NCBI RefSeq assembly: GCF_017656155.1 | Contig: NZ_JACDOH010000004.1 | Coordinates: 124,001 to 188,000, forward strand | Source of the DNA: Thermosyntropha sp. | Lineage (GTDB): Bacteria; Bacillota; Syntrophomonadia; Syntrophomonadales; Syntrophomonadaceae | Reading direction: 5' to 3' | DNA: 64,000 nucleotides | Shown: positions 1 through 64,000 of the stretch, piece by piece | How the letters are laid out: each line of letters opens with the position of its first letter | Position numbering within the stretch: position 1 is the first letter of the stretch | Program-made: the position numbers and the translations under genes | The notes under the pieces: model-generated | Database searches by the model: none | Told to the model about the DNA's origin: nothing | Seen by the model: only the letters and a program-made list of their open reading frames with translations

Positions 1-2
1 AA

Positions 3-932
3 GACGAATATGAAGGAACTTATACCGACCAGGCCAAAGTCTATCTTCCGGTAAAAGGGAAAGGAGAAAATGACGACGAACTTACCCCCCGAATAATTCT
101 TGAAAATTATGACTTTCCATATTATATAGAAGCCGGGCAGGAATTTCCCTTGACCCTGTCTTTCTTTAACACCAGTCCTAATAAAGCGGTAAAAAATATA
201 AAAATAACTTTAAATTCGGAAAATCAAGCCTTTATGCCAGTAGGAAGCAGCAATACCATCTATATTTCGGAAATTGGACCAGAACAGCATATTGAAAAAA
301 CTTTAACCTTGAAAACCAAATTCGATACAGAATCCAAGATTTATAGTCTTAATCTGAACATTAATTATCAGGACAATAGTGGTGCCAAACTGACTGAAGA
401 AGAAATGATAAGCATTCCGATAGAGCAGGAGACTATCCTCAATATTTCCTCCATAGAACTTCCTCAGGAAATATATGCAGGATCTCCGATAAGCCTTTCC
501 GTAGATTTTTACAATATGGGAAGGTCACTAATCCGCAATCTGTTAGTCAAAATTGAAGGGAATTTCGATGTTCAAGACGGCACCCTTTTTATCGGTAATC
601 TTGAACCCGGAAAAAGCAACTATTATGATGCGACTATTTTTCCACGTGAGGAAGGAGCAACTGAAGGAAAAATAATTTTTACATATGAAGACAATGGAGG
701 ACGCAATTATACGGTTGAAAAACCTTTTAAACTCAATGTAATGGCTGCTCCCGAGCCGCCTCCCATGCCTGAACCAGAATTTCCTCCCCAAGAAAAAGGG
801 ACATCAAAAAATAAAAAATTGCTTACCGGCGGAGGAATTCTGACACTGATTTTTATCTCAGGGATAGTAATCTATCGCCGGCGCAAAAAAAGAAAAAAGT
901 TAGAGGAAGTTGATATTGATGAAGAATTATGA
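3..932 (+). CDS. Membrane-anchored beta-sandwich exporter accessory protein (5' partial)
   Basis: The reading frame is open from the left edge of the window, so the N-terminus is missing. The visible part contains two repeated beta-rich stretches of the CARDB/COG1361 type. Each ends in a glycine-containing loop such as IGNLEPGKS, the pattern of extracellular Ig-like domains. A Pro/Glu-rich linker (PEPPPMPEPEFPP) follows, then one hydrophobic segment (LLTGGGILTLIFISGIVIYR) and a basic/acidic tail, so the bulk should lie outside the membrane. It overlaps the downstream permease by 14 bases, which suggests an accessory subunit of that exporter. Substrate unknown; the domain naming is by pattern only. 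Confidence 0.7.
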   Translation, partial: DEYEGTYTDQAKVYLPVKGKGENDDELTPRIILENYDFPYYIEAGQEFPLTLSFFNTSPNKAVKNIKITLNSENQAFMPVGSSNTIYISEIGPEQHIEKTLTLKTKFDTESKIYSLNLNINYQDNSGAKLTEEEMISIPIEQETILNISSIELPQEIYAGSPISLSVDFYNMGRSLIRNLLVKIEGNFDVQDGTLFIGNLEPGKSNYYDATIFPREEGATEGKIIFTYEDNGGRNYTVEKPFKLNVMAAPEPPPMPEPEFPPQEKGTSKNKKLLTGGGILTLIFISGIVIYRRRKKRKKLEEVDIDEEL

Positions 933-2244
933 TTTGCTCCTGATGAGCTGGCAAAGTCTTAAAAGGCGCAAGGTTCGCACCATTCTCACAATAATAGGTG
1001 TAATAATAGGAACCTGCTCTATCGTAGTCATGCTTTCCCTAGGCATAGCCATGGATCAAAATTTTAAAGAACAGATCGCATCGATGGGAGATCTTACTAT
1101 TATAAACGTAAATGCTGAACATTATGGCCCCGAACCAAACCCGGCAAACAAAAATCGTCCCAAGCTAGACGACAATGCGGTTGCCACCTTTTCCAAAATA
1201 GAAGGCGTTAAAGCGGTAATGCCCCAGAAAAGGGCTTATTACCGTATCGCTGCTGGCAAAATGGTAAGCGATGTGCAGGTTATAGGTGTAAATCCCGAAA
1301 CCTTAAAAGAATTTGACTTTAAAATCGATAAAGGGCGTCTTTTAACCCCGACCGACAAAGAAGCCTTAATATTCGGCAGCTATGTAAGCCAAAGTTTTTT
1401 CAATCCTCGCTTAAAAAACCCTCATATGTATGGTCCAGTAAACGTAAATCTTTTAAGCAGCAAACTGCTTCTCACAGCTGATTTTGGATACGGACAAAGG
1501 CAAAGAAGCAACGATGACCCTGATTTCAAACCTCCTCCAGTACACGAAGTAAAAGGAGTAGGGATATTAAAAGAAAGCAATGATGAAAAAGCATACTGTG
1601 CATATATCAATATAGCCTATCTGGAAAAAATACTGGCTGAAGATGAGCGGCAAAGCTTGCAAAACCGTGAAAGGAAAAATATTCGTCAAAACCAGAACAA
1701 ATATGATGTTATAAAAGTAAAATGCCATGATTTTCGGGATGTTCAAAAAGTACAGGAACAGATTAAAGCTATGGGCTATCAGACTTACAGCCTAACTGAA
1801 ATGATTGAATCCATGAAAAAAGCTTCCCGGGTTATGCAGCTTATATTAGGCGGAATAGGTGCCATAAGCCTTTTAGTAGCTGCTTTAGGCATAACCAATA
1901 CCATGATAATGAGCATATATGAACGCACTCGGGAAATCGGAGTAATAAAAGTCCTGGGAGCAGAATTAAATGACATTAAAAAGATGTTCCTTTTAGAAGC
2001 AGGAATGATTGGATTTATTGGGGGAATTATAGGAGTCCTATTGAGCTATATTATCTCCTTTGTTTTAAATAAAATTGGGGCTGGAATGATGGAAGGCATG
2101 GGCAGTTCCAAACTATCTGTAATTCCAGTTTACCTTGCTTTCGGAGCAATAGCCTTTGCCACACTGGTAGGTTTAATCTCCGGCTATTCTCCTGCCCGTC
2201 GGGCCATGAATCTCAGCGTTTTAGAAGCAATCCGAACCGAATAG
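919..2244 (+). CDS. MacB/FtsX-type ABC transporter permease
   Basis: This is a permease of the MacB family: an N-terminal helix after SWQSLKRRKVRTILTIIGVIIG, a large extracytoplasmic MacB_PCD domain, then three C-terminal helices with the conserved segment GALGITNTMIMSIYERTREIG and the ending PARRAMNLSVLEAIRTE. Such permeases do mechanotransmission or lipoprotein/peptide export with a separate ATPase, which is not here and may lie upstream of the window. ATG at 919 is preferred over upstream TTG codons because GAGGAAG sits about 10 bases before it. A terminator-like hairpin follows. Function beyond the family is not inferable. Confidence 0.85.
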   Translation: MKNYDLLLMSWQSLKRRKVRTILTIIGVIIGTCSIVVMLSLGIAMDQNFKEQIASMGDLTIINVNAEHYGPEPNPANKNRPKLDDNAVATFSKIEGVKAVMPQKRAYYRIAAGKMVSDVQVIGVNPETLKEFDFKIDKGRLLTPTDKEALIFGSYVSQSFFNPRLKNPHMYGPVNVNLLSSKLLLTADFGYGQRQRSNDDPDFKPPPVHEVKGVGILKESNDEKAYCAYINIAYLEKILAEDERQSLQNRERKNIRQNQNKYDVIKVKCHDFRDVQKVQEQIKAMGYQTYSLTEMIESMKKASRVMQLILGGIGAISLLVAALGITNTMIMSIYERTREIGVIKVLGAELNDIKKMFLLEAGMIGFIGGIIGVLLSYIISFVLNKIGAGMMEGMGSSKLSVIPVYLAFGAIAFATLVGLISGYSPARRAMNLSVLEAIRTE

Positions 2245-2333
2245 CAAGAGAGTAGTCTGTTCCCTTAATTTGTAAAAATTCACCTTAAACTTATTCTTAC
2301 TAAAAATTACACTTAATAACACTTTAGTAGGTT

Positions 2334-2362
2334 ACTGAGGGTTTTTGAGATCCTCAGTTTCC
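2334..2362 (+). terminator. Hairpin after the permease gene
   Basis: Stem ACTGAGG (2334-2340) pairs with CCTCAGT (2352-2358), followed by TTCCTT. It lies about 90 bases past the permease stop, on the strand that would end the + transcript. The T-tract is short, so this is a probable rather than certain intrinsic terminator. Confidence 0.5.
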
Positions 2363-2446
2363 TTAAAACAGCAAGTTCTAATTCCTTATCAGCAAAAATC
2401 TTTTTAATCTGCCATTTTCCATGGTTAACTTATTTTCTTTAATCTC

Positions 2447-2480
2447 AGGCTGTCAACAAAGTAAAGGGCAACAGCCTCTT
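2447..2480 (+). terminator. Second weak hairpin before the IS remnant
   Basis: AGGCTGT (2447-2453) pairs with ACAGCCT (2471-2477) across a 17-base loop, followed by CTTT. It could be a backup terminator or an IS flank. The rest of 2245-2503 shows no gene. Confidence 0.3.
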
Positions 2481-2503
2481 TAGAGTCTAATTAAAAAAAA
2501 AGA

Positions 2504-2556
2504 GGTTCTTTGTCAATAGTTGGGGCGACAGGTATTTGGTCTAATTTCTGTCGCCC
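2504..2556. repeat. ISL3-type insertion-sequence end with hairpin
   Basis: From 2504 the sequence GGTTCTTTGTCAATAGT resembles the terminal inverted repeat typical of ISL3-family elements (GGxTCTTTGTCA). Inside it, GGGCGACAG (2523-2531) pairs with CTGTCGCCC (2548-2556). This marks the transposase-3' end of the decayed element. I did not find a matching opposite end. Confidence 0.5.
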
Positions 2557-2569
2557 TCTTGTTATTATG

Positions 2570-3290
2570 TGCAGCAATGTAATATGCGATTGCTAAGTCT
2601 ATCAAATTTTCTAAATCCAAACGCATCTCTTTTTATAACTTTAATTTTTGTTATTAAACCCTTCTACACAGCCTTTATTATAAAGAACATCAAAATAATT
2701 CAATATTTTTCCAGTTGGTTATAGTTTTGGCTAGATAAAAAAATTCCTCAATGTTATATAGGTTATATAGCTTTACCAGCTTCAACTACTTTGAAAGTTT
2801 TCTTTTAGCTTCTGCAAAGTTGCCAGAATAAACAAAATCAATGACATTAGACTTTATAGGATCAACTAATCTGCAATGATATTTGCCTTTTTCAGTAGTT
2901 TCTTTAAATTCATTGATAGATAATACTTTCGGAAATGCATCAGGTTTATATGATAAAAAATCAAATATTCTAGCTACAGTGCAACTAGAAATGCCAAAAT
3001 CCTTTGCAATTGATTTCATGCTGTAGTTGCCGCAAATCTTTTCAATAATGGCTTTAATTAAAAGTTTGGTCATTCGCTAATATTTTCCACAAAATCAGCT
3101 TCTGTTTTCTGCAATCATGAACTTTTCGAGTGATTGTCCCACAGAAAGGACATTTATGAGATTTTACCGGTTTTGATATGCTTATTTCACAACGATCTTC
3201 AAAATGATAAACACCATCAATACTTATATCTTCCAAAAAAGAAAATTCTTGATAAAATGATATTGCATTTGGAAGAATACCTCCCTTACC
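2570..3290 (-). pseudogene. Decayed ISL3-family transposase
   Basis: Fragments of one ISL3 transposase can be read on the minus strand in several frames. First comes a zinc-ribbon N-terminus (SHKCPFCGTITRKVHDCRKQ, about 3160-3100). Then, after a frameshift and deletion, a helix-turn-helix (MKSIAKDFGISSCTVARIFD) and the DDE start (LSINEFK, where the family has IDEF). In 2740-2590 come KILNYFDVLYNKGCVEGFNN and, in another frame, KVIKRDAFGFRKFDRLSNRI, the conserved family C-terminus. At least three frame breaks and a missing middle make it inactive. It lies directly beside the CRISPR array; 3291-3466 shows nothing further. Confidence 0.75.
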
Positions 3291-3466
3291 AGGGGTTTTG
3301 GGTGGCTATCACAGGTATTCGACCAAATGCTTTTTATTTTCCTCTTTCTCCATTTCCATGACACATACAGAATTCTTCAGGTAGCATCTAACCTATTCTT
3401 AGTGTTTTTTTGTTTTATGTAAAATAGCTACTACCAACTCCAACACAACTACTACTTCATTTCCAG

Positions 3467-3962
3467 GTTTCAATTCCTCATAGGTAGGCTAAAAACTAAT
3501 CCGTATGAAGGCGGTGTAAACGATACATTTGGGTTTCAATTCCTCATAGGTAGTCTAAAAACTTGCAGGCTCATTGAATCTTATTGCATATCCTTCCAGT
3601 TTCAATTCCTCATAGGTAGGCTAAAAACTTACCATTTTTTATCGCTAAAAAACACATTTTATCGGGTTTCAATTCCTCATAGGTAGGCTAAAAACGAGGC
3701 GAGGAAAAATCTAGTTTATATTCGCGAATGTTGTTTCAATTCCTCATAGGTAGGCTAAAAACATAAAATCATTTTAAATTAAATAAACAAACACCCATGT
3801 TTCAATTCCTCATAGGTAGGCTAAAAACTTTTATAAGTGGTTTAGAAGGAAGGATGGACGAACTTGTTTCAATTCCTCATAGGTAGGCTAAAAACTCCAC
3901 TTTATTCCCCCTGAATCCAAGTCCCAGGGCTGGTTTCAATTCCTCATAGGTAGGCTAAAAAC
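3467..3962 (-). CRISPR. CRISPR array, 8 repeats and 7 spacers
   Basis: Eight 30-bp repeats start at 3467, 3533, 3599, 3666, 3733, 3799, 3866 and 3933, separated by unique spacers of 36-37 bp. On the + strand the repeat begins GTTTCAATTCC and ends GGCTAAAAAC. On the minus strand it ends in ATTGAAAC, the usual 8-nt 5' tag of Cas6-processed crRNAs, and a promoter lies at the high-coordinate side, so transcription is on the minus strand. Repeat 2 (3533-3562) has one substitution (TAGTCT for TAGGCT); the other seven are identical. The array sits immediately downstream of the type III operon. No adaptation genes or Cas6 are in the window. Confidence 0.97.
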
Positions 3963-4037
3963 CCGTTGAAATACCCATAAAAAAAATAAAACTTTATTTC
4001 GCTAAAATATTTAATTTAAATTTCATTTCTGTTCCTC

Positions 4038-4065
4038 ATTTTAACATACAACTCAGAGTATGCAA
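4038..4065 (-). promoter_or_regulatory. Promoter of the CRISPR array
   Basis: On the minus strand TTGCAT (4065-4060) and TAAAAT (4043-4038) are separated by 16 bases, a good sigma-A match. Transcription would start near 4031, about 70 bases before the first repeat. It fixes the direction of pre-crRNA synthesis. Confidence 0.6.
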
Positions 4066-4094
4066 GTATTTTCGTGAAATAAAACGATATTTAA

Positions 4095-4146
4095 AATTGT
4101 TGTCGACCTCCGGGATTTTTTGCATTATTAGAGGTCGACAACAATT
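4095..4146. repeat. Perfect 16-bp inverted repeat in the leader
   Basis: AATTGTTGTCGACCTC (4095-4110) is exactly complementary to GAGGTCGACAACAATT (4131-4146), with a 20-base loop. It lies 45 bases past the stop codon of the last cas gene. It is not followed by a clear T-tract on the minus strand, so a protein-binding or integration role in the leader is as likely as termination. Confidence 0.8.
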
Positions 4147-4190
4147 CTTATAAATATCAAACATTATTATATTAACAATTTTTTGAATAA

Positions 4191-6215
4191 TCAATTACGA
4201 TTAGATACGATTTGACTTGGTCTTGGCAAAACAGGCCTCTCTTTGAATTCATTATGTTTCTTTCCATTATCAGCACAATATTCTATCATCATATACCTCG
4301 TTTTTTCCAGCCAGTTCTCTTTGTTGGTATTCTCCCAATTCAACATAGCCTTCAGTTCTTTCATCCGCGTAAAATCCCAAAGTGAAGAAAACTTATTTGC
4401 TTCTTTGGAATAAATCCTTTCTATAACATATTTTTCAAAAGCCTTTTTGAAATCCTCAAACTGCTGTCCCTGTACCTCATTAACGGACAACTCCCATTCA
4501 TTTCCCGCAAAAAGCTTTTTATACCTTTTTTGCCTGTCAATAAGGAAAAGAACAGGTTTTATGGAAATACTCCCAAGTCCAAGCGGTTTACCCATACCAA
4601 TCTTGTGATAATGCTTTTCCGGCAAATCTAATACAAAAAGCAAAGCTCCCAATTCCTCGCGCGAAAGATTTTCAAAGCGTACACGTGATTTAAATTTTAT
4701 TCCAGGTTTAACAGGTCTTATTATAGTATACTGGTTTTTCTTATGTTCCCAGAATAGGTATTTTCTTAATTCTTCTTTTATTTCTTCTGGAAGTTTTGCA
4801 AATTCCTTTTTTATAGTTATTTTGTTATTATGAAATGAAACAAACTCCCATTGATTATCCAGTAAACATGATCCATTTAGCTTCTTTTCTTTTAAAAATT
4901 TTTCAAAATCTGATTTATTTACTACTATTTCTTTTGCCTTCCAGTATTCATCATTTTTTATAAAGGTCTTTCTATGCCAATAAAATTTATAACCTCTAAT
5001 TAATGCAGAACTGTCATTCCAATGGCTTAATTTATCTTTAGGTGTATTTACTCCATCTGGTTCTTGCTCTAAATAATGCTGAAAGGTAGTAGGTTTAGGG
5101 GTAGCAAGAATTTGAGGAAAAGCCTCTTCCAAGAATATTTCTTCCTGATTTTCAACAAGTTCCGCATCTTCAAAAAAAACCCTTGTTGCAAATCTTCCTT
5201 CTTTGCCAAAAATAGCTTCGGCAAAATCTACTATCTCTTCTAACTTTAAATTCTCTGGTATATGATCACCAATAGCCAATTCATACGGAAGACGAAAAAA
5301 TCCAGTATGCCCAAAAGCTTTAATTTGCTGGTTATCATCCATTATGTAAAATACAGGAACCCCATCCTTATTTTTCTCAAGTATTTTTAACACATCAAAT
5401 TTCTCATCTCGATTAAAATCATTTTTATACTGGTAAATTTTTTCTTCTTCTACAATTATGCCTTTATCTTGTGCCTCATTTATAACCCAATGCATATGTT
5501 TTTTAGTCCCAAATGCTCCAGAAACTATGAGATATCCTTTCTGCTGGTTTCTTCCGCTTTTAGTTAGTGAAATAGAATTAATTTTGGCATATTTTAATTT
5601 CAAACCACCTTTGCGCCTGCGATGGATATGCTCACCTACAGGTTCTGGTTTAAAATAAACTTCTTTAAATTCATAAGGTGTTATATTTCTTAATTCAGCC
5701 GGCAAATCACTAAAATCTATTCGGTAAATCTGGGTATTATTTATAATTTTAGAAGGATAGATCTTATATTCATTCTGTTTCTTTTTCATAATCCCTGCCG
5801 AAAATTTATAGCTACAACTATCACTCTCATTGACAAACATCTTTCTGTAGTCCTGTCCTAATCTCGATGTATCACCAACAGCTCTATAATACAGCCTTTT
5901 ATTATCATAAAAACTGAACTTGCCGAACGATGCAGTTTCTACAAGTGTTCTTACCATTCCCCTTATAGAACTCCCCGGTATTTTGGGTCTGTTATTTATA
6001 GAAAAAAAATCTGATTTTTGGCTTCTTATATACATAGGTGTTTTTGTTTCCATGTTAAGTTCTATATAACCTGAATATCTATCTCGAACAAAAAACTTGT
6101 CAAAATCCGGTATATCCTGAGCCGCTATTACACACTTATTTAATGGAACAAAATTATAAGGCGCCTTTGCCGGCACTCTTCTTTCCCCATTATTATTTCG
6201 TAAAGATCTGTTCAC
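4191..6215 (-). CDS. Type III-D RAMP protein, Cas7 with large insertion
   Basis: The 674-residue protein belongs to the TIGR03986-like RAMP family. It has an N-terminal RAMP motif KIPGSSIRG (78-86) and a C-terminal glycine-rich loop KIGMGKPLGLGSI (538-550). Some 450 residues of other sequence lie between these two halves of one ferredoxin-like Cas7 fold, the layout of the Cas7-insertion subunit of the Synechocystis III-Dv complex. By that analogy it would sit at the 3' end of the crRNA filament. No Asp equals the slicer Asp of Csm3 clearly, so it may be structural. It is the last gene of the operon, 3 bases after Csx19, and is followed by the CRISPR leader. Confidence 0.8.
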   Translation of the reverse strand: MNRSLRNNNGERRVPAKAPYNFVPLNKCVIAAQDIPDFDKFFVRDRYSGYIELNMETKTPMYIRSQKSDFFSINNRPKIPGSSIRGMVRTLVETASFGKFSFYDNKRLYYRAVGDTSRLGQDYRKMFVNESDSCSYKFSAGIMKKKQNEYKIYPSKIINNTQIYRIDFSDLPAELRNITPYEFKEVYFKPEPVGEHIHRRRKGGLKLKYAKINSISLTKSGRNQQKGYLIVSGAFGTKKHMHWVINEAQDKGIIVEEEKIYQYKNDFNRDEKFDVLKILEKNKDGVPVFYIMDDNQQIKAFGHTGFFRLPYELAIGDHIPENLKLEEIVDFAEAIFGKEGRFATRVFFEDAELVENQEEIFLEEAFPQILATPKPTTFQHYLEQEPDGVNTPKDKLSHWNDSSALIRGYKFYWHRKTFIKNDEYWKAKEIVVNKSDFEKFLKEKKLNGSCLLDNQWEFVSFHNNKITIKKEFAKLPEEIKEELRKYLFWEHKKNQYTIIRPVKPGIKFKSRVRFENLSREELGALLFVLDLPEKHYHKIGMGKPLGLGSISIKPVLFLIDRQKRYKKLFAGNEWELSVNEVQGQQFEDFKKAFEKYVIERIYSKEANKFSSLWDFTRMKELKAMLNWENTNKENWLEKTRYMMIEYCADNGKKHNEFKERPVLPRPSQIVSNRN

Positions 6216-6218
6216 TCT

Positions 6219-6788
6219 TTAATCCCCCCTAAATTCTAACTTAATGAACTGGCTGTCTATAAAACCTGCTTGTCCAATGGGATTATAACCTATATAATTC
6301 CTTGTATGTAAAACTAATCTTCCTCTGATTTCAGACTCTAATTGTTTTGGTATAATTTCTGCCGGGATAATATAGCGAATACCTCTATCCTCCCAAACCT
6401 CATAAAAATCCTCATCTAACTTTTTAAACTTTGTACCAAACATCACTTGCTTAGCATCTATAAATTCTAATTCTTTATCCCCCTGTTCATCTTCTTTTAT
6501 ATATCGGAAGTTAAAATATTTTTTGCCCTTCCACACATGCAGTTCTTCTCGACCGTTAAATGCTCTAAGCTTCAAAAGATACTTGTTAAAATCAGGCATC
6601 TGGTTTTTATAAAATTCTATTTTTTTGTTCCTTATTTTACCAAACAATACAGCATAATGCAGCCAGCAAACTACATATCCATTTGACATTAAGGCCAGTT
6701 TATGCAATATATCATCGGTAAAATCCTTGTCCTTGAAAAGCTGAAAGTTAACCCTGGTTTTTTCTATTTCATAAAGTTTCTCCATCAT
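6219..6788 (-). CDS. csx19: Type III-D protein Csx19
   Basis: This 189-residue protein lies between two RAMP genes, overlapping the upstream one by 4 bases. Its size, position and N-terminal pattern (helices, then LMSNGYVVCWLHYAVLFGKI and a beta-rich centre) fit the TIGR03984/Csx19 family, a subunit found only with type III-D effectors. In the Synechocystis III-Dv complex Csx19 is a structural component that contacts other backbone subunits; catalysis is not known. Sequence conservation in this family is low, so the call rests partly on context. Confidence 0.75.
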   Translation of the reverse strand: MMEKLYEIEKTRVNFQLFKDKDFTDDILHKLALMSNGYVVCWLHYAVLFGKIRNKKIEFYKNQMPDFNKYLLKLRAFNGREELHVWKGKKYFNFRYIKEDEQGDKELEFIDAKQVMFGTKFKKLDEDFYEVWEDRGIRYIIPAEIIPKQLESEIRGRLVLHTRNYIGYNPIGQAGFIDSQFIKLEFRGD

Positions 6789-8167
6789 TCTACCCCCAGT
6801 TCCTGCAATAAGCTTTTAACATAATCCTCCAGCTCATCCTTGCTCCCTTTTATCTCCAATTCTTTGTCATTTTTTCTTTTAAGAAAATATTCTTTTTTCC
6901 CATGTTTTAACAATGCTTCTTTTCCAATCAAAATACCTCTTCCAATATTTTTTTCTCCTCCTATCGGCAAATCTTCATTCCACAAGTCTTTTAAAACTAA
7001 CAGCAGCAGACCCACTTCCCAATTTTTTGCATTTTTTATGGTAATACATAAATTTATATTCTCTTCTTTATGCCATATTGGCTTTGATTGAAATAGCTTT
7101 CTCTCCACAACTCCACCGGTAAAACGGTCTATTTTTATTCTCGTTTGCTCTGCTTCTTCTATATTTTCTATAATGCTTTCTTCTACTATCATTCTGCTCT
7201 TTATTTTTTTCCCTGTTTCATTTTCCGTATCTGCAAAGCCGAAAAGATCATCCAGCTTGTTTTTTATTTCCTGTATAAAATTTTCTTCTCTTCCTTCTAA
7301 TAAAGTCTGAACTATTTTTACACTCCTGGCTTTTATGACTCCTTTCAGTGAAGTACCAGGCAAAACTGGTTTATCATTATATTTGATATGAACTTTGTCG
7401 GGATCTTTTGGATCAGTAGTATAGGAACTTATTATTAAGGAACTTTTTATAGAAAAAGAGGCTTTTAGAACAAAATCGCAGGTTTCTTTAGGAATGAGCT
7501 GTGGAATATCAGCAAGATTTATAGCACTAAATTTATCTTTCTTTGAAGAAGCCAAATATTGCAAATATTTTTCCCCATCCCGGGGGAATTCAAAACTGTA
7601 AACCTTGATTTCTTTGGCGAAAAATCTGCCAAAACCTTTAGTAGTTAAGGCTCCCAAACATACTTTTCCTTGTTCAAGTTCAGATAAAGCTGTTTTTAAT
7701 ATTTTCAAAAACATTTCCTTATTAAAGCCTTCTCTCAACGTCAGTTCTGCCTGTAAGCGAAAGTTCAAATCTCTATTCACTATCTCATAATCATATTTAG
7801 CCTTTTCTCGGGCAATGCCCGTTTTGGCTACTATCGCTACTCCATCCCGTATGCCCGTCAAACTACCATCCTTTTTTCCTATCAATTTGAGATCGCTTAC
7901 TGTAAAATGACTCTGGCAGACATTTCTTTTATCGGCATCAACAAAACCCCAAAATTGATTAAAAGATTCTTCATTTTCTACTAAAAAGTTACTTTCCAAA
8001 TGGTGCCGCAGTGCTCCTACAAAAGAAGTAGCAGGAATATAAGGATTACCTTTTTCATCCTTTAAAATTTCTACGTCTATAATATCTCCTTTGCCTGACC
8101 CTATAACAAAAGGTGATTTATTTTCAAGTATGCCGGTTATCACAATTTTACCAACAACTTTACTCAT
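6785..8167 (-). CDS. Type III-D double Cas7 (Cas7-2x)
   Basis: Two Csm3-like RAMP domains stand in tandem in 460 residues. Domain 1 (1-190) has SPFVIGSGKGDIID with candidate slicer Asp31, NPYIPATSFVGAL and a glycine loop LGALTTKGFGR (171-181). Domain 2 (230-415) has KPVLPGTSLKG (267-276) and PIGGEKNIGRG (401-411); its candidate acidic residues are Asp252, Asp255 and Asp257 in an exposed loop. In the Synechocystis III-Dv complex the equivalent protein carries two target-RNA cleavage sites. The gene starts 1 base after the upstream fusion gene ends and overlaps csx19 by 4 bases. Confidence 0.82.
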   Translation of the reverse strand: MSKVVGKIVITGILENKSPFVIGSGKGDIIDVEILKDEKGNPYIPATSFVGALRHHLESNFLVENEESFNQFWGFVDADKRNVCQSHFTVSDLKLIGKKDGSLTGIRDGVAIVAKTGIAREKAKYDYEIVNRDLNFRLQAELTLREGFNKEMFLKILKTALSELEQGKVCLGALTTKGFGRFFAKEIKVYSFEFPRDGEKYLQYLASSKKDKFSAINLADIPQLIPKETCDFVLKASFSIKSSLIISSYTTDPKDPDKVHIKYNDKPVLPGTSLKGVIKARSVKIVQTLLEGREENFIQEIKNKLDDLFGFADTENETGKKIKSRMIVEESIIENIEEAEQTRIKIDRFTGGVVERKLFQSKPIWHKEENINLCITIKNAKNWEVGLLLLVLKDLWNEDLPIGGEKNIGRGILIGKEALLKHGKKEYFLKRKNDKELEIKGSKDELEDYVKSLLQELGVE

Positions 8168-8168
8168 G

Positions 8169-10367
8169 CTATTTATCCCCCTGTTTTTTGAATAACCTCA
8201 GACAACGCAGGAAAGAAATCCAATAAGTTTTAGAAATCTCCCATTTAAAATCATGATCATTTTCTATGTCCCAACTAAGCAATTCTAATATTTTGAAAAA
8301 CTTTTGGAAATCTGCTTGGTTTTTAATTTCATCATAAATATTCAATTCACATAATTCATCCCACAACTTTACGCTATCGAGGACATCTCCTGCATTTTTC
8401 CCTTCCAGCTGCTCTATCCTCTTTCTGGCGTCTTCTAAGATTTCAGCCTCTAATAGCATACCTTCTAATCTGCCCAGCAAATGATTAGAAATCTGCCAGT
8501 ATCTTTTATTTTCTTCCGCTTTTTTTAAACCTTTATACTTTACAAATGCTAATATATCTGTTTTTACTATATATTCCAAAACAGGAGACACTTTACTTCC
8601 TGCCACAGTTTCTTCTATCCCAATAGAATTCCTATCTTCATTCGCTTCTCTTTCAGCATATCTTTCTTCCAAAGTTTCATATATTCTTATCTGCCCGAAT
8701 CCTGCTTCGGTTTTTTCTCCCAAGCCGTAAATCTGAAGTTCTTTAATCTTTTCCTTTATGTTTTCATAATCAGTCTCATCAAATATTAACCTCACTTCAA
8801 AACTTGATCCTGGTGCATATGCTGTATCTGCGGGAGACTTCATAGCCCATACCCCAACAAAATTTTCAACAGGTTGAATTTTGGCACATTGATTAATTAC
8901 CTCTACTTCGCCGCCTAAAAATTCTTCCAAGTATTTTTGAAAAATTTCCTCTGAAACTTCAGGATAGCCCTGGTCGTTATATAAAATGATAGGAGATAAA
9001 GCATGAATTATAAATTCATCATCCATATCAGCAGCAGCCGTTTCTTTTATTTCCCCCCAGGTAAATTTAATCAAACCATATTGAGCTGTTTTAGACCTGC
9101 CGATAAAAGCAGTAAAAGAATCAAATAATTTTTTAATTTCCTTTAAATATTCTTCATCTCCCAATATTTCACCAATAAATTCTTCATCCGCATTTACAGC
9201 TTCATAGTAAAAAATACCGCCATCTATACTGCTTCCTCTTTTTCTATCTCTCGTATTGTGAAAATAAAAGGTGGTTTCAGGCTCGTAAAAATATATATTT
9301 TCCCCTTTCATGCAGCAAAAGGCAGCAACCGGCTTAGTCTTTTTCTCTTCTCTTTCCATTTTAAAAACATTATAAAAATTCCTGTTATCTTCTCCCTTTT
9401 CTTTTTGCAGACATAAAGGAGCAGGATAATAAACTTCTCCCTCTTTGGCAGGATAGGCAGGTTTTATTAACAGTCCTCTGTTTAAAAAAAATTCCCAAAA
9501 CCACTTATCAAGATGGGCAGTTTCCTTATTCAGTCCCATAATATTGATAAATTTATGAGCCAGCAGTCCCCTTACTACATTCCCTGGAATATGCTTTTCC
9601 GTATAAACACTGTTTTGTTCTCCCACCTGTTTTGCTATTAAAATAGGAGAAATTACTTTAATATGATATTGTAAACTTTTCACACAACCTTTACCGCTTA
9701 ATTCCAGCTGTTTTGTTCTGAACTCTTCTCTTCTTTCCTGTTCGTCTTTGTTCGTTAAAATACGTAATGCTTCTTCAATTCCTAATCCTTCAAAACTACA
9801 ACTTATTTCCCCATATCCCCTATTTCTAGCAGTACCTATCCTTTTCAAATTTAAAGCCGCTAAATAAAGCAAAGCTTTCTCACGATCAGATAAAGGTTTG
9901 GTTTCATATATTTCGCCTTTAAAATTTAATTCAGGTTTTAAAACTCTTAAAGTCCTCAAACTGCTTTCTTTAGCAATACCTTTATCTAAATCTATGGCTG
10001 TTTGCTGCCTTATGGTTGTAAAAAATGAAGATATTTTCTGATAGGTTAAAAAGTTTCTGTATTTACTATCTTGCTTCAATTCTTTTATATCTTTTTTTAT
10101 CTCTTCATAATCTTCTATAACTAAATTGGCTATGCTGATCTTTCCTTCACCTAATCCTTTACTGCCAAAAAGGCTATCGACTATCTCTGCAGCAATCCCT
10201 AACATTTCGCAAACTTCCAAGGTGCTTTCTTTTAAAGCCCCTTTAATGCGGCGGGAAGGTATATAAGGTATGCCCAATTCATCTAAAACTACATCACTGT
10301 CAATCATACCTGCACCTTCTCCAGAGCCTATTAAAGTATAAGAAAGGGTTTGCAAACTTATATGCAT
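8169..10367 (-). CDS. Type III-D Cas7-Cas5-Cas11-like fusion (Csx10-related)
   Basis: The 732-residue protein has three parts. Residues 1-200 are a Cas7-like RAMP with GSGEGAGMIDSDVV (candidate slicer Asp23), PYIPSRRIKGAL and the glycine loop RIGTARNRGYGEI (176-188). Residues 230-565 resemble Csx10/Cas5, with HIPGNVVRGLLAHKF, GRSKTAQYGLIKF (423-435) and YGLGEKTEAGFGQI. Residues 600-732 are predicted helical and fit a fused small subunit (Cas11), which otherwise has no separate gene in the operon. This is the domain order of the III-Dv fusion. Its start overlaps the end of cas10 by 10 bases. The Cas11 assignment is by position and helicity only. Confidence 0.8.
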   Translation of the reverse strand: MHISLQTLSYTLIGSGEGAGMIDSDVVLDELGIPYIPSRRIKGALKESTLEVCEMLGIAAEIVDSLFGSKGLGEGKISIANLVIEDYEEIKKDIKELKQDSKYRNFLTYQKISSFFTTIRQQTAIDLDKGIAKESSLRTLRVLKPELNFKGEIYETKPLSDREKALLYLAALNLKRIGTARNRGYGEISCSFEGLGIEEALRILTNKDEQERREEFRTKQLELSGKGCVKSLQYHIKVISPILIAKQVGEQNSVYTEKHIPGNVVRGLLAHKFINIMGLNKETAHLDKWFWEFFLNRGLLIKPAYPAKEGEVYYPAPLCLQKEKGEDNRNFYNVFKMEREEKKTKPVAAFCCMKGENIYFYEPETTFYFHNTRDRKRGSSIDGGIFYYEAVNADEEFIGEILGDEEYLKEIKKLFDSFTAFIGRSKTAQYGLIKFTWGEIKETAAADMDDEFIIHALSPIILYNDQGYPEVSEEIFQKYLEEFLGGEVEVINQCAKIQPVENFVGVWAMKSPADTAYAPGSSFEVRLIFDETDYENIKEKIKELQIYGLGEKTEAGFGQIRIYETLEERYAEREANEDRNSIGIEETVAGSKVSPVLEYIVKTDILAFVKYKGLKKAEENKRYWQISNHLLGRLEGMLLEAEILEDARKRIEQLEGKNAGDVLDSVKLWDELCELNIYDEIKNQADFQKFFKILELLSWDIENDHDFKWEISKTYWISFLRCLRLFKKQGDK

Positions 10368-11893
10368 AGTAATCCCTCCGGATAAAAATCGATAAGTTCT
10401 ATAGCATCAAAATAAGGAGTAGTTTGGTTGTTCCATAAATCTACATTTTCATAATAATTTCCTGCTTTCGGCAAAGACAGATTCTTTGCTCTCAATTCTT
10501 CCACTACTGCACTTCCTGCCTCTTTACTTTCAAATAATGCCGCCCTGAGTTGCATCAGCTTATTTTTGGGAAATCGATAAAAACCTTTTATTATATTCTT
10601 CAGATTGGCAACAGATTTCTCCCCACCTGCATCTATTCTATAAGGTCCAAAATGCAGGTTACCCTCCAGAGCCGTAAAGTGCTTTTGGAATATATCGTCT
10701 ATTTCTCCATTCCATCCACTAGAAGATATAAAAAAGTCTATAAAAGAAGAATTGTTATGCTTCCGCGACTCTTTCTTAGCTCTATTCGTAAGCCCTTCTG
10801 CAAGATTATAAGCTCTGTAAAAAGGATATTTAGTTTTTACAATGCTTACTCCTCCACAGGCTGACAAATATTCTCCTAAAACTTTTTTACTGCTAAATTC
10901 TTTTATAAAGACTTCGGCCAGCCATAATCCTAACCTTCCTTCACAAATAAATGTAACATCATCTCCAGCTGCTACAACAGGAACTAATGGTAATACAGTT
11001 TTACCTCCTTCTTGTCTCAAATGAAAATCATTTTGGCAGGAAATTGTCTGATCCTCAATTTTATCTACAACTTTTTCAACCATTTTAGTAAAAGCATTCT
11101 CAGTAGCTGATTTTACTGATTTTGAAAGGGTTCTTATCTCCTGTAAACTGCCGCACTTGCTGAATTTCTCTCCCATTCGGTTTCCATCTACATGAACTAC
11201 GGCTATATAATTTCTCAAATTTAAATGCTGCCCTAATTGGGTGATCTCATATGTAAATGTATATGGGACATCTTTTTTAAAAAATTTTTCTTCCAAATAT
11301 TTCTTGGCATGCCTGGAAGCTTTAACTTTAGCATCTACTGCTGCTGAAATAAATTTAGATTCCGCATCTTTTCTGCCTAATTCCGCACTTTTATTAGTTC
11401 TGGGACAATCTAAAGTAAAACCATATTTATTTATATCTACATTAGGGAAATATCTATTTTTGTTATGCTGCAATTCTTTATGCAGTTTCAGCATAGAATC
11501 CTGGAAACTAAGCAAATCAAAATCTTCAATTAAACCAAATGCTGTCCGCAATCCGGGAGCTGTTGCCAAAAGATGTTTAGTATATATTTTTATAAACTCC
11601 CTAGCCTTATCAGCCTCTTTAAAAAAGATTAAGGTATTACCTCCTCCGATATAGCCGATTTCAAAATCTGCTTCTTCCTTTTCTATCACTATATTGCAAG
11701 GTTCCCTTTCCCATTTATGAATGTCAACATTCTGCTTGCCGAACAGTTTTTCCAATGCTTCTTTAAGTGGAATATTATAAATGTTTTCTACTATGTAAGA
11801 AGCACCTATATTTTCCCGCAGCTTATTGCTGGAAAATATATACTCCTGTATAGAAACAGTATCGATGAGCGCAGCAGTTAATTTATCATTCAT
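10358..11893 (-). CDS. cas10: Cas10-like large subunit without HD domain, AGDD palm
   Basis: This Cas10/Cmr2-type protein starts directly with the first palm (AALIDTVSIQEYIFSSNKLR, GGGNTLIF at 83-90), so the N-terminal HD nuclease is absent; 511 residues is short for Cas10. The second palm has VVHVDGNRMG (232-241) and AAGDDVTF (308-315), where the cyclic-oligoadenylate synthase signature GGDD has become AGDD with both aspartates kept. The ending helical domain is present. A CARF protein is encoded just upstream with a 4-base overlap, so cyclic oligoadenylate signalling is expected if the altered motif is active. It should cap the 5' end of the crRNA complex. Confidence 0.85.
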   Translation of the reverse strand: MNDKLTAALIDTVSIQEYIFSSNKLRENIGASYIVENIYNIPLKEALEKLFGKQNVDIHKWEREPCNIVIEKEEADFEIGYIGGGNTLIFFKEADKAREFIKIYTKHLLATAPGLRTAFGLIEDFDLLSFQDSMLKLHKELQHNKNRYFPNVDINKYGFTLDCPRTNKSAELGRKDAESKFISAAVDAKVKASRHAKKYLEEKFFKKDVPYTFTYEITQLGQHLNLRNYIAVVHVDGNRMGEKFSKCGSLQEIRTLSKSVKSATENAFTKMVEKVVDKIEDQTISCQNDFHLRQEGGKTVLPLVPVVAAGDDVTFICEGRLGLWLAEVFIKEFSSKKVLGEYLSACGGVSIVKTKYPFYRAYNLAEGLTNRAKKESRKHNNSSFIDFFISSSGWNGEIDDIFQKHFTALEGNLHFGPYRIDAGGEKSVANLKNIIKGFYRFPKNKLMQLRAALFESKEAGSAVVEELRAKNLSLPKAGNYYENVDLWNNQTTPYFDAIELIDFYPEGLLCI

Positions 11894-13239
11894 TTGAACA
11901 CCTCCTGGACAATTTTTTTCCCGATATCCTTCCAGTCTTCAATGCCGAATACTTTAATTTTGCCTTCTGCCGATCCAGTTTCATAAGCCAAATCATCCTC
12001 AAGAGATTTCGTCCCACTTCCCAGGCCTGTAACCAATATAGCTTTGCTTTCATCCCCTCCTATCTGCTTAACGCGGTGTATAACCTCAAAACCTTTTAAT
12101 TTGCAGGTTCCCCTCTTTTCAGCGGTAGTAACCGATATACCTATCAATTGATAACCGTAAAGCACAAACATATCCAGTTCAAACTCGGTAGTATTTTCCC
12201 TGCTTGCTTTTCTTGCTTCTAATGACAAACCAAACTGTTCTCCCTCCTGTAACTCATTTGGCATTGACAAAAGTTCTGATTCAGTTTGACTATAAATATA
12301 CCACTCCAACCATCTGCCATTTAAGAATTCCACAACCGGTTTTATCCTTTTTTCAAGTTGATGGTTGTTTATATCGTCTCCAGGTCTCCATAATCCTTGC
12401 TTTTCATCTATTATTCGGTTCTTTTCTGGAAATGCTTTTAGCAAATCTTTCACAAAATCAGGGGTTTCATTATCAAATCTTGCAACTTTTTCTGATATTT
12501 TTTCTATATGTTCTATAAATTTTCTTTTGCTCCTTAAAATATCATTGCCATTCTTAAAAACTTTCCTAAAAACATCCGACAACCATTTTGTAAAATCTTT
12601 GCTTTTTTCATTTTTTACTATATATTCAATTTGATGACTAATTTTCTCAAAATTATCTGCTCCAAATTCATTCTTAAATTTATATTTTTGTTTTATATCT
12701 AAAGAATTTTCTTCACATTTTTTATATAAATGAAGTTGCAAAAGTTCATCTATACTTATTTTTACATAATCCCGCAAATCTTTTTTCCCCGAAGGTTCAA
12801 CTGTCCCATCTTCGAAAACCAGCTTATAATTCCTCGCATCGAGATAGGAAGCTTTAAGTTTATCATTATAGTTTTCTTTAAAAAAGTTATAAATGTGAAC
12901 TGCCATCGTTTTGGTGCCGCCTGTGTAGTTTAAATGAATTTCTTCTATTTCATTCTGGTCTTTAAAGCATAGGCAAGCATTAATCCCATTTTTCAAATCA
13001 CGCCTTATTTCTTTAGGATCCGATACATTCTCAAGCTTAATAAAAAAATAGTCTGTCTTTTCGGAATATTTTTCCAGTCCAGATTTTATTTTTTGAGCAT
13101 AATCATAAGTCCCTTTCTGATAGTCTTTTTTCTCCGAATGTATAAGCACCAGCTTATCATAATTATTCAGGTATTTTCCTACCACATAGCTAGGAAGAGG
13201 ATTAGTCCCTACAGTTAAAACTAATATTTTGTTAGCCAA
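11890..13239 (-). CDS. CARF-domain ancillary nuclease (Card1/Can2-like)
   Basis: The N-terminal CARF domain (1-150) has ILVLTVGTNPLP and the ligand-loop motif NYTGGTKTMAVH (104-115), as in cyclic-oligoadenylate receptors. A helical linker follows. The C-terminus (about 300-449) fits a PD-(D/E)XK fold: GRWLEWYIY (308-316), ELDMFVLYG (354-362) and QLIGISVTTAEKRG. In Card1/Can2-type enzymes the third segment normally reads close to IECKT; here Glu and Lys are replaced by Ser369 and Thr371, with Lys375 and Lys380 nearby. It is first in the operon, so probably the signal-activated defence nuclease. Whether it still cuts is uncertain. Confidence 0.78.
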   Translation of the reverse strand: MANKILVLTVGTNPLPSYVVGKYLNNYDKLVLIHSEKKDYQKGTYDYAQKIKSGLEKYSEKTDYFFIKLENVSDPKEIRRDLKNGINACLCFKDQNEIEEIHLNYTGGTKTMAVHIYNFFKENYNDKLKASYLDARNYKLVFEDGTVEPSGKKDLRDYVKISIDELLQLHLYKKCEENSLDIKQKYKFKNEFGADNFEKISHQIEYIVKNEKSKDFTKWLSDVFRKVFKNGNDILRSKRKFIEHIEKISEKVARFDNETPDFVKDLLKAFPEKNRIIDEKQGLWRPGDDINNHQLEKRIKPVVEFLNGRWLEWYIYSQTESELLSMPNELQEGEQFGLSLEARKASRENTTEFELDMFVLYGYQLIGISVTTAEKRGTCKLKGFEVIHRVKQIGGDESKAILVTGLGSGTKSLEDDLAYETGSAEGKIKVFGIEDWKDIGKKIVQEVFK

Positions 13240-13349
13240 TTTTCATCTCCCCATTCTTAAGCCTCATATTTTCTTTTTAAACGGCCGATTCTATCTAAAA
13301 AATATATAAATTAAAATTATACAAGGAGAAAACAAGAAAGATCAGAAAT

Positions 13350-13416
13350 GTTTGCAATCCTAATAGGTAGGCTTAAACTACAAAAGCAGAGCTTTTCCTC
13401 AATAGGTAGGCAACAA
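13350..13416 (-). repeat. Two degenerate CRISPR-repeat copies upstream of the cas operon
   Basis: On the minus strand GCCTACCTAT followed by TGAGGAA (13412-13395) and AGCCTACCTAT followed by TAGGA and TTGCAAAC (13373-13350) both match the array repeat, but the cores are 39 bp apart instead of 66-67. Between them AAAAGC/GCTTTT forms a small hairpin. They lie 110-180 bases before the CARF start codon; a TATAAT (13322-13317) follows, without a clear -35. In the rest of the 13240-13629 gap I see only this and the rpoN terminator. Confidence 0.65.
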
Positions 13417-13601
13417 AAATGTGCTTAAAAATCTCTTAATTCTAATAATAACACAACAGCAAAAATTTTCCTATATCCAATCACTAAATCAAGGCAGCAT
13501 ATATCCCAGATGAAATTACCAGCATCCGCCTATTGGCACTCTTCCATAAAGGTTTCGCATTTCGGCATCCTGTCAGCTCATAAAATTTTTCCCGCAAACT
13601 A

Positions 13602-13630
13602 AAAAAGCGGGCTTATTCCACCCGCTTTTT
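13602..13630 (-). terminator. Terminator of rpoN
   Basis: AAAAAGCGGG and CCCGCTTTTT form a symmetric hairpin with a 9-base loop, touching the rpoN stop codon. T-tracts exist on both strands, so it can stop transcription from either side and insulates the cas region. Confidence 0.85.
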
Positions 13631-15018
13631 CAATACCTCTTCCTTGCCATAGCCGACGGAATTCCTAATTCCTGGCGGTATTTAGCCACTGTGCGCCGGG
13701 AAATCTTAATACCGCGCTCGGATAAAATCTTTGAAATAGCCTCATCACTCAAAGGACTGGTATTGTCTTCTTCTGCTATAATCTCCTGCAGCATATGTTT
13801 TATGCTGGTAGAAGATACTTTATTATCACCGTTGCTGGCCTGTATCCCACTGCTGAAAAAGTATTTAAGTTCAAAAAGCCCTTGTGGTGTCTGCATATAT
13901 TTGTTTGCGGTAGCCCTGCTTACTGTAGATTCATGTACCTGAACTATATCTGCCACCTGTTTCAACGTAAGAGGCTTAAGATAAGCCACTCCTTTTTCAA
14001 AGAAATCCTTTTGAATATCCACAATACAGCGGGCTACTTTATATAAAGTCATACGCCTCTGTTCAATGCTTTTAATAAGCCATAAGGCTGCCCCCATCTT
14101 TTCTTCCAAATACTTCTTGGTTTCAATCGAGAAATTCTCCGGCCTTTTAAGAATGTTTTCATAGACATGGTTAATCATCAGCCTTGGAAAATGAAAATCA
14201 TTGATTACTACTACATATTCTCCCTCAATTTTCTCTACTAAAACATCAGGCACCACATACTTTATCTCTTCATCATTGCTGTACTGTAATCCAGGCTTAG
14301 GATCGAGGGTTCGTATGAGATCACATATTTCCTGCACCTGATGAACCGGAACTTCCAGCTTCTGAGCTATTTTGTTTATCTTTCCTTTAGCAATGTCATC
14401 TAGATGATAAAGAATTATTTGCTTTGCAACTTCACTTTCCTTACCGTAATGAGCTAGTTGAATAAGCAAACACTCGGGTAAATCCCGGGCTCCTACTCCA
14501 TAAGGGCTAAATGTCTGAATTATCTTTAAAACTCTTTCTATATCTTCCTTGGCTTTATTAAGGTTTAAAGCTATTTCCTCTACACTACTCGATAAATATC
14601 CTTTACTATCAATATTGCCGATAATATATTCACCTATCTCCAGATCAACAGCATCAGTTACTGTTAAGCGCAGCTGAAAATGAAGATGTTCATAAAGGCT
14701 GGGCTGCCGGGTGATATAATTCTCAAAATTTTTGTATTCCTCTTTTTCCCGCAAATTCATGCCTATATCCCGGTCATTATAATATTCCAGCCATTCTTCT
14801 ATTTTTTCCTCATCATGTTCTTCTTCTTTTTCTTTATTTTCTTCCTCTAGATCATTCTCTTCTCTTTCTTCCAAAAAAGGATTTTGCTCGATTTCCCGGC
14901 TTATATATTCCTGCAATTCAAGGGCGGACATCTGCAAAACTGCAATAGCCTGACGCAGCTCAGGCGTTATTAACAGTTTTTGCTGCTGCTCCAAAAACAC
15001 ATCATATCCCAGTTTCAT
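13630..15018 (-). CDS. rpoN: RNA polymerase sigma-54 factor
   Basis: The 462-residue protein has the complete sigma-54 layout: a glutamine/leucine-rich region I (LEQQQKLLITPELRQAIAVLQ), an acidic linker (EEREENDLEEENKEKEEEHDE), a core-binding domain, the promoter-contacting helix-turn-helix (TLKQVADIVQVHESTVSRAT) and the RpoN box SRRTVAKYRQ (440-449). Sigma-54 needs AAA+ activators for open-complex formation; none is in the window. GGGGGAC precedes the ATG. It is read in the same direction as the whiA group 80 bases upstream, but ends at its own terminator. Confidence 0.97.
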   Translation of the reverse strand: MKLGYDVFLEQQQKLLITPELRQAIAVLQMSALELQEYISREIEQNPFLEEREENDLEEENKEKEEEHDEEKIEEWLEYYNDRDIGMNLREKEEYKNFENYITRQPSLYEHLHFQLRLTVTDAVDLEIGEYIIGNIDSKGYLSSSVEEIALNLNKAKEDIERVLKIIQTFSPYGVGARDLPECLLIQLAHYGKESEVAKQIILYHLDDIAKGKINKIAQKLEVPVHQVQEICDLIRTLDPKPGLQYSNDEEIKYVVPDVLVEKIEGEYVVVINDFHFPRLMINHVYENILKRPENFSIETKKYLEEKMGAALWLIKSIEQRRMTLYKVARCIVDIQKDFFEKGVAYLKPLTLKQVADIVQVHESTVSRATANKYMQTPQGLFELKYFFSSGIQASNGDNKVSSTSIKHMLQEIIAEEDNTSPLSDEAISKILSERGIKISRRTVAKYRQELGIPSAMARKRY

Positions 15019-15098
15019 GGACGTCCCCCGCTTTCCTGGTTAAATACCTTATCCAAACCTGATTTCCTTTCTTTTTCAAGTTTATGCTCTATATTATC

Positions 15099-16040
15099 TC
15101 ATAATTCATTCAATAAATCCTCTGCCATTTTTTCCAGCTTTCGCATACGGTAAGCTACCCCTGACTTGGTCAAAGGTGGATTAAGCATTTCTCCCAATTC
15201 TTTTAACGAAAGATCGGGATAGTTTATCCTTAAAAAAGCCAGTTCTCGAAGATGAGGAGGTAAACTCGCAACTCCCTTTTCTTTAACCAATTTTTTTAAA
15301 AGCTCAATCTGTCTTACCGAAGCATCTATGGTTTTAGCCAGATTAGCCGTCTCACAGTTGACCTGCCGGTTAACATCATTGCGCATCGATTTAATAATCC
15401 GCACATTCTCAAAATACAAGAGGGCTTTATTCGCTTCTATTATACGAAGAAAATCTGCAATCTTCTCACTGTCTTTTATATAAAGCACTACAGAATTTTT
15501 TCTTTCCGTTTTCTTCAATTCTACTCCTAATTTAGAGACAATTTTCTGCACATCAGCTGCCAGGCGGCTGTCGTTTAAGGAAATTTCCAGGTGATACTGC
15601 TCTTCCGGACGACTTACAAAACCACGGCTCAAAAAAACCCCCCGCAAAAAAGATCTTCGGCAACAGTTGCGGCTCACCAATCCTCTCCTTACTCCTCCTC
15701 TTACTCTACCTTCACCCTCAATATTTAAAAACTCACCTAAAGCCTTACTTTCTTCCTCCCCGATCAAAGGAGTATTTACAATATATATACGTTCTTTATT
15801 AAACCTCTTCCTCTTTTCCATGCGGACAGATGAAGAAAATCCATAGATTTGTTTTATTAAAGAAAAAATCTTACGGGCGGTAGCAGCATTTTCAGTTTCT
15901 ATCTGTAAAGACATAATATCATTATCTTTTGTAATTTTAGCTCCAGCTAAAAAAAAAGCAGCCAACTCTGCCTTAGAGCAACACAGCCTATCCGGCATAA
16001 CCCGGGTAAGTTCATCTTTAACCTCATGTGAAAACCCCAT
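15099..16040 (-). CDS. whiA: DNA-binding protein WhiA
   Basis: The 313-residue protein begins MGFSHEVKDELTRV and carries the LAGLIDADG-derived central fold (catalytic residues of homing endonucleases are lost in this family), then a C-terminal helix-turn-helix (LKELGEMLNPPLTKSGVAYRMRK). WhiA is a conserved Gram-positive regulator linked to cell division, chromosome segregation and, in actinobacteria, sporulation. It follows yvcK by 54 bases, the standard rapZ-yvcK-whiA order of Firmicutes. Confidence 0.97.
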   Translation of the reverse strand: MGFSHEVKDELTRVMPDRLCCSKAELAAFFLAGAKITKDNDIMSLQIETENAATARKIFSLIKQIYGFSSSVRMEKRKRFNKERIYIVNTPLIGEEESKALGEFLNIEGEGRVRGGVRRGLVSRNCCRRSFLRGVFLSRGFVSRPEEQYHLEISLNDSRLAADVQKIVSKLGVELKKTERKNSVVLYIKDSEKIADFLRIIEANKALLYFENVRIIKSMRNDVNRQVNCETANLAKTIDASVRQIELLKKLVKEKGVASLPPHLRELAFLRINYPDLSLKELGEMLNPPLTKSGVAYRMRKLEKMAEDLLNEL

Positions 16041-16094
16041 AATATTACCTCTTTATTCCGTATATAAAATCGTTCAATTCCACCATTTATGATT

Positions 16095-17060
16095 TTAAAC
16101 TACACTTTTCAATACATCAATTATAATTGCAGCCAGTTTATCAGGATCATGCCAAGCCAGCTCATCATCTGCCACTAAATCAGCCTCAATTACCTTAATC
16201 CCCAGCTTTTCAATTCTGTCTTTATCTGCCTTTACAGGAACGGCACCTTCTTCCTTGTATCTTTTAAGCCTGTATTCACCTATAGAACCGGAATTTACTA
16301 TAACATAATCTATAAGCTGTTCCCCTAAATGTTCAATTATAACCTTTACATGATCAGCAGCAGTATAATCATCAGTCTCTCCGCTTTCAGTCATGATATT
16401 GCTTATATAAAAAGTAACTGCCTTCGTTTCCTTAATTGCTTCCTTTATCTCCTTGACCAAAAGATTGGGTATAATGCTGGTATAAAGGCTTCCGGGCCCT
16501 AATATCACTGCATCAGCTTCGTTTATTGCCTGCAGGGTATCAGGAACCGGTTCACAGGTAGAGGGAACCAGAAAAACCTGTTTTATTCTTCCTTTATAAT
16601 TCCTGATAGCAGTTTCACCAAAAACTGTCCTTCCATCCTCCATACAGGCTCCTAATATCACATGCTCTAAAGTAGCCGGGATAACTCTTCCTCTTACTGC
16701 CAGTATCTTGCTTACTTCTTTTATAGCCGAGATAAAATCTCCGGTTATCTCTGCCATGGCAACCAGAAGCAAATTGCCCATGTTATGCCCATTTAAACTC
16801 CCTGCTGTTTTAAACCTGTGCTGAAAAACTTTATCCATCAAGGTTTCAGTCTCGGCCAGAGCAACCAAACAATTTCTTATATCTCCCGGAGGCAAAACAC
16901 CTAATTCAGTGCGCAGTCTCCCGGAACTTCCTCCATCATCGCTTACCGTAACTACTGCAGTCAAATCAGAAGTGTGCTTTTTAAGGCCTTTCAAAAGAAC
17001 AGAAATCCCAGTCCCCCCTCCGATTACTACCAGCTTAAAATCCCGTTCCCTTTTATTCAT
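16095..17060 (-). CDS. yvcK: Gluconeogenesis factor YvcK/CofD family
   Basis: The 321-residue protein has the nucleotide-binding glycine motif GGGTGISVLLKG (14-25), VTVSDDGGSSGRLR and ILGPGSLYTSIIPNLLV, which identify the CofD/YvcK family. YvcK binds UDP-sugars and is needed for normal peptidoglycan synthesis during gluconeogenic growth in Bacillus. The start codon follows the rapZ stop directly, so translation is probably coupled. Confidence 0.96.
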   Translation of the reverse strand: MNKRERDFKLVVIGGGTGISVLLKGLKKHTSDLTAVVTVSDDGGSSGRLRTELGVLPPGDIRNCLVALAETETLMDKVFQHRFKTAGSLNGHNMGNLLLVAMAEITGDFISAIKEVSKILAVRGRVIPATLEHVILGACMEDGRTVFGETAIRNYKGRIKQVFLVPSTCEPVPDTLQAINEADAVILGPGSLYTSIIPNLLVKEIKEAIKETKAVTFYISNIMTESGETDDYTAADHVKVIIEHLGEQLIDYVIVNSGSIGEYRLKRYKEEGAVPVKADKDRIEKLGIKVIEADLVADDELAWHDPDKLAAIIIDVLKSVV

Positions 17061-17951
17061 CTACTCCTCCACTTTATACCTGAAAATATCCCGGTGCCTT
17101 ATATTAACATTATATCCCATATTCCTGAGCTGCTTTCCAATATAATCAGCCAGGACTACTGAACGATGCTGCCCTCCTGTGCAGCCTAAAGCTATCTCCA
17201 GATTAGTTTTGCCTTCTTCAATATAGTAAGGTATTAAAAATCTAAGCATATTTAAAAAACGGCGGGTAAAAGATTTGGTTACCGGAGAAGATAATACAAA
17301 ATCGGCAACCAGTTCATCCTCCCCGGTCATATCCCGCATAACCGGATCATAAAATGGATTGGGCAAAAACCTCACATCCATTACTATATCTGAATCAAGG
17401 GGAATCCCCATTTTATAACCAAAAGACATTACCCCTACAGTAAAGCGGGACTTTTTGTTCTCACCCAGTAAACTGATAATTTTGTCCTTAAGTTCCCTGG
17501 GAGTCAGGTTAGAAGTATCAATTATAAAATTAGCCCGTCCCCTAAGCTCTTCAAGCATCTGGCGTTCCCTTTCTATTGCCTCCAAAAGCCTATCCCTGAC
17601 AGCTAAAGGATGTCTACGCCTTGATTCTTTAAACCTGCGCACCAAAACTTCGTCAGAAGCCTCCAAAAACAATATTTCCAGTCTTATATTGTCGCGACCA
17701 AGCTCTTCAATAACCTGGTTAACCTGATCAAAAAACTGTCCACCTCTAACATCCAAAACCAATGCAATTCGGTCTATTTTCCTTTCCGAATCCATTATAA
17801 GTTCAATAAACTTACGCAGCAAAACAGGAGGAAGATTATCAACACAGTAATATCCTGCATCCTCCAAGCAGTTTACTGCCTGGGTTTTGCCGGCTCCGGA
17901 CAAACCGGTGATAATGAGTATATATATTTCGTCTTCTTTTACTTCCGGCAT
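17061..17951 (-). CDS. rapZ: RapZ/YvcJ nucleotide-binding protein
   Basis: The 296-residue P-loop protein has Walker A GLSGAGKT (16-23), CVDNLPPVLL, the Walker B region ALVLDVRGG and the conserved C-terminal CTGGQHRSVVLADYI. Homologues bind ATP/GTP. RapZ in E. coli is an adaptor for RNase E in glmS regulation; in Firmicutes YvcJ affects competence and cell-envelope processes. It leads the rapZ-yvcK-whiA cluster. Confidence 0.96.
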   Translation of the reverse strand: MPEVKEDEIYILIITGLSGAGKTQAVNCLEDAGYYCVDNLPPVLLRKFIELIMDSERKIDRIALVLDVRGGQFFDQVNQVIEELGRDNIRLEILFLEASDEVLVRRFKESRRRHPLAVRDRLLEAIERERQMLEELRGRANFIIDTSNLTPRELKDKIISLLGENKKSRFTVGVMSFGYKMGIPLDSDIVMDVRFLPNPFYDPVMRDMTGEDELVADFVLSSPVTKSFTRRFLNMLRFLIPYYIEEGKTNLEIALGCTGGQHRSVVLADYIGKQLRNMGYNVNIRHRDIFRYKVEE

Positions 17952-18033
17952 AAAAATCCTCCCCTGCCGCCTCTTGTTATCTACTTTAATTATATCAGAG
18001 AATACTCAAAGTTTATGACCGCATTTTGCTAAA

Positions 18034-19071
18034 TTAACCCTCTGACAGCCGAGCTTTCAAATAATCTATAACCCCTACCGGAGTAGGATTAATACTATAT
18101 CTGCCTGCCAGATAAACACTTGCATAATCCCCTAGGTAAATTAAGGAAAAAAGCCGAGCCAGAAAAGACTCTCCTCTGCTTTCTATACGCAAAAGGTTTT
18201 TAACCCTGTTTTTTACTATATCTTCGGTTATATCAATGCGCTTTTTTATCCGCGGGTTATCATACTTATCTTCAAAAATTACTATAACTACCCTGGATAA
18301 AATATCTTCAGGAACTGCAAACCCTACAACTTCATTATGGTTAAGTTCAGGAAAGACATTGTAATAAGCCGGACTTTTTGCATTTTCATTAATCTGAGCC
18401 TTAAAACGCAAGGCAGCAGTTTCTGTCCCCCCGATACTTCCCCATATAACAGGGATAGAATCCATTAAAGATTCAGCAAGCCTGCGTGCAGGATTATCTG
18501 GAAAAACTATATCGGGTTTAATCTCTTCACGCAGTTCAGATAAAACCTGTACTGTCTCCTCAATTTCACTTTTTAAATTAGGAAAAATCCCCAGTTCAGA
18601 TAAAATCAAAGCCATGGGACAGAAAAGATAGCCTATGGCTGCCCGCGGAACCAGACCGGAAGGAACCTTAACCACCCCGTAACCGTCAGATTCAGCCATT
18701 AAAGACAGCTTTCCTCCGCTGGTTATACATATTATATCTGCTCTCTTATTTTTAGCCTTTTCATACGCACTCAAGGTCTCTTCGGTGTTTCCCGAATAGC
18801 TTACAGCAAAAAAAAGGGTTTTTTCATCTACAAAGTTGGGAATCTCATAGCTTCGATTTACTATAACCGGAATATTCCCTTTATTTTCTGCATAAGAGCG
18901 TAGAATATCCCCCCCGATAGCTGAGCCACCCAAACCTGAAACAACAATATTTTTATACCTTTTTTTATAATTTCCCATGAACGTAAACTCTGCCTTGAGG
19001 CATTCTACAAACTGATTCGGCAATCCGTAAAGATATTCCATCATCTTTTCAGCGGTCATATTATCCTTCAT
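18034..19071 (-). CDS. Bifunctional phosphoglucose/phosphomannose isomerase
   Basis: The protein contains two SIS sugar-isomerase folds: SGLGGSAIGGDILRSYA and FAVSYSGNTEETLSAY in the first, and a C-terminal half ending SINPTPVGVIDYLKARL. This matches the bifunctional glucose-6-phosphate/mannose-6-phosphate isomerase family of about 350 residues. It supplies fructose 6-phosphate for glycolysis and mannose 6-phosphate for glycan synthesis. The second ATG of the frame is used here because GGGGGA is 7 bases before it but only 1 base before the first. It follows the two HAD genes. Confidence 0.88.
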   Translation of the reverse strand: MKDNMTAEKMMEYLYGLPNQFVECLKAEFTFMGNYKKRYKNIVVSGLGGSAIGGDILRSYAENKGNIPVIVNRSYEIPNFVDEKTLFFAVSYSGNTEETLSAYEKAKNKRADIICITSGGKLSLMAESDGYGVVKVPSGLVPRAAIGYLFCPMALILSELGIFPNLKSEIEETVQVLSELREEIKPDIVFPDNPARRLAESLMDSIPVIWGSIGGTETAALRFKAQINENAKSPAYYNVFPELNHNEVVGFAVPEDILSRVVIVIFEDKYDNPRIKKRIDITEDIVKNRVKNLLRIESRGESFLARLFSLIYLGDYASVYLAGRYSINPTPVGVIDYLKARLSEG

Positions 19072-19138
19072 ATCCATTCCCCCATTTCAGTTAAGGTTTA
19101 TGCTTATATTTTCACCTGGTTTTAACCCAATATACCCA

Positions 19139-19942
19139 TTAGTCTTTCAAAATAAACTTTTTAAGGGCATAAGCCACTCCGTTTTCATCGCTGGAAAAAG
19201 TGATAAAATCCGCCGCTTTTTTTACTTCTTTCGGCGCATTTTCCATCGCCACACCTACCCCTGCCCATTTAAGCATGGGAATATCATTATATCCATCACC
19301 TATTGCCATTACTTCTTCCCGATTTATACCATAATAATTACATATAAACTTTAAAGCCTCACCTTTATTTGCCTTCTTATGCATAATTTCAATATATCTG
19401 TTCTTCAAATAGCTGATGTGTAATTTATCTCCAAAATTCTCCCTGAGTCCAGCAGCTATTTTCAAAAGCCGTTTTTCATCATGGACTGACGCCATAATCT
19501 CCGTAATATTCCGATTATCGGCAAAAAAAATAAGCTTCCCAACAGGTAAAGGTTCTATCCCTGACTCTATATAAAAATCTACTTCCCGGGTTATTTTATC
19601 TACATATAGATTATCATCTGCATAAATATGGTAGTAAACATCCGCCTCATCTAAAAAACGCATTACCTCCAAAGCCATTTCATTCTCAAGGTTCTGGCAA
19701 TATAAAACCCTATTACTCCCAGGTTTTTTTACTAATGCCCCTTGATAGGCTATCAAGGGCATATCAAGACCTAGCTTTTCAGCATAGGGCAAAGCTGCTC
19801 TGAACATGCGGCCAGTAGCTAAAACTACTATAACCCCTTTAGATTTCAGTTCTTCAACTGCTTTATAACATTCTTCTCCTATTTCCTGCCTCGAATTAAG
19901 TAAAGTATCATCTAGATCTACAGCCACTAACTTAATTTCCAT
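19139..19942 (-). CDS. Cof-type HAD-IIB phosphatase (copy 2)
   Basis: The 267-residue protein has HAD motif I DLDDTLLNS (9-17), motif II LATGRM, and motifs III/IV KGEALKFI and AIGDGYNDIPML, with a IIB cap. Such enzymes dephosphorylate sugar phosphates or flavin/pyridoxal phosphates; the substrate cannot be read from sequence. It is a close paralogue of the upstream neighbour, 18 bases away, with the same length and the same final block (GVGVAMENAPKEVKKAADFI), so a tandem duplication. AAGGAA precedes the start. Confidence 0.93.
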   Translation of the reverse strand: MEIKLVAVDLDDTLLNSRQEIGEECYKAVEELKSKGVIVVLATGRMFRAALPYAEKLGLDMPLIAYQGALVKKPGSNRVLYCQNLENEMALEVMRFLDEADVYYHIYADDNLYVDKITREVDFYIESGIEPLPVGKLIFFADNRNITEIMASVHDEKRLLKIAAGLRENFGDKLHISYLKNRYIEIMHKKANKGEALKFICNYYGINREEVMAIGDGYNDIPMLKWAGVGVAMENAPKEVKKAADFITFSSDENGVAYALKKFILKD

Positions 19943-19960
19943 AATATTCCTTATGTCTCC

Positions 19961-20764
19961 TTATCTCAATATCAGCTTTTCCAAAATATAAGCTACCCCT
20001 TCTTCTTCATTAGAAAAGGTCACATAATCTGCCTCTTTTTTCACTTCCTCCGGCGCATTCCCCATCGCTACCCCTATTCCTGCCCATCTAAGCATAGGAA
20101 TATCGTTGTAGCTGTCTCCTATAGCCATAACCTCTTCCTGTTTTATGCCATAATGCTCGGCTACTACTTTAAGCGCCTCTGCCTTATCTGCTTTCACATG
20201 CAGAACATCTAAAAAATACGGTCTGGAACGGGTAATATGAAGTTCCCCTTCATAATTTCTTTTGAGTATTTTCTCCATTTCTAAAATCTTTTCCACTTCA
20301 TAAGACATGGCAGTTACCTTTATCGAACCCCCCTCACCCGCCTTCCTGCGCAAATCAGGCACCAAATCAGCATTTAGACCGGCAAAATTTATATAATCCC
20401 TGCCTTCCGGGGTCAACTTCTCCATACATAAATTATCACCTAAAAAGGCATGGTAATGAACCTTGTATGACTTAAAAAAATCAATTATTTCCCCGGCTTT
20501 TTTCGGCTCTAAAGGTTTATAATACAACACCTCTCCCGACAAAGAATTCTTAACCAGTGCTCCCTGATAAGTTATCAAAGGAAGTTCCATATTAAGCTTT
20601 AAAGCATAAGGAAGCGCCGAAGAATACATCCTTCCAGTCGCTAAAGTAACTAAAACACCTTTATCCTTTATTTTTTTTATCATCTCTGCTGCTTTTACGC
20701 TTATATTACCTTTACCGTCAAGCAGAGTATCATCCAGATCAATTCCTATAAGCCTTATTGCCAT
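19961..20764 (-). CDS. Cof-type HAD-IIB phosphatase (copy 1)
   Basis: It is equal in length (267 residues) to the next gene and has the same motifs: DLDDTLLDG (9-17), LATGRM, KAEALKVV and AIGDSYNDIPML with GIGVAMGNAPEEVKK. The differences are concentrated in the cap (residues 80-180), which governs substrate choice in this family, so the two copies may act on different phosphometabolites. AGAGGAGAGGAG precedes the ATG. It is the first gene of a small unit that runs on to the isomerase. Confidence 0.93.
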   Translation of the reverse strand: MAIRLIGIDLDDTLLDGKGNISVKAAEMIKKIKDKGVLVTLATGRMYSSALPYALKLNMELPLITYQGALVKNSLSGEVLYYKPLEPKKAGEIIDFFKSYKVHYHAFLGDNLCMEKLTPEGRDYINFAGLNADLVPDLRRKAGEGGSIKVTAMSYEVEKILEMEKILKRNYEGELHITRSRPYFLDVLHVKADKAEALKVVAEHYGIKQEEVMAIGDSYNDIPMLRWAGIGVAMGNAPEEVKKEADYVTFSNEEEGVAYILEKLILR

Positions 20765-20835
20765 AACTCCTCTCCTCTTCTAAACTTAATGCCTTTAAAA
20801 TCACGAACTATCCCCAAATCAAAATTTATAGAAAG

Positions 20836-20853
20836 GCCGGGCAAATACCCGGC
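20836..20853 (-). terminator. Hairpin after the small membrane protein gene
   Basis: GCCGGG (20836-20841) pairs with CCCGGC (20848-20853) across CAAATA. Downstream on the minus strand comes CTTTC and an AT-rich run, a weak but plausible terminator separating this gene from the HAD pair. Confidence 0.55.
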
Positions 20854-20891
20854 TCTACTATCTTCAGGAATTTATACAATTTTGATACAAT

Positions 20892-21245
20892 TTAAAATTT
20901 CAAACCCTCGTCTTTTACAAAATAGCTTATAACAAAGCTTACCAAACTTAAAACAATAGCCGTTAATATTGCCCAGCCAAAGCCGTGAATATCAAATCCT
21001 TTTATAGTTACAGAAGTAAGCCAGAGCATAAACCCGTTTATAATAAAAGTAAAAAGTCCCAAAGTTAAAATATTGAGCGGTAAAGTAAGAATAAGTAAAA
21101 CAGGTCTTATAATTGCGTTTACAATTCCTAAAAAAACAGACCCTACAATAGCTGCCCAGGGAGTAACCTCAAAACCTTTCAAAATCGCAGCAGTAAGAAT
21201 AATAGCTATTATATTTAAAATCCACCTTACTACCCAGCCCTTCAT
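20892..21245 (-). CDS. Four-helix membrane protein, YvlD/PF04020 type
   Basis: The 117-residue hydrophobic protein has four transmembrane segments. The conserved pattern AAIVGSVFLGIVNAIIRPVLLILTLPLN then LTLGLFTFIINGFMLWL is that of the small membrane proteins often named phage holin family 4 superfamily or YvlD. The role is unknown; some are linked to envelope stress. It stands alone between uvrC and the HAD genes, with GGAGG before the ATG. Confidence 0.85.
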   Translation of the reverse strand: MKGWVVRWILNIIAIILTAAILKGFEVTPWAAIVGSVFLGIVNAIIRPVLLILTLPLNILTLGLFTFIINGFMLWLTSVTIKGFDIHGFGWAILTAIVLSLVSFVISYFVKDEGLKF

Positions 21246-21340
21246 AAAAACCCTCCTTAAACTTTATCCCTTTCCTTTATTTTAATAGCATTTGTAGCAT
21301 TTTTCCATTATTTTTTACATTTACCGGGGAAAAATATCTT

Positions 21341-23164
21341 TTATTCAGAAAAATAATCCTTAATTTTCTGCGCTATTTTCCGGTTCATACCGGGAAGTGA
21401 AGCTAATTCCTCGACTGATGCTTTCTTTATCATTTCTACTGACCCAAAATTTTTAAGCAAAACCTGTTTCCTTTTTTCGCCTACCCCTTCAATATCGTCT
21501 AAAACCGAGGTTTTCATCTTTTTTACCCGACGGTTTCGGTTGTAGGTTATGGCAAAGCGATGTGCTTCATCCCTTATCCTCTGCAAAAGCCTTAAAGCCT
21601 CATCTCCGCGGGGTAAAACTATAGGAGTGCTCATCCCCGGAAGATAAATTTCTTCCCTCTTTTTAGCCAAACTGCAAAGAGGAATGTCTACATCCATCTC
21701 CTCTAAAACCTCTTTTACAGCATTTACCTGTCCCAAGCCTCCATCGATAAGTATAAGGTCAGGCTCCGGCAAAAAAGCCGGATTTCCATTACGGCTAGCT
21801 TCAAACCTCCTCCTTAAAGTTTGGACCAAAGAAGCAAAATCGTCATTTTGATCCTCTTCCATCTTAAAACGGCGGTAAGATTTCTTATCAGGCCCACCTT
21901 CGGTAAAAACCACCATAGAAGCCACGGTGTCTGTTCCTGCCAGGTGAGATATATCATATCCTTCAATCCTTAAAGGAACTGTTTCCATATTTAAAACCCG
22001 ACTCAAGCGAATTAAAGCCTTTTCTTTTTTATTTTCTTCGTCATACCGTTCCCTGTAAAGCAAACGGGCATTTTCTAAAGCCATATCTAAAAGGTTTTTT
22101 TTGTCTCCTCTAACCGGAACTTTAATTTTAACCTTATGCCCGGTTTTTTCTTTAAGTCCAGCCTCCAAAAGCTCCGGTTCAGAAGGAAGGATATTGACTA
22201 TTATCTCAGGAGGAATATCTTGTCCTTTTTCATAATAGCTGCTTATAAAAAACTGCATTTCGCCTGCTTCATCCTCATAAAGCGGCCTTAAAAGCCAAAA
22301 GGAATCTTTGCCTACAACCTTTCCTTTCCTTATCCGAAAAAGTAAAACCAGGCTTTCTTTCCCTCCCGCCTGCAGGACAATAAGGTCAAAGTTGTGTTCC
22401 ATCCTTAAGCTTACCTGCTGTTTATCCTGTATTTTCCTTATATTAGCTATTGTATCTCTTATTGCAGCTGCTTTTTCAAATTCCAGATTTAAAGCAGCTT
22501 CTTTCATTTCCTCTTCTTTTCTTTTAATTATCTCTTCGTCCTCACCCTCCATAAAGCGAATAAACTCTTGCACTACTTTACCGTATTCCTCGGCAGAAAC
22601 TTCACCAGTGCAAGGGGCAAGGCATTTTCCTATATCCCTATTCAGACAGGGGCGTTTAACCCCCTTAAAACCACGGCAGCTGCGAAGTGGAAAAATCTGC
22701 CTTAAAACCCTTAAAGTTTCCCTGAGGGAGCCTACATCAGGATACGGCCCGAAATAGCGGGATATCCGGTCTTTTTCTTCTCGGGTTATATAAAGGCGGG
22801 GAAACTCTTCTCCTAAAGTAAGCTTCAAATAAGGATAAGTCTTATCATCCCGCAGATTAATGTTATATTTAGGTTTATATTCCTTTATAAGATTATTTTC
22901 CAGAATAAGCGCTTCTACTTCACTTCCGGTAACAATAAAATCAAAATCAGCTACCTTTCTCATCATCGCTTTAACTTTAGGATGCAGGTTATCCGGAGAC
23001 TGAAAATAAGACCGCATCCGATCCCTGAGCCTTTTTGCCTTGCCTACATATATAACCCTGCCTGTTTCATCTTTATAGATATAGACCCCTGGCTTTAAGG
23101 GAACTTCTTTTAACCGGGATTTAAGCAATATCAGATTATCTTCTTTTTCCCTTTCCGTCTCCAT
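21341..23164 (-). CDS. uvrC: Excinuclease ABC subunit C
   Basis: The 607-residue protein has the GIY-YIG nuclease domain (PGVYIYKDETGRVIYVGKAK, 3' incision), a Cys-rich stretch (CRGFKGVKRPCLNRDIGKCLAPC), a UVR motif that binds UvrB (LNLEFEKAAAIRDTI), an RNase H-like domain (LILIDGGLGQVNAV, 5' incision) and a terminal helix-hairpin-helix (VEELASLPGMNRKIAQKIKDYF). It makes the dual incision of nucleotide excision repair. All three uvr genes lie together here, 21 bases after uvrA, in the order uvrB-uvrA-uvrC. Confidence 0.98.
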   Translation of the reverse strand: METEREKEDNLILLKSRLKEVPLKPGVYIYKDETGRVIYVGKAKRLRDRMRSYFQSPDNLHPKVKAMMRKVADFDFIVTGSEVEALILENNLIKEYKPKYNINLRDDKTYPYLKLTLGEEFPRLYITREEKDRISRYFGPYPDVGSLRETLRVLRQIFPLRSCRGFKGVKRPCLNRDIGKCLAPCTGEVSAEEYGKVVQEFIRFMEGEDEEIIKRKEEEMKEAALNLEFEKAAAIRDTIANIRKIQDKQQVSLRMEHNFDLIVLQAGGKESLVLLFRIRKGKVVGKDSFWLLRPLYEDEAGEMQFFISSYYEKGQDIPPEIIVNILPSEPELLEAGLKEKTGHKVKIKVPVRGDKKNLLDMALENARLLYRERYDEENKKEKALIRLSRVLNMETVPLRIEGYDISHLAGTDTVASMVVFTEGGPDKKSYRRFKMEEDQNDDFASLVQTLRRRFEASRNGNPAFLPEPDLILIDGGLGQVNAVKEVLEEMDVDIPLCSLAKKREEIYLPGMSTPIVLPRGDEALRLLQRIRDEAHRFAITYNRNRRVKKMKTSVLDDIEGVGEKRKQVLLKNFGSVEMIKKASVEELASLPGMNRKIAQKIKDYFSE

Positions 23165-23185
23165 AAAACCCGCCTCCTTTCCGGC

Positions 23186-26035
23186 TTATATCCCCAAAAC
23201 CTTGCGCAGATAATATCCGGTATAAGAATCAGGATTAAGGGCAACATCTTCTGGAGTTCCTTCTGCAACTATCCTTCCTCCGGCGTCCCCGCCTTCTGGT
23301 CCTAAATCTATGATATAATCGGCACATTTTATAACATCTAAATTATGCTCAATAACCAGAACTGTATTCCCTGCATCTACCAGGCAGTTTAAAACATATA
23401 TAAGCTGTGCCACATCATGTTTATGCAATCCGGTAGTAGGTTCATCTAAAATGTATAAAGTCTTCCCGGTAGAACGGCGGGAAAGCTCAGCAGCCAACTT
23501 TATCCTTTGGGCTTCCCCTCCCGACAAAGTAGTGGCAGGCTGTCCCAGTGTAATATAGTCTAATCCTACATCCTGCAAGACTTTAAGCTTGCGGTATATC
23601 TTGGGGATAGCAGCAAAAAACTCTACCGCTTCATCTACCGTCATAGCCAGAACATCAGCAATATTCTTATCCTTATACTTTACTTCTAAAGTCTCCCGGT
23701 TATACCTCTTCCCTTTACATACTTCACATGGGATATAAACATCAGGAAGAAAATGCATCTCAATCTTGATTATTCCATCTCCCTGACATGCCTCACACCG
23801 ACCTCCCCGCACATTGAAGCTGAATCTCCCCGGTTTATACCCTCTCATACGGGCTTCTGCAGTTTCGGCAAAAAGTTCCCTTATTCCATCAAAAACCCCG
23901 GTATAAGTAGCTGGATTAGAGCGGGGAGTTCTGCCGATGGGAGACTGGTCTATATTTATAACTTTATCGATATTTTCTATTCCTTTTATCTCCTTATGCT
24001 TACCCGGCCGGTAATTTAGGGCAGAATTTCGGTTTCGTCCCGGCAGCTTTTGCATAAGGGCAGGATAAATAATCTCTTCTACCAGGGTGCTCTTGCCAGA
24101 GCCGGAAACCCCGGTAACAACCACCATCTTGCCTAAAGGTATTTTTACATCTATATTCTTCAAATTATGTTCACCTGCCCCTTTTACAATAAGATATTTT
24201 CCGTTTCCTTTCCGGCGCGAAGCAGGAACCTTTATATCCATTTTTCCGGAAAGATAAAGGGCAGTCAGAGATTTTTCATCATTCATAACCTCTTCTAAAG
24301 TTCCGGCTGTTACTATTTCCCCTCCGTGGACACCTGCTCCCGGGCCAATATCCACAATAAAATCCGCACTTCTAATCGTATCTTCATCATGTTCCACCAC
24401 AATCACCGTGTTGCCTAAGTCTCTCAGCCTCTTTAAGGTCCCAATAAGCCGGTTATTATCCCTTTGATGCAATCCTATACTCGGCTCGTCTAAAACATAA
24501 AGCACCCCTACCAGGCTTGATCCTACCTGGGTAGCAAGCCTTATGCGCTGAGCTTCTCCTCCTGATAAAGTGCCGGCTGCACGGTCTAAAGTAAGATAAT
24601 CAAGCCCAACATCTAAAAGAAACTTAAGCCGGCTTTTTATCTCTTTAATTACCTGCCTGGCTATCATCTCATCCCTTTCCGAAAGCCTTAAATTTTCAAA
24701 AAAAAGAGCAGCCTCTTTCACCGACATAGCAGTTACATCCGCTATCGACTTTCCTTCAATCAAAACCCATAGCACTTCAGGTTTAAGCCGTTTCCCTTTA
24801 CAAGCCGTGCAGGGAGCTGATGTCATATATCTTTCAATTTCCTCCCGGGAGGCATCCGACTTAGTTTCCCGGTAGCGCCGGGATAAATTGTTTATAACCC
24901 CTTCATAGGAAGTCCTGAAAGTGCCGGTTTCGCCATAAGAGTTGGTGTAAGTAACCAGGAATTTTTCATCACCATTGCCATAGAGAATAATATCCAGCTG
25001 CTTTTTAGTAAGCTTTTTTAATGGCTTATCCATAGGAATTTTATACAAACGGGCCATGCTGGCCGTAACCTGCTGATAATAAGAATGAAAGCCGTTGGCC
25101 CAGGCAATTATTGCTCCTTCTTCTAAGCTTTTATCCATATCGAGCACCAGATGAGGATCTATCTCCTTTTTTTCTCCCAACCCGTCGCACTCCGGGCAAG
25201 CCCCGAAAGGACTGTTAAACGAAAACATGCGCGGGCTTAATTCCGGGAGGCTGAAACCGCAGGAGGTGCAGGCAAAATCCCGGCTGAATATCTTTATATC
25301 TTCTTTTCCATCTTCACCTAAAATAACAACATTTACTATCCCTTCACTAAGCTCAAAAGCCATCTCTACCGCTTCAGCCAAGCGGCTTCTTATCCCTTCC
25401 CTTATGACTAAACGGTCTACTACTGCACTTATATCATGCTTCTTATTTTTGTCCAGAACAATTTCCTCATCAGCAGTATATTCATACCCATCGACCATTA
25501 CCCGGACAAATCCGTCCTTAAAAAGGTTTTGCAAAACCTTACGGTGTTCCCCTTTCTGCCCTTTTACCACCGGAGCCAAAACCTTTATCTTCGTCTTCTC
25601 CGGCAAACTTAAAAGGCTATCCACCACCTGATCTACCGTCTGTCTCTGAATAGGAACCTTGCAATGCGGGCAGTGAGGTTTTCCCACCCGGGCAAAAAGA
25701 AGTCTTAAATAATCATAAATCTCTGTAACCGTTCCCACCGTAGAACGCGGGTTATTGGAAGTAGATTTCTGGTCAATCGATATTGAAGGAGACAAGCCTT
25801 CTATATAATCTACATCCGGCTTGTCCATCTGCCCTAAAAACTGGCGGGCATAAGTAGAAAGCGATTCCACATATCTTCTCTGCCCTTCACTGTAAATAGT
25901 GTCAAAAGCCAGGCTTGACTTGCCTGACCCTGAAACCCCGGTAAAAACAACAAGCTTGTCCCGGGGAATTTTAAGTTCAATATTCTTAAGGTTATGTTCC
26001 CTGGCTCCTTTTATATATATAAAGTCCCTGGACAT
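23186..26035 (-). CDS. uvrA: Excinuclease ABC subunit A
   Basis: UvrA has two ABC ATPase modules, with Walker [14 protein letters not shown] and [13 protein letters not shown] and signatures [12 protein letters not shown] and [12 protein letters not shown]. It also has zinc modules CTSC...CPEC and CEACQGDG...CEVCKGKR. It finds damage and loads UvrB. The ATG giving [15 protein letters not shown] is chosen because GGAGGG lies 10 bases before it, whereas the ATG six codons upstream overlaps that site. Confidence 0.98.
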
Positions 26036-26084
26036 TTTAAACTTTCCCTCCATATCTAAATTCAGCCAAAAACTATTTTATGCT

Positions 26085-28058
26085 TTATTTTCTTTTAAGC
26101 TTTCGTATCATATCCCTGAGCTCGGCTGCCTTTTCAAAGTTCAGCTCCTCCGCAGCCTTAAACATCTCTAACTCCAGCTCTTTTATTATTCTATCTCTTT
26201 CTTCCGGCGGCAGTTTGAGATATTTATCATCATTATTATAAGAAAGCGCCTCTTCAGCAATAACTGCCGCAACAGGCGCATAAACTGCCTTCTTAATAGT
26301 CTGCGGAGTGATATTGTGCTTCCTGTTATATTCCATCTGAATCTTGCGCCTGCGTTCAGTCTCATCTATGGCTGCCTGCATAGCAGGAGTTATCCGATCG
26401 GCATACATTATCACCTTTCCTTCCGCATTACGGGCCGCCCGTCCGATCGTCTGAATCAAAGACCTAGTAGAACGCAAAAACCCTTCCTTGTCTGCATCTA
26501 AAATAGCCACCAAAGAAACTTCCGGCAAATCGAGGCCTTCTCTTAAAAGGTTTATTCCCACTAAAACATCAAATACCCCGCTGCGCAGTTCTCGTAGTAT
26601 ATTAATCCTTTCCAACGCATCTATATCTGAATGAAGATAGCGCACCTTTATCCCGGCATTGCTCAGATAATCGCATAAATCTTCAGCCATGCGCTTGGTA
26701 AGGGTAGTAACCAGAACCCTAAAGCCCTTTTCCACCTTTTTTCTTATTTCCTCCATCAAATCATCAATCTGGTTTTCCGTAGGCCGGACTTCTACTTCTG
26801 GATCCACAAGACCGGTAGGACGAATTATCTGTTCAACTACCTGCTTGCTGTGCTCTAGTTCAAAATCACCCGGAGTTGCGCTTACATACACCACCTGATT
26901 TACCTTTTGCCAAAATTCCTCAAACTTAAGCGGGCGGTTATCTAAAGCTGAAGGAAGCCTAAAGCCGAAATCAACGAGATTTTGCTTGCGGGAACGGTCT
27001 CCCTCGTACATAGCTCCAATCTGTGGCACAGTAATGTGCGATTCATCTATAAAAAGAACAAAGTCGGATGGAAAAAAGTCTAAAAGGGTATACGGCGGTT
27101 CCCCTGGCTTCCTTCCCGTTATATAGCGGGAGTAATTTTCAATCCCCTTGCAATACCCTACCTCACTTATCATTTCCAAATCATATCTGGTTCGTTGTTC
27201 TAAACGCTGAGCTTCTAAAAGCTTTCCCTCTTTTTTAAACTTTTCCAGCTGCATGGCCAGCTCTTTTTCAATCTCTTCGGCAGCAGATAGCATCCTGTCC
27301 CGGGTAGTTACAAAGTGAGAAGCCGGAAAAATCATGACATGCATCCTGCGACCAAAAACTTCACCAGTTAAAGGATTAAACTCAACCAAACGGTCAATCT
27401 CATCTCCAAAAAACTCAATGCGCACTGCGTTTTCCCCAGTAGAAGCCGGAAAAACCTCCACTATATCCCCTCTTACCCTGAACTTTCCCCTCTCAAAGGA
27501 AACCTCGTTTCGCTCATAATGGTTTTCTACTAGGCAACGCAAAAGATCTTCCCGGCTCATTTCCATTCCCGGTCTTAAGGAGATAGCCAGCTTATAGTAG
27601 TCATCCGGCGAACCTAATCCATAGATACAGGAAACCGAAGCCACAATAATAACATCTCGCCTTTCAAGAAGCGAAGCGGTTGCTGAATGCCTGAGCTTAT
27701 CTATCTCATCATTTATAGAAGAATCTTTTTCGATATAAGTGTCGGTTGCCGGCACATAAGCTTCCGGTTGATAATAATCGTAATAGCTTATAAAATACTC
27801 AACCGCATTATCCGGGAAAAACTGCTTAAACTCAGCATAAAGCTGTCCGGCCAAAGTCTTATTAGGTGCCATAACCAGAGCCGGACGCTGCATGTTCTGA
27901 ATAATATGAGCCATGGTAAAAGTCTTGCCAGAGCCGGTAACCCCCAAAAGGGTCTGGTGTTTATATCCTTTCTTAAGTCCCGAACAGATTTTTTTAATAG
28001 CCTGAGGCTGATCACCGGTCGGCTTGTAATCTGAATTTATCTTGAATTTCTCCATCAT
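26085..28058 (-). CDS. uvrB: Excinuclease ABC subunit B
   Basis: This 657-residue DEAD-type helicase has Walker [13 protein letters not shown] (36-47), the DNA-clamping beta-hairpin [16 protein letters not shown] in [11 protein letters not shown], the helicase VI motif QTIGRAARN, and a C-terminal UVR motif ([20 protein letters not shown]). It verifies damage and presents DNA to UvrC. A possible promoter lies 40-70 bases upstream. Two ATGs in a row begin the gene; either may be used. Confidence 0.98.
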
Positions 28059-28099
28059 TTCATCCCCGTTTCCATCTCAATGTTTAAGTTTATTATTAC

Positions 28100-28130
28100 A
28101 TTATAACCACTTTATAAGCCTTTTCGGCAA
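28100..28130 (-). promoter_or_regulatory. Possible promoter of the uvr operon
   Basis: On the minus strand TTGCCG (28130-28125) and TATAAT (28105-28100) are 19 bases apart. The -10 box is perfect, the spacing slightly long. No LexA/DinR-type box is obvious nearby. It lies within the gap that precedes uvrB. Confidence 0.4.
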
Positions 28131-28158
28131 GGCTTGGACATATCTAAAAAAATATAAG

Positions 28159-29223
28159 CTAATATTCTTTTATAAAATTTCTCTCCAATTCCCGCCTTTT
28201 TTCTTCTAAAGCAGCTAAATCCAGACCTTTTGTCCATATAAGGTCAATTTTTTGCAGATAATCCCTACTTTTTTCCAAATATTCCCTGGCTTTTTCCAAT
28301 TCCTTTTCATAGGAACGCATTAAATCAATACACCTATCAATGTCCTCTTCCTCCGAATAACTCGAAAAATCCCGCATATCTATAACTACATCTCCAGGTC
28401 TTGTCAAGATTCCCTTTTCGCCTCCATCTATTATTGCTGTCCTTAGATTTTCCACAATGAGCATATCCAGACTTTCTCTATTTAAACCGTTGTGGTAGTA
28501 TTCTAAAAAGTACCCTTTTTCTCTGAAAAACTCGGCCAAATTATTTATAACCGTAGATTTACCGCTACCTGCCGGTCCTTTTAAAATATAGCGGCGATGA
28601 CACCTACGGCTTATCTCTTCCATATAGTCTATCCTGCCTTCCGGGGTAAAAGCCCAGGCAAAATAATGCCTTTCCCTTTCATATCCCTTTTCCATATCTG
28701 CAATCAATTTTTGCGTAAGCTCTTGTAATCTTGTTATATCCATTTTAAAAGGGCTTGCCGTATAAATTTCCTCTTTAATCCGACCTGCATTTTTAATCTC
28801 TTTAAATGCCTTAGCCTGCTCTTCCCTGAGTTTATCAGCCAGCTCATTAAGTTCATTTATCCTTTCTTCTCTAATTCCCTTTCCGATAAAATCCCCGAGA
28901 TTTATAAACTCTACCCCTATTCCAGGGGGCAGAGGCTCTACCTCCTCCGGCAAAGTCCCTTTAACTACAGCAATACCCAGAGATGGTACATAAACCCCAT
29001 CGATATTAAAAGGAGCAACAGAAGAAACCCAGAATTCCAGGGCACAGCCCTTTTCATAAAAAAACTCCCCGCACATTCTGATAAAGCTCGAAACTGCTCC
29101 GTCAGCTGCCCCTTTTAATATATAAACCTGCCTCAGATTCTTGATAAGTTCAGGAATAAAACTTAAAAAGCCTTCTACCGTATTGCTGCTTGCCAAAACA
29201 TATCTTATTTCCGGTTGGTTCAC
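28159..29223 (-). CDS. Double P-loop ATPase-like protein, one site degenerate
   Basis: The 354-residue protein resembles the PRK06851-type family that contains two related nucleotide-binding halves. The second half has an intact Walker A, YILKGPAGSGKSTVI (about 212-226). The equivalent place in the first half reads YILKGAADGAVSS, lacking the GKS/T, so that site should not bind nucleotide in the usual way. A charged coiled-coil tail (EKELEKAREYLEKSRDY) follows. The cellular role is not known. It lies 14 bases downstream of the polytopic membrane protein gene. Confidence 0.7.
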   Translation of the reverse strand: MNQPEIRYVLASSNTVEGFLSFIPELIKNLRQVYILKGAADGAVSSFIRMCGEFFYEKGCALEFWVSSVAPFNIDGVYVPSLGIAVVKGTLPEEVEPLPPGIGVEFINLGDFIGKGIREERINELNELADKLREEQAKAFKEIKNAGRIKEEIYTASPFKMDITRLQELTQKLIADMEKGYERERHYFAWAFTPEGRIDYMEEISRRCHRRYILKGPAGSGKSTVINNLAEFFREKGYFLEYYHNGLNRESLDMLIVENLRTAIIDGGEKGILTRPGDVVIDMRDFSSYSEEEDIDRCIDLMRSYEKELEKAREYLEKSRDYLQKIDLIWTKGLDLAALEEKRRELERNFIKEY

Positions 29224-29237
29224 TCAAATTCACCTCA

Positions 29238-30227
29238 TTAAAACTTCTTTGCCTTTAATCTATTCATTAAGTTGACAAAAAGTGAACACTCCCGGTAATC
29301 CAAAAAATTTACCTTATCCCCTTCTTCCTTCATCCCTAACCAGATAATAAATTCATGCCCTAGAGGGCTGAAAAAAACTAAAACCGGCATAAAAAATTGC
29401 CATTTTGCAGCTAAAAAAGAGAAGCTCAAAAGAAGCAAACTAAAAACCAAAAGTCTTTTTGACGACTTTTTGCACCTTTCTTGAGGGCTATCAACAGTAG
29501 TTATTTCTCCATATCCCAAAACTGCCAAGACCGGCAAAATCTGATAATCTAAACTTCTTGCAAAATCCCCGGCATATCCGGGCAAAAGCGGCCACCAGTC
29601 AGGCATAAGGGAAACCCAGGAAAACTGATTATATCCTGTGCTCATCAGGACCATAAGAGGCAAAGGCCAAAACTTCTGAAGATTAAACCCTTCCCTTAAA
29701 ATTCCTTCCTTATTTACTTTTACCGAAACAGGTCCAAAAGCTCCATTAAAATAGATAAGCATACTCTCTACCAGATGCAAAACGGCCACCAAGGCCATAA
29801 GATGAGGAATATTTATGTCCGGATAGCCGGTTATAAGGCTTATCAAAGCTACTGCTCCTCCAGCATAAGCAAAACACAAATAACGTGGATTTATAAGCAT
29901 CAAAATAACTGCAGCTATCCAAAGCTGAACTATACCTATGGAAGCCAGGTCGATTCCAATAATTATAAGTAAAAAGCTACCCGCTATCCCTCCTAAAAAA
30001 CCACAAAAAGCGGACATTATCCCCTTTAAAATTGGGGACGGTTCTCGAATTAAAAAAATTAACCTGGAAGAAAAACCGCTTTCATCTGTTTTTTCAGAAG
30101 TCAGACGGAAATACTGCCAGATTATAAGAATCAGCAAAAGAATATATATGATAAGAAAAAGGGGCGAGGTAAACAAATTTTTGACTACCTGCCCCAACAA
30201 ATACCATAAACTAATAAATGCGCTCAA
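29238..30227 (-). CDS. Polytopic membrane protein beside Ctp protease
   Basis: The predicted protein has about eight hydrophobic segments and a cytoplasmic C-terminus. Its position beside a Ctp protease recalls the MinJ-like topology proteins of Firmicutes, but no PDZ domain follows the membrane part. The start is uncertain: the TTG at 30227 is chosen because GGAGG lies 8 bases upstream, and this removes an overlap with the ctp gene. Residues IREPSPI are encoded by a REP-like repeat inside the reading frame (30031-30062). Function is unassigned. Confidence 0.65.
   Translation of the reverse strand: MSAFISLWYLLGQVVKNLFTSPLFLIIYILLLILIIWQYFRLTSEKTDESGFSSRLIFLIREPSPILKGIMSAFCGFLGGIAGSFLLIIIGIDLASIGIVQLWIAAVILMLINPRYLCFAYAGGAVALISLITGYPDINIPHLMALVAVLHLVESMLIYFNGAFGPVSVKVNKEGILREGFNLQKFWPLPLMVLMSTGYNQFSWVSLMPDWWPLLPGYAGDFARSLDYQILPVLAVLGYGEITTVDSPQERCKKSSKRLLVFSLLLLSFSFLAAKWQFFMPVLVFFSPLGHEFIIWLGMKEEGDKVNFLDYRECSLFVNLMNRLKAKKF
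30031..30062 (-). repeat. REP-like repeat copy inside a coding sequence
   Basis: GGGGACGGTTCTCGAATTAA on the + strand is the conserved block of the intergenic repeat family, here within the membrane protein gene. It is read in frame as LIREPSPI without a stop. Confidence 0.75.
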
Positions 30228-30247
30228 ACAGATGACCTCCGCACATA

Positions 30248-31399
30248 TCAAAATATTTGCTTTTTAATAACCTCTACAGCCTTTTCCATCTGCAAATCCC
30301 TGTTCATGTCCTCCCCGTTTTTCACCTCATAATCGGGATGTATTCCTATTTCATTAATATCTGTTCCATCAGGGGTAAAATACTTCTGAGTCGTAAGCTT
30401 TAATGCTCCACCATCTCTCAAAGGATAAACCGTTTGCACCAAACCTTTGCCAAAAGTAGTAGTGCCTACAAGCAAAGCCCGGTTATTATCCTTTAAAGCC
30501 CCTGCCAAAATCTCTGCTGCACTAGCACTATCCTGGTTTATAAGGACTACCACAGGGACATCTACATTGCCTCCGGAAGATTCATATATTTCCTCATTTC
30601 CCTTGCCATCGGAAACGCTAACTATTTCCTTTCCTTTGTCTAAAAACAGACTGGCAATCGAAAGGGCTGCGTTAAAATCCCCGCCTCCATTATAGCGCAG
30701 ATCTAAAATAAGCCCTTTAATTTTCCTTTCCCGCAAAAGTTCATCTAAAGCATCAGCCATCTCTTCGGCTGAATGGGAATGAAATTGCTTTAAAGATATA
30801 TATCCTATCTTAGAAACTTCATCTATAACTTCATATTCTACCGAAGGAACATTTATGATCTCACGGATAATCTTAAACTCATATTCCTTACCTTCTGATT
30901 CCCGGAAAACCGTAAGCAAAAGCTGGGTTCCCGGATCACCGCGCATAAGGCTTACCACTTCATCCTGGGTCATATTCTGCACGCTTTCTCCATTTATCTT
31001 AAGAATAATATCCCCGTTTTTTACCCCCTTACGGTAAGCGGGCGTACCTTTAATTGGAGATATGATTTTAAATTTCCCTCTACTTTCTTCTAAAACATAA
31101 ACCCCTATACCGCCGAATTTTGCCTCCAACCTTATTCTAAGCTCTTCCCAGGTAGCTTTATCCAGATATTTGGAATATGGATCATGCAGGCTGTCGACAA
31201 TACCGGCTGTTGCACCTACAATCATTTGTTCTGTATCCGGCTCATATAACCCTTGAGTTTTTACAAGACTTACAACACTCAGCAAAGTTGCCAGATGATT
31301 CGCATTAGTAGCAAAAATCCAGATAAGGCTGGCCAGAGTCAAAAAACCTATAAGAGCAAAAAAAACAACAATCCCTTTCAAAAACCTGTTTTCTCTCAA
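30248..31399 (-). CDS. C-terminal processing peptidase (S41)
   Basis: The 383-residue protein has an N-terminal membrane anchor (FLKGIVVFFALIGFLTLASL), a PDZ domain (about 95-170, FKIISPIKGTPAYRKGVKNG) and the S41 catalytic core. The catalytic Ser is in NQDSASAAEILAGAL and the Lys in TTFGKGLVQTVYPL. Ctp proteases cut C-termini of exported proteins; CtpB in Bacillus acts in sporulation signalling. It sits downstream of the M23 hydrolase and FtsEX genes, suggesting a role at the envelope, but the substrate is not shown. Confidence 0.93.
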   Translation of the reverse strand: MRENRFLKGIVVFFALIGFLTLASLIWIFATNANHLATLLSVVSLVKTQGLYEPDTEQMIVGATAGIVDSLHDPYSKYLDKATWEELRIRLEAKFGGIGVYVLEESRGKFKIISPIKGTPAYRKGVKNGDIILKINGESVQNMTQDEVVSLMRGDPGTQLLLTVFRESEGKEYEFKIIREIINVPSVEYEVIDEVSKIGYISLKQFHSHSAEEMADALDELLRERKIKGLILDLRYNGGGDFNAALSIASLFLDKGKEIVSVSDGKGNEEIYESSGGNVDVPVVVLINQDSASAAEILAGALKDNNRALLVGTTTFGKGLVQTVYPLRDGGALKLTTQKYFTPDGTDINEIGIHPDYEVKNGEDMNRDLQMEKAVEVIKKQIF

Positions 31400-31477
31400 A
31401 ATGCCACCACCACATCATCATTTTATTAAAAAACTGATAATAATATGTTACTGCAAAAAAACAAATAAAACAATTAG

Positions 31478-31652
31478 AACCAAGGGGATGATTTCTTCCG
31501 GTTCCAATAATAAACCAGAAAAACCATCCCCACAATTATTTCGAACCCAAAATACTTTTAAACTTCGGGACGGTTCTGAATTTAAAAACTGTTTCGATTC
31601 GAAATTGTTTTAAAATCGAGAACCGTCCCTAAATTAAAAGGTATTTCGAAGC
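31478..31652. repeat. REP-like repeat pair, inverted
   Basis: GGGACGGTTCT (31567-31577) and AGAACCGTCCC (31619-31629) face each other across 41 bases that include the TTTCGATTCGAAA palindrome; another TTTCGAAGCGAAA follows. The flanking 31480-31530 has worn copies (GGGGATG...CATCCCC). It lies between the M23 gene end and the ctp start. Confidence 0.75.
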
Positions 31653-31658
31653 GAAATG

Positions 31659-32816
31659 TTAGCGGATATAGCCCATCGGGTCAACTGGGGTTCCGTTCTT
31701 GCGCACTTCAAAATGCAGGTGTGGTCCAGTGCTGAAGCCGGTGCTTCCAACCTTGCCAATTACCTGCCCTTTAGTTACGGTAGCTCCATTTCCCACCACA
31801 AAGCGCGACATATGAGCATAAAGAGTAGACATACCGTTGCCGTGGTCAACTATAATCATATTACCATAGCCCCCGTTATATCCCGCATAAATGACCACCC
31901 CGCTGTCAGCCGCCACGATGTTGGCTCCCATTGGTGCACCTATATCTACCCCTGTATGCAGCTTTCTGGTCTGCAAAATAGGATGGAAGCGCATCCCAAA
32001 GGGTGAAGTTATGGAATAATAACCAGGAGTAGGCCAAGTATATACACCTGTCCCCAAGGCCTCTCCCCCACTTTGGCCCTGCATCTGCCTTATCATAGCT
32101 TCCAGCTGTCTAGATGTTTCTTCTAACTCTGCCAAGGCCTTTTCGTATTCCTTGGCTTCCATCTGCAGTTTGCCTAAAAGCTCTTTCTTTTCGCTTTTTT
32201 TGGCGTCAAGCTCTCTTATATAATTTTCCTGCTGCTGTCTAGCATTTTCCAGTTCCCGTTTTTTAACTTCAAGATCGCTTTTCTGCATATTTAAGCGATC
32301 CCGCTTCTCTTCAATCTCTTCTATAAGCTCTTTATCCTGTTCTACAATCATGCTCAGCATGTCATAACGGGTTAAAAAGTCCTTAATATCTGTAGCTGAA
32401 AACAAAACTTCCAGATAAGAAACATCTCCGGCTTCATATATAAAAACCAGACGCTCGCTTAAAATCGCAACCTTTTCATTAAGCTCTTCTTCTGTTTTGG
32501 CAATTTCTTTTTCTTTTGCAGCAATCTCTTCTTCTAAAATATTAATCCTGTCTTCTAAATTATTAATCTGATTCTCAGCAGTAATTATATTCGACTCTAA
32601 AGCTTTTATCTGCCCCAGAACAGAGTTGGCTTCTTGCCTTTTTTCCTGCAAAAGTTTCTTTTGATTATTTATCTGTCTGCTTACCTCATTAAGTTCCCGT
32701 CTCTTTTCCTCCAACTGGTCGGCATAAACCGGTATAATACAGGAAAATAAAAGAGAAAAAGCTATTAATAAAGCTAAAACCTTATTTCCCTTTATCTCCC
32801 CGAATAAATTCTTCAT
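31659..32816 (-). CDS. EnvC-like murein hydrolase / M23 peptidase with coiled coil
   Basis: A signal peptide (KVLALLIAFSLLFSCIIPVYA) is followed by about 200 residues of heptad-rich coiled coil (QLEEKRRELNEVSRQINNQK onward). The C-terminal LytM domain has HTGVDIGAPMGANIVA, YGNMIIVDHGNGMSTLYAHMS and GPHLHFEVR. The zinc ligands of active M23 peptidases (HxxxD, HxH) appear present, unlike those in inactive EnvC. The gene lies directly after ftsE-ftsX, whose product activates such hydrolases at division. ATG at 32816 has GGAGGG 8 bases before it. Confidence 0.93.
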   Translation of the reverse strand: MKNLFGEIKGNKVLALLIAFSLLFSCIIPVYADQLEEKRRELNEVSRQINNQKKLLQEKRQEANSVLGQIKALESNIITAENQINNLEDRINILEEEIAAKEKEIAKTEEELNEKVAILSERLVFIYEAGDVSYLEVLFSATDIKDFLTRYDMLSMIVEQDKELIEEIEEKRDRLNMQKSDLEVKKRELENARQQQENYIRELDAKKSEKKELLGKLQMEAKEYEKALAELEETSRQLEAMIRQMQGQSGGEALGTGVYTWPTPGYYSITSPFGMRFHPILQTRKLHTGVDIGAPMGANIVAADSGVVIYAGYNGGYGNMIIVDHGNGMSTLYAHMSRFVVGNGATVTKGQVIGKVGSTGFSTGPHLHFEVRKNGTPVDPMGYIR

Positions 32817-32845
32817 CAAACCAACCCTCCCTGGTCTTAAAGGAT

Positions 32846-33724
32846 TTAAACCTTTAAAAAGCGGTTAACCGAAATAAAAGTTCCAACAATCCCCAAAAGT
32901 GCACCAATTCCTACAAGGCTTAAATAAAGCCTGTTTATTACCTCTGATTTTACTACCAGAGGCAAAAAGAAGACCATCTGCATATTGTTGATAAGTGAAT
33001 TGTAAGCTAAAGCTAAAATGCCTACAGCAACTAAAGCCCCGAAAGTTCCCAAAACCAGCCCTTCAATAAAAAATGGCCATCTTATAAACCAATCGGTCGC
33101 ACCTATAAGTTTCATAAGGTAAATCTCCTTGCGCCGTGAAAAAATAGCCAGCCTTATGGTAGTTGCTACCAGAAAAACAGCTCCAAAAGCCAGAAGGACA
33201 ATCACTGTAATACTTACGATCCTTACCCATTTAGTAACTTCAAAAAGCCTTTCTACTACTCCTTGTCCGTATTTAACCTTGTATATTCCATCAATTTTTT
33301 CGATCGTTCTGGCAATTTCGGGCACATCATGGGGATTTTCTGCCTGTACTTCATAAGTATCAGGCAGCGGATTTTCCCCGATAGTCTCTTTTAAATTTTT
33401 ATTTCCCATCTTTTCCTGCAGTTGTTCTAATCCCTCTTCTTTAGAAACAAACTTGACCCTCTTTACTCCTTGAATGGTGGATATTTCTTTGCCTATCAGC
33501 TGAACCTGTGAAGGCATTACCGATTTATCTATAAACGCAACTATTTCTACATCTGACTCTAAATGTTGCATAAAATTGCTCGCATTAACGGTAATTAAAA
33601 CTGCTATTCCTAAAATAAGCATACATATACACACAGTGGAAATAGTGGCTAAAGTAAGCAGACGATTGCGGGAAAGAGAACGAAAAGCCTCTCGAGAAAA
33701 ATAATTAAAATTACGTAAAATCAT
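32846..33724 (-). CDS. ftsX: Cell-division ABC permease FtsX
   Basis: The 292-residue protein starts FNYFSREAFRSLSRNRLLTLATI, the FtsX signature. It has one N-terminal helix, an extracytoplasmic domain (residues 55-165) and three C-terminal helices. FtsX passes the ATPase signal to cell-wall hydrolases outside. It overlaps ftsE by 4 bases and precedes the M23 hydrolase by 29 bases. Confidence 0.96.
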   Translation of the reverse strand: MILRNFNYFSREAFRSLSRNRLLTLATISTVCICMLILGIAVLITVNASNFMQHLESDVEIVAFIDKSVMPSQVQLIGKEISTIQGVKRVKFVSKEEGLEQLQEKMGNKNLKETIGENPLPDTYEVQAENPHDVPEIARTIEKIDGIYKVKYGQGVVERLFEVTKWVRIVSITVIVLLAFGAVFLVATTIRLAIFSRRKEIYLMKLIGATDWFIRWPFFIEGLVLGTFGALVAVGILALAYNSLINNMQMVFFLPLVVKSEVINRLYLSLVGIGALLGIVGTFISVNRFLKV

Positions 33725-34404
33725 GCCAAGAACTCCCCATCAGGATAATCTCCAGCCACTCGTCCTTTTTCCAGCATAATAACCCGTTTGCGAGCATGCC
33801 TTACCAACTCCCGGGCATGAGTAGCCATAATAACGGTAGTCCCTTTTCGGTTAATATCATAAAGCAGTTCCATAATTTCATTAGATGTCCCAACATCTAA
33901 ATTACCCGTAGGCTCATCAGCAATAAGAACTAAAGGTTGATTGGCCAAAGCCCTGGCAATTCCTACCCGTTGCTGTTCTCCCCCGGAAAGTTCTCCTGGG
34001 AAGCATCTTTCTTTACCTTTCAGCCCTACCATTTTTATAAGCTCCGGTACCCTATATTTTATGTCGGAAGGCTTTGCTCCGATAACTTCCATAGCAAAAG
34101 CTATATTTTCATAAACAGTTTTATTCTCTAAAAGCTTAAAATCCTGAAAAATTATGCCCATACTGCGACGCAAGGCAGGTATTTCTTTTCTTTTCATGCG
34201 TACAATACTGCGGGAAGCAATAAAAATCTGCCCCCGGGTAGGTATTTCTTCCCTAAAAAGCATTTTTATGAGGGTTGATTTGCCTGCTCCGCTTGGTCCC
34301 ATCAAAAATACAAATTCCCCACGATCTATTTTTAATGAAACATCATTTAATGCCTTTACACCATTCGGATAAATCTTGGAGACATTGTAGAACTGAATCA
34401 GCAT
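33721..34404 (-). CDS. ftsE: Cell-division ABC ATPase FtsE
   Basis: The 227-residue ABC ATPase has Walker A GPSGAGKST (36-44), the signature LSGGEQQRVGIARAL and Walker B LVLIADEPTGNLD. The FtsE-typical phrase MGIIFQDFKLLENKTVYENI is present. Its product pairs with FtsX. GGAGGA precedes the ATG; a terminator just upstream separates it from the transketolase genes. Confidence 0.97.
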   Translation of the reverse strand: MLIQFYNVSKIYPNGVKALNDVSLKIDRGEFVFLMGPSGAGKSTLIKMLFREEIPTRGQIFIASRSIVRMKRKEIPALRRSMGIIFQDFKLLENKTVYENIAFAMEVIGAKPSDIKYRVPELIKMVGLKGKERCFPGELSGGEQQRVGIARALANQPLVLIADEPTGNLDVGTSNEIMELLYDINRKGTTVIMATHARELVRHARKRVIMLEKGRVAGDYPDGEFLA

Positions 34405-34420
34405 CTGTCCTCCTCCTTAC

Positions 34421-34449
34421 AAAAAAAAACCACCATTAATGGTGGTTCT
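34421..34449 (-). terminator. Terminator after the transketolase genes
   Basis: A perfect 20-base palindrome AACCACCATTAATGGTGGTT (34428-34447) is followed on the minus strand by seven or more T residues. It lies between the transketolase stop and ftsE. Confidence 0.88.
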
Positions 34450-34477
34450 ACAAAAATATGCAAAAATCCTCTTTTAA

Positions 34478-35416
34478 TTACGGTTTAATTTCCAGCAAAT
34501 TATGGACATTATTCATTATATGCCCAACAGTCAATCCATAATATTCCATAAGCTCATCCGGTTTTCCTGACTGCCCGAAAAGGTCTTTTATTCCCATTCT
34601 CTTAACTAAAACCGGACATTTCTCACTTACTACTTCGCAGACAGCTCCGCCTAATCCCCCTATAATACTATGTTCTTCCAGGGTAAGAATAGCTCCGGTC
34701 TCCTCAGCCTTGCGGATGATAAGTTCTTCATCTAAAGGCTTAATAGTATGCATATCGATTACAGAAGCCTCTATTCCTTCCTTAGCCAAAAGCTCTGCCG
34801 CCTCAAGGGCCTTTCCCACCATAATCCCACAGGCAATTAAGGTAACATCCTTGCCGGAACGCAGTTCTATCCCTTTGCCAATCTTAAAATCAAGTCTTTC
34901 ATCATATATCAGAGGAACCGCCGGTCTTCCAAGCCTCATATAAACTGGTCCTTCATGTTCATAAACAGCAAAAACCGCCTTTTTAGTGCTTACTCCATCA
35001 GCCGGTACTACTACTGTCATATTAGGAACTGCCCGCATAACAGCTATATCTTCGACTGCCTGATGAGACCCTCCATCTTCACCTACGGTTATACCTGCAT
35101 GGCTGGCACATATTTTTACATTCAGCCTGGCATAAGCAACCGAGTTTCTTACCTGCTCAAACGCGCGACCTGCAGCAAAAACAGCAAAGGAACTGGCAAA
35201 AACTTTCTTCCCGGCAGCCGCTAAACCTGCAGCCATGCCTATCATATTTTGTTCAGCAATCCCTGCATTAATAAACCTTTCCGGAAATTCTTTAGCAAAA
35301 TCGGAAGTCTTAGTCGATTTTGAAAGATCTGCATCTAATACTACTACGTCATTGTATTTTTTCCCTAATTCAACTAAAGCTTTACCATAAGCATCCCGTG
35401 TAGCCTGCTTTTCCAA
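34478..35416 (-). CDS. Transketolase C-terminal subunit
   Basis: This is the pyrimidine-binding and C-terminal half of a split transketolase (312 residues): FINAGIAEQNMIGMAAGLAA, CASHAGITVGEDGGSHQAVED and a C-terminal domain ending in KDLFGQSGKPDELMEYYGL. It works with the N-terminal subunit encoded 49 bases upstream in the non-oxidative pentose phosphate pathway; split transketolases are common in clostridia. The TTG start follows AAGGAGGG. Confidence 0.95.
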   Translation of the reverse strand: MEKQATRDAYGKALVELGKKYNDVVVLDADLSKSTKTSDFAKEFPERFINAGIAEQNMIGMAAGLAAAGKKVFASSFAVFAAGRAFEQVRNSVAYARLNVKICASHAGITVGEDGGSHQAVEDIAVMRAVPNMTVVVPADGVSTKKAVFAVYEHEGPVYMRLGRPAVPLIYDERLDFKIGKGIELRSGKDVTLIACGIMVGKALEAAELLAKEGIEASVIDMHTIKPLDEELIIRKAEETGAILTLEEHSIIGGLGGAVCEVVSEKCPVLVKRMGIKDLFGQSGKPDELMEYYGLTVGHIMNNVHNLLEIKP

Positions 35417-35465
35417 AATAAGAATTCCCTCCTTGTCAATAAATAACAGACAGAGGTGCCTAAAA

Positions 35466-36293
35466 TTATAAAAGTTCAGCTAATGCTTTCTCAAGGTCAT
35501 CTTTTTTAGGTGCTGTTCCATGCCACTCTGCCCGATTTTCCATAAAAGAAACCCCTTTACCTTTAACGGTTTCGGCAATAATCACAGTCGGCCTTCCTTT
35601 TATCTCTCTCGCTTTATTTAAAGCACGCATAATCTCTTCAACATTATGTCCATCAATAATTATGACTTCCCAGCCAAAAGCCCTGAACTTGTCTGCTACC
35701 GGCTCAGGAGACATAACTTCAGTTATCTTTCCATCAATCTGGAGCCTGTTATGGTCAACAAAAGCAGTTAAATTATCCAGCTTATAGTGGGCAGCTGCCA
35801 TAAATGCTTCCCATACCATTCCTTCCTGCAATTCTCCATCTCCTAATAAAGAATAAACCCGATAATCTTTCTTATCAATCTTTCCTGCCAATGCCATACC
35901 TACTGCCCAGGATATCCCCTGCCCTAAAGAACCCGTGGAAGCTTCTACTCCCGGAAGCTTTCTCATATCCGGATGTCCCTGCAGAGGGCTCCCCAACCTG
36001 CGCAAAGTTTTAAGCTTTTCACGGGGGAAAAATCCTTTTTCTGCCAGAGCAGCATATAAAACAGGTGCAGCATGTCCTTTGCTCAGAACAAATCGATCCC
36101 TGTTTTCATCATGGGGATTATTTGGATCTATGCTCATCTCCCAGAAATAAAGGCAGGCAACAATGTCTGCCGAAGAAAGAGAACCGCCGGTATGACCCGA
36201 CCCTGCTTCAGCCAGCATTTTTAAAATATCTTCTCTTAAAACCTTGGCCTTGCCTTCAACTATTCTTACAGTTTCAAGATTAATCTCTCTCAC
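35466..36293 (-). CDS. Transketolase N-terminal subunit
   Basis: This thiamine-diphosphate-binding half (275 residues) has [35 protein letters not shown] and the TPP motif [18 protein letters not shown] with [11 protein letters not shown]. It begins with GTG, preceded by GGAGG. It forms the heteromeric enzyme with the next gene product. Confidence 0.95.
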
Positions 36294-36333
36294 CTTTTAC
36301 CTCCTTAACCTTATTAAAAAAATTAAAAACTTC

Positions 36334-37441
36334 TTATCGCTGCTTCCATGCCTTCTGTTTTAAACAGGCATAAATAAATTCATCAAATTCCCCATCCAAA
36401 ACTGCTTCGGCATTTCCTGCTTCTACCCCGGTTCGATGGTCCTTTATCAGGGTAAAAGGATTTAATGTATAAGTTCTTATCTGATTTCCCCAGGCTATCT
36501 CTTTATATTCTCCCTTCAAACTCTGCAAATTATCCTCCAACTCTTTTTGCTTTAAAGCATAAAGCTTGGCTGCCAAAATCTTCATGGCTCCCAAACGATT
36601 AGCATGTTGTGACCTTTCATTTTGACACTGAACCACAATACCAGTAGGAATATGGGTTATACGAACAGCCGAATCCGTCTTGTTAACATGCTGTCCCCCA
36701 GCCCCTCCGGCCCGATAAGTGTCGATCTTCAAATCTTCAGGATTTATATTGATTTCAATATTTTCATCTATTTCGGGTAATACGGAAACTGAGGCAAAAG
36801 AAGTATGGCGCCTTCCAGAAGCATCAAAAGGGGAAATACGGATAAGCCTGTGCACTCCGGCTTCACACTTTAATTTCCCATATGCATAAGGCCCTTGGAC
36901 TAAAAAAGTTACGCTTTTTATACCTGCCTCTTCACCTGCCAGATAATCCATAATCTCAACTTTATAGCCGGAATTATCCGCCCATCTTGTATACATGCGC
37001 AGAAGTATCTCTACCCAATCCTGAGCTTCAGTTCCACCAGCTCCCGCATGTAGAGAAACAATAGCGTTTTTGCTGTCATGCTCTTCGGAAAAAAGGGTCA
37101 TAAGTTCAAAGTCTTTAAACCTCTTTACCAAGTATTTAAGGTCTCTTACCATTTCCCGGAATAAATCCTCTTCTCCCTCTTCCTGCGCCATCACCAGCAT
37201 ATCTGAAATATAATTTGCATCGTTTAAAAGCTCTTCATAATTCTCAATATCTTCCTTAAGCTCACTCATTTCCTTAAGAATCGCCTGCGCCTGCTGGTTG
37301 TCATCCCAGAAATCCGGAGATAAACTTTTCTTCTCCAATTCTCTAAGCTTTGACTTTTTATTTTCTATGTCAAAGAGAAACCCTCATCTCTTCAAGGCGA
37401 TGGACCAGATCCCTGCATACCTGTAAAGGATTTTCAATCAA
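36334..37441 (-). CDS. prfB: Peptide chain release factor 2, programmed +1 frameshift
   Basis: The main frame encodes RF2 with the stop-codon tripeptide region RISPFDASGRRHTSFASVSV and the catalytic GGQ loop (YRAGGAGGQHVNKTDSAV). The N-terminus is completed by a short upstream frame that starts at TTG 37441, 8 bases after AGGAGGG, and reads MIENPLQVCRDL...MRVSL up to an in-frame TGA (37372-37370). A +1 slip at CTT TGA C continues as DIENKKSKLRELEKK, giving about 368 residues, the normal RF2 length. The feature is thus a join across the slip. RF2 reads UGA/UAA and autoregulates through this site. Confidence 0.93.
37369..37387 (-). promoter_or_regulatory. prfB autoregulatory frameshift site
   Basis: On the minus strand GAGGG, a 5-base spacer and CTTTGAC form the RF2 slip site. 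The internal Shine-Dalgarno is AGGG rather than AGGGGG, and its spacing is slightly longer than the classic three bases. Confidence 0.85.
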
Positions 37442-37454
37442 AACTAATCCCTCC

Positions 37455-38276
37455 TTAAGAATTCGTATTCTCCCCCATTTTATGGGGCTCAAAATAATCA
37501 TATTTTTGCTTGAGTATGACTATATCTACCCTCCGGTTCATCGCCCGGCCTATTTTATCATCATTAGGTGCAATAGGTCGGTATTCTCCATATCCTATTA
37601 TGGAAAGTTTCTCCGGAGGTATTCCCACATCTTCACTCAAAACATGCACCACATTGGCTGCTCTCAAAACAGAGAGTTCCCAGTTAGAAGGAAATTTCCT
37701 GGTGTTTATAGGACGGTTATCGGTATGTCCTTCTACCCGTATATAGTTGGGCAAGCCTTTTAAAGCCTCTCCCACTTTTATAATTATCATCCGGGCTTGA
37801 GGAGTAAGCTCATCTGAACCGCTTTCAAAAAGCAAAGTATCCTTAAAGCTTACTACCAAGCCCCTCTCCTGTTCATAAACTATTATATAATCACTGAGTT
37901 TTGTAATCTTTCCCTGCCCCTGCCCTCCTGAATCCATGACAATATCTTTATTTTTTATAAAATTGCGGATAAGCTCTTCAACTTCTTCCAACTCCTTTTG
38001 ATTTTGGGAAACCTTTCCTTCGTCCTGCGGAGTTTTCTCACCTGACTGTCCTTCTACTATAGATGGCCCTTTAGAATCTAAAACAGATAAATCCGCTCCG
38101 GTCAAAACTACACTGAGGGAATTCGCCACCGCCTTATACTTTTCCGCATCAATCCTGCTCATGGTATACATAAGGACAAAAAAAATCATCAAGAGGGTAA
38201 TAAGGTCAGCATAAGTTACCAGCCAGCGATCGTGGTTATCTTTCTTTTTCTCCTTATTTTTACGCCGCTGGAGCAT
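37455..38276 (-). CDS. motB: Flagellar motor stator protein MotB
   Basis: The 273-residue protein has a single N-terminal helix, TYADLITLLMIFFVLMYTMS, with the proton/sodium-binding Asp24. A plug/linker follows, then a C-terminal OmpA/MotB peptidoglycan-binding domain (VEGHTDNRPINT, ANVVHVL, GYGEYRP). It anchors the stator to the wall and is paired with motA, 4 bases upstream. The pair stands between secA and prfB, away from the other motility genes of the window. Confidence 0.96.
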   Translation of the reverse strand: MLQRRKNKEKKKDNHDRWLVTYADLITLLMIFFVLMYTMSRIDAEKYKAVANSLSVVLTGADLSVLDSKGPSIVEGQSGEKTPQDEGKVSQNQKELEEVEELIRNFIKNKDIVMDSGGQGQGKITKLSDYIIVYEQERGLVVSFKDTLLFESGSDELTPQARMIIIKVGEALKGLPNYIRVEGHTDNRPINTRKFPSNWELSVLRAANVVHVLSEDVGIPPEKLSIIGYGEYRPIAPNDDKIGRAMNRRVDIVILKQKYDYFEPHKMGENTNS

Positions 38277-38280
38277 AAAA

Positions 38281-39072
38281 TCACATCCTTACTTCTCTCC
38301 CTGCTTCTGCCTGTCTTTCCATCTTAGCTTCGGGAGGAATAAAGGTAAAAAGTTTTTCCCTTATAATACGGGGATTTTCTCCTGCCTGCACCGATAAAAT
38401 CCCCTCCGTAATAAGCTCCATAAGCCTTACTTCTTTTTCTATTTTCATCCTTACCTTGGTTCCGAAAGGAAGCCACAGAACATTAGCTGAAGAAACCCCG
38501 TAAAGGGTAGCTATAAAAGCCAGAGCAATAGCCCCTCCCAGCTTGTCGGGTTCTGAAATATTACTCAAAACATGCACCAAACCCATAACTGTACCGATAA
38601 TTCCCATAGTCGGGGCATAGCCTCCGGCAGCTGTGAATATCTCGGACTTAACACTTTCCTCACTTTCAAAGGCTTCTATTTCCATTTCCAGCATATTGCG
38701 GGTAAGGTCAGGGTCGGTTCCATCAATAACCAGTTGCAGTCCACGGGCCATAAAAGGATTCTCAATTTCCGGAAGATAATTTTCCAGGCTTAAAATCCCT
38801 TCCCGTCTTGCCCGGTCAGCTACTCCTACCAGCTCTTCTACAACTGATATATAATCAATCCTCTTCTGGCTGAAAACCATAGCGAAGGCAGATGGCACCT
38901 TTTTAAGTTCATCCAAAGGAAAACTTATCACTACTGCGCCGATAGTTCCTCCAAACACTATCATGGCAGCCGTGTGGATCAAAAGCATTCCCACATGCCC
39001 GCCTTCTAAAACAAAACCGCCTATAAGACCTCCCAATCCAATCAAAAGGCCGATAAGAGTAGCTATATCCAT
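38281..39072 (-). CDS. motA: Flagellar motor stator protein MotA
   Basis: The 263-residue protein has four membrane segments: MDIATLIGLLIGLGGLIGGFVLEGG, the GMLLIHTAAMIVFGGTIGAVV pair, then AGGYAPTMGIIGTVMGLVHVL and IALAFIATLYGVSSANVLWLPF. The cytoplasmic loop carries the charged residues that contact FliG. It forms the stator with MotB. It starts 3 bases after secA ends, so it is probably read through from secA. Confidence 0.96.
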   Translation of the reverse strand: MDIATLIGLLIGLGGLIGGFVLEGGHVGMLLIHTAAMIVFGGTIGAVVISFPLDELKKVPSAFAMVFSQKRIDYISVVEELVGVADRARREGILSLENYLPEIENPFMARGLQLVIDGTDPDLTRNMLEMEIEAFESEESVKSEIFTAAGGYAPTMGIIGTVMGLVHVLSNISEPDKLGGAIALAFIATLYGVSSANVLWLPFGTKVRMKIEKEVRLMELITEGILSVQAGENPRIIREKLFTFIPPEAKMERQAEAGREVRM

Positions 39073-39075
39073 ATA

Positions 39076-41568
39076 TTAACTAACCTCTCTCCCGCAGCAT
39101 TTCTTATATTTTTTGCCGCTCCCGCAGGGGCAGGGATCATTTCTACCTATCTTTTTCCCTACCCGTACCGGTTTTCTTACTTCATCTTCGCCATGGCTTG
39201 CAACAATTTTTCTTTCTTCCATCTTTTGGGCAACCTTGACCCGCATAATATAGCGAACTACATCTTCTTTTATACTGAAAACCATGGCTTGAAAAGCTTC
39301 ATAAGCTTCAAATTTATACTCAATTAAAGGATCCTTCTGGGCATAAGCCCTGAGCCCTATGCCATTTCTGAGCTGATCCATGGCATCGATGTGATCCATC
39401 CACTTTTCATCAATTATTCTTAATAAAATCCATTTTTCAATTTCCCGCATATTTTCGCTGCCGATTTCCTTTTCCCTAAGCTCATAAAAAGCCTTGGTCT
39501 TATCAATCAGGAATGATTTTACTTCCCTTTTAGTCATTCCTTTAAGGTCTTCGGCAGTAAAATCAAGTTCAGGCAGGATATTTTGCTCAACATAATTTAT
39601 AAGCCCATCCAAATCCCAGTCATCTGAATACTTTATTTCTCCGGCAAAGCTTTCTACCACCTGATCTACTACATCATCTATCATGCTGAATATAGTATCT
39701 TTAAGATCTTCTCCAAAGAGAACCTTACGTCTTTCTCCATATATAACTTCCCTCTGCTGGTTTATAACATCATCATACTCTAAAACCATTTTTCTTATGC
39801 TGAAGTTGCGGGCTTCTACCTTTTTCTGCGCATTTTCAATGGCCCGGCTTATCATGTTGTTAGCAATCGGCACATCATCATCCATGCCCAGCTTATCCAT
39901 AAGCCCTTCAATATTAGCTGAACCAAAAAGGCGCATAAGATCATCTTCCAAAGATACATAAAAACGGGATTCTCCGGGATCTCCCTGACGGCCGGACCTT
40001 CCCCGGAGCTGGTTATCAATACGCCTTGACTCATGCCTTTCAGTTCCTAAAACATAAAGTCCGCCTAATTCCTTAACTCCATCTCCTAAGACAATATCTG
40101 TCCCGCGGCCTGCCATATTGGTTGCGATAGTTACTGCATATTTCTGGCCAGCCCTAGCAATAATCTCTGCTTCCTTTTCATGGTGTTTGGCATTTAAAAC
40201 CTGATGGGGAATCCCCTTTTTAGAAAGCATCTTACTTAAAAGCTCTGATTTTTCGATAGAAATGGTGCCAACCAAAACCGGCTGTCCTTTATGGTATCTC
40301 TGCTCAATATCTTCTACTACGGCTTTAAATTTGCCCATCTCAGTTCTGTATATGACATCAGGTTTATCCACCCTTATCATAGGTTTATGGGTAGGAATAA
40401 CCACTACATCCATGCCGTATATTTTGCCGAATTCCTCTTCTTCCGTCTTGGCCGTACCCGTCATTCCAGCCAGCTTCTCATACATACGAAAATAATTCTG
40501 GAAGGTTATAGTAGCCAAAGTCTGAGATTCCTTCTCAATCTTAACCCCTTCCTTAGCCTCAATCGCCTGGTGCAAACCGTCACTATACCTGCGTCCAAAC
40601 ATAAGGCGCCCGGTAAACTCATCCACTATTATTACCTGACCATCTTTAACTACATAATCCCTATCCCGATGCATAAGGAAATGAGCTTTAAGCCCTTGAT
40701 TTATATGATGTGCCAGTTCCATATTTTCTGCTAAATTTTCCACCCCAAAATAATGCTCGGCTTTCTTTACTCCTTCTTCAGTTAAGGTAACCAGGTGAGA
40801 CTTCTCATCCACCTTATAATCCACTTCATTAACTAAACGCGGCACAAACTTGGCAATCTGATAATAAAGGTTGGTAGGCTTATCCCCTTCACCTGATATA
40901 ATAAGCGGAGTGCGCGCTTCATCTATAAGAATAGAGTCTACTTCATCTATAATAGCATAGTGAAGGTCGCGCTGAACCATGTTCTCCGGCCTTATTACCA
41001 TATTATCCCTCAAATAGTCAAAGCCAAACTCATTGTTAGTTCCATAGGTAATATCACATTGATATGCCTTCCTGCGCTGTTCATAATCGAGTCCATGGAC
41101 AATGAGTCCTACGGAAAGGCCACAGAATTCATAAACAGGCCGCATCCATTCTGAGTCACGGCTTGCTAAGTAGTCATTTACCGTTACTACATGAACTCCT
41201 TTGCCTTCTAAAGCATTAAGATAGGCAGGAAGGGTCGCTACTAGGGTTTTACCTTCCCCTGTCTTCATCTCGGCTATCTTTCCTTGATGTAAAACTACAC
41301 CACCAATCAGCTGGACATCAAAATGTCTCATGCCTAAAGTCCGATAAGCAGCTTCCCGGACCAAAGCAAATGCCTCAGGTAATATATCGTCTAAAGTTTC
41401 TCCTTTCTTTAACCTTTCTTTAAATTCCTCAGTTTTCTTTGGGAATTCTTCATCTTTAAGCTTTTTAAAATCAGGCTCTAAAGCATTAATCTTTTCTACG
41501 ATTTTGCTTATCCTTTTAATTTCCTTTTCATTATCATCTAAAATCTTGGCCAAAAATCCTTTAATCAT
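39076..41568 (-). CDS. secA: Protein translocase ATPase SecA
   Basis: The 830-residue protein has the complete SecA layout: Walker [37 protein letters not shown], the preprotein cross-linking domain, the second helicase half ([34 protein letters not shown]), the scaffold and wing, and a C-terminal zinc motif [13 protein letters not shown]. It powers Sec export through SecYEG. Its upstream neighbour is hpf, the usual arrangement in Firmicutes. Confidence 0.98.
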
Positions 41569-41585
41569 AAAACTTACCTCTTTTC

Positions 41586-41613
41586 AAAAAAACAAGGAAC
41601 CATATGGTTCCTT
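41586..41613 (-). terminator. Terminator of hpf
   Basis: The perfect palindrome AAGGAACCATATGGTTCCTT (41594-41613) is followed on the minus strand by G and seven T residues. It separates hpf from secA. Confidence 0.88.
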
Positions 41614-41667
41614 ATCATAATCTTTATCTAATTTTATATAATATCACTTTTAAACCTTTTTCTTCAA

Positions 41668-42210
41668 CTAATCAAAATCCGGCTCAATTAAGCCATAATT
41701 GCCGTCATTCCTCTTATATACAACATTTACCTCTTCAGTTCCAGCATTAAAAAAAACAAAGAAATTATGTCCTAAAAGATTCATCTGCATAATAGCTTCT
41801 TCGACATCCATAGGCTTAAGGGCAAAACGCTTGGTGCGGACAACTTTAAATCCCTCTTCTTTTTCCTTTTCAGCTTCCTTTTTGATCTCTTCCGCTACCG
41901 CCTGCTTAAATCCGGCCGCCCGATGGTGTTTGTAAATCCTGGTCTTATATTTTTCAATCTGCCTCTCCAACTTTTCCTGGACCATATCAATTGAAGTATA
42001 CATATCATCAGTGGCTTCTTCGCCGCGCAGAATCATGCCGTTTAAAGGTATGGTAACTTCAACTTTATGTCTTTCCCCTTCTACTGAAAATGCAACCTGA
42101 GCAGTCTTTACATCATCGATATACTTTTCCAGTTTAGAAAGCCTTTTACCCGCGTAGTCTTTCAGCGCTTCTGTAACTTCAATATTCTTGCCCCGAAATT
42201 CAAACTTCAT
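41668..42210 (-). CDS. hpf: Long-form ribosome hibernation promoting factor
   Basis: The 180-residue protein has an N-terminal S30AE domain (MKFEFRGKNIEVTEALKDYA, basic strand KHHRAAGF) and a C-terminal dimerisation domain (KRFALKPMDVEEAIMQMNLLGHNFFVFFNAGTEEVNVVYKRNDGNYGLIEP). The long form makes 100S ribosome dimers in stationary phase. AAGGAG precedes the ATG. The upstream region carries a long hairpin flanked by direct repeats, and a terminator follows the gene. Confidence 0.96.
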   Translation of the reverse strand: MKFEFRGKNIEVTEALKDYAGKRLSKLEKYIDDVKTAQVAFSVEGERHKVEVTIPLNGMILRGEEATDDMYTSIDMVQEKLERQIEKYKTRIYKHHRAAGFKQAVAEEIKKEAEKEKEEGFKVVRTKRFALKPMDVEEAIMQMNLLGHNFFVFFNAGTEEVNVVYKRNDGNYGLIEPDFD

Positions 42211-42225
42211 ACAACCACTCCTTCC

Positions 42226-42312
42226 CTTATGTCACGGGTTATTCTCTATATTTATTACCGCTAACTTTCATGGTTTAAGCTTCAGGCTTTAAACCATGAA
42301 AACTTATGTCAC
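42226..42312 (-). promoter_or_regulatory. Hairpin between direct repeats upstream of hpf
   Basis: TTTCATGGTTTAA (42266-42278) pairs perfectly with TTAAACCATGAAA (42289-42301), with a 10-base loop. CTTATGTCAC occurs at 42226-42235 and again at 42303-42312, on either side of the hairpin; a TGTCAC core recurs near 42340. The segment lies in the presumed 5' leader or promoter of hpf. It is not T-rich enough to be an ordinary terminator. Confidence 0.6.
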
Positions 42313-42440
42313 ATATATTAAAGATCTCCTAAATATCCCTGTCACATTATATTTAAATATATTTTACCTTATATTCAATTATTCTACTCAATATGTCTAA
42401 ATCCTGCATAAAAACAGTTTTGCGTCAAAATATTTCTATA

Positions 42441-42469
42441 AAATAACAAAACCGGGCTAAACGCCCGGT
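42441..42469 (-). terminator. Terminator of the zinc-ribbon gene
   Basis: ACCGGGC (42451-42457) pairs with GCCCGGT (42463-42469), followed on the minus strand by TTTGTTATTTT. Confidence 0.8.
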
Positions 42470-42484
42470 GAAATATTCCTTTTA

Positions 42485-42778
42485 TTAATATGCTGCTTTT
42501 CTTTGACTCTGGAAACAATCCATACAATAAACAGGTCTACCATCTACTGGCTTAAAAGGAACTTTAGTCTCAGCCCCACACTGTGCACATACCGCACTGT
42601 ACATTTCTCTTGGAGCTCTGCTGCCGCGGTTGCTGTTGCTACGGCGAGCACTTCTGCAATCCTTACAGCGCTTCGGTTCATTTTCGAACCCTTTCTCTGC
42701 ATAAAACTCCTGTTCTCCGGCAGTAAACACAAATTCTCTGCCGCAATCCTGACATACTAAGGTTTTGTCCTCAAACAT
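42485..42778 (-). CDS. Small double zinc-ribbon protein
   Basis: The 97-residue protein has two zinc ribbons: CQDCGREF...RCKDCRSARR and CAQCGAETKVPFKP...YCMDCFQS. An Arg/Ser/Asn-rich linker joins them. This matches the short CxxC zinc-ribbon proteins found singly in many clostridia and related bacteria, of unknown role (nucleic-acid binding is possible). It is monocistronic, with its own terminator. Confidence 0.85.
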   Translation of the reverse strand: MFEDKTLVCQDCGREFVFTAGEQEFYAEKGFENEPKRCKDCRSARRSNSNRGSRAPREMYSAVCAQCGAETKVPFKPVDGRPVYCMDCFQSQRKAAY

Positions 42779-42919
42779 TTAAAAGAATCCCTCACTTTGA
42801 TTTAAGATTTCCTGTTGCAGATATTTCCCTTAATAGAGGGATATCTAACTAACAGTATATTCATTATATACCTTTACTTTAAAAATAGCAAGAAAACCTA
42901 TAATTTTATATAAAAATTT

Positions 42920-43627
42920 TTATTTTTCTGCTTTAAAATCGTCATCACAAAGCGGTGTACGGTAAATTCCATCTTCCCATACCGCATCAATACCATATTC
43001 ATCTTCTACCCATACCTTATTACGCAAGTCCGCTATAAAAGACTGCCTTTCCAAATCTTCGCTTCTTTTCTGGGGAGGTTTACGCCTGCTTATATTCCCT
43101 TTAGCCGCATCTAATCGCTTAATATACATATTAAGGTGGCGATCACTCTCTTTTATCAGATGCCTCAACAAAGGCCAGTTTTTACGGTTGGTAACAATAG
43201 TTAAAATTAAGCTTTGATTGCCGTTTTCATCATAACCGACCTGCATATTTACGGGAAAACCATAGTATTTAAGCTCCTCTGCCAGCCTTTTTCCCGTATC
43301 CATATGTTTATAAACCACCACTTCAATGGCACCTAATGCTAATTTCTGTTCAATCCAGCCTCCCACATATATCCCTGAAACCCTGCCCAAAGCAAAAGCA
43401 ATAATATAGGCAAAATTATCACCTTTAGCCACCAGGGTTATCGAAAACACAAAAATAATGGAATCGATAAAAGTGGTAAAGTAAACCGGCTTAAGTATAC
43501 GTTGGGCTAAAAAAATCGTACGCAAAGTTCCAAGGCAGGTACTGCTCAAATTAAGCAAAAAAACAATCAAAACATTAACATCTATAAAAAGCATAAAAAA
43601 AGAAATTATTTCCTGCCAATAGCGCAC
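42920..43627 (-). CDS. UPF0316/DUF2179-type membrane protein
   Basis: Three membrane helices (LFIDVNVLIVFLLNLSS, PVYFTTFIDSIIFVFSITLV, FAYIIAFALGRVSGIYVGGWI) are followed by a cytoplasmic DUF2179-like domain. A C-terminal extension of about 60 residues is rich in charges. The open frame runs back to 43771, but the terminator of the previous gene lies inside that part. The start is therefore after 43690; GTG at 43627, behind AGGAAG, is chosen, and the ATG at 43594 is an alternative. Function unknown. Confidence 0.75.
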   Translation of the reverse strand: MRYWQEIISFFMLFIDVNVLIVFLLNLSSTCLGTLRTIFLAQRILKPVYFTTFIDSIIFVFSITLVAKGDNFAYIIAFALGRVSGIYVGGWIEQKLALGAIEVVVYKHMDTGKRLAEELKYYGFPVNMQVGYDENGNQSLILTIVTNRKNWPLLRHLIKESDRHLNMYIKRLDAAKGNISRRKPPQKRSEDLERQSFIADLRNKVWVEDEYGIDAVWEDGIYRTPLCDDDFKAEK

Positions 43628-43685
43628 TTTTATCACTTCTTCCTGCGTGAAAAGCCATTTTTTCAAATCATAACATAAAACAAAC

Positions 43686-43713
43686 AAAAAAGGCCAAACG
43701 TCTATTTTGGCCT
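43686..43713 (-). terminator. Terminator of the fliS group
   Basis: AGGCCAAA (43691-43698) pairs with TTTGGCCT (43705-43712), followed on the minus strand by TTTTTTGTTTG. It abuts the end of the last gene of the fliS group. Confidence 0.85.
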
Positions 43714-44198
43714 TAAAAAATACACTTCTTTTGCTGCATAACCTGGGTATAAAACTTCTTCGCCTCTTCATGACTGGCCTTTGGAGATTTACAGCGAACT
43801 CCGGTCATATCTTTTATAAAAACCATATTTTTCTGGTCAATCTCGCTTATTTCCAACAAAACCCGGTTCATATCCGTCATTATTTGACTTAATTCATCAA
43901 AAACTTTCGGCTTTGTTCTGTCTTTCAACTGAGAAAGACTAAAGCTTTCAATCCCCAACATACTTGTAACATGATTTCTCATTTTTACATTTTCTTCATT
44001 AAGAATCGATACTTCCCGGATTATAGCTTCCCTTTCCCGCATAATTTTTATAAAAAGATCAATATCAGCGCCCTTATTCTCCAAAGATAAGCACCTTTCC
44101 TGCTCCCTAGCCAAATCCCAAACCTTCAGATATAAAAGATACTGTTTTTTGAAATTTTCAATTATTTTTCTTAAAAGCGTGCTCTCATCCATAAACAC
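43713..44198 (-). CDS. Helical flagellar chaperone-like protein
   Basis: The 161-residue protein is nearly all helical and charged (REREAIIREVSILNEENVKMR), with no membrane segment. Size and composition fit FlgN/FliT-like export chaperones, and it is the third gene of the fliS group, 12 bases after a similar small gene. I do not recognise a specific family. Gene ends at the terminator. Confidence 0.6.
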   Translation of the reverse strand: MFMDESTLLRKIIENFKKQYLLYLKVWDLAREQERCLSLENKGADIDLFIKIMREREAIIREVSILNEENVKMRNHVTSMLGIESFSLSQLKDRTKPKVFDELSQIMTDMNRVLLEISEIDQKNMVFIKDMTGVRCKSPKASHEEAKKFYTQVMQQKKCIF

Positions 44199-44210
44199 CC
44201 ATCCCTTAAT

Positions 44211-44624
44211 TTATCCACGTCTATCGAAAAACCACCCTTCTTCTTTCTCCTCGGGGGTATAAGCTTTTCTTACTTTTTCATTCTGACGCAAAGTCTTAAT
44301 CTTTTTACCTATACCTTCAAGCCTTTCCTCTACAACCGCTCTGCTTTGGTCTTCCTGCTGTTTTATAAAAAACATAAGCTCTCTTATCTCAGGATCCTCT
44401 TTCACAAATACATTCTCTTTTCCTATCTTAGCATAGAGCTCCTCAATATAAGCAATAACCTTATCCTTTTCCTCCAAAACCCCTAAAAGTTCATCTTCCC
44501 ATCCGGTATCTTCATCTTCCTTAATACTTTGCAAAAGCATAAGCTGGCGGCAGGAAACATCCAGAAGGTTAACAAAGGCAGCTTTAATTTCTTCCTTAAT
44601 CTCAAATATAAAACTATTTTCCAT
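44211..44624 (-). CDS. FliT-like small helical protein
   Basis: The 137-residue helical protein (DELLGVLEEKDKVIAYIEELYAKI) lies 5 bases after fliS. In Firmicutes this place is usually taken by FliT, the chaperone of FliD, which has the same size and helical nature. Sequence alone is not decisive. Confidence 0.6.
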   Translation of the reverse strand: MENSFIFEIKEEIKAAFVNLLDVSCRQLMLLQSIKEDEDTGWEDELLGVLEEKDKVIAYIEELYAKIGKENVFVKEDPEIRELMFFIKQQEDQSRAVVEERLEGIGKKIKTLRQNEKVRKAYTPEEKEEGWFFDRRG

Positions 44625-44629
44625 ATCAT

Positions 44630-45052
44630 CTATCCCTTAATGCTCAGATTTTGCATCTGTCTAGCTTCAATTCCGTTCCCTGCCTGCTTTTTAACTACTT
44701 CCTGCCAAGTGTCGCGCAGTTCAGTCAGGAAACCTTCAACCTCATCTAATATCTCAGTATCTTTATTTACATTGGCTTCTACCATACGCCGGTAAATATA
44801 ATCATAAATGCTGTAGAGCTGTTTAGATATATCATACTCCATATTTAAAGTAACCATAAGCTCAGTAACAATGTCCTGCGCCTTAATAATCCGGTTATGG
44901 GCCATGTTATAATCCTTAGTTTTTATAGCCTCTCTGGCATCTTTCACATTCCTTATAGCTCCATCATAAAGCATCAAAAGCAGTTTCCCCGGAGATAAAG
45001 TTTCAATACTGGTTTTTTTATACTGATCATATGCCTGAGCATACATATTCAT
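44630..45052 (-). CDS. fliS: Flagellin export chaperone FliS
   Basis: The 140-residue protein has the FliS start MYAQAYDQYKKTSIETLSPGKLLLMLYDGAIRN and the conserved LMVTLNMEYDISKQLYSIYDYIYRRM. It keeps flagellin unfolded before export and, in Bacillus, interacts with FliW. It lies between flaG and the FliT-like gene. Confidence 0.95.
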   Translation of the reverse strand: MNMYAQAYDQYKKTSIETLSPGKLLLMLYDGAIRNVKDAREAIKTKDYNMAHNRIIKAQDIVTELMVTLNMEYDISKQLYSIYDYIYRRMVEANVNKDTEILDEVEGFLTELRDTWQEVVKKQAGNGIEARQMQNLSIKG

Positions 45053-45133
45053 CCTCTTTTAAGCCCCCTTTTAAAAATTAAATATTGTTTTAAAATTTCC
45101 TGCTTCTGTAAATAGTATAATTTATGCCGCATA

Positions 45134-45526
45134 TCAAACAAGAGCATCTACAAAAACACCTAAAAACCTATCTAAAACCTCTTTTATGCTTGCAGAAATT
45201 TCCAGCATATACTCAGGTGGAATTTCCCGAATAACCTTGTTAGAATCGGTATCCACCACTTTAATCTGATACTTTCCGCTCTTTTCATGTATCTGAAACT
45301 CCAAATGATAATTGCTGATGTGAAAAGCTTCATTAGCCGTTTCCACTGCCTGCTGAAGCCTTTCTAAAGCAGGCGGCATTGTTTCTTTTAGTCCTTTTTC
45401 TTCTCCATCCTTTAACTTGCTCTCTTTCTGCTCGGCCATCCCGGCGGAAAAAACCTCACGGTTTGCGAAATCAGTTCTGACGTTCCTTGGATAATTACCA
45501 GCTGCCGCCAAACCTTCAATCCGCAT
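45134..45526 (-). CDS. flaG: Flagellar protein FlaG
   Basis: The 130-residue protein has the FlaG C-terminus: LEFQIHEKSGKYQIKVVDTDSNKVIREIPPEYMLEISASIKEVL. FlaG influences filament length. The N-terminal 50 residues are variable. A sigma-D-like promoter lies 35-60 bases upstream. It is first of the flaG-fliS group. Confidence 0.92.
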   Translation of the reverse strand: MRIEGLAAAGNYPRNVRTDFANREVFSAGMAEQKESKLKDGEEKGLKETMPPALERLQQAVETANEAFHISNYHLEFQIHEKSGKYQIKVVDTDSNKVIREIPPEYMLEISASIKEVLDRFLGVFVDALV

Positions 45527-45559
45527 AACACTTCCTCCCCATAAAAACTTCTGTTATAA

Positions 45560-45586
45560 ATATCGTTATATTTATCCAAAACTTTA
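45560..45586 (-). promoter_or_regulatory. Candidate sigma-D promoter before flaG
   Basis: On the minus strand TAAA (45586-45583) is followed after 15 bases by AACGATAT (45567-45560), close to the sigma-D/sigma-28 consensus TAAA-N15-GCCGATAT. Its position before flaG fits late flagellar control through FlgM. Confidence 0.4.
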
Positions 45587-45597
45587 ACACCACTTTT

Positions 45598-45698
45598 TTT
45601 ACTTCGGGACGGTTCCGAAATCAAAAACCATTTCGAATCGAAACAGTTTTTAATTTGGGGACGGTTCTCGATTTTAAAAGAATTTCGTTTCGAACTAA
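45598..45698. repeat. REP-like repeat, two copies in tandem
   Basis: GGGACGGTTCC (45606-45616) and GGGGACGGTTCT (45657-45668) stand 52 bases apart in the same orientation, each followed by a TTTCGA(A/T)TCGAAA-like palindrome. A worn partial block (GGGACGGGTTTAAAG) lies near 45869. They occupy much of the 430-base divergent gap between flaG and the transporter. Confidence 0.8.
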
Positions 45699-45800
45699 TT
45701 TGTTTAAGAAAATCTGTCTCAGAATAAAATACAAAATTTATTTCAAAAAACCTTAAATGATTATCTCTCAACTGTTCGTTAAAAAAATAACATTTTTTTG

Positions 45801-45828
45801 TTGAATTTTATCGAAATTGGTTTAAAAT
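45801..45828 (+). promoter_or_regulatory. Promoter of the formate/nitrite transporter gene
   Basis: TTGAAT (45801-45806), 16 bases, TAAAAT (45823-45828). It points to the transporter with a 5' leader of about 120 bases. Confidence 0.45.
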
Positions 45829-45957
45829 ATATCTTGTTGTGCTAAATTTCACAAGCTTTTTTATTCAGGGACGGGTTTAAAGTTTAAATCTGTTCAATTA
45901 TCTAAATAATTTTAAAGTCAGAAACTTTAATCTAGAAAAAGTGAGGAGGGAAAACCA

Positions 45958-46824
45958 GTGAATTATCACACCCCAGAGGAAACCGCCGTTTTGGCAGTAA
46001 ACGCCGGTTCTAAAAAGGCTTCTCTGCCTGTTTACAAAATGATTCTTCTCGGGATATTAGCCGGGGTTTATATCGGCTTCGGAGCTAACATAGCTATCAA
46101 AATAGGTTCTGCCCCGGATAGCAACAGTGCTTTAGGGATATTCCTTTATGGAGCAGTATTTTCCATAGGGCTCATGCTGGTTATGATATGTGGTGCAGAG
46201 CTCTTTACCGGCAATAACATGACTTGCTTTATGGCAGTTTTAGACGGCAAAGCAACCGTAGGCGGACTCTTTCGCAACTGGGTAGTAGTTTATCTGTCTA
46301 ACTTTATCGGTTCAGTTCTATTGGCTTATATAGTATTTTTAGCCATGTTCTGGGTAACACATGATCCTTCTGGAACAGTAATTTTAAGTCCAGTAGGCGA
46401 AAAAGCAGTTTATATAGCTAAAAATAAAATGGGGCTTTCCTTTAGCGCCGCTTTCATGCGCGGTATACTCTGTAACTGGATGGTATGCCTGGCTGTTTTT
46501 ATGGCACTGGCTGCCAAAGATATCGTCGGCAAAATATTCGGCATATTCTTTCCAATAATGGCTTTCGTAAGCAGTGGTTATGAACACTGTGTAGCCAACA
46601 TGTTTTATGTACCTTATGGCATAATAGTTGCCAAGGCAGCTCCACATGCCACAGCCTCCAGTCTTGGGATAAGCGCAGCCGAAATAAATAATATTTTCAC
46701 TTATGGACACTTTATAACATCTAATCTTATCCCAGTAACATTAGGTAATATAGTAGGAGGCGCAATTTTTGTAGGAACTTTCTATTATTTTGTGTATATA
46801 AAGCAACATTCTTCTAAAATATAA
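45958..46824 (+). CDS. Formate/nitrite transporter family channel
   Basis: The 288-residue FNT protein has six hydrophobic segments, the family signature GAELFTGNNMTCFMAVLDGKA, the re-entrant RNWVVVYLSNFIGSVL and GYEHCVANMFYVPYGI, plus SNLIPVTLGNIVGGAIFVG. Members conduct formate, nitrite or hydrosulfide; the substrate cannot be fixed here, though formate fits an anaerobe. It begins with GTG behind GAGGAGGG and ends with a strong terminator. It is one of the few + strand genes. Confidence 0.94.
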   Translation: MNYHTPEETAVLAVNAGSKKASLPVYKMILLGILAGVYIGFGANIAIKIGSAPDSNSALGIFLYGAVFSIGLMLVMICGAELFTGNNMTCFMAVLDGKATVGGLFRNWVVVYLSNFIGSVLLAYIVFLAMFWVTHDPSGTVILSPVGEKAVYIAKNKMGLSFSAAFMRGILCNWMVCLAVFMALAAKDIVGKIFGIFFPIMAFVSSGYEHCVANMFYVPYGIIVAKAAPHATASSLGISAAEINNIFTYGHFITSNLIPVTLGNIVGGAIFVGTFYYFVYIKQHSSKI

Positions 46825-46843
46825 AGCAAAAAGTTAAACAGTT

Positions 46844-46877
46844 AAAGAGGGCAGGTATTTATTATGCCCTCTTTTTT
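46844..46877 (+). terminator. Terminator of the FNT gene
   Basis: AAAGAGGGCA (46844-46853) pairs with TGCCCTCTTT (46865-46874), followed by TTT. Confidence 0.88.
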
Positions 46878-46937
46878 ATTCGCTAATTATTTTAATCCCT
46901 GGGGCATTCCAGGTTAACCTTGCAAAAAATTATTTCT

Positions 46938-47007
46938 AAGTTGAAATAGTTTTAAATTTCGGAACCGTCCCCAATTTAAAATCTATTTCGATTCGAAGTT
47001 TTTTAGG
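46938..47007. repeat. REP-like repeat copy
   Basis: GGAACCGTCCCC (46961-46972) followed by AATTTAAAATCTATTTCGATTCGAAG is a single copy in the orientation opposite to the 45598 pair. The remainder of 46878-47105 shows no gene. Confidence 0.75.
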
Positions 47008-47105
47008 GTTTCAAAGCTGTCCTTAAGCTAAAAAGCAAACAGGCTTTATAATTTAGAAAAAAAATGCTACAGTTTAAATAAAACCAAATAAAGGAGAAAA
47101 ATATT

Positions 47106-47750
47106 ATGATACCTTTGAGGGACAGCACTCCCAGTCTTTCCTTCCCGCTGGTTACCATTCTCATAATAATAGCTAATATTTATGTTTTTTATCTACAGAT
47201 CACCAGCGGTTTAATCGGAATGGAAGAAATGATTTACCACAAAGGTTTTATCCCTGTTAATTTTTTAAATAATCCTCTTTCAGCTCTCACTTATATGTTT
47301 TTGCACGGCAATTTTGCTCATATACTTTCCAACATGTGGATATTGTGGCTTTTAGGCGATAATGTTGAAGATCGCATGGGTAAAACACGTTTTATTATTT
47401 TTTACCTTTTATGCGGCATCATAGCTGCTTTAACACACTATTATATAAATCCGACCTCTCCTGTTCCGGTAGTCGGAGCTTCTGGTGCTATTGCCGGAGT
47501 TATGGGAGCATATTTTATCATGTTTCCCCGTGCAGGTATCTTAACTTTCGTTCCGCCCTTCTTTCTCCTAGTTTTTCCCGCCTGGCTTTACCTGGGGATA
47601 TGGATCTTAACCCAGCTCTGGTGTGGAGCCGGCAGCCTCATGCTGGGAACATGTAATTCCATAGCCTTCTGGGCTCATATCGGAGGATTTGTTTCCGGAG
47701 CAATTCTCCATCCTTTCTTCGTTCGTCAAGAAAGACCTTATTATTACTAA
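47106..47750 (+). CDS. Rhomboid-family intramembrane serine protease
   Basis: The 214-residue protein has six membrane helices, the catalytic Ser in VVGASGAIAGVMGAYF, the catalytic His in AFWAHIGGFVSGAIL and the conserved HGNFAHILSNMWILWLLGDNVEDRMG. Rhomboids cleave membrane proteins within the bilayer; the substrate is unknown. GGAG sits 9 bases before the ATG. It is followed by an AT-rich gap and a small gene. Confidence 0.95.
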   Translation: MIPLRDSTPSLSFPLVTILIIIANIYVFYLQITSGLIGMEEMIYHKGFIPVNFLNNPLSALTYMFLHGNFAHILSNMWILWLLGDNVEDRMGKTRFIIFYLLCGIIAALTHYYINPTSPVPVVGASGAIAGVMGAYFIMFPRAGILTFVPPFFLLVFPAWLYLGIWILTQLWCGAGSLMLGTCNSIAFWAHIGGFVSGAILHPFFVRQERPYYY

Positions 47751-47891
47751 TTAATTGCATATATTAGCAATTTTTATATAAAAATTTTTCGATTTACTTG
47801 TATTTTATAGTGAAAAATAGTACAGTCACTTTTGAAGCATACTATAATAAAAAACTAAAGTTTAACTACAGAAAGAATGGAGGTAAGAGAC

Positions 47892-48023
47892 ATGCAAAGG
47901 GAAAGAGATGAACACCTGGCCCGTTTTGTGGATGAAGCAGTAAAAGGTATAGAGGAAAGCTTAACAAAAAATAAATCTCAAAAAACCGGGATTTTAAAAA
48001 AAATTTTCAAAAAAAGCAAATAA
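47892..48023 (+). CDS. Small basic protein, 43 residues
   Basis: ATG at 47892, preceded by GGAGG 9 bases upstream, opens a 43-codon frame: MQRERDEHLARFVDEAVKGI, then a Lys-rich end ILKKIFKKSK. A good intrinsic terminator follows 2 bases after the stop, and a TATAAT lies upstream near 47840. Ribosome site plus terminator make it a real gene. The amphipathic basic tail could bind membrane or nucleic acid. No family recognised. Confidence 0.65.
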   Translation: MQRERDEHLARFVDEAVKGIEESLTKNKSQKTGILKKIFKKSK

Positions 48024-48025
48024 TT

Positions 48026-48050
48026 AAAAGAGGGGGAAATCCCCTCTTTT
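48026..48050. terminator. Bidirectional terminator
   Basis: AAAAGAGGGG and CCCCTCTTTT form a 10-bp stem with loop GAAAT. It ends the small + strand gene and the minus-strand fliD group from the other side. Confidence 0.88.
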
Positions 48051-48103
48051 CAGTTCTTCAAGTAGTAAAAAGCTCCTTCCTCAGCATCCTAGTTCTACTT
48101 TTT

Positions 48104-48301
48104 TCATACCTTCACATTAATATTAGCTCCTAAATGTGGCATAACCGCCCTCTCCATCAACTGAGTATTTACCTGCATAATCTTAAGCATATCATTCATT
48201 TGGCCTTCTGCCTGCTCCATAGCCATCTTTAAAACAGATACCCCAACATTCTGAGCCAGCTTAGCCTGGCTGAAAACTACCGAATAAGCTGCAATATCCA
48301 T
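48104..48301 (-). CDS. YjfB-type putative motility protein
   Basis: The 65-residue protein starts MDIAAYSVVFSQAKLAQNVGVSVLKMAMEQA, which fits the YjfB motility family (also seen under sigma-D control in Bacillus). Function unknown. It lies after a helical protein and fliD, as the last gene of that group. Confidence 0.85.
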   Translation of the reverse strand: MDIAAYSVVFSQAKLAQNVGVSVLKMAMEQAEGQMNDMLKIMQVNTQLMERAVMPHLGANINVKV

Positions 48302-48321
48302 AAAAACACCTCTTTTCAGTT

Positions 48322-48687
48322 TTAGGACATAACATAAGGTATAAGCTCATCTTCCATCATACTTTTCCATTCTGCAAAAACCGGTTCTAAACTTGTTTTC
48401 ATAAATTCCAGAGCCTTACCGGCATCATTCTCCTCATAAAACTTTACCATCATACTGAAAGCTTCCTTTAATTTTTCGTTTCCATTCCCAATTCTTCCTG
48501 CAGCTATGTCAGGACTCATAAATATTATACTGTTTTCAATGGCAAAAAAGGCTTCTATTGTGTCATGCAAAACCCCTATAACCGTTTCTGTCTCTAAAGC
48601 CTCCATTCTTTCTCTCATATAATCAAAAGCTTCTTGCATAGTATATAAGAGCTCTAAAATATTCCTAATCACCGTTTGATCAAGCAT
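48322..48687 (-). CDS. Helical protein of the flagellar cluster, unrecognised
   Basis: The 121-residue soluble, acidic, helical protein (MQEAFDYMRERMEALETETVIG; AIENSIIFMSPDIAAGR) lies between fliD and the yjfB-like gene. I do not recognise the family. Position suggests a filament-assembly or chaperone function. Confidence 0.6.
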   Translation of the reverse strand: MLDQTVIRNILELLYTMQEAFDYMRERMEALETETVIGVLHDTIEAFFAIENSIIFMSPDIAAGRIGNGNEKLKEAFSMMVKFYEENDAGKALEFMKTSLEPVFAEWKSMMEDELIPYVMS

Positions 48688-48776
48688 ATAACACCTGCTC
48701 TCCTGATTATTTTCCCATCCCCTTAGTCCATATTTCGCTTTTAAATAAAATTTTCCTTTTTTAAAGATTATTTACC

Positions 48777-50228
48777 TTAAGAAAGCTGAGCCATAAGCCA
48801 ATCGCTCTGACTCTGCATTCTAGCCAAGGCTTTTTCCATAGCTGTGAACTGTTTCCAGTAGCGCTCCTCTATTTCAGCCATTTTTTCCTGCATTTCAAAT
48901 ATTTTCTCAGTCTGCTCCAGAATTTCCTTACCCAAAGTGCTGTTATCAACCTTATAATCATCCCGTCCAGCCTTAGCTACAATACTGTTAATAGAATTAT
49001 TGACTGTATCATATAGCTTCTGGGCTATTCCATTTTCCGCTTCATTTGTAAAAAGGGCCATAACCCCTTCTATATCTTCACTCAAAGCTTCCCTGAGTTT
49101 TTCTTCATCAACATAGAGCTTGCCATGGTCATTCCAGGAAAGTGTATTTATACCTATAGAATTTAAGGTCTTGTAATTACTTTCAATTCCGGAAACAGCA
49201 TCCATCGCCGTCATGCGGATCTGGCTGTATATAGAGCGGAGCATAGGATCGGAATTTAAAAGTCCACTTCTTGCCTTTTCCTCCCAGAGCTCAATTTCAT
49301 TTTCCTTCATCTCTTTTTTCTGCTCATCAGTCAAAGGAGGATAATCGCGGTATCTTTTTTCGGTCAATTTAGTGTCAATTTTTTCCATAACCGCATTGTA
49401 GTTTTCAACAAATGCCTTAATCTTATCTACCGCTGCATCTATATCCTGGTTTACGCTTACCGTTGCAGTCCCCTTACTTTTAAGATTAAGGGTTAAGCCT
49501 ATAACCTTTACCTGATTGGAGGCAAAACTTATATCATCCCCACCGTTTATGCGAATTAAAGCATTTTGCCCCTGACTTAAAGTAACTTCACTGCCTTCGT
49601 TAAAAGTCCCTCCTAAAAGATTTTCCAGATTAGTTTTGCCGCCAGCATCACTTGCAGTAAACTTGATTGCTGCTGCATCTCCAGTATCAGCCGACATTAG
49701 AAAAAGCCGGTTCAAGTCCTCATCATAAACTGCCTTAACCCCAGTAGTATCGGCAGCATCATTTATCTTGTCAACAACATTCTGAACCGTTTCTCCTGCA
49801 CCTAAAGTTATCTCTGCGCTTCCTTTGCTCCCCGCAATTGTAAAACTTCCGTCCACAGCAGAAAAGCCATCAGCTGGAGTGCTTTGATAACTTGCTCCTT
49901 TAGCAAGCTGGACAACTTCAATTTCATAATTACCAAGTGTTGCCCCGGCATTAACACTTACTCCCTGAACAACTGACTCATCAGAGGAAACCACCTCGCG
50001 TGCAAGGAAAGAGCTCTGAAGCTTAAGATCAAAAACAGAATTTCGCAAAGCTAAAAGCTTAGTATTAATCTCACGATAATCGCTGCGCTTCCATTCTAAA
50101 AGCTGTTTTTCCTGAACTACGCGGTCAACTTTAATCTGCTCCAGGCGCATCAGGTCTTTTACAATCTTTTCAGTATCAAGGCCACTCGCTATACCACCAA
50201 AACGGATATTATTCACTCCATAAGACAT
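48777..50228 (-). CDS. fliD: Flagellar filament cap FliD
   Basis: The 483-residue protein has the FliD N-terminus (IRFGGIASGLDTEKIVKDLMRLEQIKVDRVVQEKQLLEWKR), a variable centre and the C-terminal coiled coil (WKQFTAMEKALARMQSQSDWL). It caps the growing filament and folds flagellin in place. The gene lies 33 bases after csrA. GGAGG precedes the ATG. Confidence 0.96.
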   Translation of the reverse strand: MSYGVNNIRFGGIASGLDTEKIVKDLMRLEQIKVDRVVQEKQLLEWKRSDYREINTKLLALRNSVFDLKLQSSFLAREVVSSDESVVQGVSVNAGATLGNYEIEVVQLAKGASYQSTPADGFSAVDGSFTIAGSKGSAEITLGAGETVQNVVDKINDAADTTGVKAVYDEDLNRLFLMSADTGDAAAIKFTASDAGGKTNLENLLGGTFNEGSEVTLSQGQNALIRINGGDDISFASNQVKVIGLTLNLKSKGTATVSVNQDIDAAVDKIKAFVENYNAVMEKIDTKLTEKRYRDYPPLTDEQKKEMKENEIELWEEKARSGLLNSDPMLRSIYSQIRMTAMDAVSGIESNYKTLNSIGINTLSWNDHGKLYVDEEKLREALSEDIEGVMALFTNEAENGIAQKLYDTVNNSINSIVAKAGRDDYKVDNSTLGKEILEQTEKIFEMQEKMAEIEERYWKQFTAMEKALARMQSQSDWLMAQLS

Positions 50229-50261
50229 CCGGCTTTCCTCCCTTCGGCAATCAAACCTGCA

Positions 50262-50528
50262 TTAATCTTCGCCTGAACCTTCTTTTTTCATTTCCCTGCT
50301 GTCTAAAAGCTGTTTCAAACTGCTCAAACTCTCTGCGTTTAGCAGATATTTGCTTGCTTCGATATTGGCTTCCTTTATATTTTCATATATTTCCTTGCGG
50401 ACAATGCTTACAGAGCGGGGGGCTTTAATTCCTATCTTTACCAGATCTTTCTGGACATCTATAATGCTTATTTCAATATCCTCACCTATAATTATGCTTT
50501 CTCCTTTTTTGCGCCCTAAAACCAGCAA
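50262..50528 (-). CDS. csrA: Carbon storage regulator CsrA
   Basis: CsrA begins MLVLGRKKGESIIIGEDIEISIIDVQKDLVKIGIKAPRSVSIVRKEIY, the complete RNA-binding core. The C-terminal extension is long (88 residues in all). In Firmicutes CsrA blocks flagellin mRNA translation and is itself bound by FliW, encoded 3 bases upstream. Confidence 0.97.
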   Translation of the reverse strand: MLVLGRKKGESIIIGEDIEISIIDVQKDLVKIGIKAPRSVSIVRKEIYENIKEANIEASKYLLNAESLSSLKQLLDSREMKKEGSGED

Positions 50529-50531
50529 GCT

Positions 50532-51002
50532 CTACTTCGCCTCCCCCGCCACACCTGATTTTTCCCCTTCAAAAGCATAAGGAAAAATAAAGTGCTTAGT
50601 ATTATAATCGGAATCTGCAGCAACAAACTGAAGTCCAATTTTATCTTTTACATTTATAATAAGAGGAGCGAGAAGATTAGCTGTAGTTTTCCTGTAATCT
50701 TCAGGAACTGTTAAAATCACAAAAACCTGAATATCGCCGGCATTTTCCTCCGCCTTAATCTTTCTACTTTCTTCTTCTCCCATCTTTATTTCATAGTCGG
50801 GAAAAAAAACAAAAGGGTCAGCCAGCATAAAACAAAGCTCAGGTGTCTTAAGAGATTGCATATAATAAAAAGGGGCTCCGCTTTCTACCGGAACAATGAC
50901 AAATTTCTTCTCTTCCTCAAAAGCCGGCAACCCTTCCGGAAAATTAATAATCATGTTTTCTTCTATCTCCATCTCGCCCAAAATCAGGCTTGCAATCTTC
51001 AT
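50532..51002 (-). CDS. fliW: Flagellar assembly factor FliW
   Basis: The protein has the FliW pattern INFPEGLPAFEEEKKFVIV, CFMLADPFVFFPDYEI and TANLLAPLIINVKDKIG. FliW sequesters CsrA and is released when it binds flagellin, giving feedback on flagellin synthesis. ATG at 51002 is chosen since GGAGGG is 6 bases before it; the open frame runs 11 codons further upstream without a ribosome site. Confidence 0.95.
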   Translation of the reverse strand: MKIASLILGEMEIEENMIINFPEGLPAFEEEKKFVIVPVESGAPFYYMQSLKTPELCFMLADPFVFFPDYEIKMGEEESRKIKAEENAGDIQVFVILTVPEDYRKTTANLLAPLIINVKDKIGLQFVAADSDYNTKHFIFPYAFEGEKSGVAGEAK

Positions 51003-51031
51003 AATTATCCCTCCAAAAATTGCACCTATCC

Positions 51032-51589
51032 TCAAGCTTTAATGTCTATTTTATCTCCTACCCAATCAATCTTAATATAATTTTGCTGGGCAATATAAAC
51101 TTCAACCTTCCCCGGTTCAAAATAATTTTCCACTTTTCCCCTAACAAGTTCCAGGTCAACCTGTCCCGGAATAAATTCTATTTCCACCGGGCGAACATCC
51201 CAGGTTATTTCCGGAGGCTGTTTAGGGACAGCAGTAACATTAAAATCAGCCGGCTCGCCAAATCCCTTTTCCGCCAGCTCTTCTATTGTTACTCCTTTTT
51301 CGATTGCAGCCAGGCTGTCTCCTTCTTCAGCTATATCTCCTATAGCCCTTAAAACCTGTTCCCTTCCTAGCTGCGCATAATAGCTTATAAAATCAGGCAA
51401 ACTTCTTCTCTCCACATCCGCAAAACAGCGGCGCTGGTCAATATAAACCTTAGGATGGGAAATATGCATATTAAGCTTCGGCTCTTTTATTTCCAAATTA
51501 ATCTTGGGAAGAGTAGTTTTAAGCGGTAAAAAAGGCTCCTTTATGTTAAGCCCGATTTGGACAAACTGCTGTTCAATTCTGAGCTGCAC
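51032..51589 (-). CDS. DUF6470/YviE-type flagellar-operon protein
   Basis: The 185-residue protein begins QLRIEQQFVQIGLNIKEP and has a beta-rich second half (PPEITWDVRPVEIEFIPGQVDLELVRGKVENYF). It is the product normally found between flgL and fliW in Firmicutes (YviE). Function unknown. It is preceded by a REP-like repeat. Confidence 0.85.
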   Translation of the reverse strand: MQLRIEQQFVQIGLNIKEPFLPLKTTLPKINLEIKEPKLNMHISHPKVYIDQRRCFADVERRSLPDFISYYAQLGREQVLRAIGDIAEEGDSLAAIEKGVTIEELAEKGFGEPADFNVTAVPKQPPEITWDVRPVEIEFIPGQVDLELVRGKVENYFEPGKVEVYIAQQNYIKIDWVGDKIDIKA

Positions 51590-51649
51590 AAATTCCTCCC
51601 CCCTCTTTTAAATAGCAACAATTGGGGTTCGATAACCTTTCAAAGGGGT

Positions 51650-51727
51650 AAAATTATTTCGAATGGAAATACTTTTAAAAATGAGAACCGTCCCCAAATT
51701 AAAATCTATTTCGATCCGAAATTTCTA
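51650..51727. repeat. REP-like repeat copy
   Basis: AGAACCGTCCCC (51684-51695) is followed by AAATTAAAATCTATTTCGATCCGAAA; a TTTCGAATGGAAA lies on the other side. It occupies the gap between flgL and the DUF6470 gene. Confidence 0.78.
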
Positions 51728-51753
51728 GTCCCCCAGCCTCCTCCAGATTTAAA

Positions 51754-52671
51754 TTAGCGGAGGAAGTCGACCAGGCTGGGCTGAATAATACGGGCTCCGG
51801 CAGAGAGAGATGCCCGGTAAACATTCTCCTGCATCTTGAGGTTCATAATAACTTCAGCCAAATCAGCATCTTCATTTTCGGCCAAAAGGCTGGTAAAAGA
51901 TATCTGGGTAGATTCGAGCCTGCTTTTCTGCAGTTCCAATCGGTTGGTTTTAGCCCCAACAACCGAACGGGCTGTCAGCATATCGCTCATCTTATCGTCA
52001 ATCTTGCTCAAAGCAGCACTTATCTTATCTAAGTTGCCGTTTTCAATGTCGCCTGCCAGATTATCAAGCAGGGTAAAAATCCCTTCCCTGGTATTCGTTC
52101 CATCATTAAAATCAGTAAAAAAATAATTCATATCTCTATTGGTTATATTCATCGAAATAACAATGCCTGTTCCTATCTCCAGCTCCAGATGCTCGTCATT
52201 TCCCACCCAGTTATCCGGGTTTGCCCCCTTGCTATAAGGCGGCTCACTCACGTTGCGTCCTCCAAAAACATGTTTTGTCCCATAGGTAGTATTGGCTATG
52301 AGCTTTATCTGTTCGTTAAGTTCTTTTACTTCATCAGCAATTGCCTTGTGAGCCCCCGGATCATTAGTCCCATTGGCTGCCTTTACCGTAAGTTCCCGTA
52401 CCCGCTGCAGTATCTGGGTGATATTATCCAGTGCGGAATCAGTAGTCTCCATAAAATTTATAGCCTCATTTATATTGGCTAAATACTGTTCCCCTTCTAC
52501 GATATTGGTCCTCAAACGAAGGGATTTTACCAGTCCTGCCGGACTGTCAGAAGGCATATTTATCTTTTTGCCGGTAGAAAGCTGACGCTGATATTTATCC
52601 ATCATACGGTAATTGTTGTTTAGGTTGCGCATAAGGTCATTTACCAGCATATTGTTGGTTATGCGAATCAC
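51754..52671 (-). CDS. flgL: Flagellar hook-filament junction protein FlgL
   Basis: The 305-residue flagellin-like protein has the N-terminal RITNNMLVNDLMRNLNNNYRMMDKYQRQLSTGKKINMPSD and a C-terminal helix (EVIMNLKMQENVYRASLSAGARI). It is the second junction protein (HAP3). It starts 12 bases after flgK. Confidence 0.96.
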   Translation of the reverse strand: MIRITNNMLVNDLMRNLNNNYRMMDKYQRQLSTGKKINMPSDSPAGLVKSLRLRTNIVEGEQYLANINEAINFMETTDSALDNITQILQRVRELTVKAANGTNDPGAHKAIADEVKELNEQIKLIANTTYGTKHVFGGRNVSEPPYSKGANPDNWVGNDEHLELEIGTGIVISMNITNRDMNYFFTDFNDGTNTREGIFTLLDNLAGDIENGNLDKISAALSKIDDKMSDMLTARSVVGAKTNRLELQKSRLESTQISFTSLLAENEDADLAEVIMNLKMQENVYRASLSAGARIIQPSLVDFLR

Positions 52672-52683
52672 AGCTTAACCCTC

Positions 52684-54594
52684 CTATCTTCCAACAATGC
52701 CAATGCGATTGACAATGACTTCCAATGATTCATCCATAACAGTAATATAGCGGGCAGCTGCATTGTAGGCGTGTTGGAATTTTATTATATTCGCCATCTC
52801 TTCATCCAAAGAAACTCCGGAGACCGACTGCCTTTTGCTTTCTAACTGGTTTAAAAGGATTTCCTGGCTGTCCACCATGCGTTTGGCTTCTGATGCCTGC
52901 ACCCCTTTGTTGGCAGTAATAGCCCGCCAGTAATCATCACATGTAACATAATTTATTACTCCGCTGTAAGATTTGTCTGCCACAAGGCTTGCTGTCATAA
53001 GCGGGGTTGAAATCGGCGGATTCCCCTTTAAAAGATTGAGACCTGTCGCATCAATTTCCTTAAACCTCTCTCCCCCGACAAATATCAGCTTATCTCCACT
53101 CAATCTGACTTCTATCAAAACATCATTAGCCTTCAAATCCGCATCTTCCTGCAGATATTTCTGCAGGGCGTAGGCTAATTCAGCTAAATCCCGGTAATTG
53201 GCAGGAGGGGTTAAAGCGCTGATATTTATGGTCTTAGTAACCGTAGTCCCTGCTGCCGGATCATCAACATAAGTAATCACTATGTCACCTGATATATTAT
53301 CATACGGGAAAGAAAGACTCCCCAACGAAGGGCTTTCAGCCCATACATACCTGTCATTCAAACTGTGCTTGAGCTGGGCAATCTTTAGAGCATTAGCCCC
53401 ATCCCCGAAATTATATTTTTGCAAAACGCCGGTGCTGTCATCCCATGTGCGGTAAGCAGCTGCTGCAATATTTTTGGGATCAACTGCAATATTCTGAGCG
53501 ACCTTTATATATTCTGCCCAGTCTTCAATGGCATTTATATCTGCTAGCGTATCAGGCTGATCAAAAAAGTTGATGCCATCTGGAAAAGTAGTCTGGTTAT
53601 TGAGGCTGAAACCTCCTCTATGCAGTTCATTGGTCCTGAGCACAATAGTTTTAGCCAAGGTATTGAGCTGCTCCATCATTTCCGGAACAATCTCCTTATA
53701 AGGCGAAGGGGAAGGTTCTTCTGCTCTTTCTGTCTTGCCGCGGACATCTAAAAGGCCTCTAAGCTCTCCTCCTTCGACATTAGCTCTTACCCCGGTGTCT
53801 TTCCAGATTACCATATGCATACCCTGAGTATCCTGCACCGTCCCCAGCTCATAATACTCTACTCCCTGCACCAGGGTGCGTCCGCCCATCTGCACTGCCA
53901 CCATGCCGTTTTGTTCCTGGACTATCTTAACCGATGTTAAATGGCTTAACTGATCCAACAAATAATCTCTTTTATCTAAAAGGTCATTGGGCTGTTTGCC
54001 GGCAATATTTATGGCTAAAATCTGCTGGTTTAAATCAGCTACCTGCTGAATAATCGAGTTGATTTCCACCACCTTTATAGCAACGGAGGCATTTACATCT
54101 TCCCGCAGCTCCTTAAGCTGTTTGTAAGTATGGTTAAAGGTGTCTGCCATAGCCATAGCCCGCTGAACCACGGTTGCTCTTACCGCTTCACTTTCCGGAT
54201 TGGCAACTAAATCCTGCCACGACTTCCAGTAAAGATCCATAACCGAACGCAACCCATCCTCAGAAGGCTCATTAAGAATGACTTCTATCTTGGATAAAGC
54301 ATCCTGCAGTGCATTCCAATAACCTGCTGTTTTATTTTCATTTCTTATCTGTTCATCAATAAAAGCATCCCTTATCCGCTGAATATCCTTAACCGTAACC
54401 CCGGTTCCCATCTGCCCTGCCTTGCCACTGTTCACCATAACAGGGGTATGATAAGGCCTCGTTGTCTGCAGATTTGCCACCTGCCTGGTATATCCCGGCG
54501 TATTGGTATTGGAAATATTATGGCCGGCAACCTCTAGAGCCGTCTGATGACTCATAATCGATCTTTTGCCTATTTCTATTCCAAAAAAAGACAT
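52684..54594 (-). CDS. flgK: Flagellar hook-associated protein FlgK
   Basis: The 636-residue protein has the start FGIEIGKRSIMSHQTALEVAGHNISNTNTPGYTRQ, the conserved DLNQQI region and the C-terminus VSLDEEMANIIKFQHAYNAAARYITVMDESLEVIVNRIG. It is the first junction protein (HAP1). It is preceded by flgN, probably its chaperone, by 23 bases. Confidence 0.96.
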   Translation of the reverse strand: MSFFGIEIGKRSIMSHQTALEVAGHNISNTNTPGYTRQVANLQTTRPYHTPVMVNSGKAGQMGTGVTVKDIQRIRDAFIDEQIRNENKTAGYWNALQDALSKIEVILNEPSEDGLRSVMDLYWKSWQDLVANPESEAVRATVVQRAMAMADTFNHTYKQLKELREDVNASVAIKVVEINSIIQQVADLNQQILAINIAGKQPNDLLDKRDYLLDQLSHLTSVKIVQEQNGMVAVQMGGRTLVQGVEYYELGTVQDTQGMHMVIWKDTGVRANVEGGELRGLLDVRGKTERAEEPSPSPYKEIVPEMMEQLNTLAKTIVLRTNELHRGGFSLNNQTTFPDGINFFDQPDTLADINAIEDWAEYIKVAQNIAVDPKNIAAAAYRTWDDSTGVLQKYNFGDGANALKIAQLKHSLNDRYVWAESPSLGSLSFPYDNISGDIVITYVDDPAAGTTVTKTINISALTPPANYRDLAELAYALQKYLQEDADLKANDVLIEVRLSGDKLIFVGGERFKEIDATGLNLLKGNPPISTPLMTASLVADKSYSGVINYVTCDDYWRAITANKGVQASEAKRMVDSQEILLNQLESKRQSVSGVSLDEEMANIIKFQHAYNAAARYITVMDESLEVIVNRIGIVGR

Positions 54595-54617
54595 TCTTCC
54601 CTACCTCCAAAAAAGAA

Positions 54618-55154
54618 CTATACCTTTTTGTCTATCAGGTTTATTCCCGGCTTAGAAACCTTTCCCCCGGCCGGATTATTTTTCTGACCGTAAACCCCGG
54701 CTTCATCTCCTTCTAAAAGAACCTGCACCGTTTCTATATACTGCAAGGCCTGTTCAATAAGCTCATTATTATGCCGGTTTAATCTCTGTAAAAAACTCAA
54801 GTTGGCTGTCAAAGCATCCATTATCTCCGCAAATTCCGGATAAAAAAAAGGAAAAGAAGCCTTTACCTGCTCTAGCATTTTGTCGGCTGTAAGCTCTTCC
54901 CTTTTAACCTGCCAGTAATCTGCCATTTTTTCCTGAAGCATTAACCGTTTATCTTCCCACGTATTTAAATTTGCCAGCAAGACATGCTCTTTGGGCAAAA
55001 GTTTATCCAACTCCTTAACATTATCTGCGATAATATACTGCTGCTTTAAGTTTCCGCATTCAATAAGGCTTTCTAAAATCTCATTTTCCTTTTTCAGGAC
55101 CTCAATTAATTCCCTTAACACCTTTTCCAAGCTATAACCCCCATACTTAAACAA
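54618..55154 (-). CDS. flgN: FlgN-type export chaperone
   Basis: The 178-residue helical protein fits FlgN (LREL...LKKENEILESLIECGNLKQQYIIADNVKELDKLLPKE). Its C-terminus ends in a short ordered-looking tail with GINLIDKKV. FlgN binds FlgK and FlgL before export. It overlaps flgM by 8 bases. Confidence 0.88.
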   Translation of the reverse strand: MFKYGGYSLEKVLRELIEVLKKENEILESLIECGNLKQQYIIADNVKELDKLLPKEHVLLANLNTWEDKRLMLQEKMADYWQVKREELTADKMLEQVKASFPFFYPEFAEIMDALTANLSFLQRLNRHNNELIEQALQYIETVQVLLEGDEAGVYGQKNNPAGGKVSKPGINLIDKKV

Positions 55155-55449
55155 GCTTATCTACAATAGCCCTTTCAATCATCTTTTCTGCCACTTCGCC
55201 ATCTGATATCATATAAGTTCCGGAGGATACCTTCTCTTTCAACTCTTCCACCTTATCCATCCTCATATCCGGCGCTTGTTTAACCACTTTTAAAAGCTGC
55301 TGCTTTATCCGGCTTTCATCTGATATCACAATGCTGTCTTTTTCCGCCTTATTAGTGGATTCCTTCTTATTTACCTTATTAGTCTCCAAGTGGCTTCCGT
55401 AAATACGCAGTATATTTTGTACCTGATTTTTAGAAATAATCATACACAT
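55147..55449 (-). CDS. flgM: Anti-sigma-28 factor FlgM
   Basis: The 100-residue protein has the FlgM C-terminal sigma-binding part: VVKQAPDMRMDKVEELKEKVSSGTYMISDGEVAEKMIERAIVD. It holds sigma-D until the hook is complete, so it controls the late flagellar genes. Two ATGs two codons apart are possible starts; the first has AGGAAGAA. It opens the flgM-flgN-flgK-flgL group, behind the yvyF terminator. Confidence 0.9.
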   Translation of the reverse strand: MCMIISKNQVQNILRIYGSHLETNKVNKKESTNKAEKDSIVISDESRIKQQLLKVVKQAPDMRMDKVEELKEKVSSGTYMISDGEVAEKMIERAIVDKLV

Positions 55450-55481
55450 TTCTTCCTCTCTTTCAGGTCTTGGTTATATTT

Positions 55482-55519
55482 TCGAAAAAAAAAAAAAAGA
55501 TTATTAAAGCCATAATCTT
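55482..55519 (-). terminator. Terminator between yvyF and flgM
   Basis: AAGATTAT (55497-55504) pairs with ATAATCTT (55512-55519), followed on the minus strand by about 15 T residues. The flgM group therefore needs its own promoter. Confidence 0.88.
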
Positions 55520-55602
55520 AAAAACAATCCACATATCTTTATTTTTCTCTTTAATACTCTTTCTAACACATATTTTTGCTTAAAATACAACGTCTCCAGC
55601 CA

Positions 55603-56025
55603 CTACTTCCTATCTGTTTCCCTGGTATACATTCGATCCTTTATGGTTCTCCCAATATTGGCATCCTTTTTGCCTTCAGAACCTTGACTTCCAATAATTC
55701 CTTTTATCTGGGCATCCATTTCTTTAATACACTCCGGACAAAATCTTCCCGCAGAAATCTTTTTGCCGCATCTCTCACATTCCAGTGCAGCAGCCAGCCC
55801 TTTAGACTGCAGTCTTCCTTCACGCAAAAATTGCAGAATCTTTTCTTCTTCAACTCCGGTTGCCTCTGATACCTCAAAAATAGTCGCGCCGGGATTATCC
55901 CGCACATATTTTCTGACAAGCAGATATTCATTCTCCTCTTCTTCCTGGCACTTCTTGCACAGATTCCGTCCCTGATAGGCAAAAAGACGTCCACACTTGG
56001 GGCAGTTTCTGAGATCATTAACCAT
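55603..56025 (-). CDS. yvyF: YvyF/TIGR03826 flagellar operon protein
   Basis: The 140-residue protein has zinc ribbons CPKCGRLFAYQGRNLCKKC and CERCGKKISAGRFCPEC. A helix-turn-helix-like segment lies between them (VRDNPGATIFEVSEATGVEE). This is the YvyF family that lies between comF and flgM in Bacillus and clostridia. Probably a regulator; targets unknown. Confidence 0.92.
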   Translation of the reverse strand: MVNDLRNCPKCGRLFAYQGRNLCKKCQEEEENEYLLVRKYVRDNPGATIFEVSEATGVEEEKILQFLREGRLQSKGLAAALECERCGKKISAGRFCPECIKEMDAQIKGIIGSQGSEGKKDANIGRTIKDRMYTRETDRK

Positions 56026-56083
56026 AAAAAACCCTCCTTTTAACTAAAAAGCTTGTCCAGTCTAATACCTTCATCAATCAAAT

Positions 56084-56803
56084 TTAAAATCCATGTCCGG
56101 TTGCCCAGGTAATAACCGCCACTCTTTCTGCACCGGCACCAAGAAGGGTGCGGGCACATTCCCGGCTGGTTGAACCGGTAGTATATACATCATCTACCAG
56201 TAATATATTCTTTCGATAAATCTTTTTCTTATCCTTTACCTCAAAAGCACATAAGAGATTTTTTTCCCTTTCTTCTTTAGACAGTTCCCTTTGAGGCGGA
56301 GTTTCCTTAACCCTTATCAAAACCTTGTCATCCATCTTTATCTTAAGCTGGCGGCTTATTGATTTTGCCATTTCTGCTGTTTGATTAAAACCCCGCTGTT
56401 CCAAATGGCCTTTAGAAGCAGGCACCGGAACTATTAAATCTATCGGGAAATAGCGCGGCTCCCCTTTTACCACCTCTGCCATCATCTTCCCCATAGCTAC
56501 CGACAAATTTCTCTTGCCTAAAAACTTCAATACCTTAATAGCTATTCGGCATGAATCTTCATAAGGTCCAACTGCCCTGGCAATAGCAAACGGCGGCTCC
56601 TTAACAGAACAATCCTGACATAAAAACTTATCAGCGGGAATAACCTTGCCGCATCTGTCGCATATATGCATATCCTGTCTCATACTGCGAATAGCCTTTT
56701 CACATTCGTCACACCACGGCCTTGAAGTTGTATATCTTCCAGGTTTGCGGCACAAACTGCATTTATGCATAGGGAAAATAATATCTAAAATAAAATCAAA
56801 CAC
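56084..56803 (-). CDS. comFC: ComF family phosphoribosyltransferase-like protein
   Basis: The 239-residue protein has a Cys-rich N-terminus (CSLCRKPGRYTTSRPWCDECEK; CDRCGKVIPADKFLCQDC) and a PRTase fold with the PRPP loop NILLVDDVYTTGSTSRECAR. ComFC takes part in DNA uptake/recombination in transformable bacteria and is conserved in many that are not. The helicase partner ComFA is not in the window. Confidence 0.93.
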   Translation of the reverse strand: MFDFILDIIFPMHKCSLCRKPGRYTTSRPWCDECEKAIRSMRQDMHICDRCGKVIPADKFLCQDCSVKEPPFAIARAVGPYEDSCRIAIKVLKFLGKRNLSVAMGKMMAEVVKGEPRYFPIDLIVPVPASKGHLEQRGFNQTAEMAKSISRQLKIKMDDKVLIRVKETPPQRELSKEEREKNLLCAFEVKDKKKIYRKNILLVDDVYTTGSTSRECARTLLGAGAERVAVITWATGHGF

Positions 56804-56938
56804 TTTCCTTACCCCACCCTAAATCGCTTAGTATATACTATTCACAAATCATAACAGCTGTCATTTCTAAATTTAACTTAATATCTTATTATAACATAAA
56901 TTTTCTCAATCCAGATAACCTCCTGCTAAAATCGTCCG

Positions 56939-57045
56939 TTAAATTGGGGACGGTTCTGAAATTAAAAACTATTTCACTTTCGAAATACTTTTTAACTTGG
57001 GGACGGTTCTCGATTTTAAATCTTTTTCGATTCGAAATAATTCCG
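56939..57045. repeat. REP-like repeat, two copies in tandem
   Basis: GGGGACGGTTCT occurs at 56946-56957 and 56999-57010, 53 bases apart in one orientation. They are followed by TTTCACTTTCGAAA and TTTCGATTCGAAA. Apart from these, 56804-57108 holds no gene. Confidence 0.82.
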
Positions 57046-57108
57046 AAACAATTCATAAATAAAAACAAACAGCAAAACATCAAATCTGCTACTTAAAACT
57101 CCATGTTA

Positions 57109-57240
57109 TTATATTTCTCTTCTTATAAAAGACTTAACCCTTACTTTTTCCTCTTTCTCCACTATATGGCTTCCTATAATAACAGCAATCATTATAAACA
57201 TCCATATAGCAAGGCAGAGCAGTTTCAGTAAAGTAAGCAT
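57109..57240 (-). CDS. Small single-pass membrane protein, 43 residues
   Basis: ATG at 57240 behind GAGGAGG (7 bases) opens MLTLLKLLCLAIWMFIMIAV, which continues IIGSH and then a charged tail KEEKVRVKSFIRREI. This is a single N-terminal helix with a cytoplasmic basic tail. The ribosome site is very strong. It lies 98 bases after the response regulator start, on the same strand. No family recognised. Confidence 0.6.
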   Translation of the reverse strand: MLTLLKLLCLAIWMFIMIAVIIGSHIVEKEEKVRVKSFIRREI

Positions 57241-57338
57241 AAAAAAATACCTCCTCTCCGCCTCCTTATATATAAATAAATATGCGAAAAGGAGATATAC
57301 CGATTACTGGGATAATTTTGCATAAGTAAATTATTTTC

Positions 57339-57959
57339 TTATACAATACCGTTTTTCAAAACATATAGTGCCGCCTGGGTTCGATCTCGCACATTTAATT
57401 TGCGGAAAATAGATGTTAAATGGTTTTTTACCGTTTTCTCGCTTATCATAAGTATTTCAGCAATCTGCTTGTTATTTTTCCCTTCGGCAACAAGCCGCAG
57501 GATATCTTTTTCCCGCTTGGTGAGCTTTACTTCGTTGACAGATTCAATTCCAACAGCCTGTTTTGATTCCCGGTTTGAACTTTCTACCTCTTCCTCATCA
57601 ACCAAGACCGTATGTATCAACTCCAAAAGCTCCTCTTCCGGTCTGTTTTTAAAAAAACAGCCAGAAGCCCCGGCTTCTACTGCCATATTCGCTTCATCCT
57701 CAAGAACAGCTAAAGCGATGACTTTTATTTGAGGAAGCTCACGCCTTATCACCCGGGTTGCCCAGATCCCATCAGTCCCCGGCATATTAGTATCCATAAG
57801 AAAAATATCCGGTTTTTCCCGACGGGCGATATTAATTGCCCCCTGCCCGTCTCCCACCACGGTAATTAGTTCCAACGCAGAATCCATTGCTACAATATCT
57901 TTCATTTTTTCGCGCATCACTGCATTATCATCCGCTATAACTACCCTCACCTTTTTCAA
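57339..57959 (-). CDS. NarL/DegU-type response regulator
   Basis: The 206-residue protein has a receiver with acidic residues Asp10 and Asp11 and phosphoacceptor Asp56 (IFLMDTNMPGTDG). The C-terminal LuxR helix-turn-helix is LTKREKDILRLVAEGKNNKQIAEILMISEKTVKNHL. The conserved Thr/Ser of the receiver switch seems replaced by Ala (VIALAVLEDE). No kinase is next to it. DegU-like regulators are often found beside yvyF/flgM and control motility. Confidence 0.9.
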   Translation of the reverse strand: MKKVRVVIADDNAVMREKMKDIVAMDSALELITVVGDGQGAINIARREKPDIFLMDTNMPGTDGIWATRVIRRELPQIKVIALAVLEDEANMAVEAGASGCFFKNRPEEELLELIHTVLVDEEEVESSNRESKQAVGIESVNEVKLTKREKDILRLVAEGKNNKQIAEILMISEKTVKNHLTSIFRKLNVRDRTQAALYVLKNGIV

Positions 57960-57990
57960 CTCCTTTGCCTCCTCAAAAATCCAGACAAAA

Positions 57991-59427
57991 TCAAAATTGT
58001 TTCAAGTCTAAGTCCTTCAAAACTTCGTCTTGAATCATCTTAAGCCTTTCCCACTCTGTTGCCTCAACATAAACCCGGAAAAGCGGTTCGGTGCCTGAAG
58101 GGCGAATTAAAAACCAGCTTCCATCTTCCAGACAAACCTTTTTGCCATCAACAGTGTTTACATCTTCAACCTTTACTCCTGCCACTGATTTCGGTATATA
58201 ATCATCAATTTCCTGCATAATCCGCGCTTTTTCCTGCTCCCTAACCTTTATATCAAGTCTCTGACTTACCATGCTGCCGTATTCATTTTCAACCTCTGCC
58301 TTAAGTTCAGCTATGGTCTTTCCGGAATAAGCCAACATTTCAACTGCCAAAAGGCAAGCCAGTATTCCATCTTTTTCTGGTATATGCCCGGAAATGCTCA
58401 AACCTCCGCTTTCCTCTCCTCCCATTAAACATCCCTTTTCCCGCAAGCATTCCCCGATATATTTGAATCCTACCGGAGTTTCAATAACTGCCAATCCATG
58501 TTTTTGGGCAATTCGATCCAACATATGGGTAGTAGCGACTGTTCTTGCTACTGGCCCTTTATAAGCACGGGTTTTTAAAAGATGCATAAGCAAAAGATAC
58601 ATAAACTGATTGGCAGGAATGAAACTTCCCTTTTCATCAACAATGCCAAAACGATCAGCATCTCCATCCAAAGCCAAACCAATATCAGCATTGTAGGTAG
58701 TAACCGTACGCTTAAGGGTTCCCAAAATACGATCTACCGGTTCTGGCATAGAACCGCCAAAAAGCGGATCACGATAATTATTTATCGTGCGCACTTCACA
58801 TCCCAAGTCGGTTAAAATCCTGTCTAAATAGCCAATCCCTGCCCCATACATAGGATCAACCACTACCTTAAGCCCGCGGCCACTAAAATAATCTTGATTA
58901 ATAAGTCCTTTAACATGATTTATATAATCGCTTTCTATGTCAATCTCCTGCAAAAGCTCAAGCCTTACTGCCTCATCCATCCCCAGCTCATAAACTTTTC
59001 CAGTTTCCAAGGTTTTATTCACCTGCTGTTCGATAACGTCAGTAACTTCAGGCATTGCCGGTCCCGCATACTCAGGAATAAACTTTATTCCATTATATTC
59101 TGGGGGATTATGGCTGGCAGTAATCATGACCGCACCTGCCGCATCTAAAACCCGGATAGCAAAAGCCGTAACCGGGGTAGGCATAGCTTTTTTCGGTAAA
59201 TACACTTTTATACCATTTCCGGTTAAAACCTTGGCACATTCACGCGCAAAATTTTCCGACATAAAACGGTTGTCATAACCTATGACAACCCCTTTTTTCG
59301 CCAGATTACGACTGTTTATATAGGCAGCAATCCCCTGCGATACTATACGGCAACTGGCAAAAGTAAAATTTTCTGCAATAATTGCCCTCCAGCCGTCAGT
59401 ACCAAACTTAATATGTGCCAATTTCAT
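57991..59427 (-). CDS. Phosphoglucomutase/phosphomannomutase family
   Basis: This alpha-D-phosphohexomutase has the start HIKFGTDGWRAIIAENF, the phosphoserine loop VMITASHNPPEYNGIK, the metal-binding LALDGDADRFGIVD, the sugar loop GGEESGGLSI and the phosphate-binding IRPSGTEPLFRVYVEA. It interconverts hexose 1- and 6-phosphates for glycan precursors. ATG at 59427 is used; GGAGG is only 3-4 bases before it, and a TTG two codons later has better spacing. Confidence 0.95.
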   Translation of the reverse strand: MKLAHIKFGTDGWRAIIAENFTFASCRIVSQGIAAYINSRNLAKKGVVIGYDNRFMSENFARECAKVLTGNGIKVYLPKKAMPTPVTAFAIRVLDAAGAVMITASHNPPEYNGIKFIPEYAGPAMPEVTDVIEQQVNKTLETGKVYELGMDEAVRLELLQEIDIESDYINHVKGLINQDYFSGRGLKVVVDPMYGAGIGYLDRILTDLGCEVRTINNYRDPLFGGSMPEPVDRILGTLKRTVTTYNADIGLALDGDADRFGIVDEKGSFIPANQFMYLLLMHLLKTRAYKGPVARTVATTHMLDRIAQKHGLAVIETPVGFKYIGECLREKGCLMGGEESGGLSISGHIPEKDGILACLLAVEMLAYSGKTIAELKAEVENEYGSMVSQRLDIKVREQEKARIMQEIDDYIPKSVAGVKVEDVNTVDGKKVCLEDGSWFLIRPSGTEPLFRVYVEATEWERLKMIQDEVLKDLDLKQF

Positions 59428-59542
59428 ATTCCTCCTCAATGCTAATAAAAATAATTATGCTATTTTATTTCACGCCTTTAATTTTATAAAATAAAATATT
59501 TTTACATTTGTCAAATTCGCTCAAAAAAAAGAAACTCCTGCC

Positions 59543-60676
59543 TCAACTGGCCCCTATCCTTACATACAAAAATTCTCTAACAATCTTAACAATTCGCTTT
59601 GAAGCTCTTCCGTCCCCATAAGGATTTATAGCCTTTGCCATCCTATCATATTCCATCTTATCAGTAAGCAAAAGTTTAGCTTCCCGATAAATATTATCCC
59701 GAACTGTTCCCACCAGTTTAACCGTCCCTGCCTTTACTGCTTCCGGTCTTTCCGTAGTATCCCTCAGAACCAGAACCGGTTTGCCGAGAGAAGGTGCTTC
59801 CTCCTGCAATCCTCCCGAATCAGTCAAGACCATATAACAAACATTCATAAGATTGGCAAAAGGTTCATAATCAAGTGGTTCTAAAAGATGTATCCTCTTC
59901 TTATTGCCCAGCATATCCATGGCTAAGTTCCGCACTATCGGATTCATATGCACCGGAAAAACTACTTCTACATCTGGGAATTCTTCTACCAAGTCAATTA
60001 AAGCCTGATAAATCCCGCGCATCTTATCTCCCCAGTTTTCCCGGCGGTGGGTAGTCACCAGAAGCAGACGGTTATTAAAATTAATATCCTTAAATTCAGA
60101 GCCAAACTTATAATCCGGTTTTACCGTTGCTAAAAGGGCGTCAATAACAGTATTTCCCGTTACCCAAATTTTAAAAGAAGCCGTAGATTCAGATAAAAGA
60201 TTCTCTCGCGCCGTATCGGTAGGAGCAAAATGAAGTTCAGCCAAACGACCTGTTAAAGTGCGATTCATCTCTTCCGGAAAAGGGGAATACTTATTGCGGG
60301 TTCTAAGCCCTGCTTCTACATGCCCCACTGGAATCTTAGCATAAAAAGCTGCTAAAGCAGCCGCAAAAGTAGTAGTAGTATCACCATGTACCAAAACCAG
60401 GTCTGGCTTTTCCTTCTCCAAAATATCCTTAATTCCGTTTAATACCCCGCTGGTTATGCTGTAAAGATCCTGTTTTTCCCTCATAAGATCAAGGTCGTAG
60501 TCTGGCCTAATCCCAAAAAGATTAAGCACCTGGTCCAGCATCTCCCGATGCTGAGCCGTAACTACCACAACCGTATCCAAATCCTCTGACGACTTAAGTT
60601 CCTTAACAACCGGAGCCATCTTAATAGCCTCTGGCCTGGTACCAAACACTACCATAACCTTGCCTAAATGAATCAA
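59543..60676 (-). CDS. wecB: UDP-N-acetylglucosamine 2-epimerase
   Basis: The 377-residue protein has VVFGTRPEAIKMAPVVKEL, TAQHREMLDQVL, LVHGDTTTTFAAALAAFY, HVEAGLRT and DSGGLQEEAPSLGKPVLVLRDTTERPEA. It makes UDP-ManNAc for teichoic-acid or surface-glycan linkage units. The TTG start is preceded by AGGAGGAAGG. It follows the REP-flanked RAYT region on the same strand. Confidence 0.96.
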   Translation of the reverse strand: MIHLGKVMVVFGTRPEAIKMAPVVKELKSSEDLDTVVVVTAQHREMLDQVLNLFGIRPDYDLDLMREKQDLYSITSGVLNGIKDILEKEKPDLVLVHGDTTTTFAAALAAFYAKIPVGHVEAGLRTRNKYSPFPEEMNRTLTGRLAELHFAPTDTARENLLSESTASFKIWVTGNTVIDALLATVKPDYKFGSEFKDINFNNRLLLVTTHRRENWGDKMRGIYQALIDLVEEFPDVEVVFPVHMNPIVRNLAMDMLGNKKRIHLLEPLDYEPFANLMNVCYMVLTDSGGLQEEAPSLGKPVLVLRDTTERPEAVKAGTVKLVGTVRDNIYREAKLLLTDKMEYDRMAKAINPYGDGRASKRIVKIVREFLYVRIGAS

Positions 60677-60714
60677 CCTATCCTTCCTCCTGTTTCAATC
60701 TGGAGCACCCTTTA

Positions 60715-60813
60715 ATTAAAAAACTACTTCGAATCGAAACACTTTTTAATTTGTAATTTGTGTAATTTGGGGACGGTTCTAAAGTTTAAAACTATTTCAG
60801 TATCGAAATAATT
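60715..60813. repeat. REP-like repeat, copy downstream of the RAYT
   Basis: TTCGAATCGAAACACTTTTT (60728-60747) is followed by a shared 34-bp end (60747-60780) that finishes in GGGGACGGTTCT, then TTTCAGTATCGAAA. The 34-bp stretch occurs identically at 62387-62420. The rest of 60677-60941 shows no gene. Confidence 0.85.
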
Positions 60814-60941
60814 TTCTAACCCTTACCTACTTAACATTGACAAAGTTTAAAATTCAACACCGCCGCCACCCATCAGCCGGCAGCATATAATCCCCACAAA
60901 ACATATATACTTCAATATTCTTAAAACCATAACAACCATAA

Positions 60942-61358
60942 TTAAATATTCGGCTTTTTCAACATTGATACCGGTAGTATGTTGGTAATTTTAAAAACCA
61001 GACAGTTTTTAAGGGGAAAATTAGCATACTTAGTTCGCAAAAGCCGCGCTTTAATACGCTCATAATATTCCCCTTCCGTATAATCGCCAACCAATTCAAC
61101 ATAAACCCTTATCCCATCTTTGCTTTTTTCTCCATCAGTTAATAATACCATAAAAACCCCTTTGCCGGTTTCCTTAAGATTAGCATATGTTTTATCTGCT
61201 CCAAAGCGTGCACATATAATAGTCTCATCATCTATCATTTCTAGAACTGAAATCACCGCAATATTAACATTATAATCCCTGTCAACCGTGCTCAAAGTAG
61301 TAGAAATATAATTGGCATTAATAAGCTCTCTTGCTTTTTCTATTAACCCCCTGTCCAT
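60942..61358 (-). CDS. Pyridoxamine 5'-phosphate oxidase-like FMN protein
   Basis: This 138-residue split-barrel flavoprotein (MDRGLIEKARELINANYISTTLSTVDRDYNVNIAVISVLEM; TYANLKETGKGVFMVL) resembles the PNPOx-like FMN-binding family, redox enzymes of unknown substrate. ATG at 61358 is chosen because AGGAGG lies 8 bases upstream; the open frame goes 12 codons further back. It lies downstream of the RAYT gene inside the segment bracketed by 34-bp direct repeats. Confidence 0.82.
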   Translation of the reverse strand: MDRGLIEKARELINANYISTTLSTVDRDYNVNIAVISVLEMIDDETIICARFGADKTYANLKETGKGVFMVLLTDGEKSKDGIRVYVELVGDYTEGEYYERIKARLLRTKYANFPLKNCLVFKITNILPVSMLKKPNI

Positions 61359-61428
61359 CACACATTCCTCCTTTTTTTTACAGAACGGTTTCAAGATTTA
61401 AAAATTTTAACTCAAATCCCGTCCAAAA

Positions 61429-62208
61429 TCAAAACTTCTGTGCTTTCTTCAATATATAACGGCTAACGCCGGTAATTTCCATGATAACCTTGTCGGGAAG
61501 CTTCGTTTTCTCCTTAAATTCCTTCAATGCTAAAAGCTTTTGCTCGTAAAGAAAAATATCGCCATTATCAACCAAGCCCTTTTCATTTATCAACTGCTCC
61601 CATAAAAGAACCGCCTCTTCCCTGTTCATCGGCTCATTTATATCGAAAAAATCCCCTTCGACCGACTGATTCATAAACCTAATATATTCTTCCCTAGCCT
61701 CTTCTTTTCCTGCCCCCAGTAAGCTTAAAAGCATATCGGTATCAACCAAGGAGAAAAAAGGATGCTTTTCGTCAAGATAACAGCCGTAGCTGCTCCACAT
61801 GTAGTCAGCAGGTCGTTGGACTAATCCTGCTTTTACCGGATTCTGATGAATATAGCGGGCTAAAGCTAAAAAATACCTGTCACTTTCCACATTTTCACTT
61901 TTAAATCTATCCTGAAAAAGATGTCCTATCCTTTCATGTTTATGGTTAAAATAAGATACATAACTTACTGCTATCCGCTTCATTACATCTGATAAATCTC
62001 TTCCGTTTTCGCCTATCATCATATGTATGTGATTGCTCATCAAACAAAATGCATAAAGATAAAATCCGGTCGCTTTCTTCTTAGCCTGCAGGGTTGAAAT
62101 AAAGCGCAGTCTATCCTCATCATCGTAAAAAATCGGCTTCTTCTCATTACCGCGCAAAATAACATGATAACAACCACTTCGACTCTTAACCCTTCTGCTC
62201 CTGGGCAC
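61429..62208 (-). CDS. REP-associated tyrosine transposase (RAYT)
   Basis: This Y1_Tnp-type HUH transposase has SRSGCYHVILRGNEKKPIFYDDEDR near the start, the HUH pair in MSNHIHMMIGE and the catalytic-Tyr region ALARYIHQNPVKAGLV followed by MWSSYGCYL. The C-terminal region (KTKLPDKVIMEITGVSRYILKKA) is helix-turn-helix-like. This is the layout of RAYTs, which nick and move REP sequences as single strands. The GTG start (62208) gives the usual MPRSRR start and has GGGAGGGG before it. REP-like copies lie on both sides. Confidence 0.93.
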   Translation of the reverse strand: MPRSRRVKSRSGCYHVILRGNEKKPIFYDDEDRLRFISTLQAKKKATGFYLYAFCLMSNHIHMMIGENGRDLSDVMKRIAVSYVSYFNHKHERIGHLFQDRFKSENVESDRYFLALARYIHQNPVKAGLVQRPADYMWSSYGCYLDEKHPFFSLVDTDMLLSLLGAGKEEAREEYIRFMNQSVEGDFFDINEPMNREEAVLLWEQLINEKGLVDNGDIFLYEQKLLALKEFKEKTKLPDKVIMEITGVSRYILKKAQKF

Positions 62209-62383
62209 CTCATCCCCTCCCAAATGCAACAGCCTAAACCCCTCTACCGCATGCTGCATCTCATCTGCATTTAAAAACCAATACTCTTAAAAGCTTAAAC
62301 TCCCCAGCTTTTGTGTATATTTTTCTATACGAAGGAAATATTGTCAAGAATTATGTTTATATCTCCTTGCTTTTCCAATTCTC

Positions 62384-62500
62384 CTGTAATTTGTAATTTG
62401 TGTAATTTGGGGACGGTTCTCGATTTTAAATCTGTTTCGATCCGAAATACTTTTAAATTTTAGAACCGTCCCCAAATTGAAAACTGTTTCGATTCGAAAG
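62384..62500. repeat. REP-like repeat, inverted pair upstream of the RAYT
   Basis: The 34-bp shared end (62387-62420) finishes in GGGGACGGTTCT. It is followed by TTTCGATCCGAAA and, inverted, AGAACCGTCCCC (62462-62473) with TTTCGATTCGAAA. GGGGACGGTTCT and its complement face each other over 41 bases, the same layout as at 31567-31629. The rest of 62209-62505 shows no gene. Confidence 0.85.
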
Positions 62501-62505
62501 AAGTT

Positions 62506-64000
62506 TTAGTCCTCCTGACCTACAAGATCATAAAGCCTTTTCAAAGCTGAAGCAGCTTCCGCCCTAGTAACAAAATCCTTAGGAGCGAACTCCCCATCGC
62601 TTCTTCCCTGCATTATTCCAAGATGTTCCATATTTGATACAGCCTCCTTAGCCCATGGAGAAATATTTTCCCTAATCTCTCCTAAAGCCATTTCATTCCC
62701 CATTTGTTTATCTTTCTTCATCCCCAGAAAATTGTTTATAATTACTGCCATCTCTTCCCGGGTAATTTTATCTCCAGGATAAAAGCCTCCATCCCCTTTT
62801 CCCTTAATCCATCCATTTGCCTTTGCTTCCATAACATATGGATAATACCAAGCATCTTTTTCCACATCAGCAAATTTATTCTCAGGAAACACCTTTTCCC
62901 GGCTCTTGCCGTATTTAACTTTATTATTACAATTATCGGCCAGCCTAACCAGCAAAGCTGCCATCTCAGCCCGGCTTATCTCTTCATCCGGCATAAAAAA
63001 CCCTCTAGTCTTCCCCACTATAATATGTCGCATCCCCAGGAAAATAATATCATCTCTAGCCCAATGATTCCTAATATCAACAAAATTAACCTCTGGCACA
63101 AAAACCCCGTAAACACCGACACTTTTATAATTAAAACTCCAAAAATCCTTCTCATTTCCTGCTCTTCCCGCATATTCCCAAACTTTATCCCTCTTTATAT
63201 AAAATCCTGCCTCTGCTTTCTTCTCCCCTGTTTCTCCTTTTGGGACTTTAACCAAAATCTTCAGCCCCTTCTTAAATGCCTCATCTATTCCTTCTCCTGC
63301 TATTTCTATCTTCCAAAAATCCGATACTGGCTGCAATTTATAATAAGGAGAACAAAACTCATCACCCAGCTTAGCCATCTCTGCTGCTATTTTAAGGCTT
63401 TTTATAATCTCTGAAACCTTATCAACCCCAGCTATTTCCACACAAAACAAATCACTTTTCAGCTTTAAAGCCCTGCACTTCATTTTCTTTAAATCGGTTT
63501 CACCCCAAACCAAATAAACCTTTTCTCCAAATGGCAAAACATACTCTCCCTTACTTCCATCCCCCCCTTCCTTAAAAACATCGACAACATTTTCCCTCCT
63601 ATTATTCCGGTTTATTTCCCATCCTCCGCTCTCACTTCCAACTCCTCCGCTATTTAAGCCCTCATCATCTTCCTCTTCTTTCCCACTATTTTCATTACCT
63701 GAATCCTCATCGCTTACAACATCTTCATCATTTTCATCCTTATTATTTCCATCAGCTTCATCTCCTATCTTCCCAACATCCCCATTTTGCTCATCTCCCG
63801 GGTTTTCATTATCTCCAGGGTCTTCATTTTCCGTATCTTCGGCATCTTCTTCTCCATCTGTCCCTTCTGCCACTTCTTCTATCTTGATAACTGTTGAGAC
63901 AGAAAACCCTCCGTAAACTGCAGTCAGAACATCCTTTCCGCTGAATTCGGCACAGTAAATCTTATTTTTCACCTTATTCCCCAAAATGCTCCTCCATTCC
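62506..64000 (-). CDS. S-layer homology domain surface protein (5' partial)
   Basis: Three SLH motifs make up the C-terminal third: FVDIRNHWARDDIIFLG, FADVEKDAWYYPYVMEAKAN and NISPWAKEAVSNMEHLG, with ISRAEMAALLVRL, ITREEMAVIINNF and VTRAEAASALKRL. They anchor to pyruvylated wall polymers. Before them is a strongly acidic Asp/Glu/Asn/Gly linker of about 90 residues and a beta-rich region. The frame is open to the right edge. A TTG at 63984 has GGAGGAG before it but would give no signal peptide, so the true start is probably outside the window. Confidence 0.85.
   Translation of the reverse strand, partial: EWRSILGNKVKNKIYCAEFSGKDVLTAVYGGFSVSTVIKIEEVAEGTDGEEDAEDTENEDPGDNENPGDEQNGDVGKIGDEADGNNKDENDEDVVSDEDSGNENSGKEEEDDEGLNSGGVGSESGGWEINRNNRRENVVDVFKEGGDGSKGEYVLPFGEKVYLVWGETDLKKMKCRALKLKSDLFCVEIAGVDKVSEIIKSLKIAAEMAKLGDEFCSPYYKLQPVSDFWKIEIAGEGIDEAFKKGLKILVKVPKGETGEKKAEAGFYIKRDKVWEYAGRAGNEKDFWSFNYKSVGVYGVFVPEVNFVDIRNHWARDDIIFLGMRHIIVGKTRGFFMPDEEISRAEMAALLVRLADNCNNKVKYGKSREKVFPENKFADVEKDAWYYPYVMEAKANGWIKGKGDGGFYPGDKITREEMAVIINNFLGMKKDKQMGNEMALGEIRENISPWAKEAVSNMEHLGIMQGRSDGEFAPKDFVTRAEAASALKRLYDLVGQED

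Follow-up and report, generated by a model that had tools for sequence, protein, structure and literature searches.

Module within the membrane-protein gene

We asked whether a sequence lying inside a membrane-protein gene of the window (the whole 64-kb stretch of Thermosyntropha DNA that was analysed) belongs to a dispersed repeat family, and how such an element could have come to be translated as part of a conserved protein. The gene, recognised by ORF reading and orthologue searches, occupies positions 29238 to 30251 on the minus strand and encodes 337 amino acids from a TTG start codon. An earlier note had located a REP-like repeat in this gene at 30031 to 30062, read as LIREPSPI without a break in the frame. 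Both points were borne out, as the ORF is open and includes these residues, and the repeat is a 32-bp module only a few bases away, at 30025 to 30056 (plus strand), when its bounds are set column by column from its agreement with 38 other units of its family. The module consists of an AT-rich arm, the 13-nt core GGGGACGGTTCTC (30034 to 30046, plus strand, located by pattern search), and a second AT-rich arm, and translation of 30024 to 30056 on the minus strand yields FLIREPSPILK, corresponding to codons 66 to 76 of the ORF. Note that the unbroken frame is weak evidence, because stop codons are absent from the 22-nt core in all six frames, and from the 32-nt module in four, and an open frame is therefore expected, save for the need of a net multiple of three.

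A profile built from the 38 other units matched the in-gene copy at 30020 to 30056 with a score of 31.7 bits (E = 6e-9 for the window). All 13 core bases match, as do both arms, and the match ends symmetrically at 30025 and 30056. The module agrees with the family consensus at 27 of 32 positions, and 11 of the 38 other units score no higher. BLAST of a 101-nt stretch around the copy returned 25 other places in the genome, with E values from 8e-9 to 3e-4. The core 13-mer occurs in 22 exact copies in the 2.11-Mb genome versus 0 for the reversed pattern used as a control, and in 41 versus 3 at one mismatch; within the 64-kb window, 12 matches with up to two mismatches were found versus 0.52 expected. 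The in-gene repeat is a genuine member of a dispersed family, and chance is excluded as the source of its likeness.

The core of this dispersed family is the 11-mer GGGGACGGTTC, set between AT-rich arms. In a normal unit of about 53 nt, two mirror-image AT-rich arms enclose the 13-nt core and are followed by a small ATTTCGATTCGAAAT-type hairpin, and such units often stand in tandem or opposite a second core, with inverted pairs occurring elsewhere in the genome. The in-gene copy is 32 nt long and is missing the ATTTCGATTCGAAAT-type spacer hairpin (ATTTCG...CGAAAT) that follows the right arm, its edit distance from the spacer consensus being 9 versus 1 to 6 in all 38 other units. Therefore, we call it a solitary module, short of a full unit of the family. 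No partner core lies close by, the nearest cores (up to two mismatches) being about 1.5 kb off at 31566 and 31618, and no target duplication around the module was seen by eye.

It had also been proposed that these repeats mostly avoid coding sequence, and this proved correct here. Only one of the 41 genome cores, the in-gene copy at 30034 to 30046, is enclosed by an ORF with homology support, and within the window one of nine copies lies inside an ORF, although ORFs occupy 88% of its length. Any spanning open frame of at least 60 aa was found for 12 of the 41 cores; the two longest of the other frames were checked individually, and the remaining nine (61 to 125 aa) were dismissed on length and codon score alone. 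One copy rejected as intragenic (L054) sits in a 298-aa stop-to-stop frame (286 aa from a start codon) with a poor codon score, which adjoins an ORF that we take to be SelA-like. Another, at 45657, falls in a 119-aa ORF overlapping, in a different frame, a shorter ORF that is presumably of the flagellar type. Both of these frames were judged to be spurious.

Orthologues and topology of the host protein

An orthologue search with the membrane protein gave hits in 62 of 101 genomes, its own included, and 44 loci were retrieved from named genomes; a plasmid search with the gene gave no match. The closest orthologue, from the sister species Thermosyntropha lipolytica DSM 11003, is ~60% identical in protein, and a gene row of S41 protease, membrane protein, and ATPase-like protein (the ATPase label was assigned by reading) is common to the window and this species. 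A C-terminal PDZ domain is present in both longer orthologues tested and is missing from the window protein and from that of T. lipolytica. Because the short form is common to T. lipolytica, the PDZ loss looks genus-wide.

The segment running from WQYxRL to GG is 36 aa long in 49 of 58 distinct orthologues and 35 to 37 aa long in 55 of them, versus 44 aa here, and the outliers measure 33, 34, and 28 aa, one each, with the last belonging to T. lipolytica. The core (up to one mismatch) occurs inside the gene in 0 of 73 orthologue loci, with 18 matches elsewhere in those loci. Thus, within the set compared, only the window gene has the repeat, and only it has the eight additional residues. The proposal of an insertion with reading-frame tolerance stands in so far as these length and core counts mark the repeat as derived here, but the open frame itself adds little proof given that six frames are open. 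An in-frame capture that would be private to the window lineage is supported by this comparison of sequences.

An alignment of orthologues, which the earlier note had suggested would reveal a gap at IREPSPI, does contain a length gap of 8 aa in relatives, but this gap is best placed upstream and is not pinned to those residues. A gap-placement scan favours EKTDESGF, just upstream of IREPSPI, over IREPSPIL, by an indecisive margin of 5.5 averaged BLOSUM units. All three MAFFT modes open a family-wide gap upstream of the repeat, and one mode adds a one-residue gap nearer to it. Given this unsettled placement of the eight residues, those adjoining the repeat may have been rearranged as well.

The core 13-mer is absent from the T. 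lipolytica genome. We considered whether this species is without the repeat family and rejected the idea, as 40 exact matches to the 11-mer GGGGACGGTTC are present there, those inspected having similar arms, and only the site in the membrane-protein gene is empty. Because this closest relative is so diverged in protein sequence and its loop is shortened, it shows neither the precise empty site nor the order in which the changes occurred. The T. lipolytica loop (L011 1495-2430) is 8 aa below the family, which mirrors the +8 of the window protein, perhaps by coincidence.

An AlphaFold2 model based on 30 aligned sequences (mean pLDDT 83.9) predicts helix 2 at residues 30 to 52 and helix 3 at residues 73 to 98, with pLDDT values below 50 for the predicted loop residues 57 to 67. 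The repeat-coded residues 66 to 76 span the end of this loop and the first turn of predicted helix 3, and the site is therefore not purely loop. Lysine plus arginine average 2.4 in loop 2-3 of the orthologues versus 0.1, 0.1, and 0.0 in loops 1-2, 3-4, and 4-5. By the positive-inside rule, loop 2-3 is probably cytoplasmic, which is a lean and not a result because loop 4-5, which would share that side in a protein whose helices all cross the membrane, carries no positive charge. The suggestion that the repeat falls in a cytoplasmic loop between membrane helices thus survives in part: the predicted loop between helices 2 and 3 is occupied and its side is favoured by the charges, but the insert enters helix 3 and the charge rule is not backed by every loop.

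Transposase and possible routes into the gene

A REP-associated tyrosine transposase gene (Y1_Tnp, 276 aa) lies at 61429 to 62259 on the minus strand (PF01797, 56 bits; NF047646, 87.1 bits versus a cut-off of 80) and is the only one found in the genome. A core search placed an inverted pair of cores adjoining this gene at 62409 to 62473. Thirty transposase loci were compared, drawn from this genome and related ones: the core (up to one mismatch) is present in the fetched stretch of 20, and inverted cores flank the gene on opposite sides in 13. The T. lipolytica transposase is 69% identical and has cores on both sides. No Pfam match at E values up to 10 was obtained for the C-terminal 143 aa of the window protein, whose length of 276 aa fits the long subclass. 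This transposase is presumed to mobilise the repeat family.

We favour the reading, with a probability of roughly 0.78, that a unit of the genome's own transposase-associated repeat family entered loop 2-3 of the conserved membrane-protein gene after the lineage split. A REP-associated transposase of the IS200/IS605-like kind would have brought the unit into this loop, which is probably cytoplasmic, after the window lineage separated from its known relatives, with a net length change of +8 codons (24 nt) relative to the orthologue family. As 32 nt does not divide into whole codons, either the repeat would have lost part of its length or the host gene some of its bases, during the entry or afterwards. 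The protein presumably tolerated the change, and the copy persisted, because the core is stop-free in any frame and the loop is variable in sequence. The persisting copy probably has no function.

The missing spacer bears on what was inserted. A full unit of about 53 nt or an inverted pair could have entered and later been reduced to the 32-nt module by deletions in frame and by sequence divergence under coding constraint, and this possibility deserves tentative consideration because a recognisable spacer (edit distance 1 to 6) is present in 38 of 38 other units and not in the in-gene copy (9), and because singlets derive from doublets according to part of PMC3116915. However, the symmetrical ends of the match at 30025 and 30056 make a clean module likelier than random decay. 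Alternatively, repair or ectopic recombination, through short homology at AATT ends, may have introduced a copy of the module in place of some of the loop codons, with no transposition involved. The net gain of 24 nt versus a 32-nt module means that host bases were replaced or lost, which this route would accommodate, as it would the absence of a target duplication by eye. Nevertheless, it too deserves only tentative consideration, as neither a donor nor a junction speaks for it and IS200/IS605-type transposition likewise leaves no target duplication.

It is improbable that this GGGGACGG-type transposase can mobilise a bare 32-bp module, with neither spacer hairpin nor partner, and that such a module can enter coding DNA, which would make the family predisposed to donate peptide loops to the proteins of its hosts across Syntrophomonadaceae; the predisposition to supply short loops would follow from a core that is stop-free in six frames. 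The copy might also have been co-opted, altering the protein or acting as an RNA element in the row of S41 protease, membrane protein, and ATPase-like genes. The 92-nt mRNA stretch around the module folds somewhat better (-21.2) than mononucleotide shuffles that do not keep dinucleotides (-15.0, SD 2.9), but the module alone is unfolded in the mRNA sense (0.0), there is one copy in one genome, and the loop is poorly conserved, which together make co-option very unlikely. That the residues are ancestral and resemble the repeat by accident is scarcely credible, since the PREPLWPS read in the same loop of two distant orthologues (L106 and L109) is one column off and encoded by genes without the core, whereas the window copy matches in 13 of 13 core bases and both arms (E 6e-9) in a segment 8 aa above the family.

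Comparison with known repeat systems

REPs within genes are already in print, and the entry of a family unit into loop 2-3 is a clear further case of a known kind. In the relevant parts of PMC3733652 (Di Nocera et al. 2013), GTAG and CGTC REPs are described as mostly intergenic, with a minority in several species lying wholly inside ORFs and being translated, and flexible loops or linkers are suggested to tolerate them. Those intragenic repeats are likewise short, palindromic, and mostly intergenic as a class, but they differ in having GTAG/CGTC where the family here has a GGGGACGGTTC core and AT-rich arms. CGTC REPs, as that account presents them, have no transposase association and possess an 8-9 bp stem with a CGTC end and a CCA tail, whereas the family here adjoins transposases; the comparison of stem and tail was visual only. 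A transposase gene with adjoining repeats, as in classical REP/RAYT systems, is present here, but GTAG/GTGG at the hairpin foot (as defined in sections of PMC6006769) is absent from the 38-unit consensus. The REP-like label given earlier is thus apt for a palindromic family with a RAYT gene and inapt with respect to the GTAG foot of classical REPs.

A closer likeness is offered by the TIRYT TIR repeats (TIRtrons), which portions of PMC3733652 and PMC6006769 (subclass 2.1) characterise by a GGGGWSAS motif and a long Y1 transposase. There, as here, a GGGG-type core flanks a long Y1 gene and copies are single, paired, or clustered. The core GGGGACGG matches GGGGWSAS at 7 of 8 positions, and the C-terminal helix-turn-helix of that group was not found here by Pfam. 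By its sequence, the family resembles TIR/TIRYT repeats with a GGGG core and not classical GTAG REPs.

Two other systems provide partial parallels. Rickettsia palindromic elements (Ogata et al. 2000), in the portion of the review PMC2229807 that treats them, are translated in frame inside conserved proteins, but they measure 105-146 bp and recur in many genes, versus one 32-bp unit in one gene here. REPINs, according to part of PMC3116915, are inverted REP-core pairs near a RAYT gene, with singlets that are held to derive from doublets; their two close inverted cores are unlike the in-gene singlet, and pairs of the present family exist elsewhere in the genome. A search of the full-text literature for GGGGACGGTTCT, and of the printed record for Thermosyntropha repeats, returned nothing relevant, and targeted literature searches over partial texts gave no description of in-gene copies of a GGGGACGG-core family or of such copies in Syntrophomonadaceae. 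With its clear bounds, the locus exemplifies the turning of repeat DNA into protein in Syntrophomonadaceae, here from a GGGGACGG-core type of repeat. By itself it reveals no new mechanism, and its use is as a case study in the spread of such repeats and in the kinds of site that can accommodate them.

The core GGGGACGGTTCTC is present in 34 of 61 genomes searched, its own included, and in the copies inspected in relatives the core is constant and the arms vary between genera. The genome also carries other GGGGACGGTTC-core repeats with different arms (GAAACA...TGTTTC and others), at L050 position 1500 (G000:C4:203819), L124, and L072-L075, and because the arms differ, it has more than one sub-family. 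Two near-identical copies, L060 and L061 (G000:C11:75100 and C14:36), lie within ~50 bases of contig ends, and the assembly may therefore break at the repeat.

What the first reader, a model, noticed from the sequence alone, without database searches (positions are those of the whole stretch)
60747..62420. 34-bp direct repeats bracketing a RAYT gene and a flavoprotein gene
Seen: an identical 34-bp stretch ending GGGGACGGTTCT stands at 60747-60780 and 62387-62420 in the same orientation, one on each side of a RAYT with HIHMM and YIHQNP motifs. Other REP-like copies in the window lack the TAATTTGTGTAATTT part. Inference: these are the native substrates of the RAYT, and the 1.6-kb segment may be a mobile or recently duplicated unit carrying a passenger flavoprotein gene.
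Basis: partly seen in the sequence, partly recalled or inferred. Interest (0 to 1): 0.6.

Follow-up and report, generated by a model that had tools for sequence, protein, structure and literature searches.

The report
Transposase locus seeded with hairpin repeats
The two identical 34-base repeats are real, but they are ordinary members of a scattered hairpin-repeat family that crowds around its own single-strand-cutting transposase gene, and they do not mark the ends of a jumping unit carrying a flavoprotein gene.

Summary
Confirmed: identical 34-bp direct repeats at 60747-60780 and 62387-62420, the only two such copies in the 2.11-Mb genome. They flank an intact HUH-Y1 transposase (RAYT) and an FMN-binding-protein gene.

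Each repeat is a local variant of a dispersed element: a 12-nt tip, GGGGACGGTTCT, between inverted AT-rich arms (36 exact tips in the genome; reversed control 1). Twelve of 36 elements lie within 32 kb of the only RAYT gene (1.1 expected).

The composite-unit reading fails. The FMN gene sits next to wecB in relatives without RAYT. The RAYT keeps its chromosomal place in the sister species. The 1.6-kb unit has no second copy.

Comparative data identify the system as TIRYT / RAYT subclass 2.1. In related Bacillota such genes are flanked by inverted GGGGACGGTTCT tips held in hairpin loops whose arms vary but stay complementary. Some copies are 860-900-bp units 98.7-100% identical at different sites. 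Tip number tracks RAYT presence across 151 genomes.

Most likely the RAYT acts on these hairpins as single strands and copies them, often nearby. The shared 16-bp extension probably arose by local copying or conversion between two neighbouring elements. That is inference; no activity was shown.

The parts
60721..60818 (+). Element 1: palindromic arm - 34-bp variant tip - palindromic arm, between the FMN gene and wecB
   Evidence: arm TTTCGAATCGAAA-like at 60727-60739; intergenic
60747..60780 (+). First 34-bp repeat; the general 12-nt tip GGGGACGGTTCT is 60769-60780
60942..61358 (-). FMN-binding split-barrel protein gene (138 aa; likely start ATG at 61358, not TTG at 61394)
   Evidence: PDB 3in6 'FMN-binding protein' E=4.8e-68; start from conservation in 29 genomes; ancestral neighbour of wecB
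61429..62208 (-). RAYT / REP-associated tyrosine transposase (HUH + Y1, C-terminal helical extension); ORF open to 62259, likely GTG start at 62208
   Evidence: NF047646 87.1 bits over cut-off 80; Pfam Y1_Tnp; A1/A2 invariants H77, H79, Y136, N140, P141; AlphaFold2 pLDDT 86.9, best PDB match 4er8
62387..62505 (+). Element 2: 34-bp variant tip, palindromic arm, inverted second tip (62462-62473, - strand), palindromic arm; folds as one long hairpin (REPIN-like)
   Evidence: fold -30.1 kcal/mol, z=-8.1, 0 of 200 shuffles
62387..62420 (+). Second 34-bp repeat; tip 62409-62420
56941..57044 (+). Two tips in direct orientation 53 bp apart (56946, 56999) with a shared palindromic arm
51652..51722 (-). 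Single-tip element (tip 51684-51695)
45600..45705 (+). Two tips in direct orientation, 45605 (2 mismatches) and 45657
46943..47004 (-). Single-tip element (tip 46961-46972, one mismatch)
31520..31657 (+). Element with inverted tips 31566+ / 31619- and a decayed third tip
30029..30045 (+). Lone tip without recognisable arms
59543..60676 (-). wecB (UDP-GlcNAc 2-epimerase), synteny anchor
   Evidence: TIGR00236 E=4e-158

Best explanation
The locus is a single-copy, vertically kept RAYT gene of the TIRYT type (RAYT subclass 2.1) together with its dispersed non-autonomous repeats. The repeat unit is a hairpin or inverted-arm element whose conserved part is the 12-nt tip GGGGACGGTTCT. Shown by sequence: the tip family, its abundance and clustering near RAYT, its conserved inverted placement around RAYT genes in relatives, compensating hairpin arms, and near-identical RAYT units at different sites in relatives. 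Inferred: the RAYT binds the folded tip as single-stranded DNA, nicks it with Y136 and moves or copies tip elements, preferentially nearby. Inferred: the 34-bp identity comes from recent local copying or conversion between two neighbouring elements; the 16-bp extension GTAATTTGTGTAATTT looks like slippage of the TAATTTG arm and arose after the split from the sister species. The FMN gene is a bystander.
For: 36 exact tips against 1 reversed control. 12 of 36 elements within 32 kb of RAYT, 1.1 expected, p=4e-10; G004 30 of 59 within 135 kb, 6.7 expected; G082 all 7 within 8 kb. Tip count against RAYT presence: Fisher p=4e-12 overall, p=3e-5 outside the family. 38 of 56 RAYT ORFs flanked by inverted [N]GGGACGG within 200 bp; inverted words of 10 nt or more in 99 of 126 loci against 39 direct; exact GGGACGGTTCT beside 64 of 99 RAYT loci. 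Arms around the tip vary but pair: mean stem score 5.75 against 3.27 shuffled, 0 of 200. RAYT units 860 bp 100% identical (G042), 862 bp 98.7% (G021) with unlike flanks and ends at the tip hairpins. Sister-species synteny. Y1/HUH fold like 4er8, a RAYT bound to a REP hairpin. No other 34-bp copy in the genome.
Against: Several genomes have many tips and no recognisable RAYT (G006 66, G029 49, G056 32), so tips can outlive or come without it. Own-genome single tips fold weakly, and within this genome arm pairing shows no covariation because the arms are conserved. In this genus the nearest tips do not bracket the RAYT as tight terminal inverted repeats. No complete empty site (both flanks) was found for the mobile copies. 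No biochemistry.
Confidence: 0.75

Rival explanations
1. The 1.64-kb stretch between the 34-bp repeats is a mobile or recently duplicated unit whose ends are the repeats and whose cargo is the FMN gene.
For: Exact repeats at both ends, found nowhere else in the genome.
Against: One copy only. FMN gene adjoins wecB in RAYT-less relatives. Sister species holds RAYT and FMN in the same order but separated by two genes. Elsewhere in the family the mobile unit is about 860-930 bp with inverted, not direct, ends.
Confidence: 0.04
2. The 34-bp identity is the footprint of homologous gene conversion or replication slippage between two neighbouring repeats, with no transposase involved.
For: Identity stops abruptly at both ends; the extension is a slipped TAATTTG series; the elements lie 1.6 kb apart.
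Against: Identity ends exactly at the tip's 3' end, which would also suit a transposase strand exchange; tips cluster near RAYT genes in several genomes.
Confidence: 0.4
3. The tips are kept as transcription terminators or RNA stability hairpins, and RAYT association is historical.
For: 7 of 8 window elements are intergenic; element 2 forms a very stable hairpin; tips persist in RAYT-less genomes.
Against: Conservation is of the loop tip rather than stem stability, single elements fold weakly, and tip number tracks RAYT presence.
Confidence: 0.12
4. The RAYT itself recently transposed to this site with its terminal repeats.
For: Relatives carry such units as multicopy elements; the RAYT block is inserted between S8 peptidase and FMN compared with other genera.
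Against: Orthologue at the same place in the sister species at 69% identity; no tight inverted tips around the window RAYT; the RAYT clade is shared with other families, so entry predates the genus split.
Confidence: 0.05

Closest known systems
TIRYT / TIRtron (Di Nocera et al. 2013, PMC3733652)
   Same: RAYT-like Y1 gene; flanking inverted repeats, many with GGGGWSAS; some repeats self-complementary; moderately abundant dispersed copies in dimers and clusters
   Different: Tip here is GGGGACGGTTCT (GGGGACGG departs from GGGGWSAS at position 7) and is shared across many Bacillota genera; in this genus the RAYT is not tightly bracketed by the repeats
RAYT subclass 2.1 / group 1 (PMC6006769, BMC Genomics 2018)
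   Same: Y---NP motif, C-terminal HTH-like extension, long protein; HTH_23/HTH_28 hits in relatives
   Different: That paper found no REP-like structures near subclass 2.1 genes and low identity between copies in a genome; here hairpin tips flank most genes, and some genomes hold 98.7-100% identical units
REP/REPIN systems with GTAG tips (E. coli TnpA-REP, Pseudomonas)
   Same: One single-copy RAYT, dispersed inverted-tip pairs, repeats at the RAYT locus
   Different: No GTAG foot; the conserved motif sits in the hairpin loop rather than at its foot
IS200/IS605 (IS608, ISDra2)
   Same: HUH-Y1 nuclease fold
   Different: No tnpB neighbour; single copy here; inverted terminal tips in the relatives

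Membership tests
RAYT (REP-associated tyrosine transposase) | HUH motif and Y---NP catalytic tyrosine motif | tested here: met
   H77-I-H79, Y136-IHQNP, invariant in 26 aligned proteins; NF047646 over cut-off
RAYT (REP-associated tyrosine transposase) | Y1/HUH fold like E. coli TnpA-REP | tested here: met
   AlphaFold2 model; best match 4er8 E=3e-7, TM 0.72 by target length
RAYT (REP-associated tyrosine transposase) | Associated with a dispersed repeat family in the same genome | tested here: met
Canonical GTAG REP | GT[AG]G at the foot of the hairpin | tested here: not met
   The conserved motif in about 30 listed elements is GGGGACGGTTCT; no conserved GTAG beside the palindromes
TIRYT / subclass 2.1 | Terminal inverted repeats with GGGGWSAS close to the gene | tested here: inconclusive
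   Met in relatives with GGGGACGG; in the window the tips lie 200 bp upstream and 650 bp downstream
TIRYT / subclass 2.1 | C-terminal helix-turn-helix extension | tested here: inconclusive
   Helices 237-275 predicted; Pfam HTH_23 in 4 and HTH_28 in 2 of 26 proteins, none in the window protein itself
REPIN | Two inverted tips forming one hairpin | tested here: met
   62387-62505 folds at -30.1 kcal/mol, z -8.1
Autonomous IS (IS200/IS605-like) | Several near-identical copies in the genome | tested here: not met
   One RAYT in the window's genome; met in G042, G021, G034
Composite transposon with passenger gene | Cargo absent at the empty site | tested here: not met
   FMN gene present beside wecB in RAYT-less relatives
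RAYT (REP-associated tyrosine transposase) | Cleavage and rejoining of single-stranded repeat DNA | not testable with these tools
   needs biochemistry

The most novel reading that the evidence does not exclude
GGGGACGGTTCT displayed in a hairpin loop is a shared recognition site of Bacillota subclass-2.1 RAYTs: one motif conserved across diverged RAYTs and many families while the stems drift. It serves both autonomous 0.9-kb units that still transpose and miniature elements that spread mainly around a domesticated, single-copy RAYT.
Probability: 0.5. Interest if true: 0.6.

Novelty: new variant of a known kind. Interest (0 to 1): 0.42.

Why it matters
Subclass 2.1 is one of the largest RAYT groups and was reported to lack recognisable REP-like partners. 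A tip that is constant across genera, held in a loop with drifting stems, gives a concrete substrate to test. Genomes with multicopy near-identical units beside genomes with one fixed copy allow a direct comparison of mobile and domesticated states of the same enzyme group. The original claim of a 1.6-kb mobile unit with cargo would not matter, because it is not supported.

Tried and rejected
Clean empty sites for the multicopy RAYT units: flanks of seven units searched in 15 congeners; left flanks end exactly at the element in several, but right flanks are not syntenic, so no two-sided empty site. Replication-strand bias: in complete genome G021 tip strand differs by replichore (2+/15- against 8+/3-, p=0.003), but flanking genes have the same bias, so lagging-strand targeting cannot be separated from gene orientation. 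Within-genome covariation of arms: uninformative, arms too conserved. CGTC-REP membership: the tip's reverse complement contains CGTC, but the architecture (tag at hairpin foot) differs. One-mismatch tip at 53708 and two-mismatch tip at 53834 lack arms and were taken as chance. Exact motif in the literature: no bacterial paper on repeats in the held library prints it; figures and supplements are not searchable. Bertels 2017 (PMC5581495) is not held.

Full report
OBSERVATION. The 34-bp sequence is identical at 60747-60780 and 62387-62420 in the same orientation. It is the only exact repeat of 34 bp or more in the window; ten first-order shuffles gave longest repeats of 15-19 bp. Allowing three mismatches, the genome (2.11 Mb, 15 contigs) holds only these two. 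The last 12 bases, GGGGACGGTTCT, are different in kind: 36 exact copies genome-wide against 1 for the reversed pattern, and 12 within one mismatch in the window against 0.17 expected.

WHAT THE REPEATS ARE. Listing the elements shows a modular design: the tip is flanked by AT-rich palindromes around TTTCGANTCGAAA, and tips occur singly or in twos 51-55 bp apart, in inverted or direct orientation, with one palindrome between them. Every near-match of the palindrome in the window lies beside a tip. Element 2 (62387-62505) is an inverted pair that folds at -30.1 kcal/mol (z -8.1). In element 1 the usual arm ...CACTTTTTAATTT is followed by 16 extra bases before the tip. The 34-bp repeat is therefore a normal tip plus an arm extension private to this pair. 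The identity stops at the 3' end of the tip; beyond it the two elements carry different members of the arm family.

THE GENES. The RAYT (61429-62208, minus) passes the NCBI cut-off for REP-associated tyrosine transposase, keeps HIH and YIHQNP, and its AlphaFold2 model (pLDDT 86.9) best matches 4er8, a RAYT bound to a REP hairpin. The neighbour (60942-61358) is an FMN-binding protein (PDB 3in6, E 5e-68).

IS IT A MOBILE UNIT? The RAYT is single-copy. In the sister species (G001) the RAYT orthologue (69%) has the same surroundings (S8/SLH protease, ParA, RAYT, FMN, wecB, phosphoglucomutase), but two other genes lie between RAYT and FMN. There, repeats of the same family flank the RAYT and also sit between FMN and wecB, the position of the window's first repeat. 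In about 15 other family genomes the FMN gene adjoins wecB, directly after an S8 peptidase or a TetR gene where that could be read, including RAYT-less ones; the G010 junction is clean. So the RAYT block is the later insertion and FMN-wecB the ancestral pair. The family is that of Syntrophomonas: G034 contig 5 has the same length and RAYT position as a contig of S. wolfei subsp. methylbutyratica.

LINK BETWEEN TIP AND RAYT. Over 151 genomes, those with a RAYT hit have a median of 16 tips and those without 0 (Mann-Whitney p=1e-14; Fisher for 5 or more tips p=4e-12; outside the family p=3e-5). Tips crowd around RAYT genes: 12 of 36 elements within 32 kb here (1.1 expected), 30 of 59 within 135 kb of one RAYT in complete genome G004, all 7 within 8 kb in G082. 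Genomes were not corrected for phylogeny, and several have tips with no RAYT found.

WHAT THE RELATIVES SHOW. In 38 of 56 loci the RAYT ORF is flanked within 200 bp by inverted [N]GGGACGG. A motif-free test finds inverted shared words of 10 nt or more in 99 of 126 loci, against 39 for direct words, and 63 contain GGGGAC or its complement. The exact GGGACGGTTCT lies beside 64 of 99 loci. The tip sits in the loop of a hairpin whose stems differ between genomes but remain complementary (mean stem score 5.75 against 3.27 for shuffled partners, 0 of 200 shuffles, 81 loci). Some genomes carry near-identical units ending in these hairpins: 860 bp 100% identical twice in G042, 862 bp 98.7% twice in G021, 902 bp 99.8% in tandem in G034. 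With unlike flanks in G042 and G021 this is good evidence of unit mobility, though no two-sided empty site was found.

MECHANISM. Shown: architecture, abundance, clustering, association, compensating stems. Inferred from the Y1/HUH family: recognition of the folded tip as single-stranded DNA, nicking by Y136, strand transfer. The 34-bp identity is best read as recent local copying or conversion between two neighbouring elements; which of the two cannot be told.

RELATION TO THE KNOWN. This fits TIRYT/TIRtron (PMC3733652; inverted repeats with GGGGWSAS) and RAYT subclass 2.1 (PMC6006769). The tree places the window RAYT with Thermoanaerobacter, Geosporobacter and Peptococcaceae proteins rather than the sampled Syntrophomonas-family copies (98/97 support). 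What departs from those papers is the loop-displayed tip conserved across genera, the strong clustering, and near-identical multicopy units (the 2018 paper reports low identity between class 2 copies and no REP-like structures for 2.1).

Noticed in passing
window 3467-3974: CRISPR-like array: 8 repeats of 30 bp (GTTTCAATTCCTCATAGGTAGGCTAAAAAC) at 66-67 bp spacing.
   Followed up: no
L294 / G004:C1:1796242-2047167: Complete genome G004 has regular inverted tip pairs (32 pairs, mostly 33-40 bp between tip starts) whose density peaks at its RAYT at 1.913 Mb, a textbook REPIN-like population.
   Followed up: partly
G021:C1: Strand of single tips differs between the two replichores (2+/15- against 8+/3-), but gene orientation is confounded with it.
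   Followed up: partly
L113:8843-9157 and 9996-10221: In the sister species a larger related element (tips 169-266 bp apart, shared interior) flanks the RAYT on both sides as a direct repeat, an independent parallel to the window's arrangement.
   Followed up: partly
G006, G029, G056: Genomes with 32-66 tips but no RAYT detected even with the NF047646 profile: loss of the transposase, assembly gaps, or mobilisation by another enzyme.
   Followed up: partly
G004, G021, G034, G035, G043 near the FMN-wecB locus: RAYT genes lie within about 5-75 kb of the FMN-wecB locus in several family genomes, hinting at a recurrent RAYT-rich region.
   Followed up: no
window 30034-30045: Exact tip inside the 5' part of a minus-strand ORF (29238-30251), without arms; the ORF's true start may lie downstream.
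   Followed up: no
L114:246-1199, L115:1644-2553, L121: Several RAYT units are preceded by a short orphan copy of their own left end, as if new units insert beside existing ends.
   Followed up: partly
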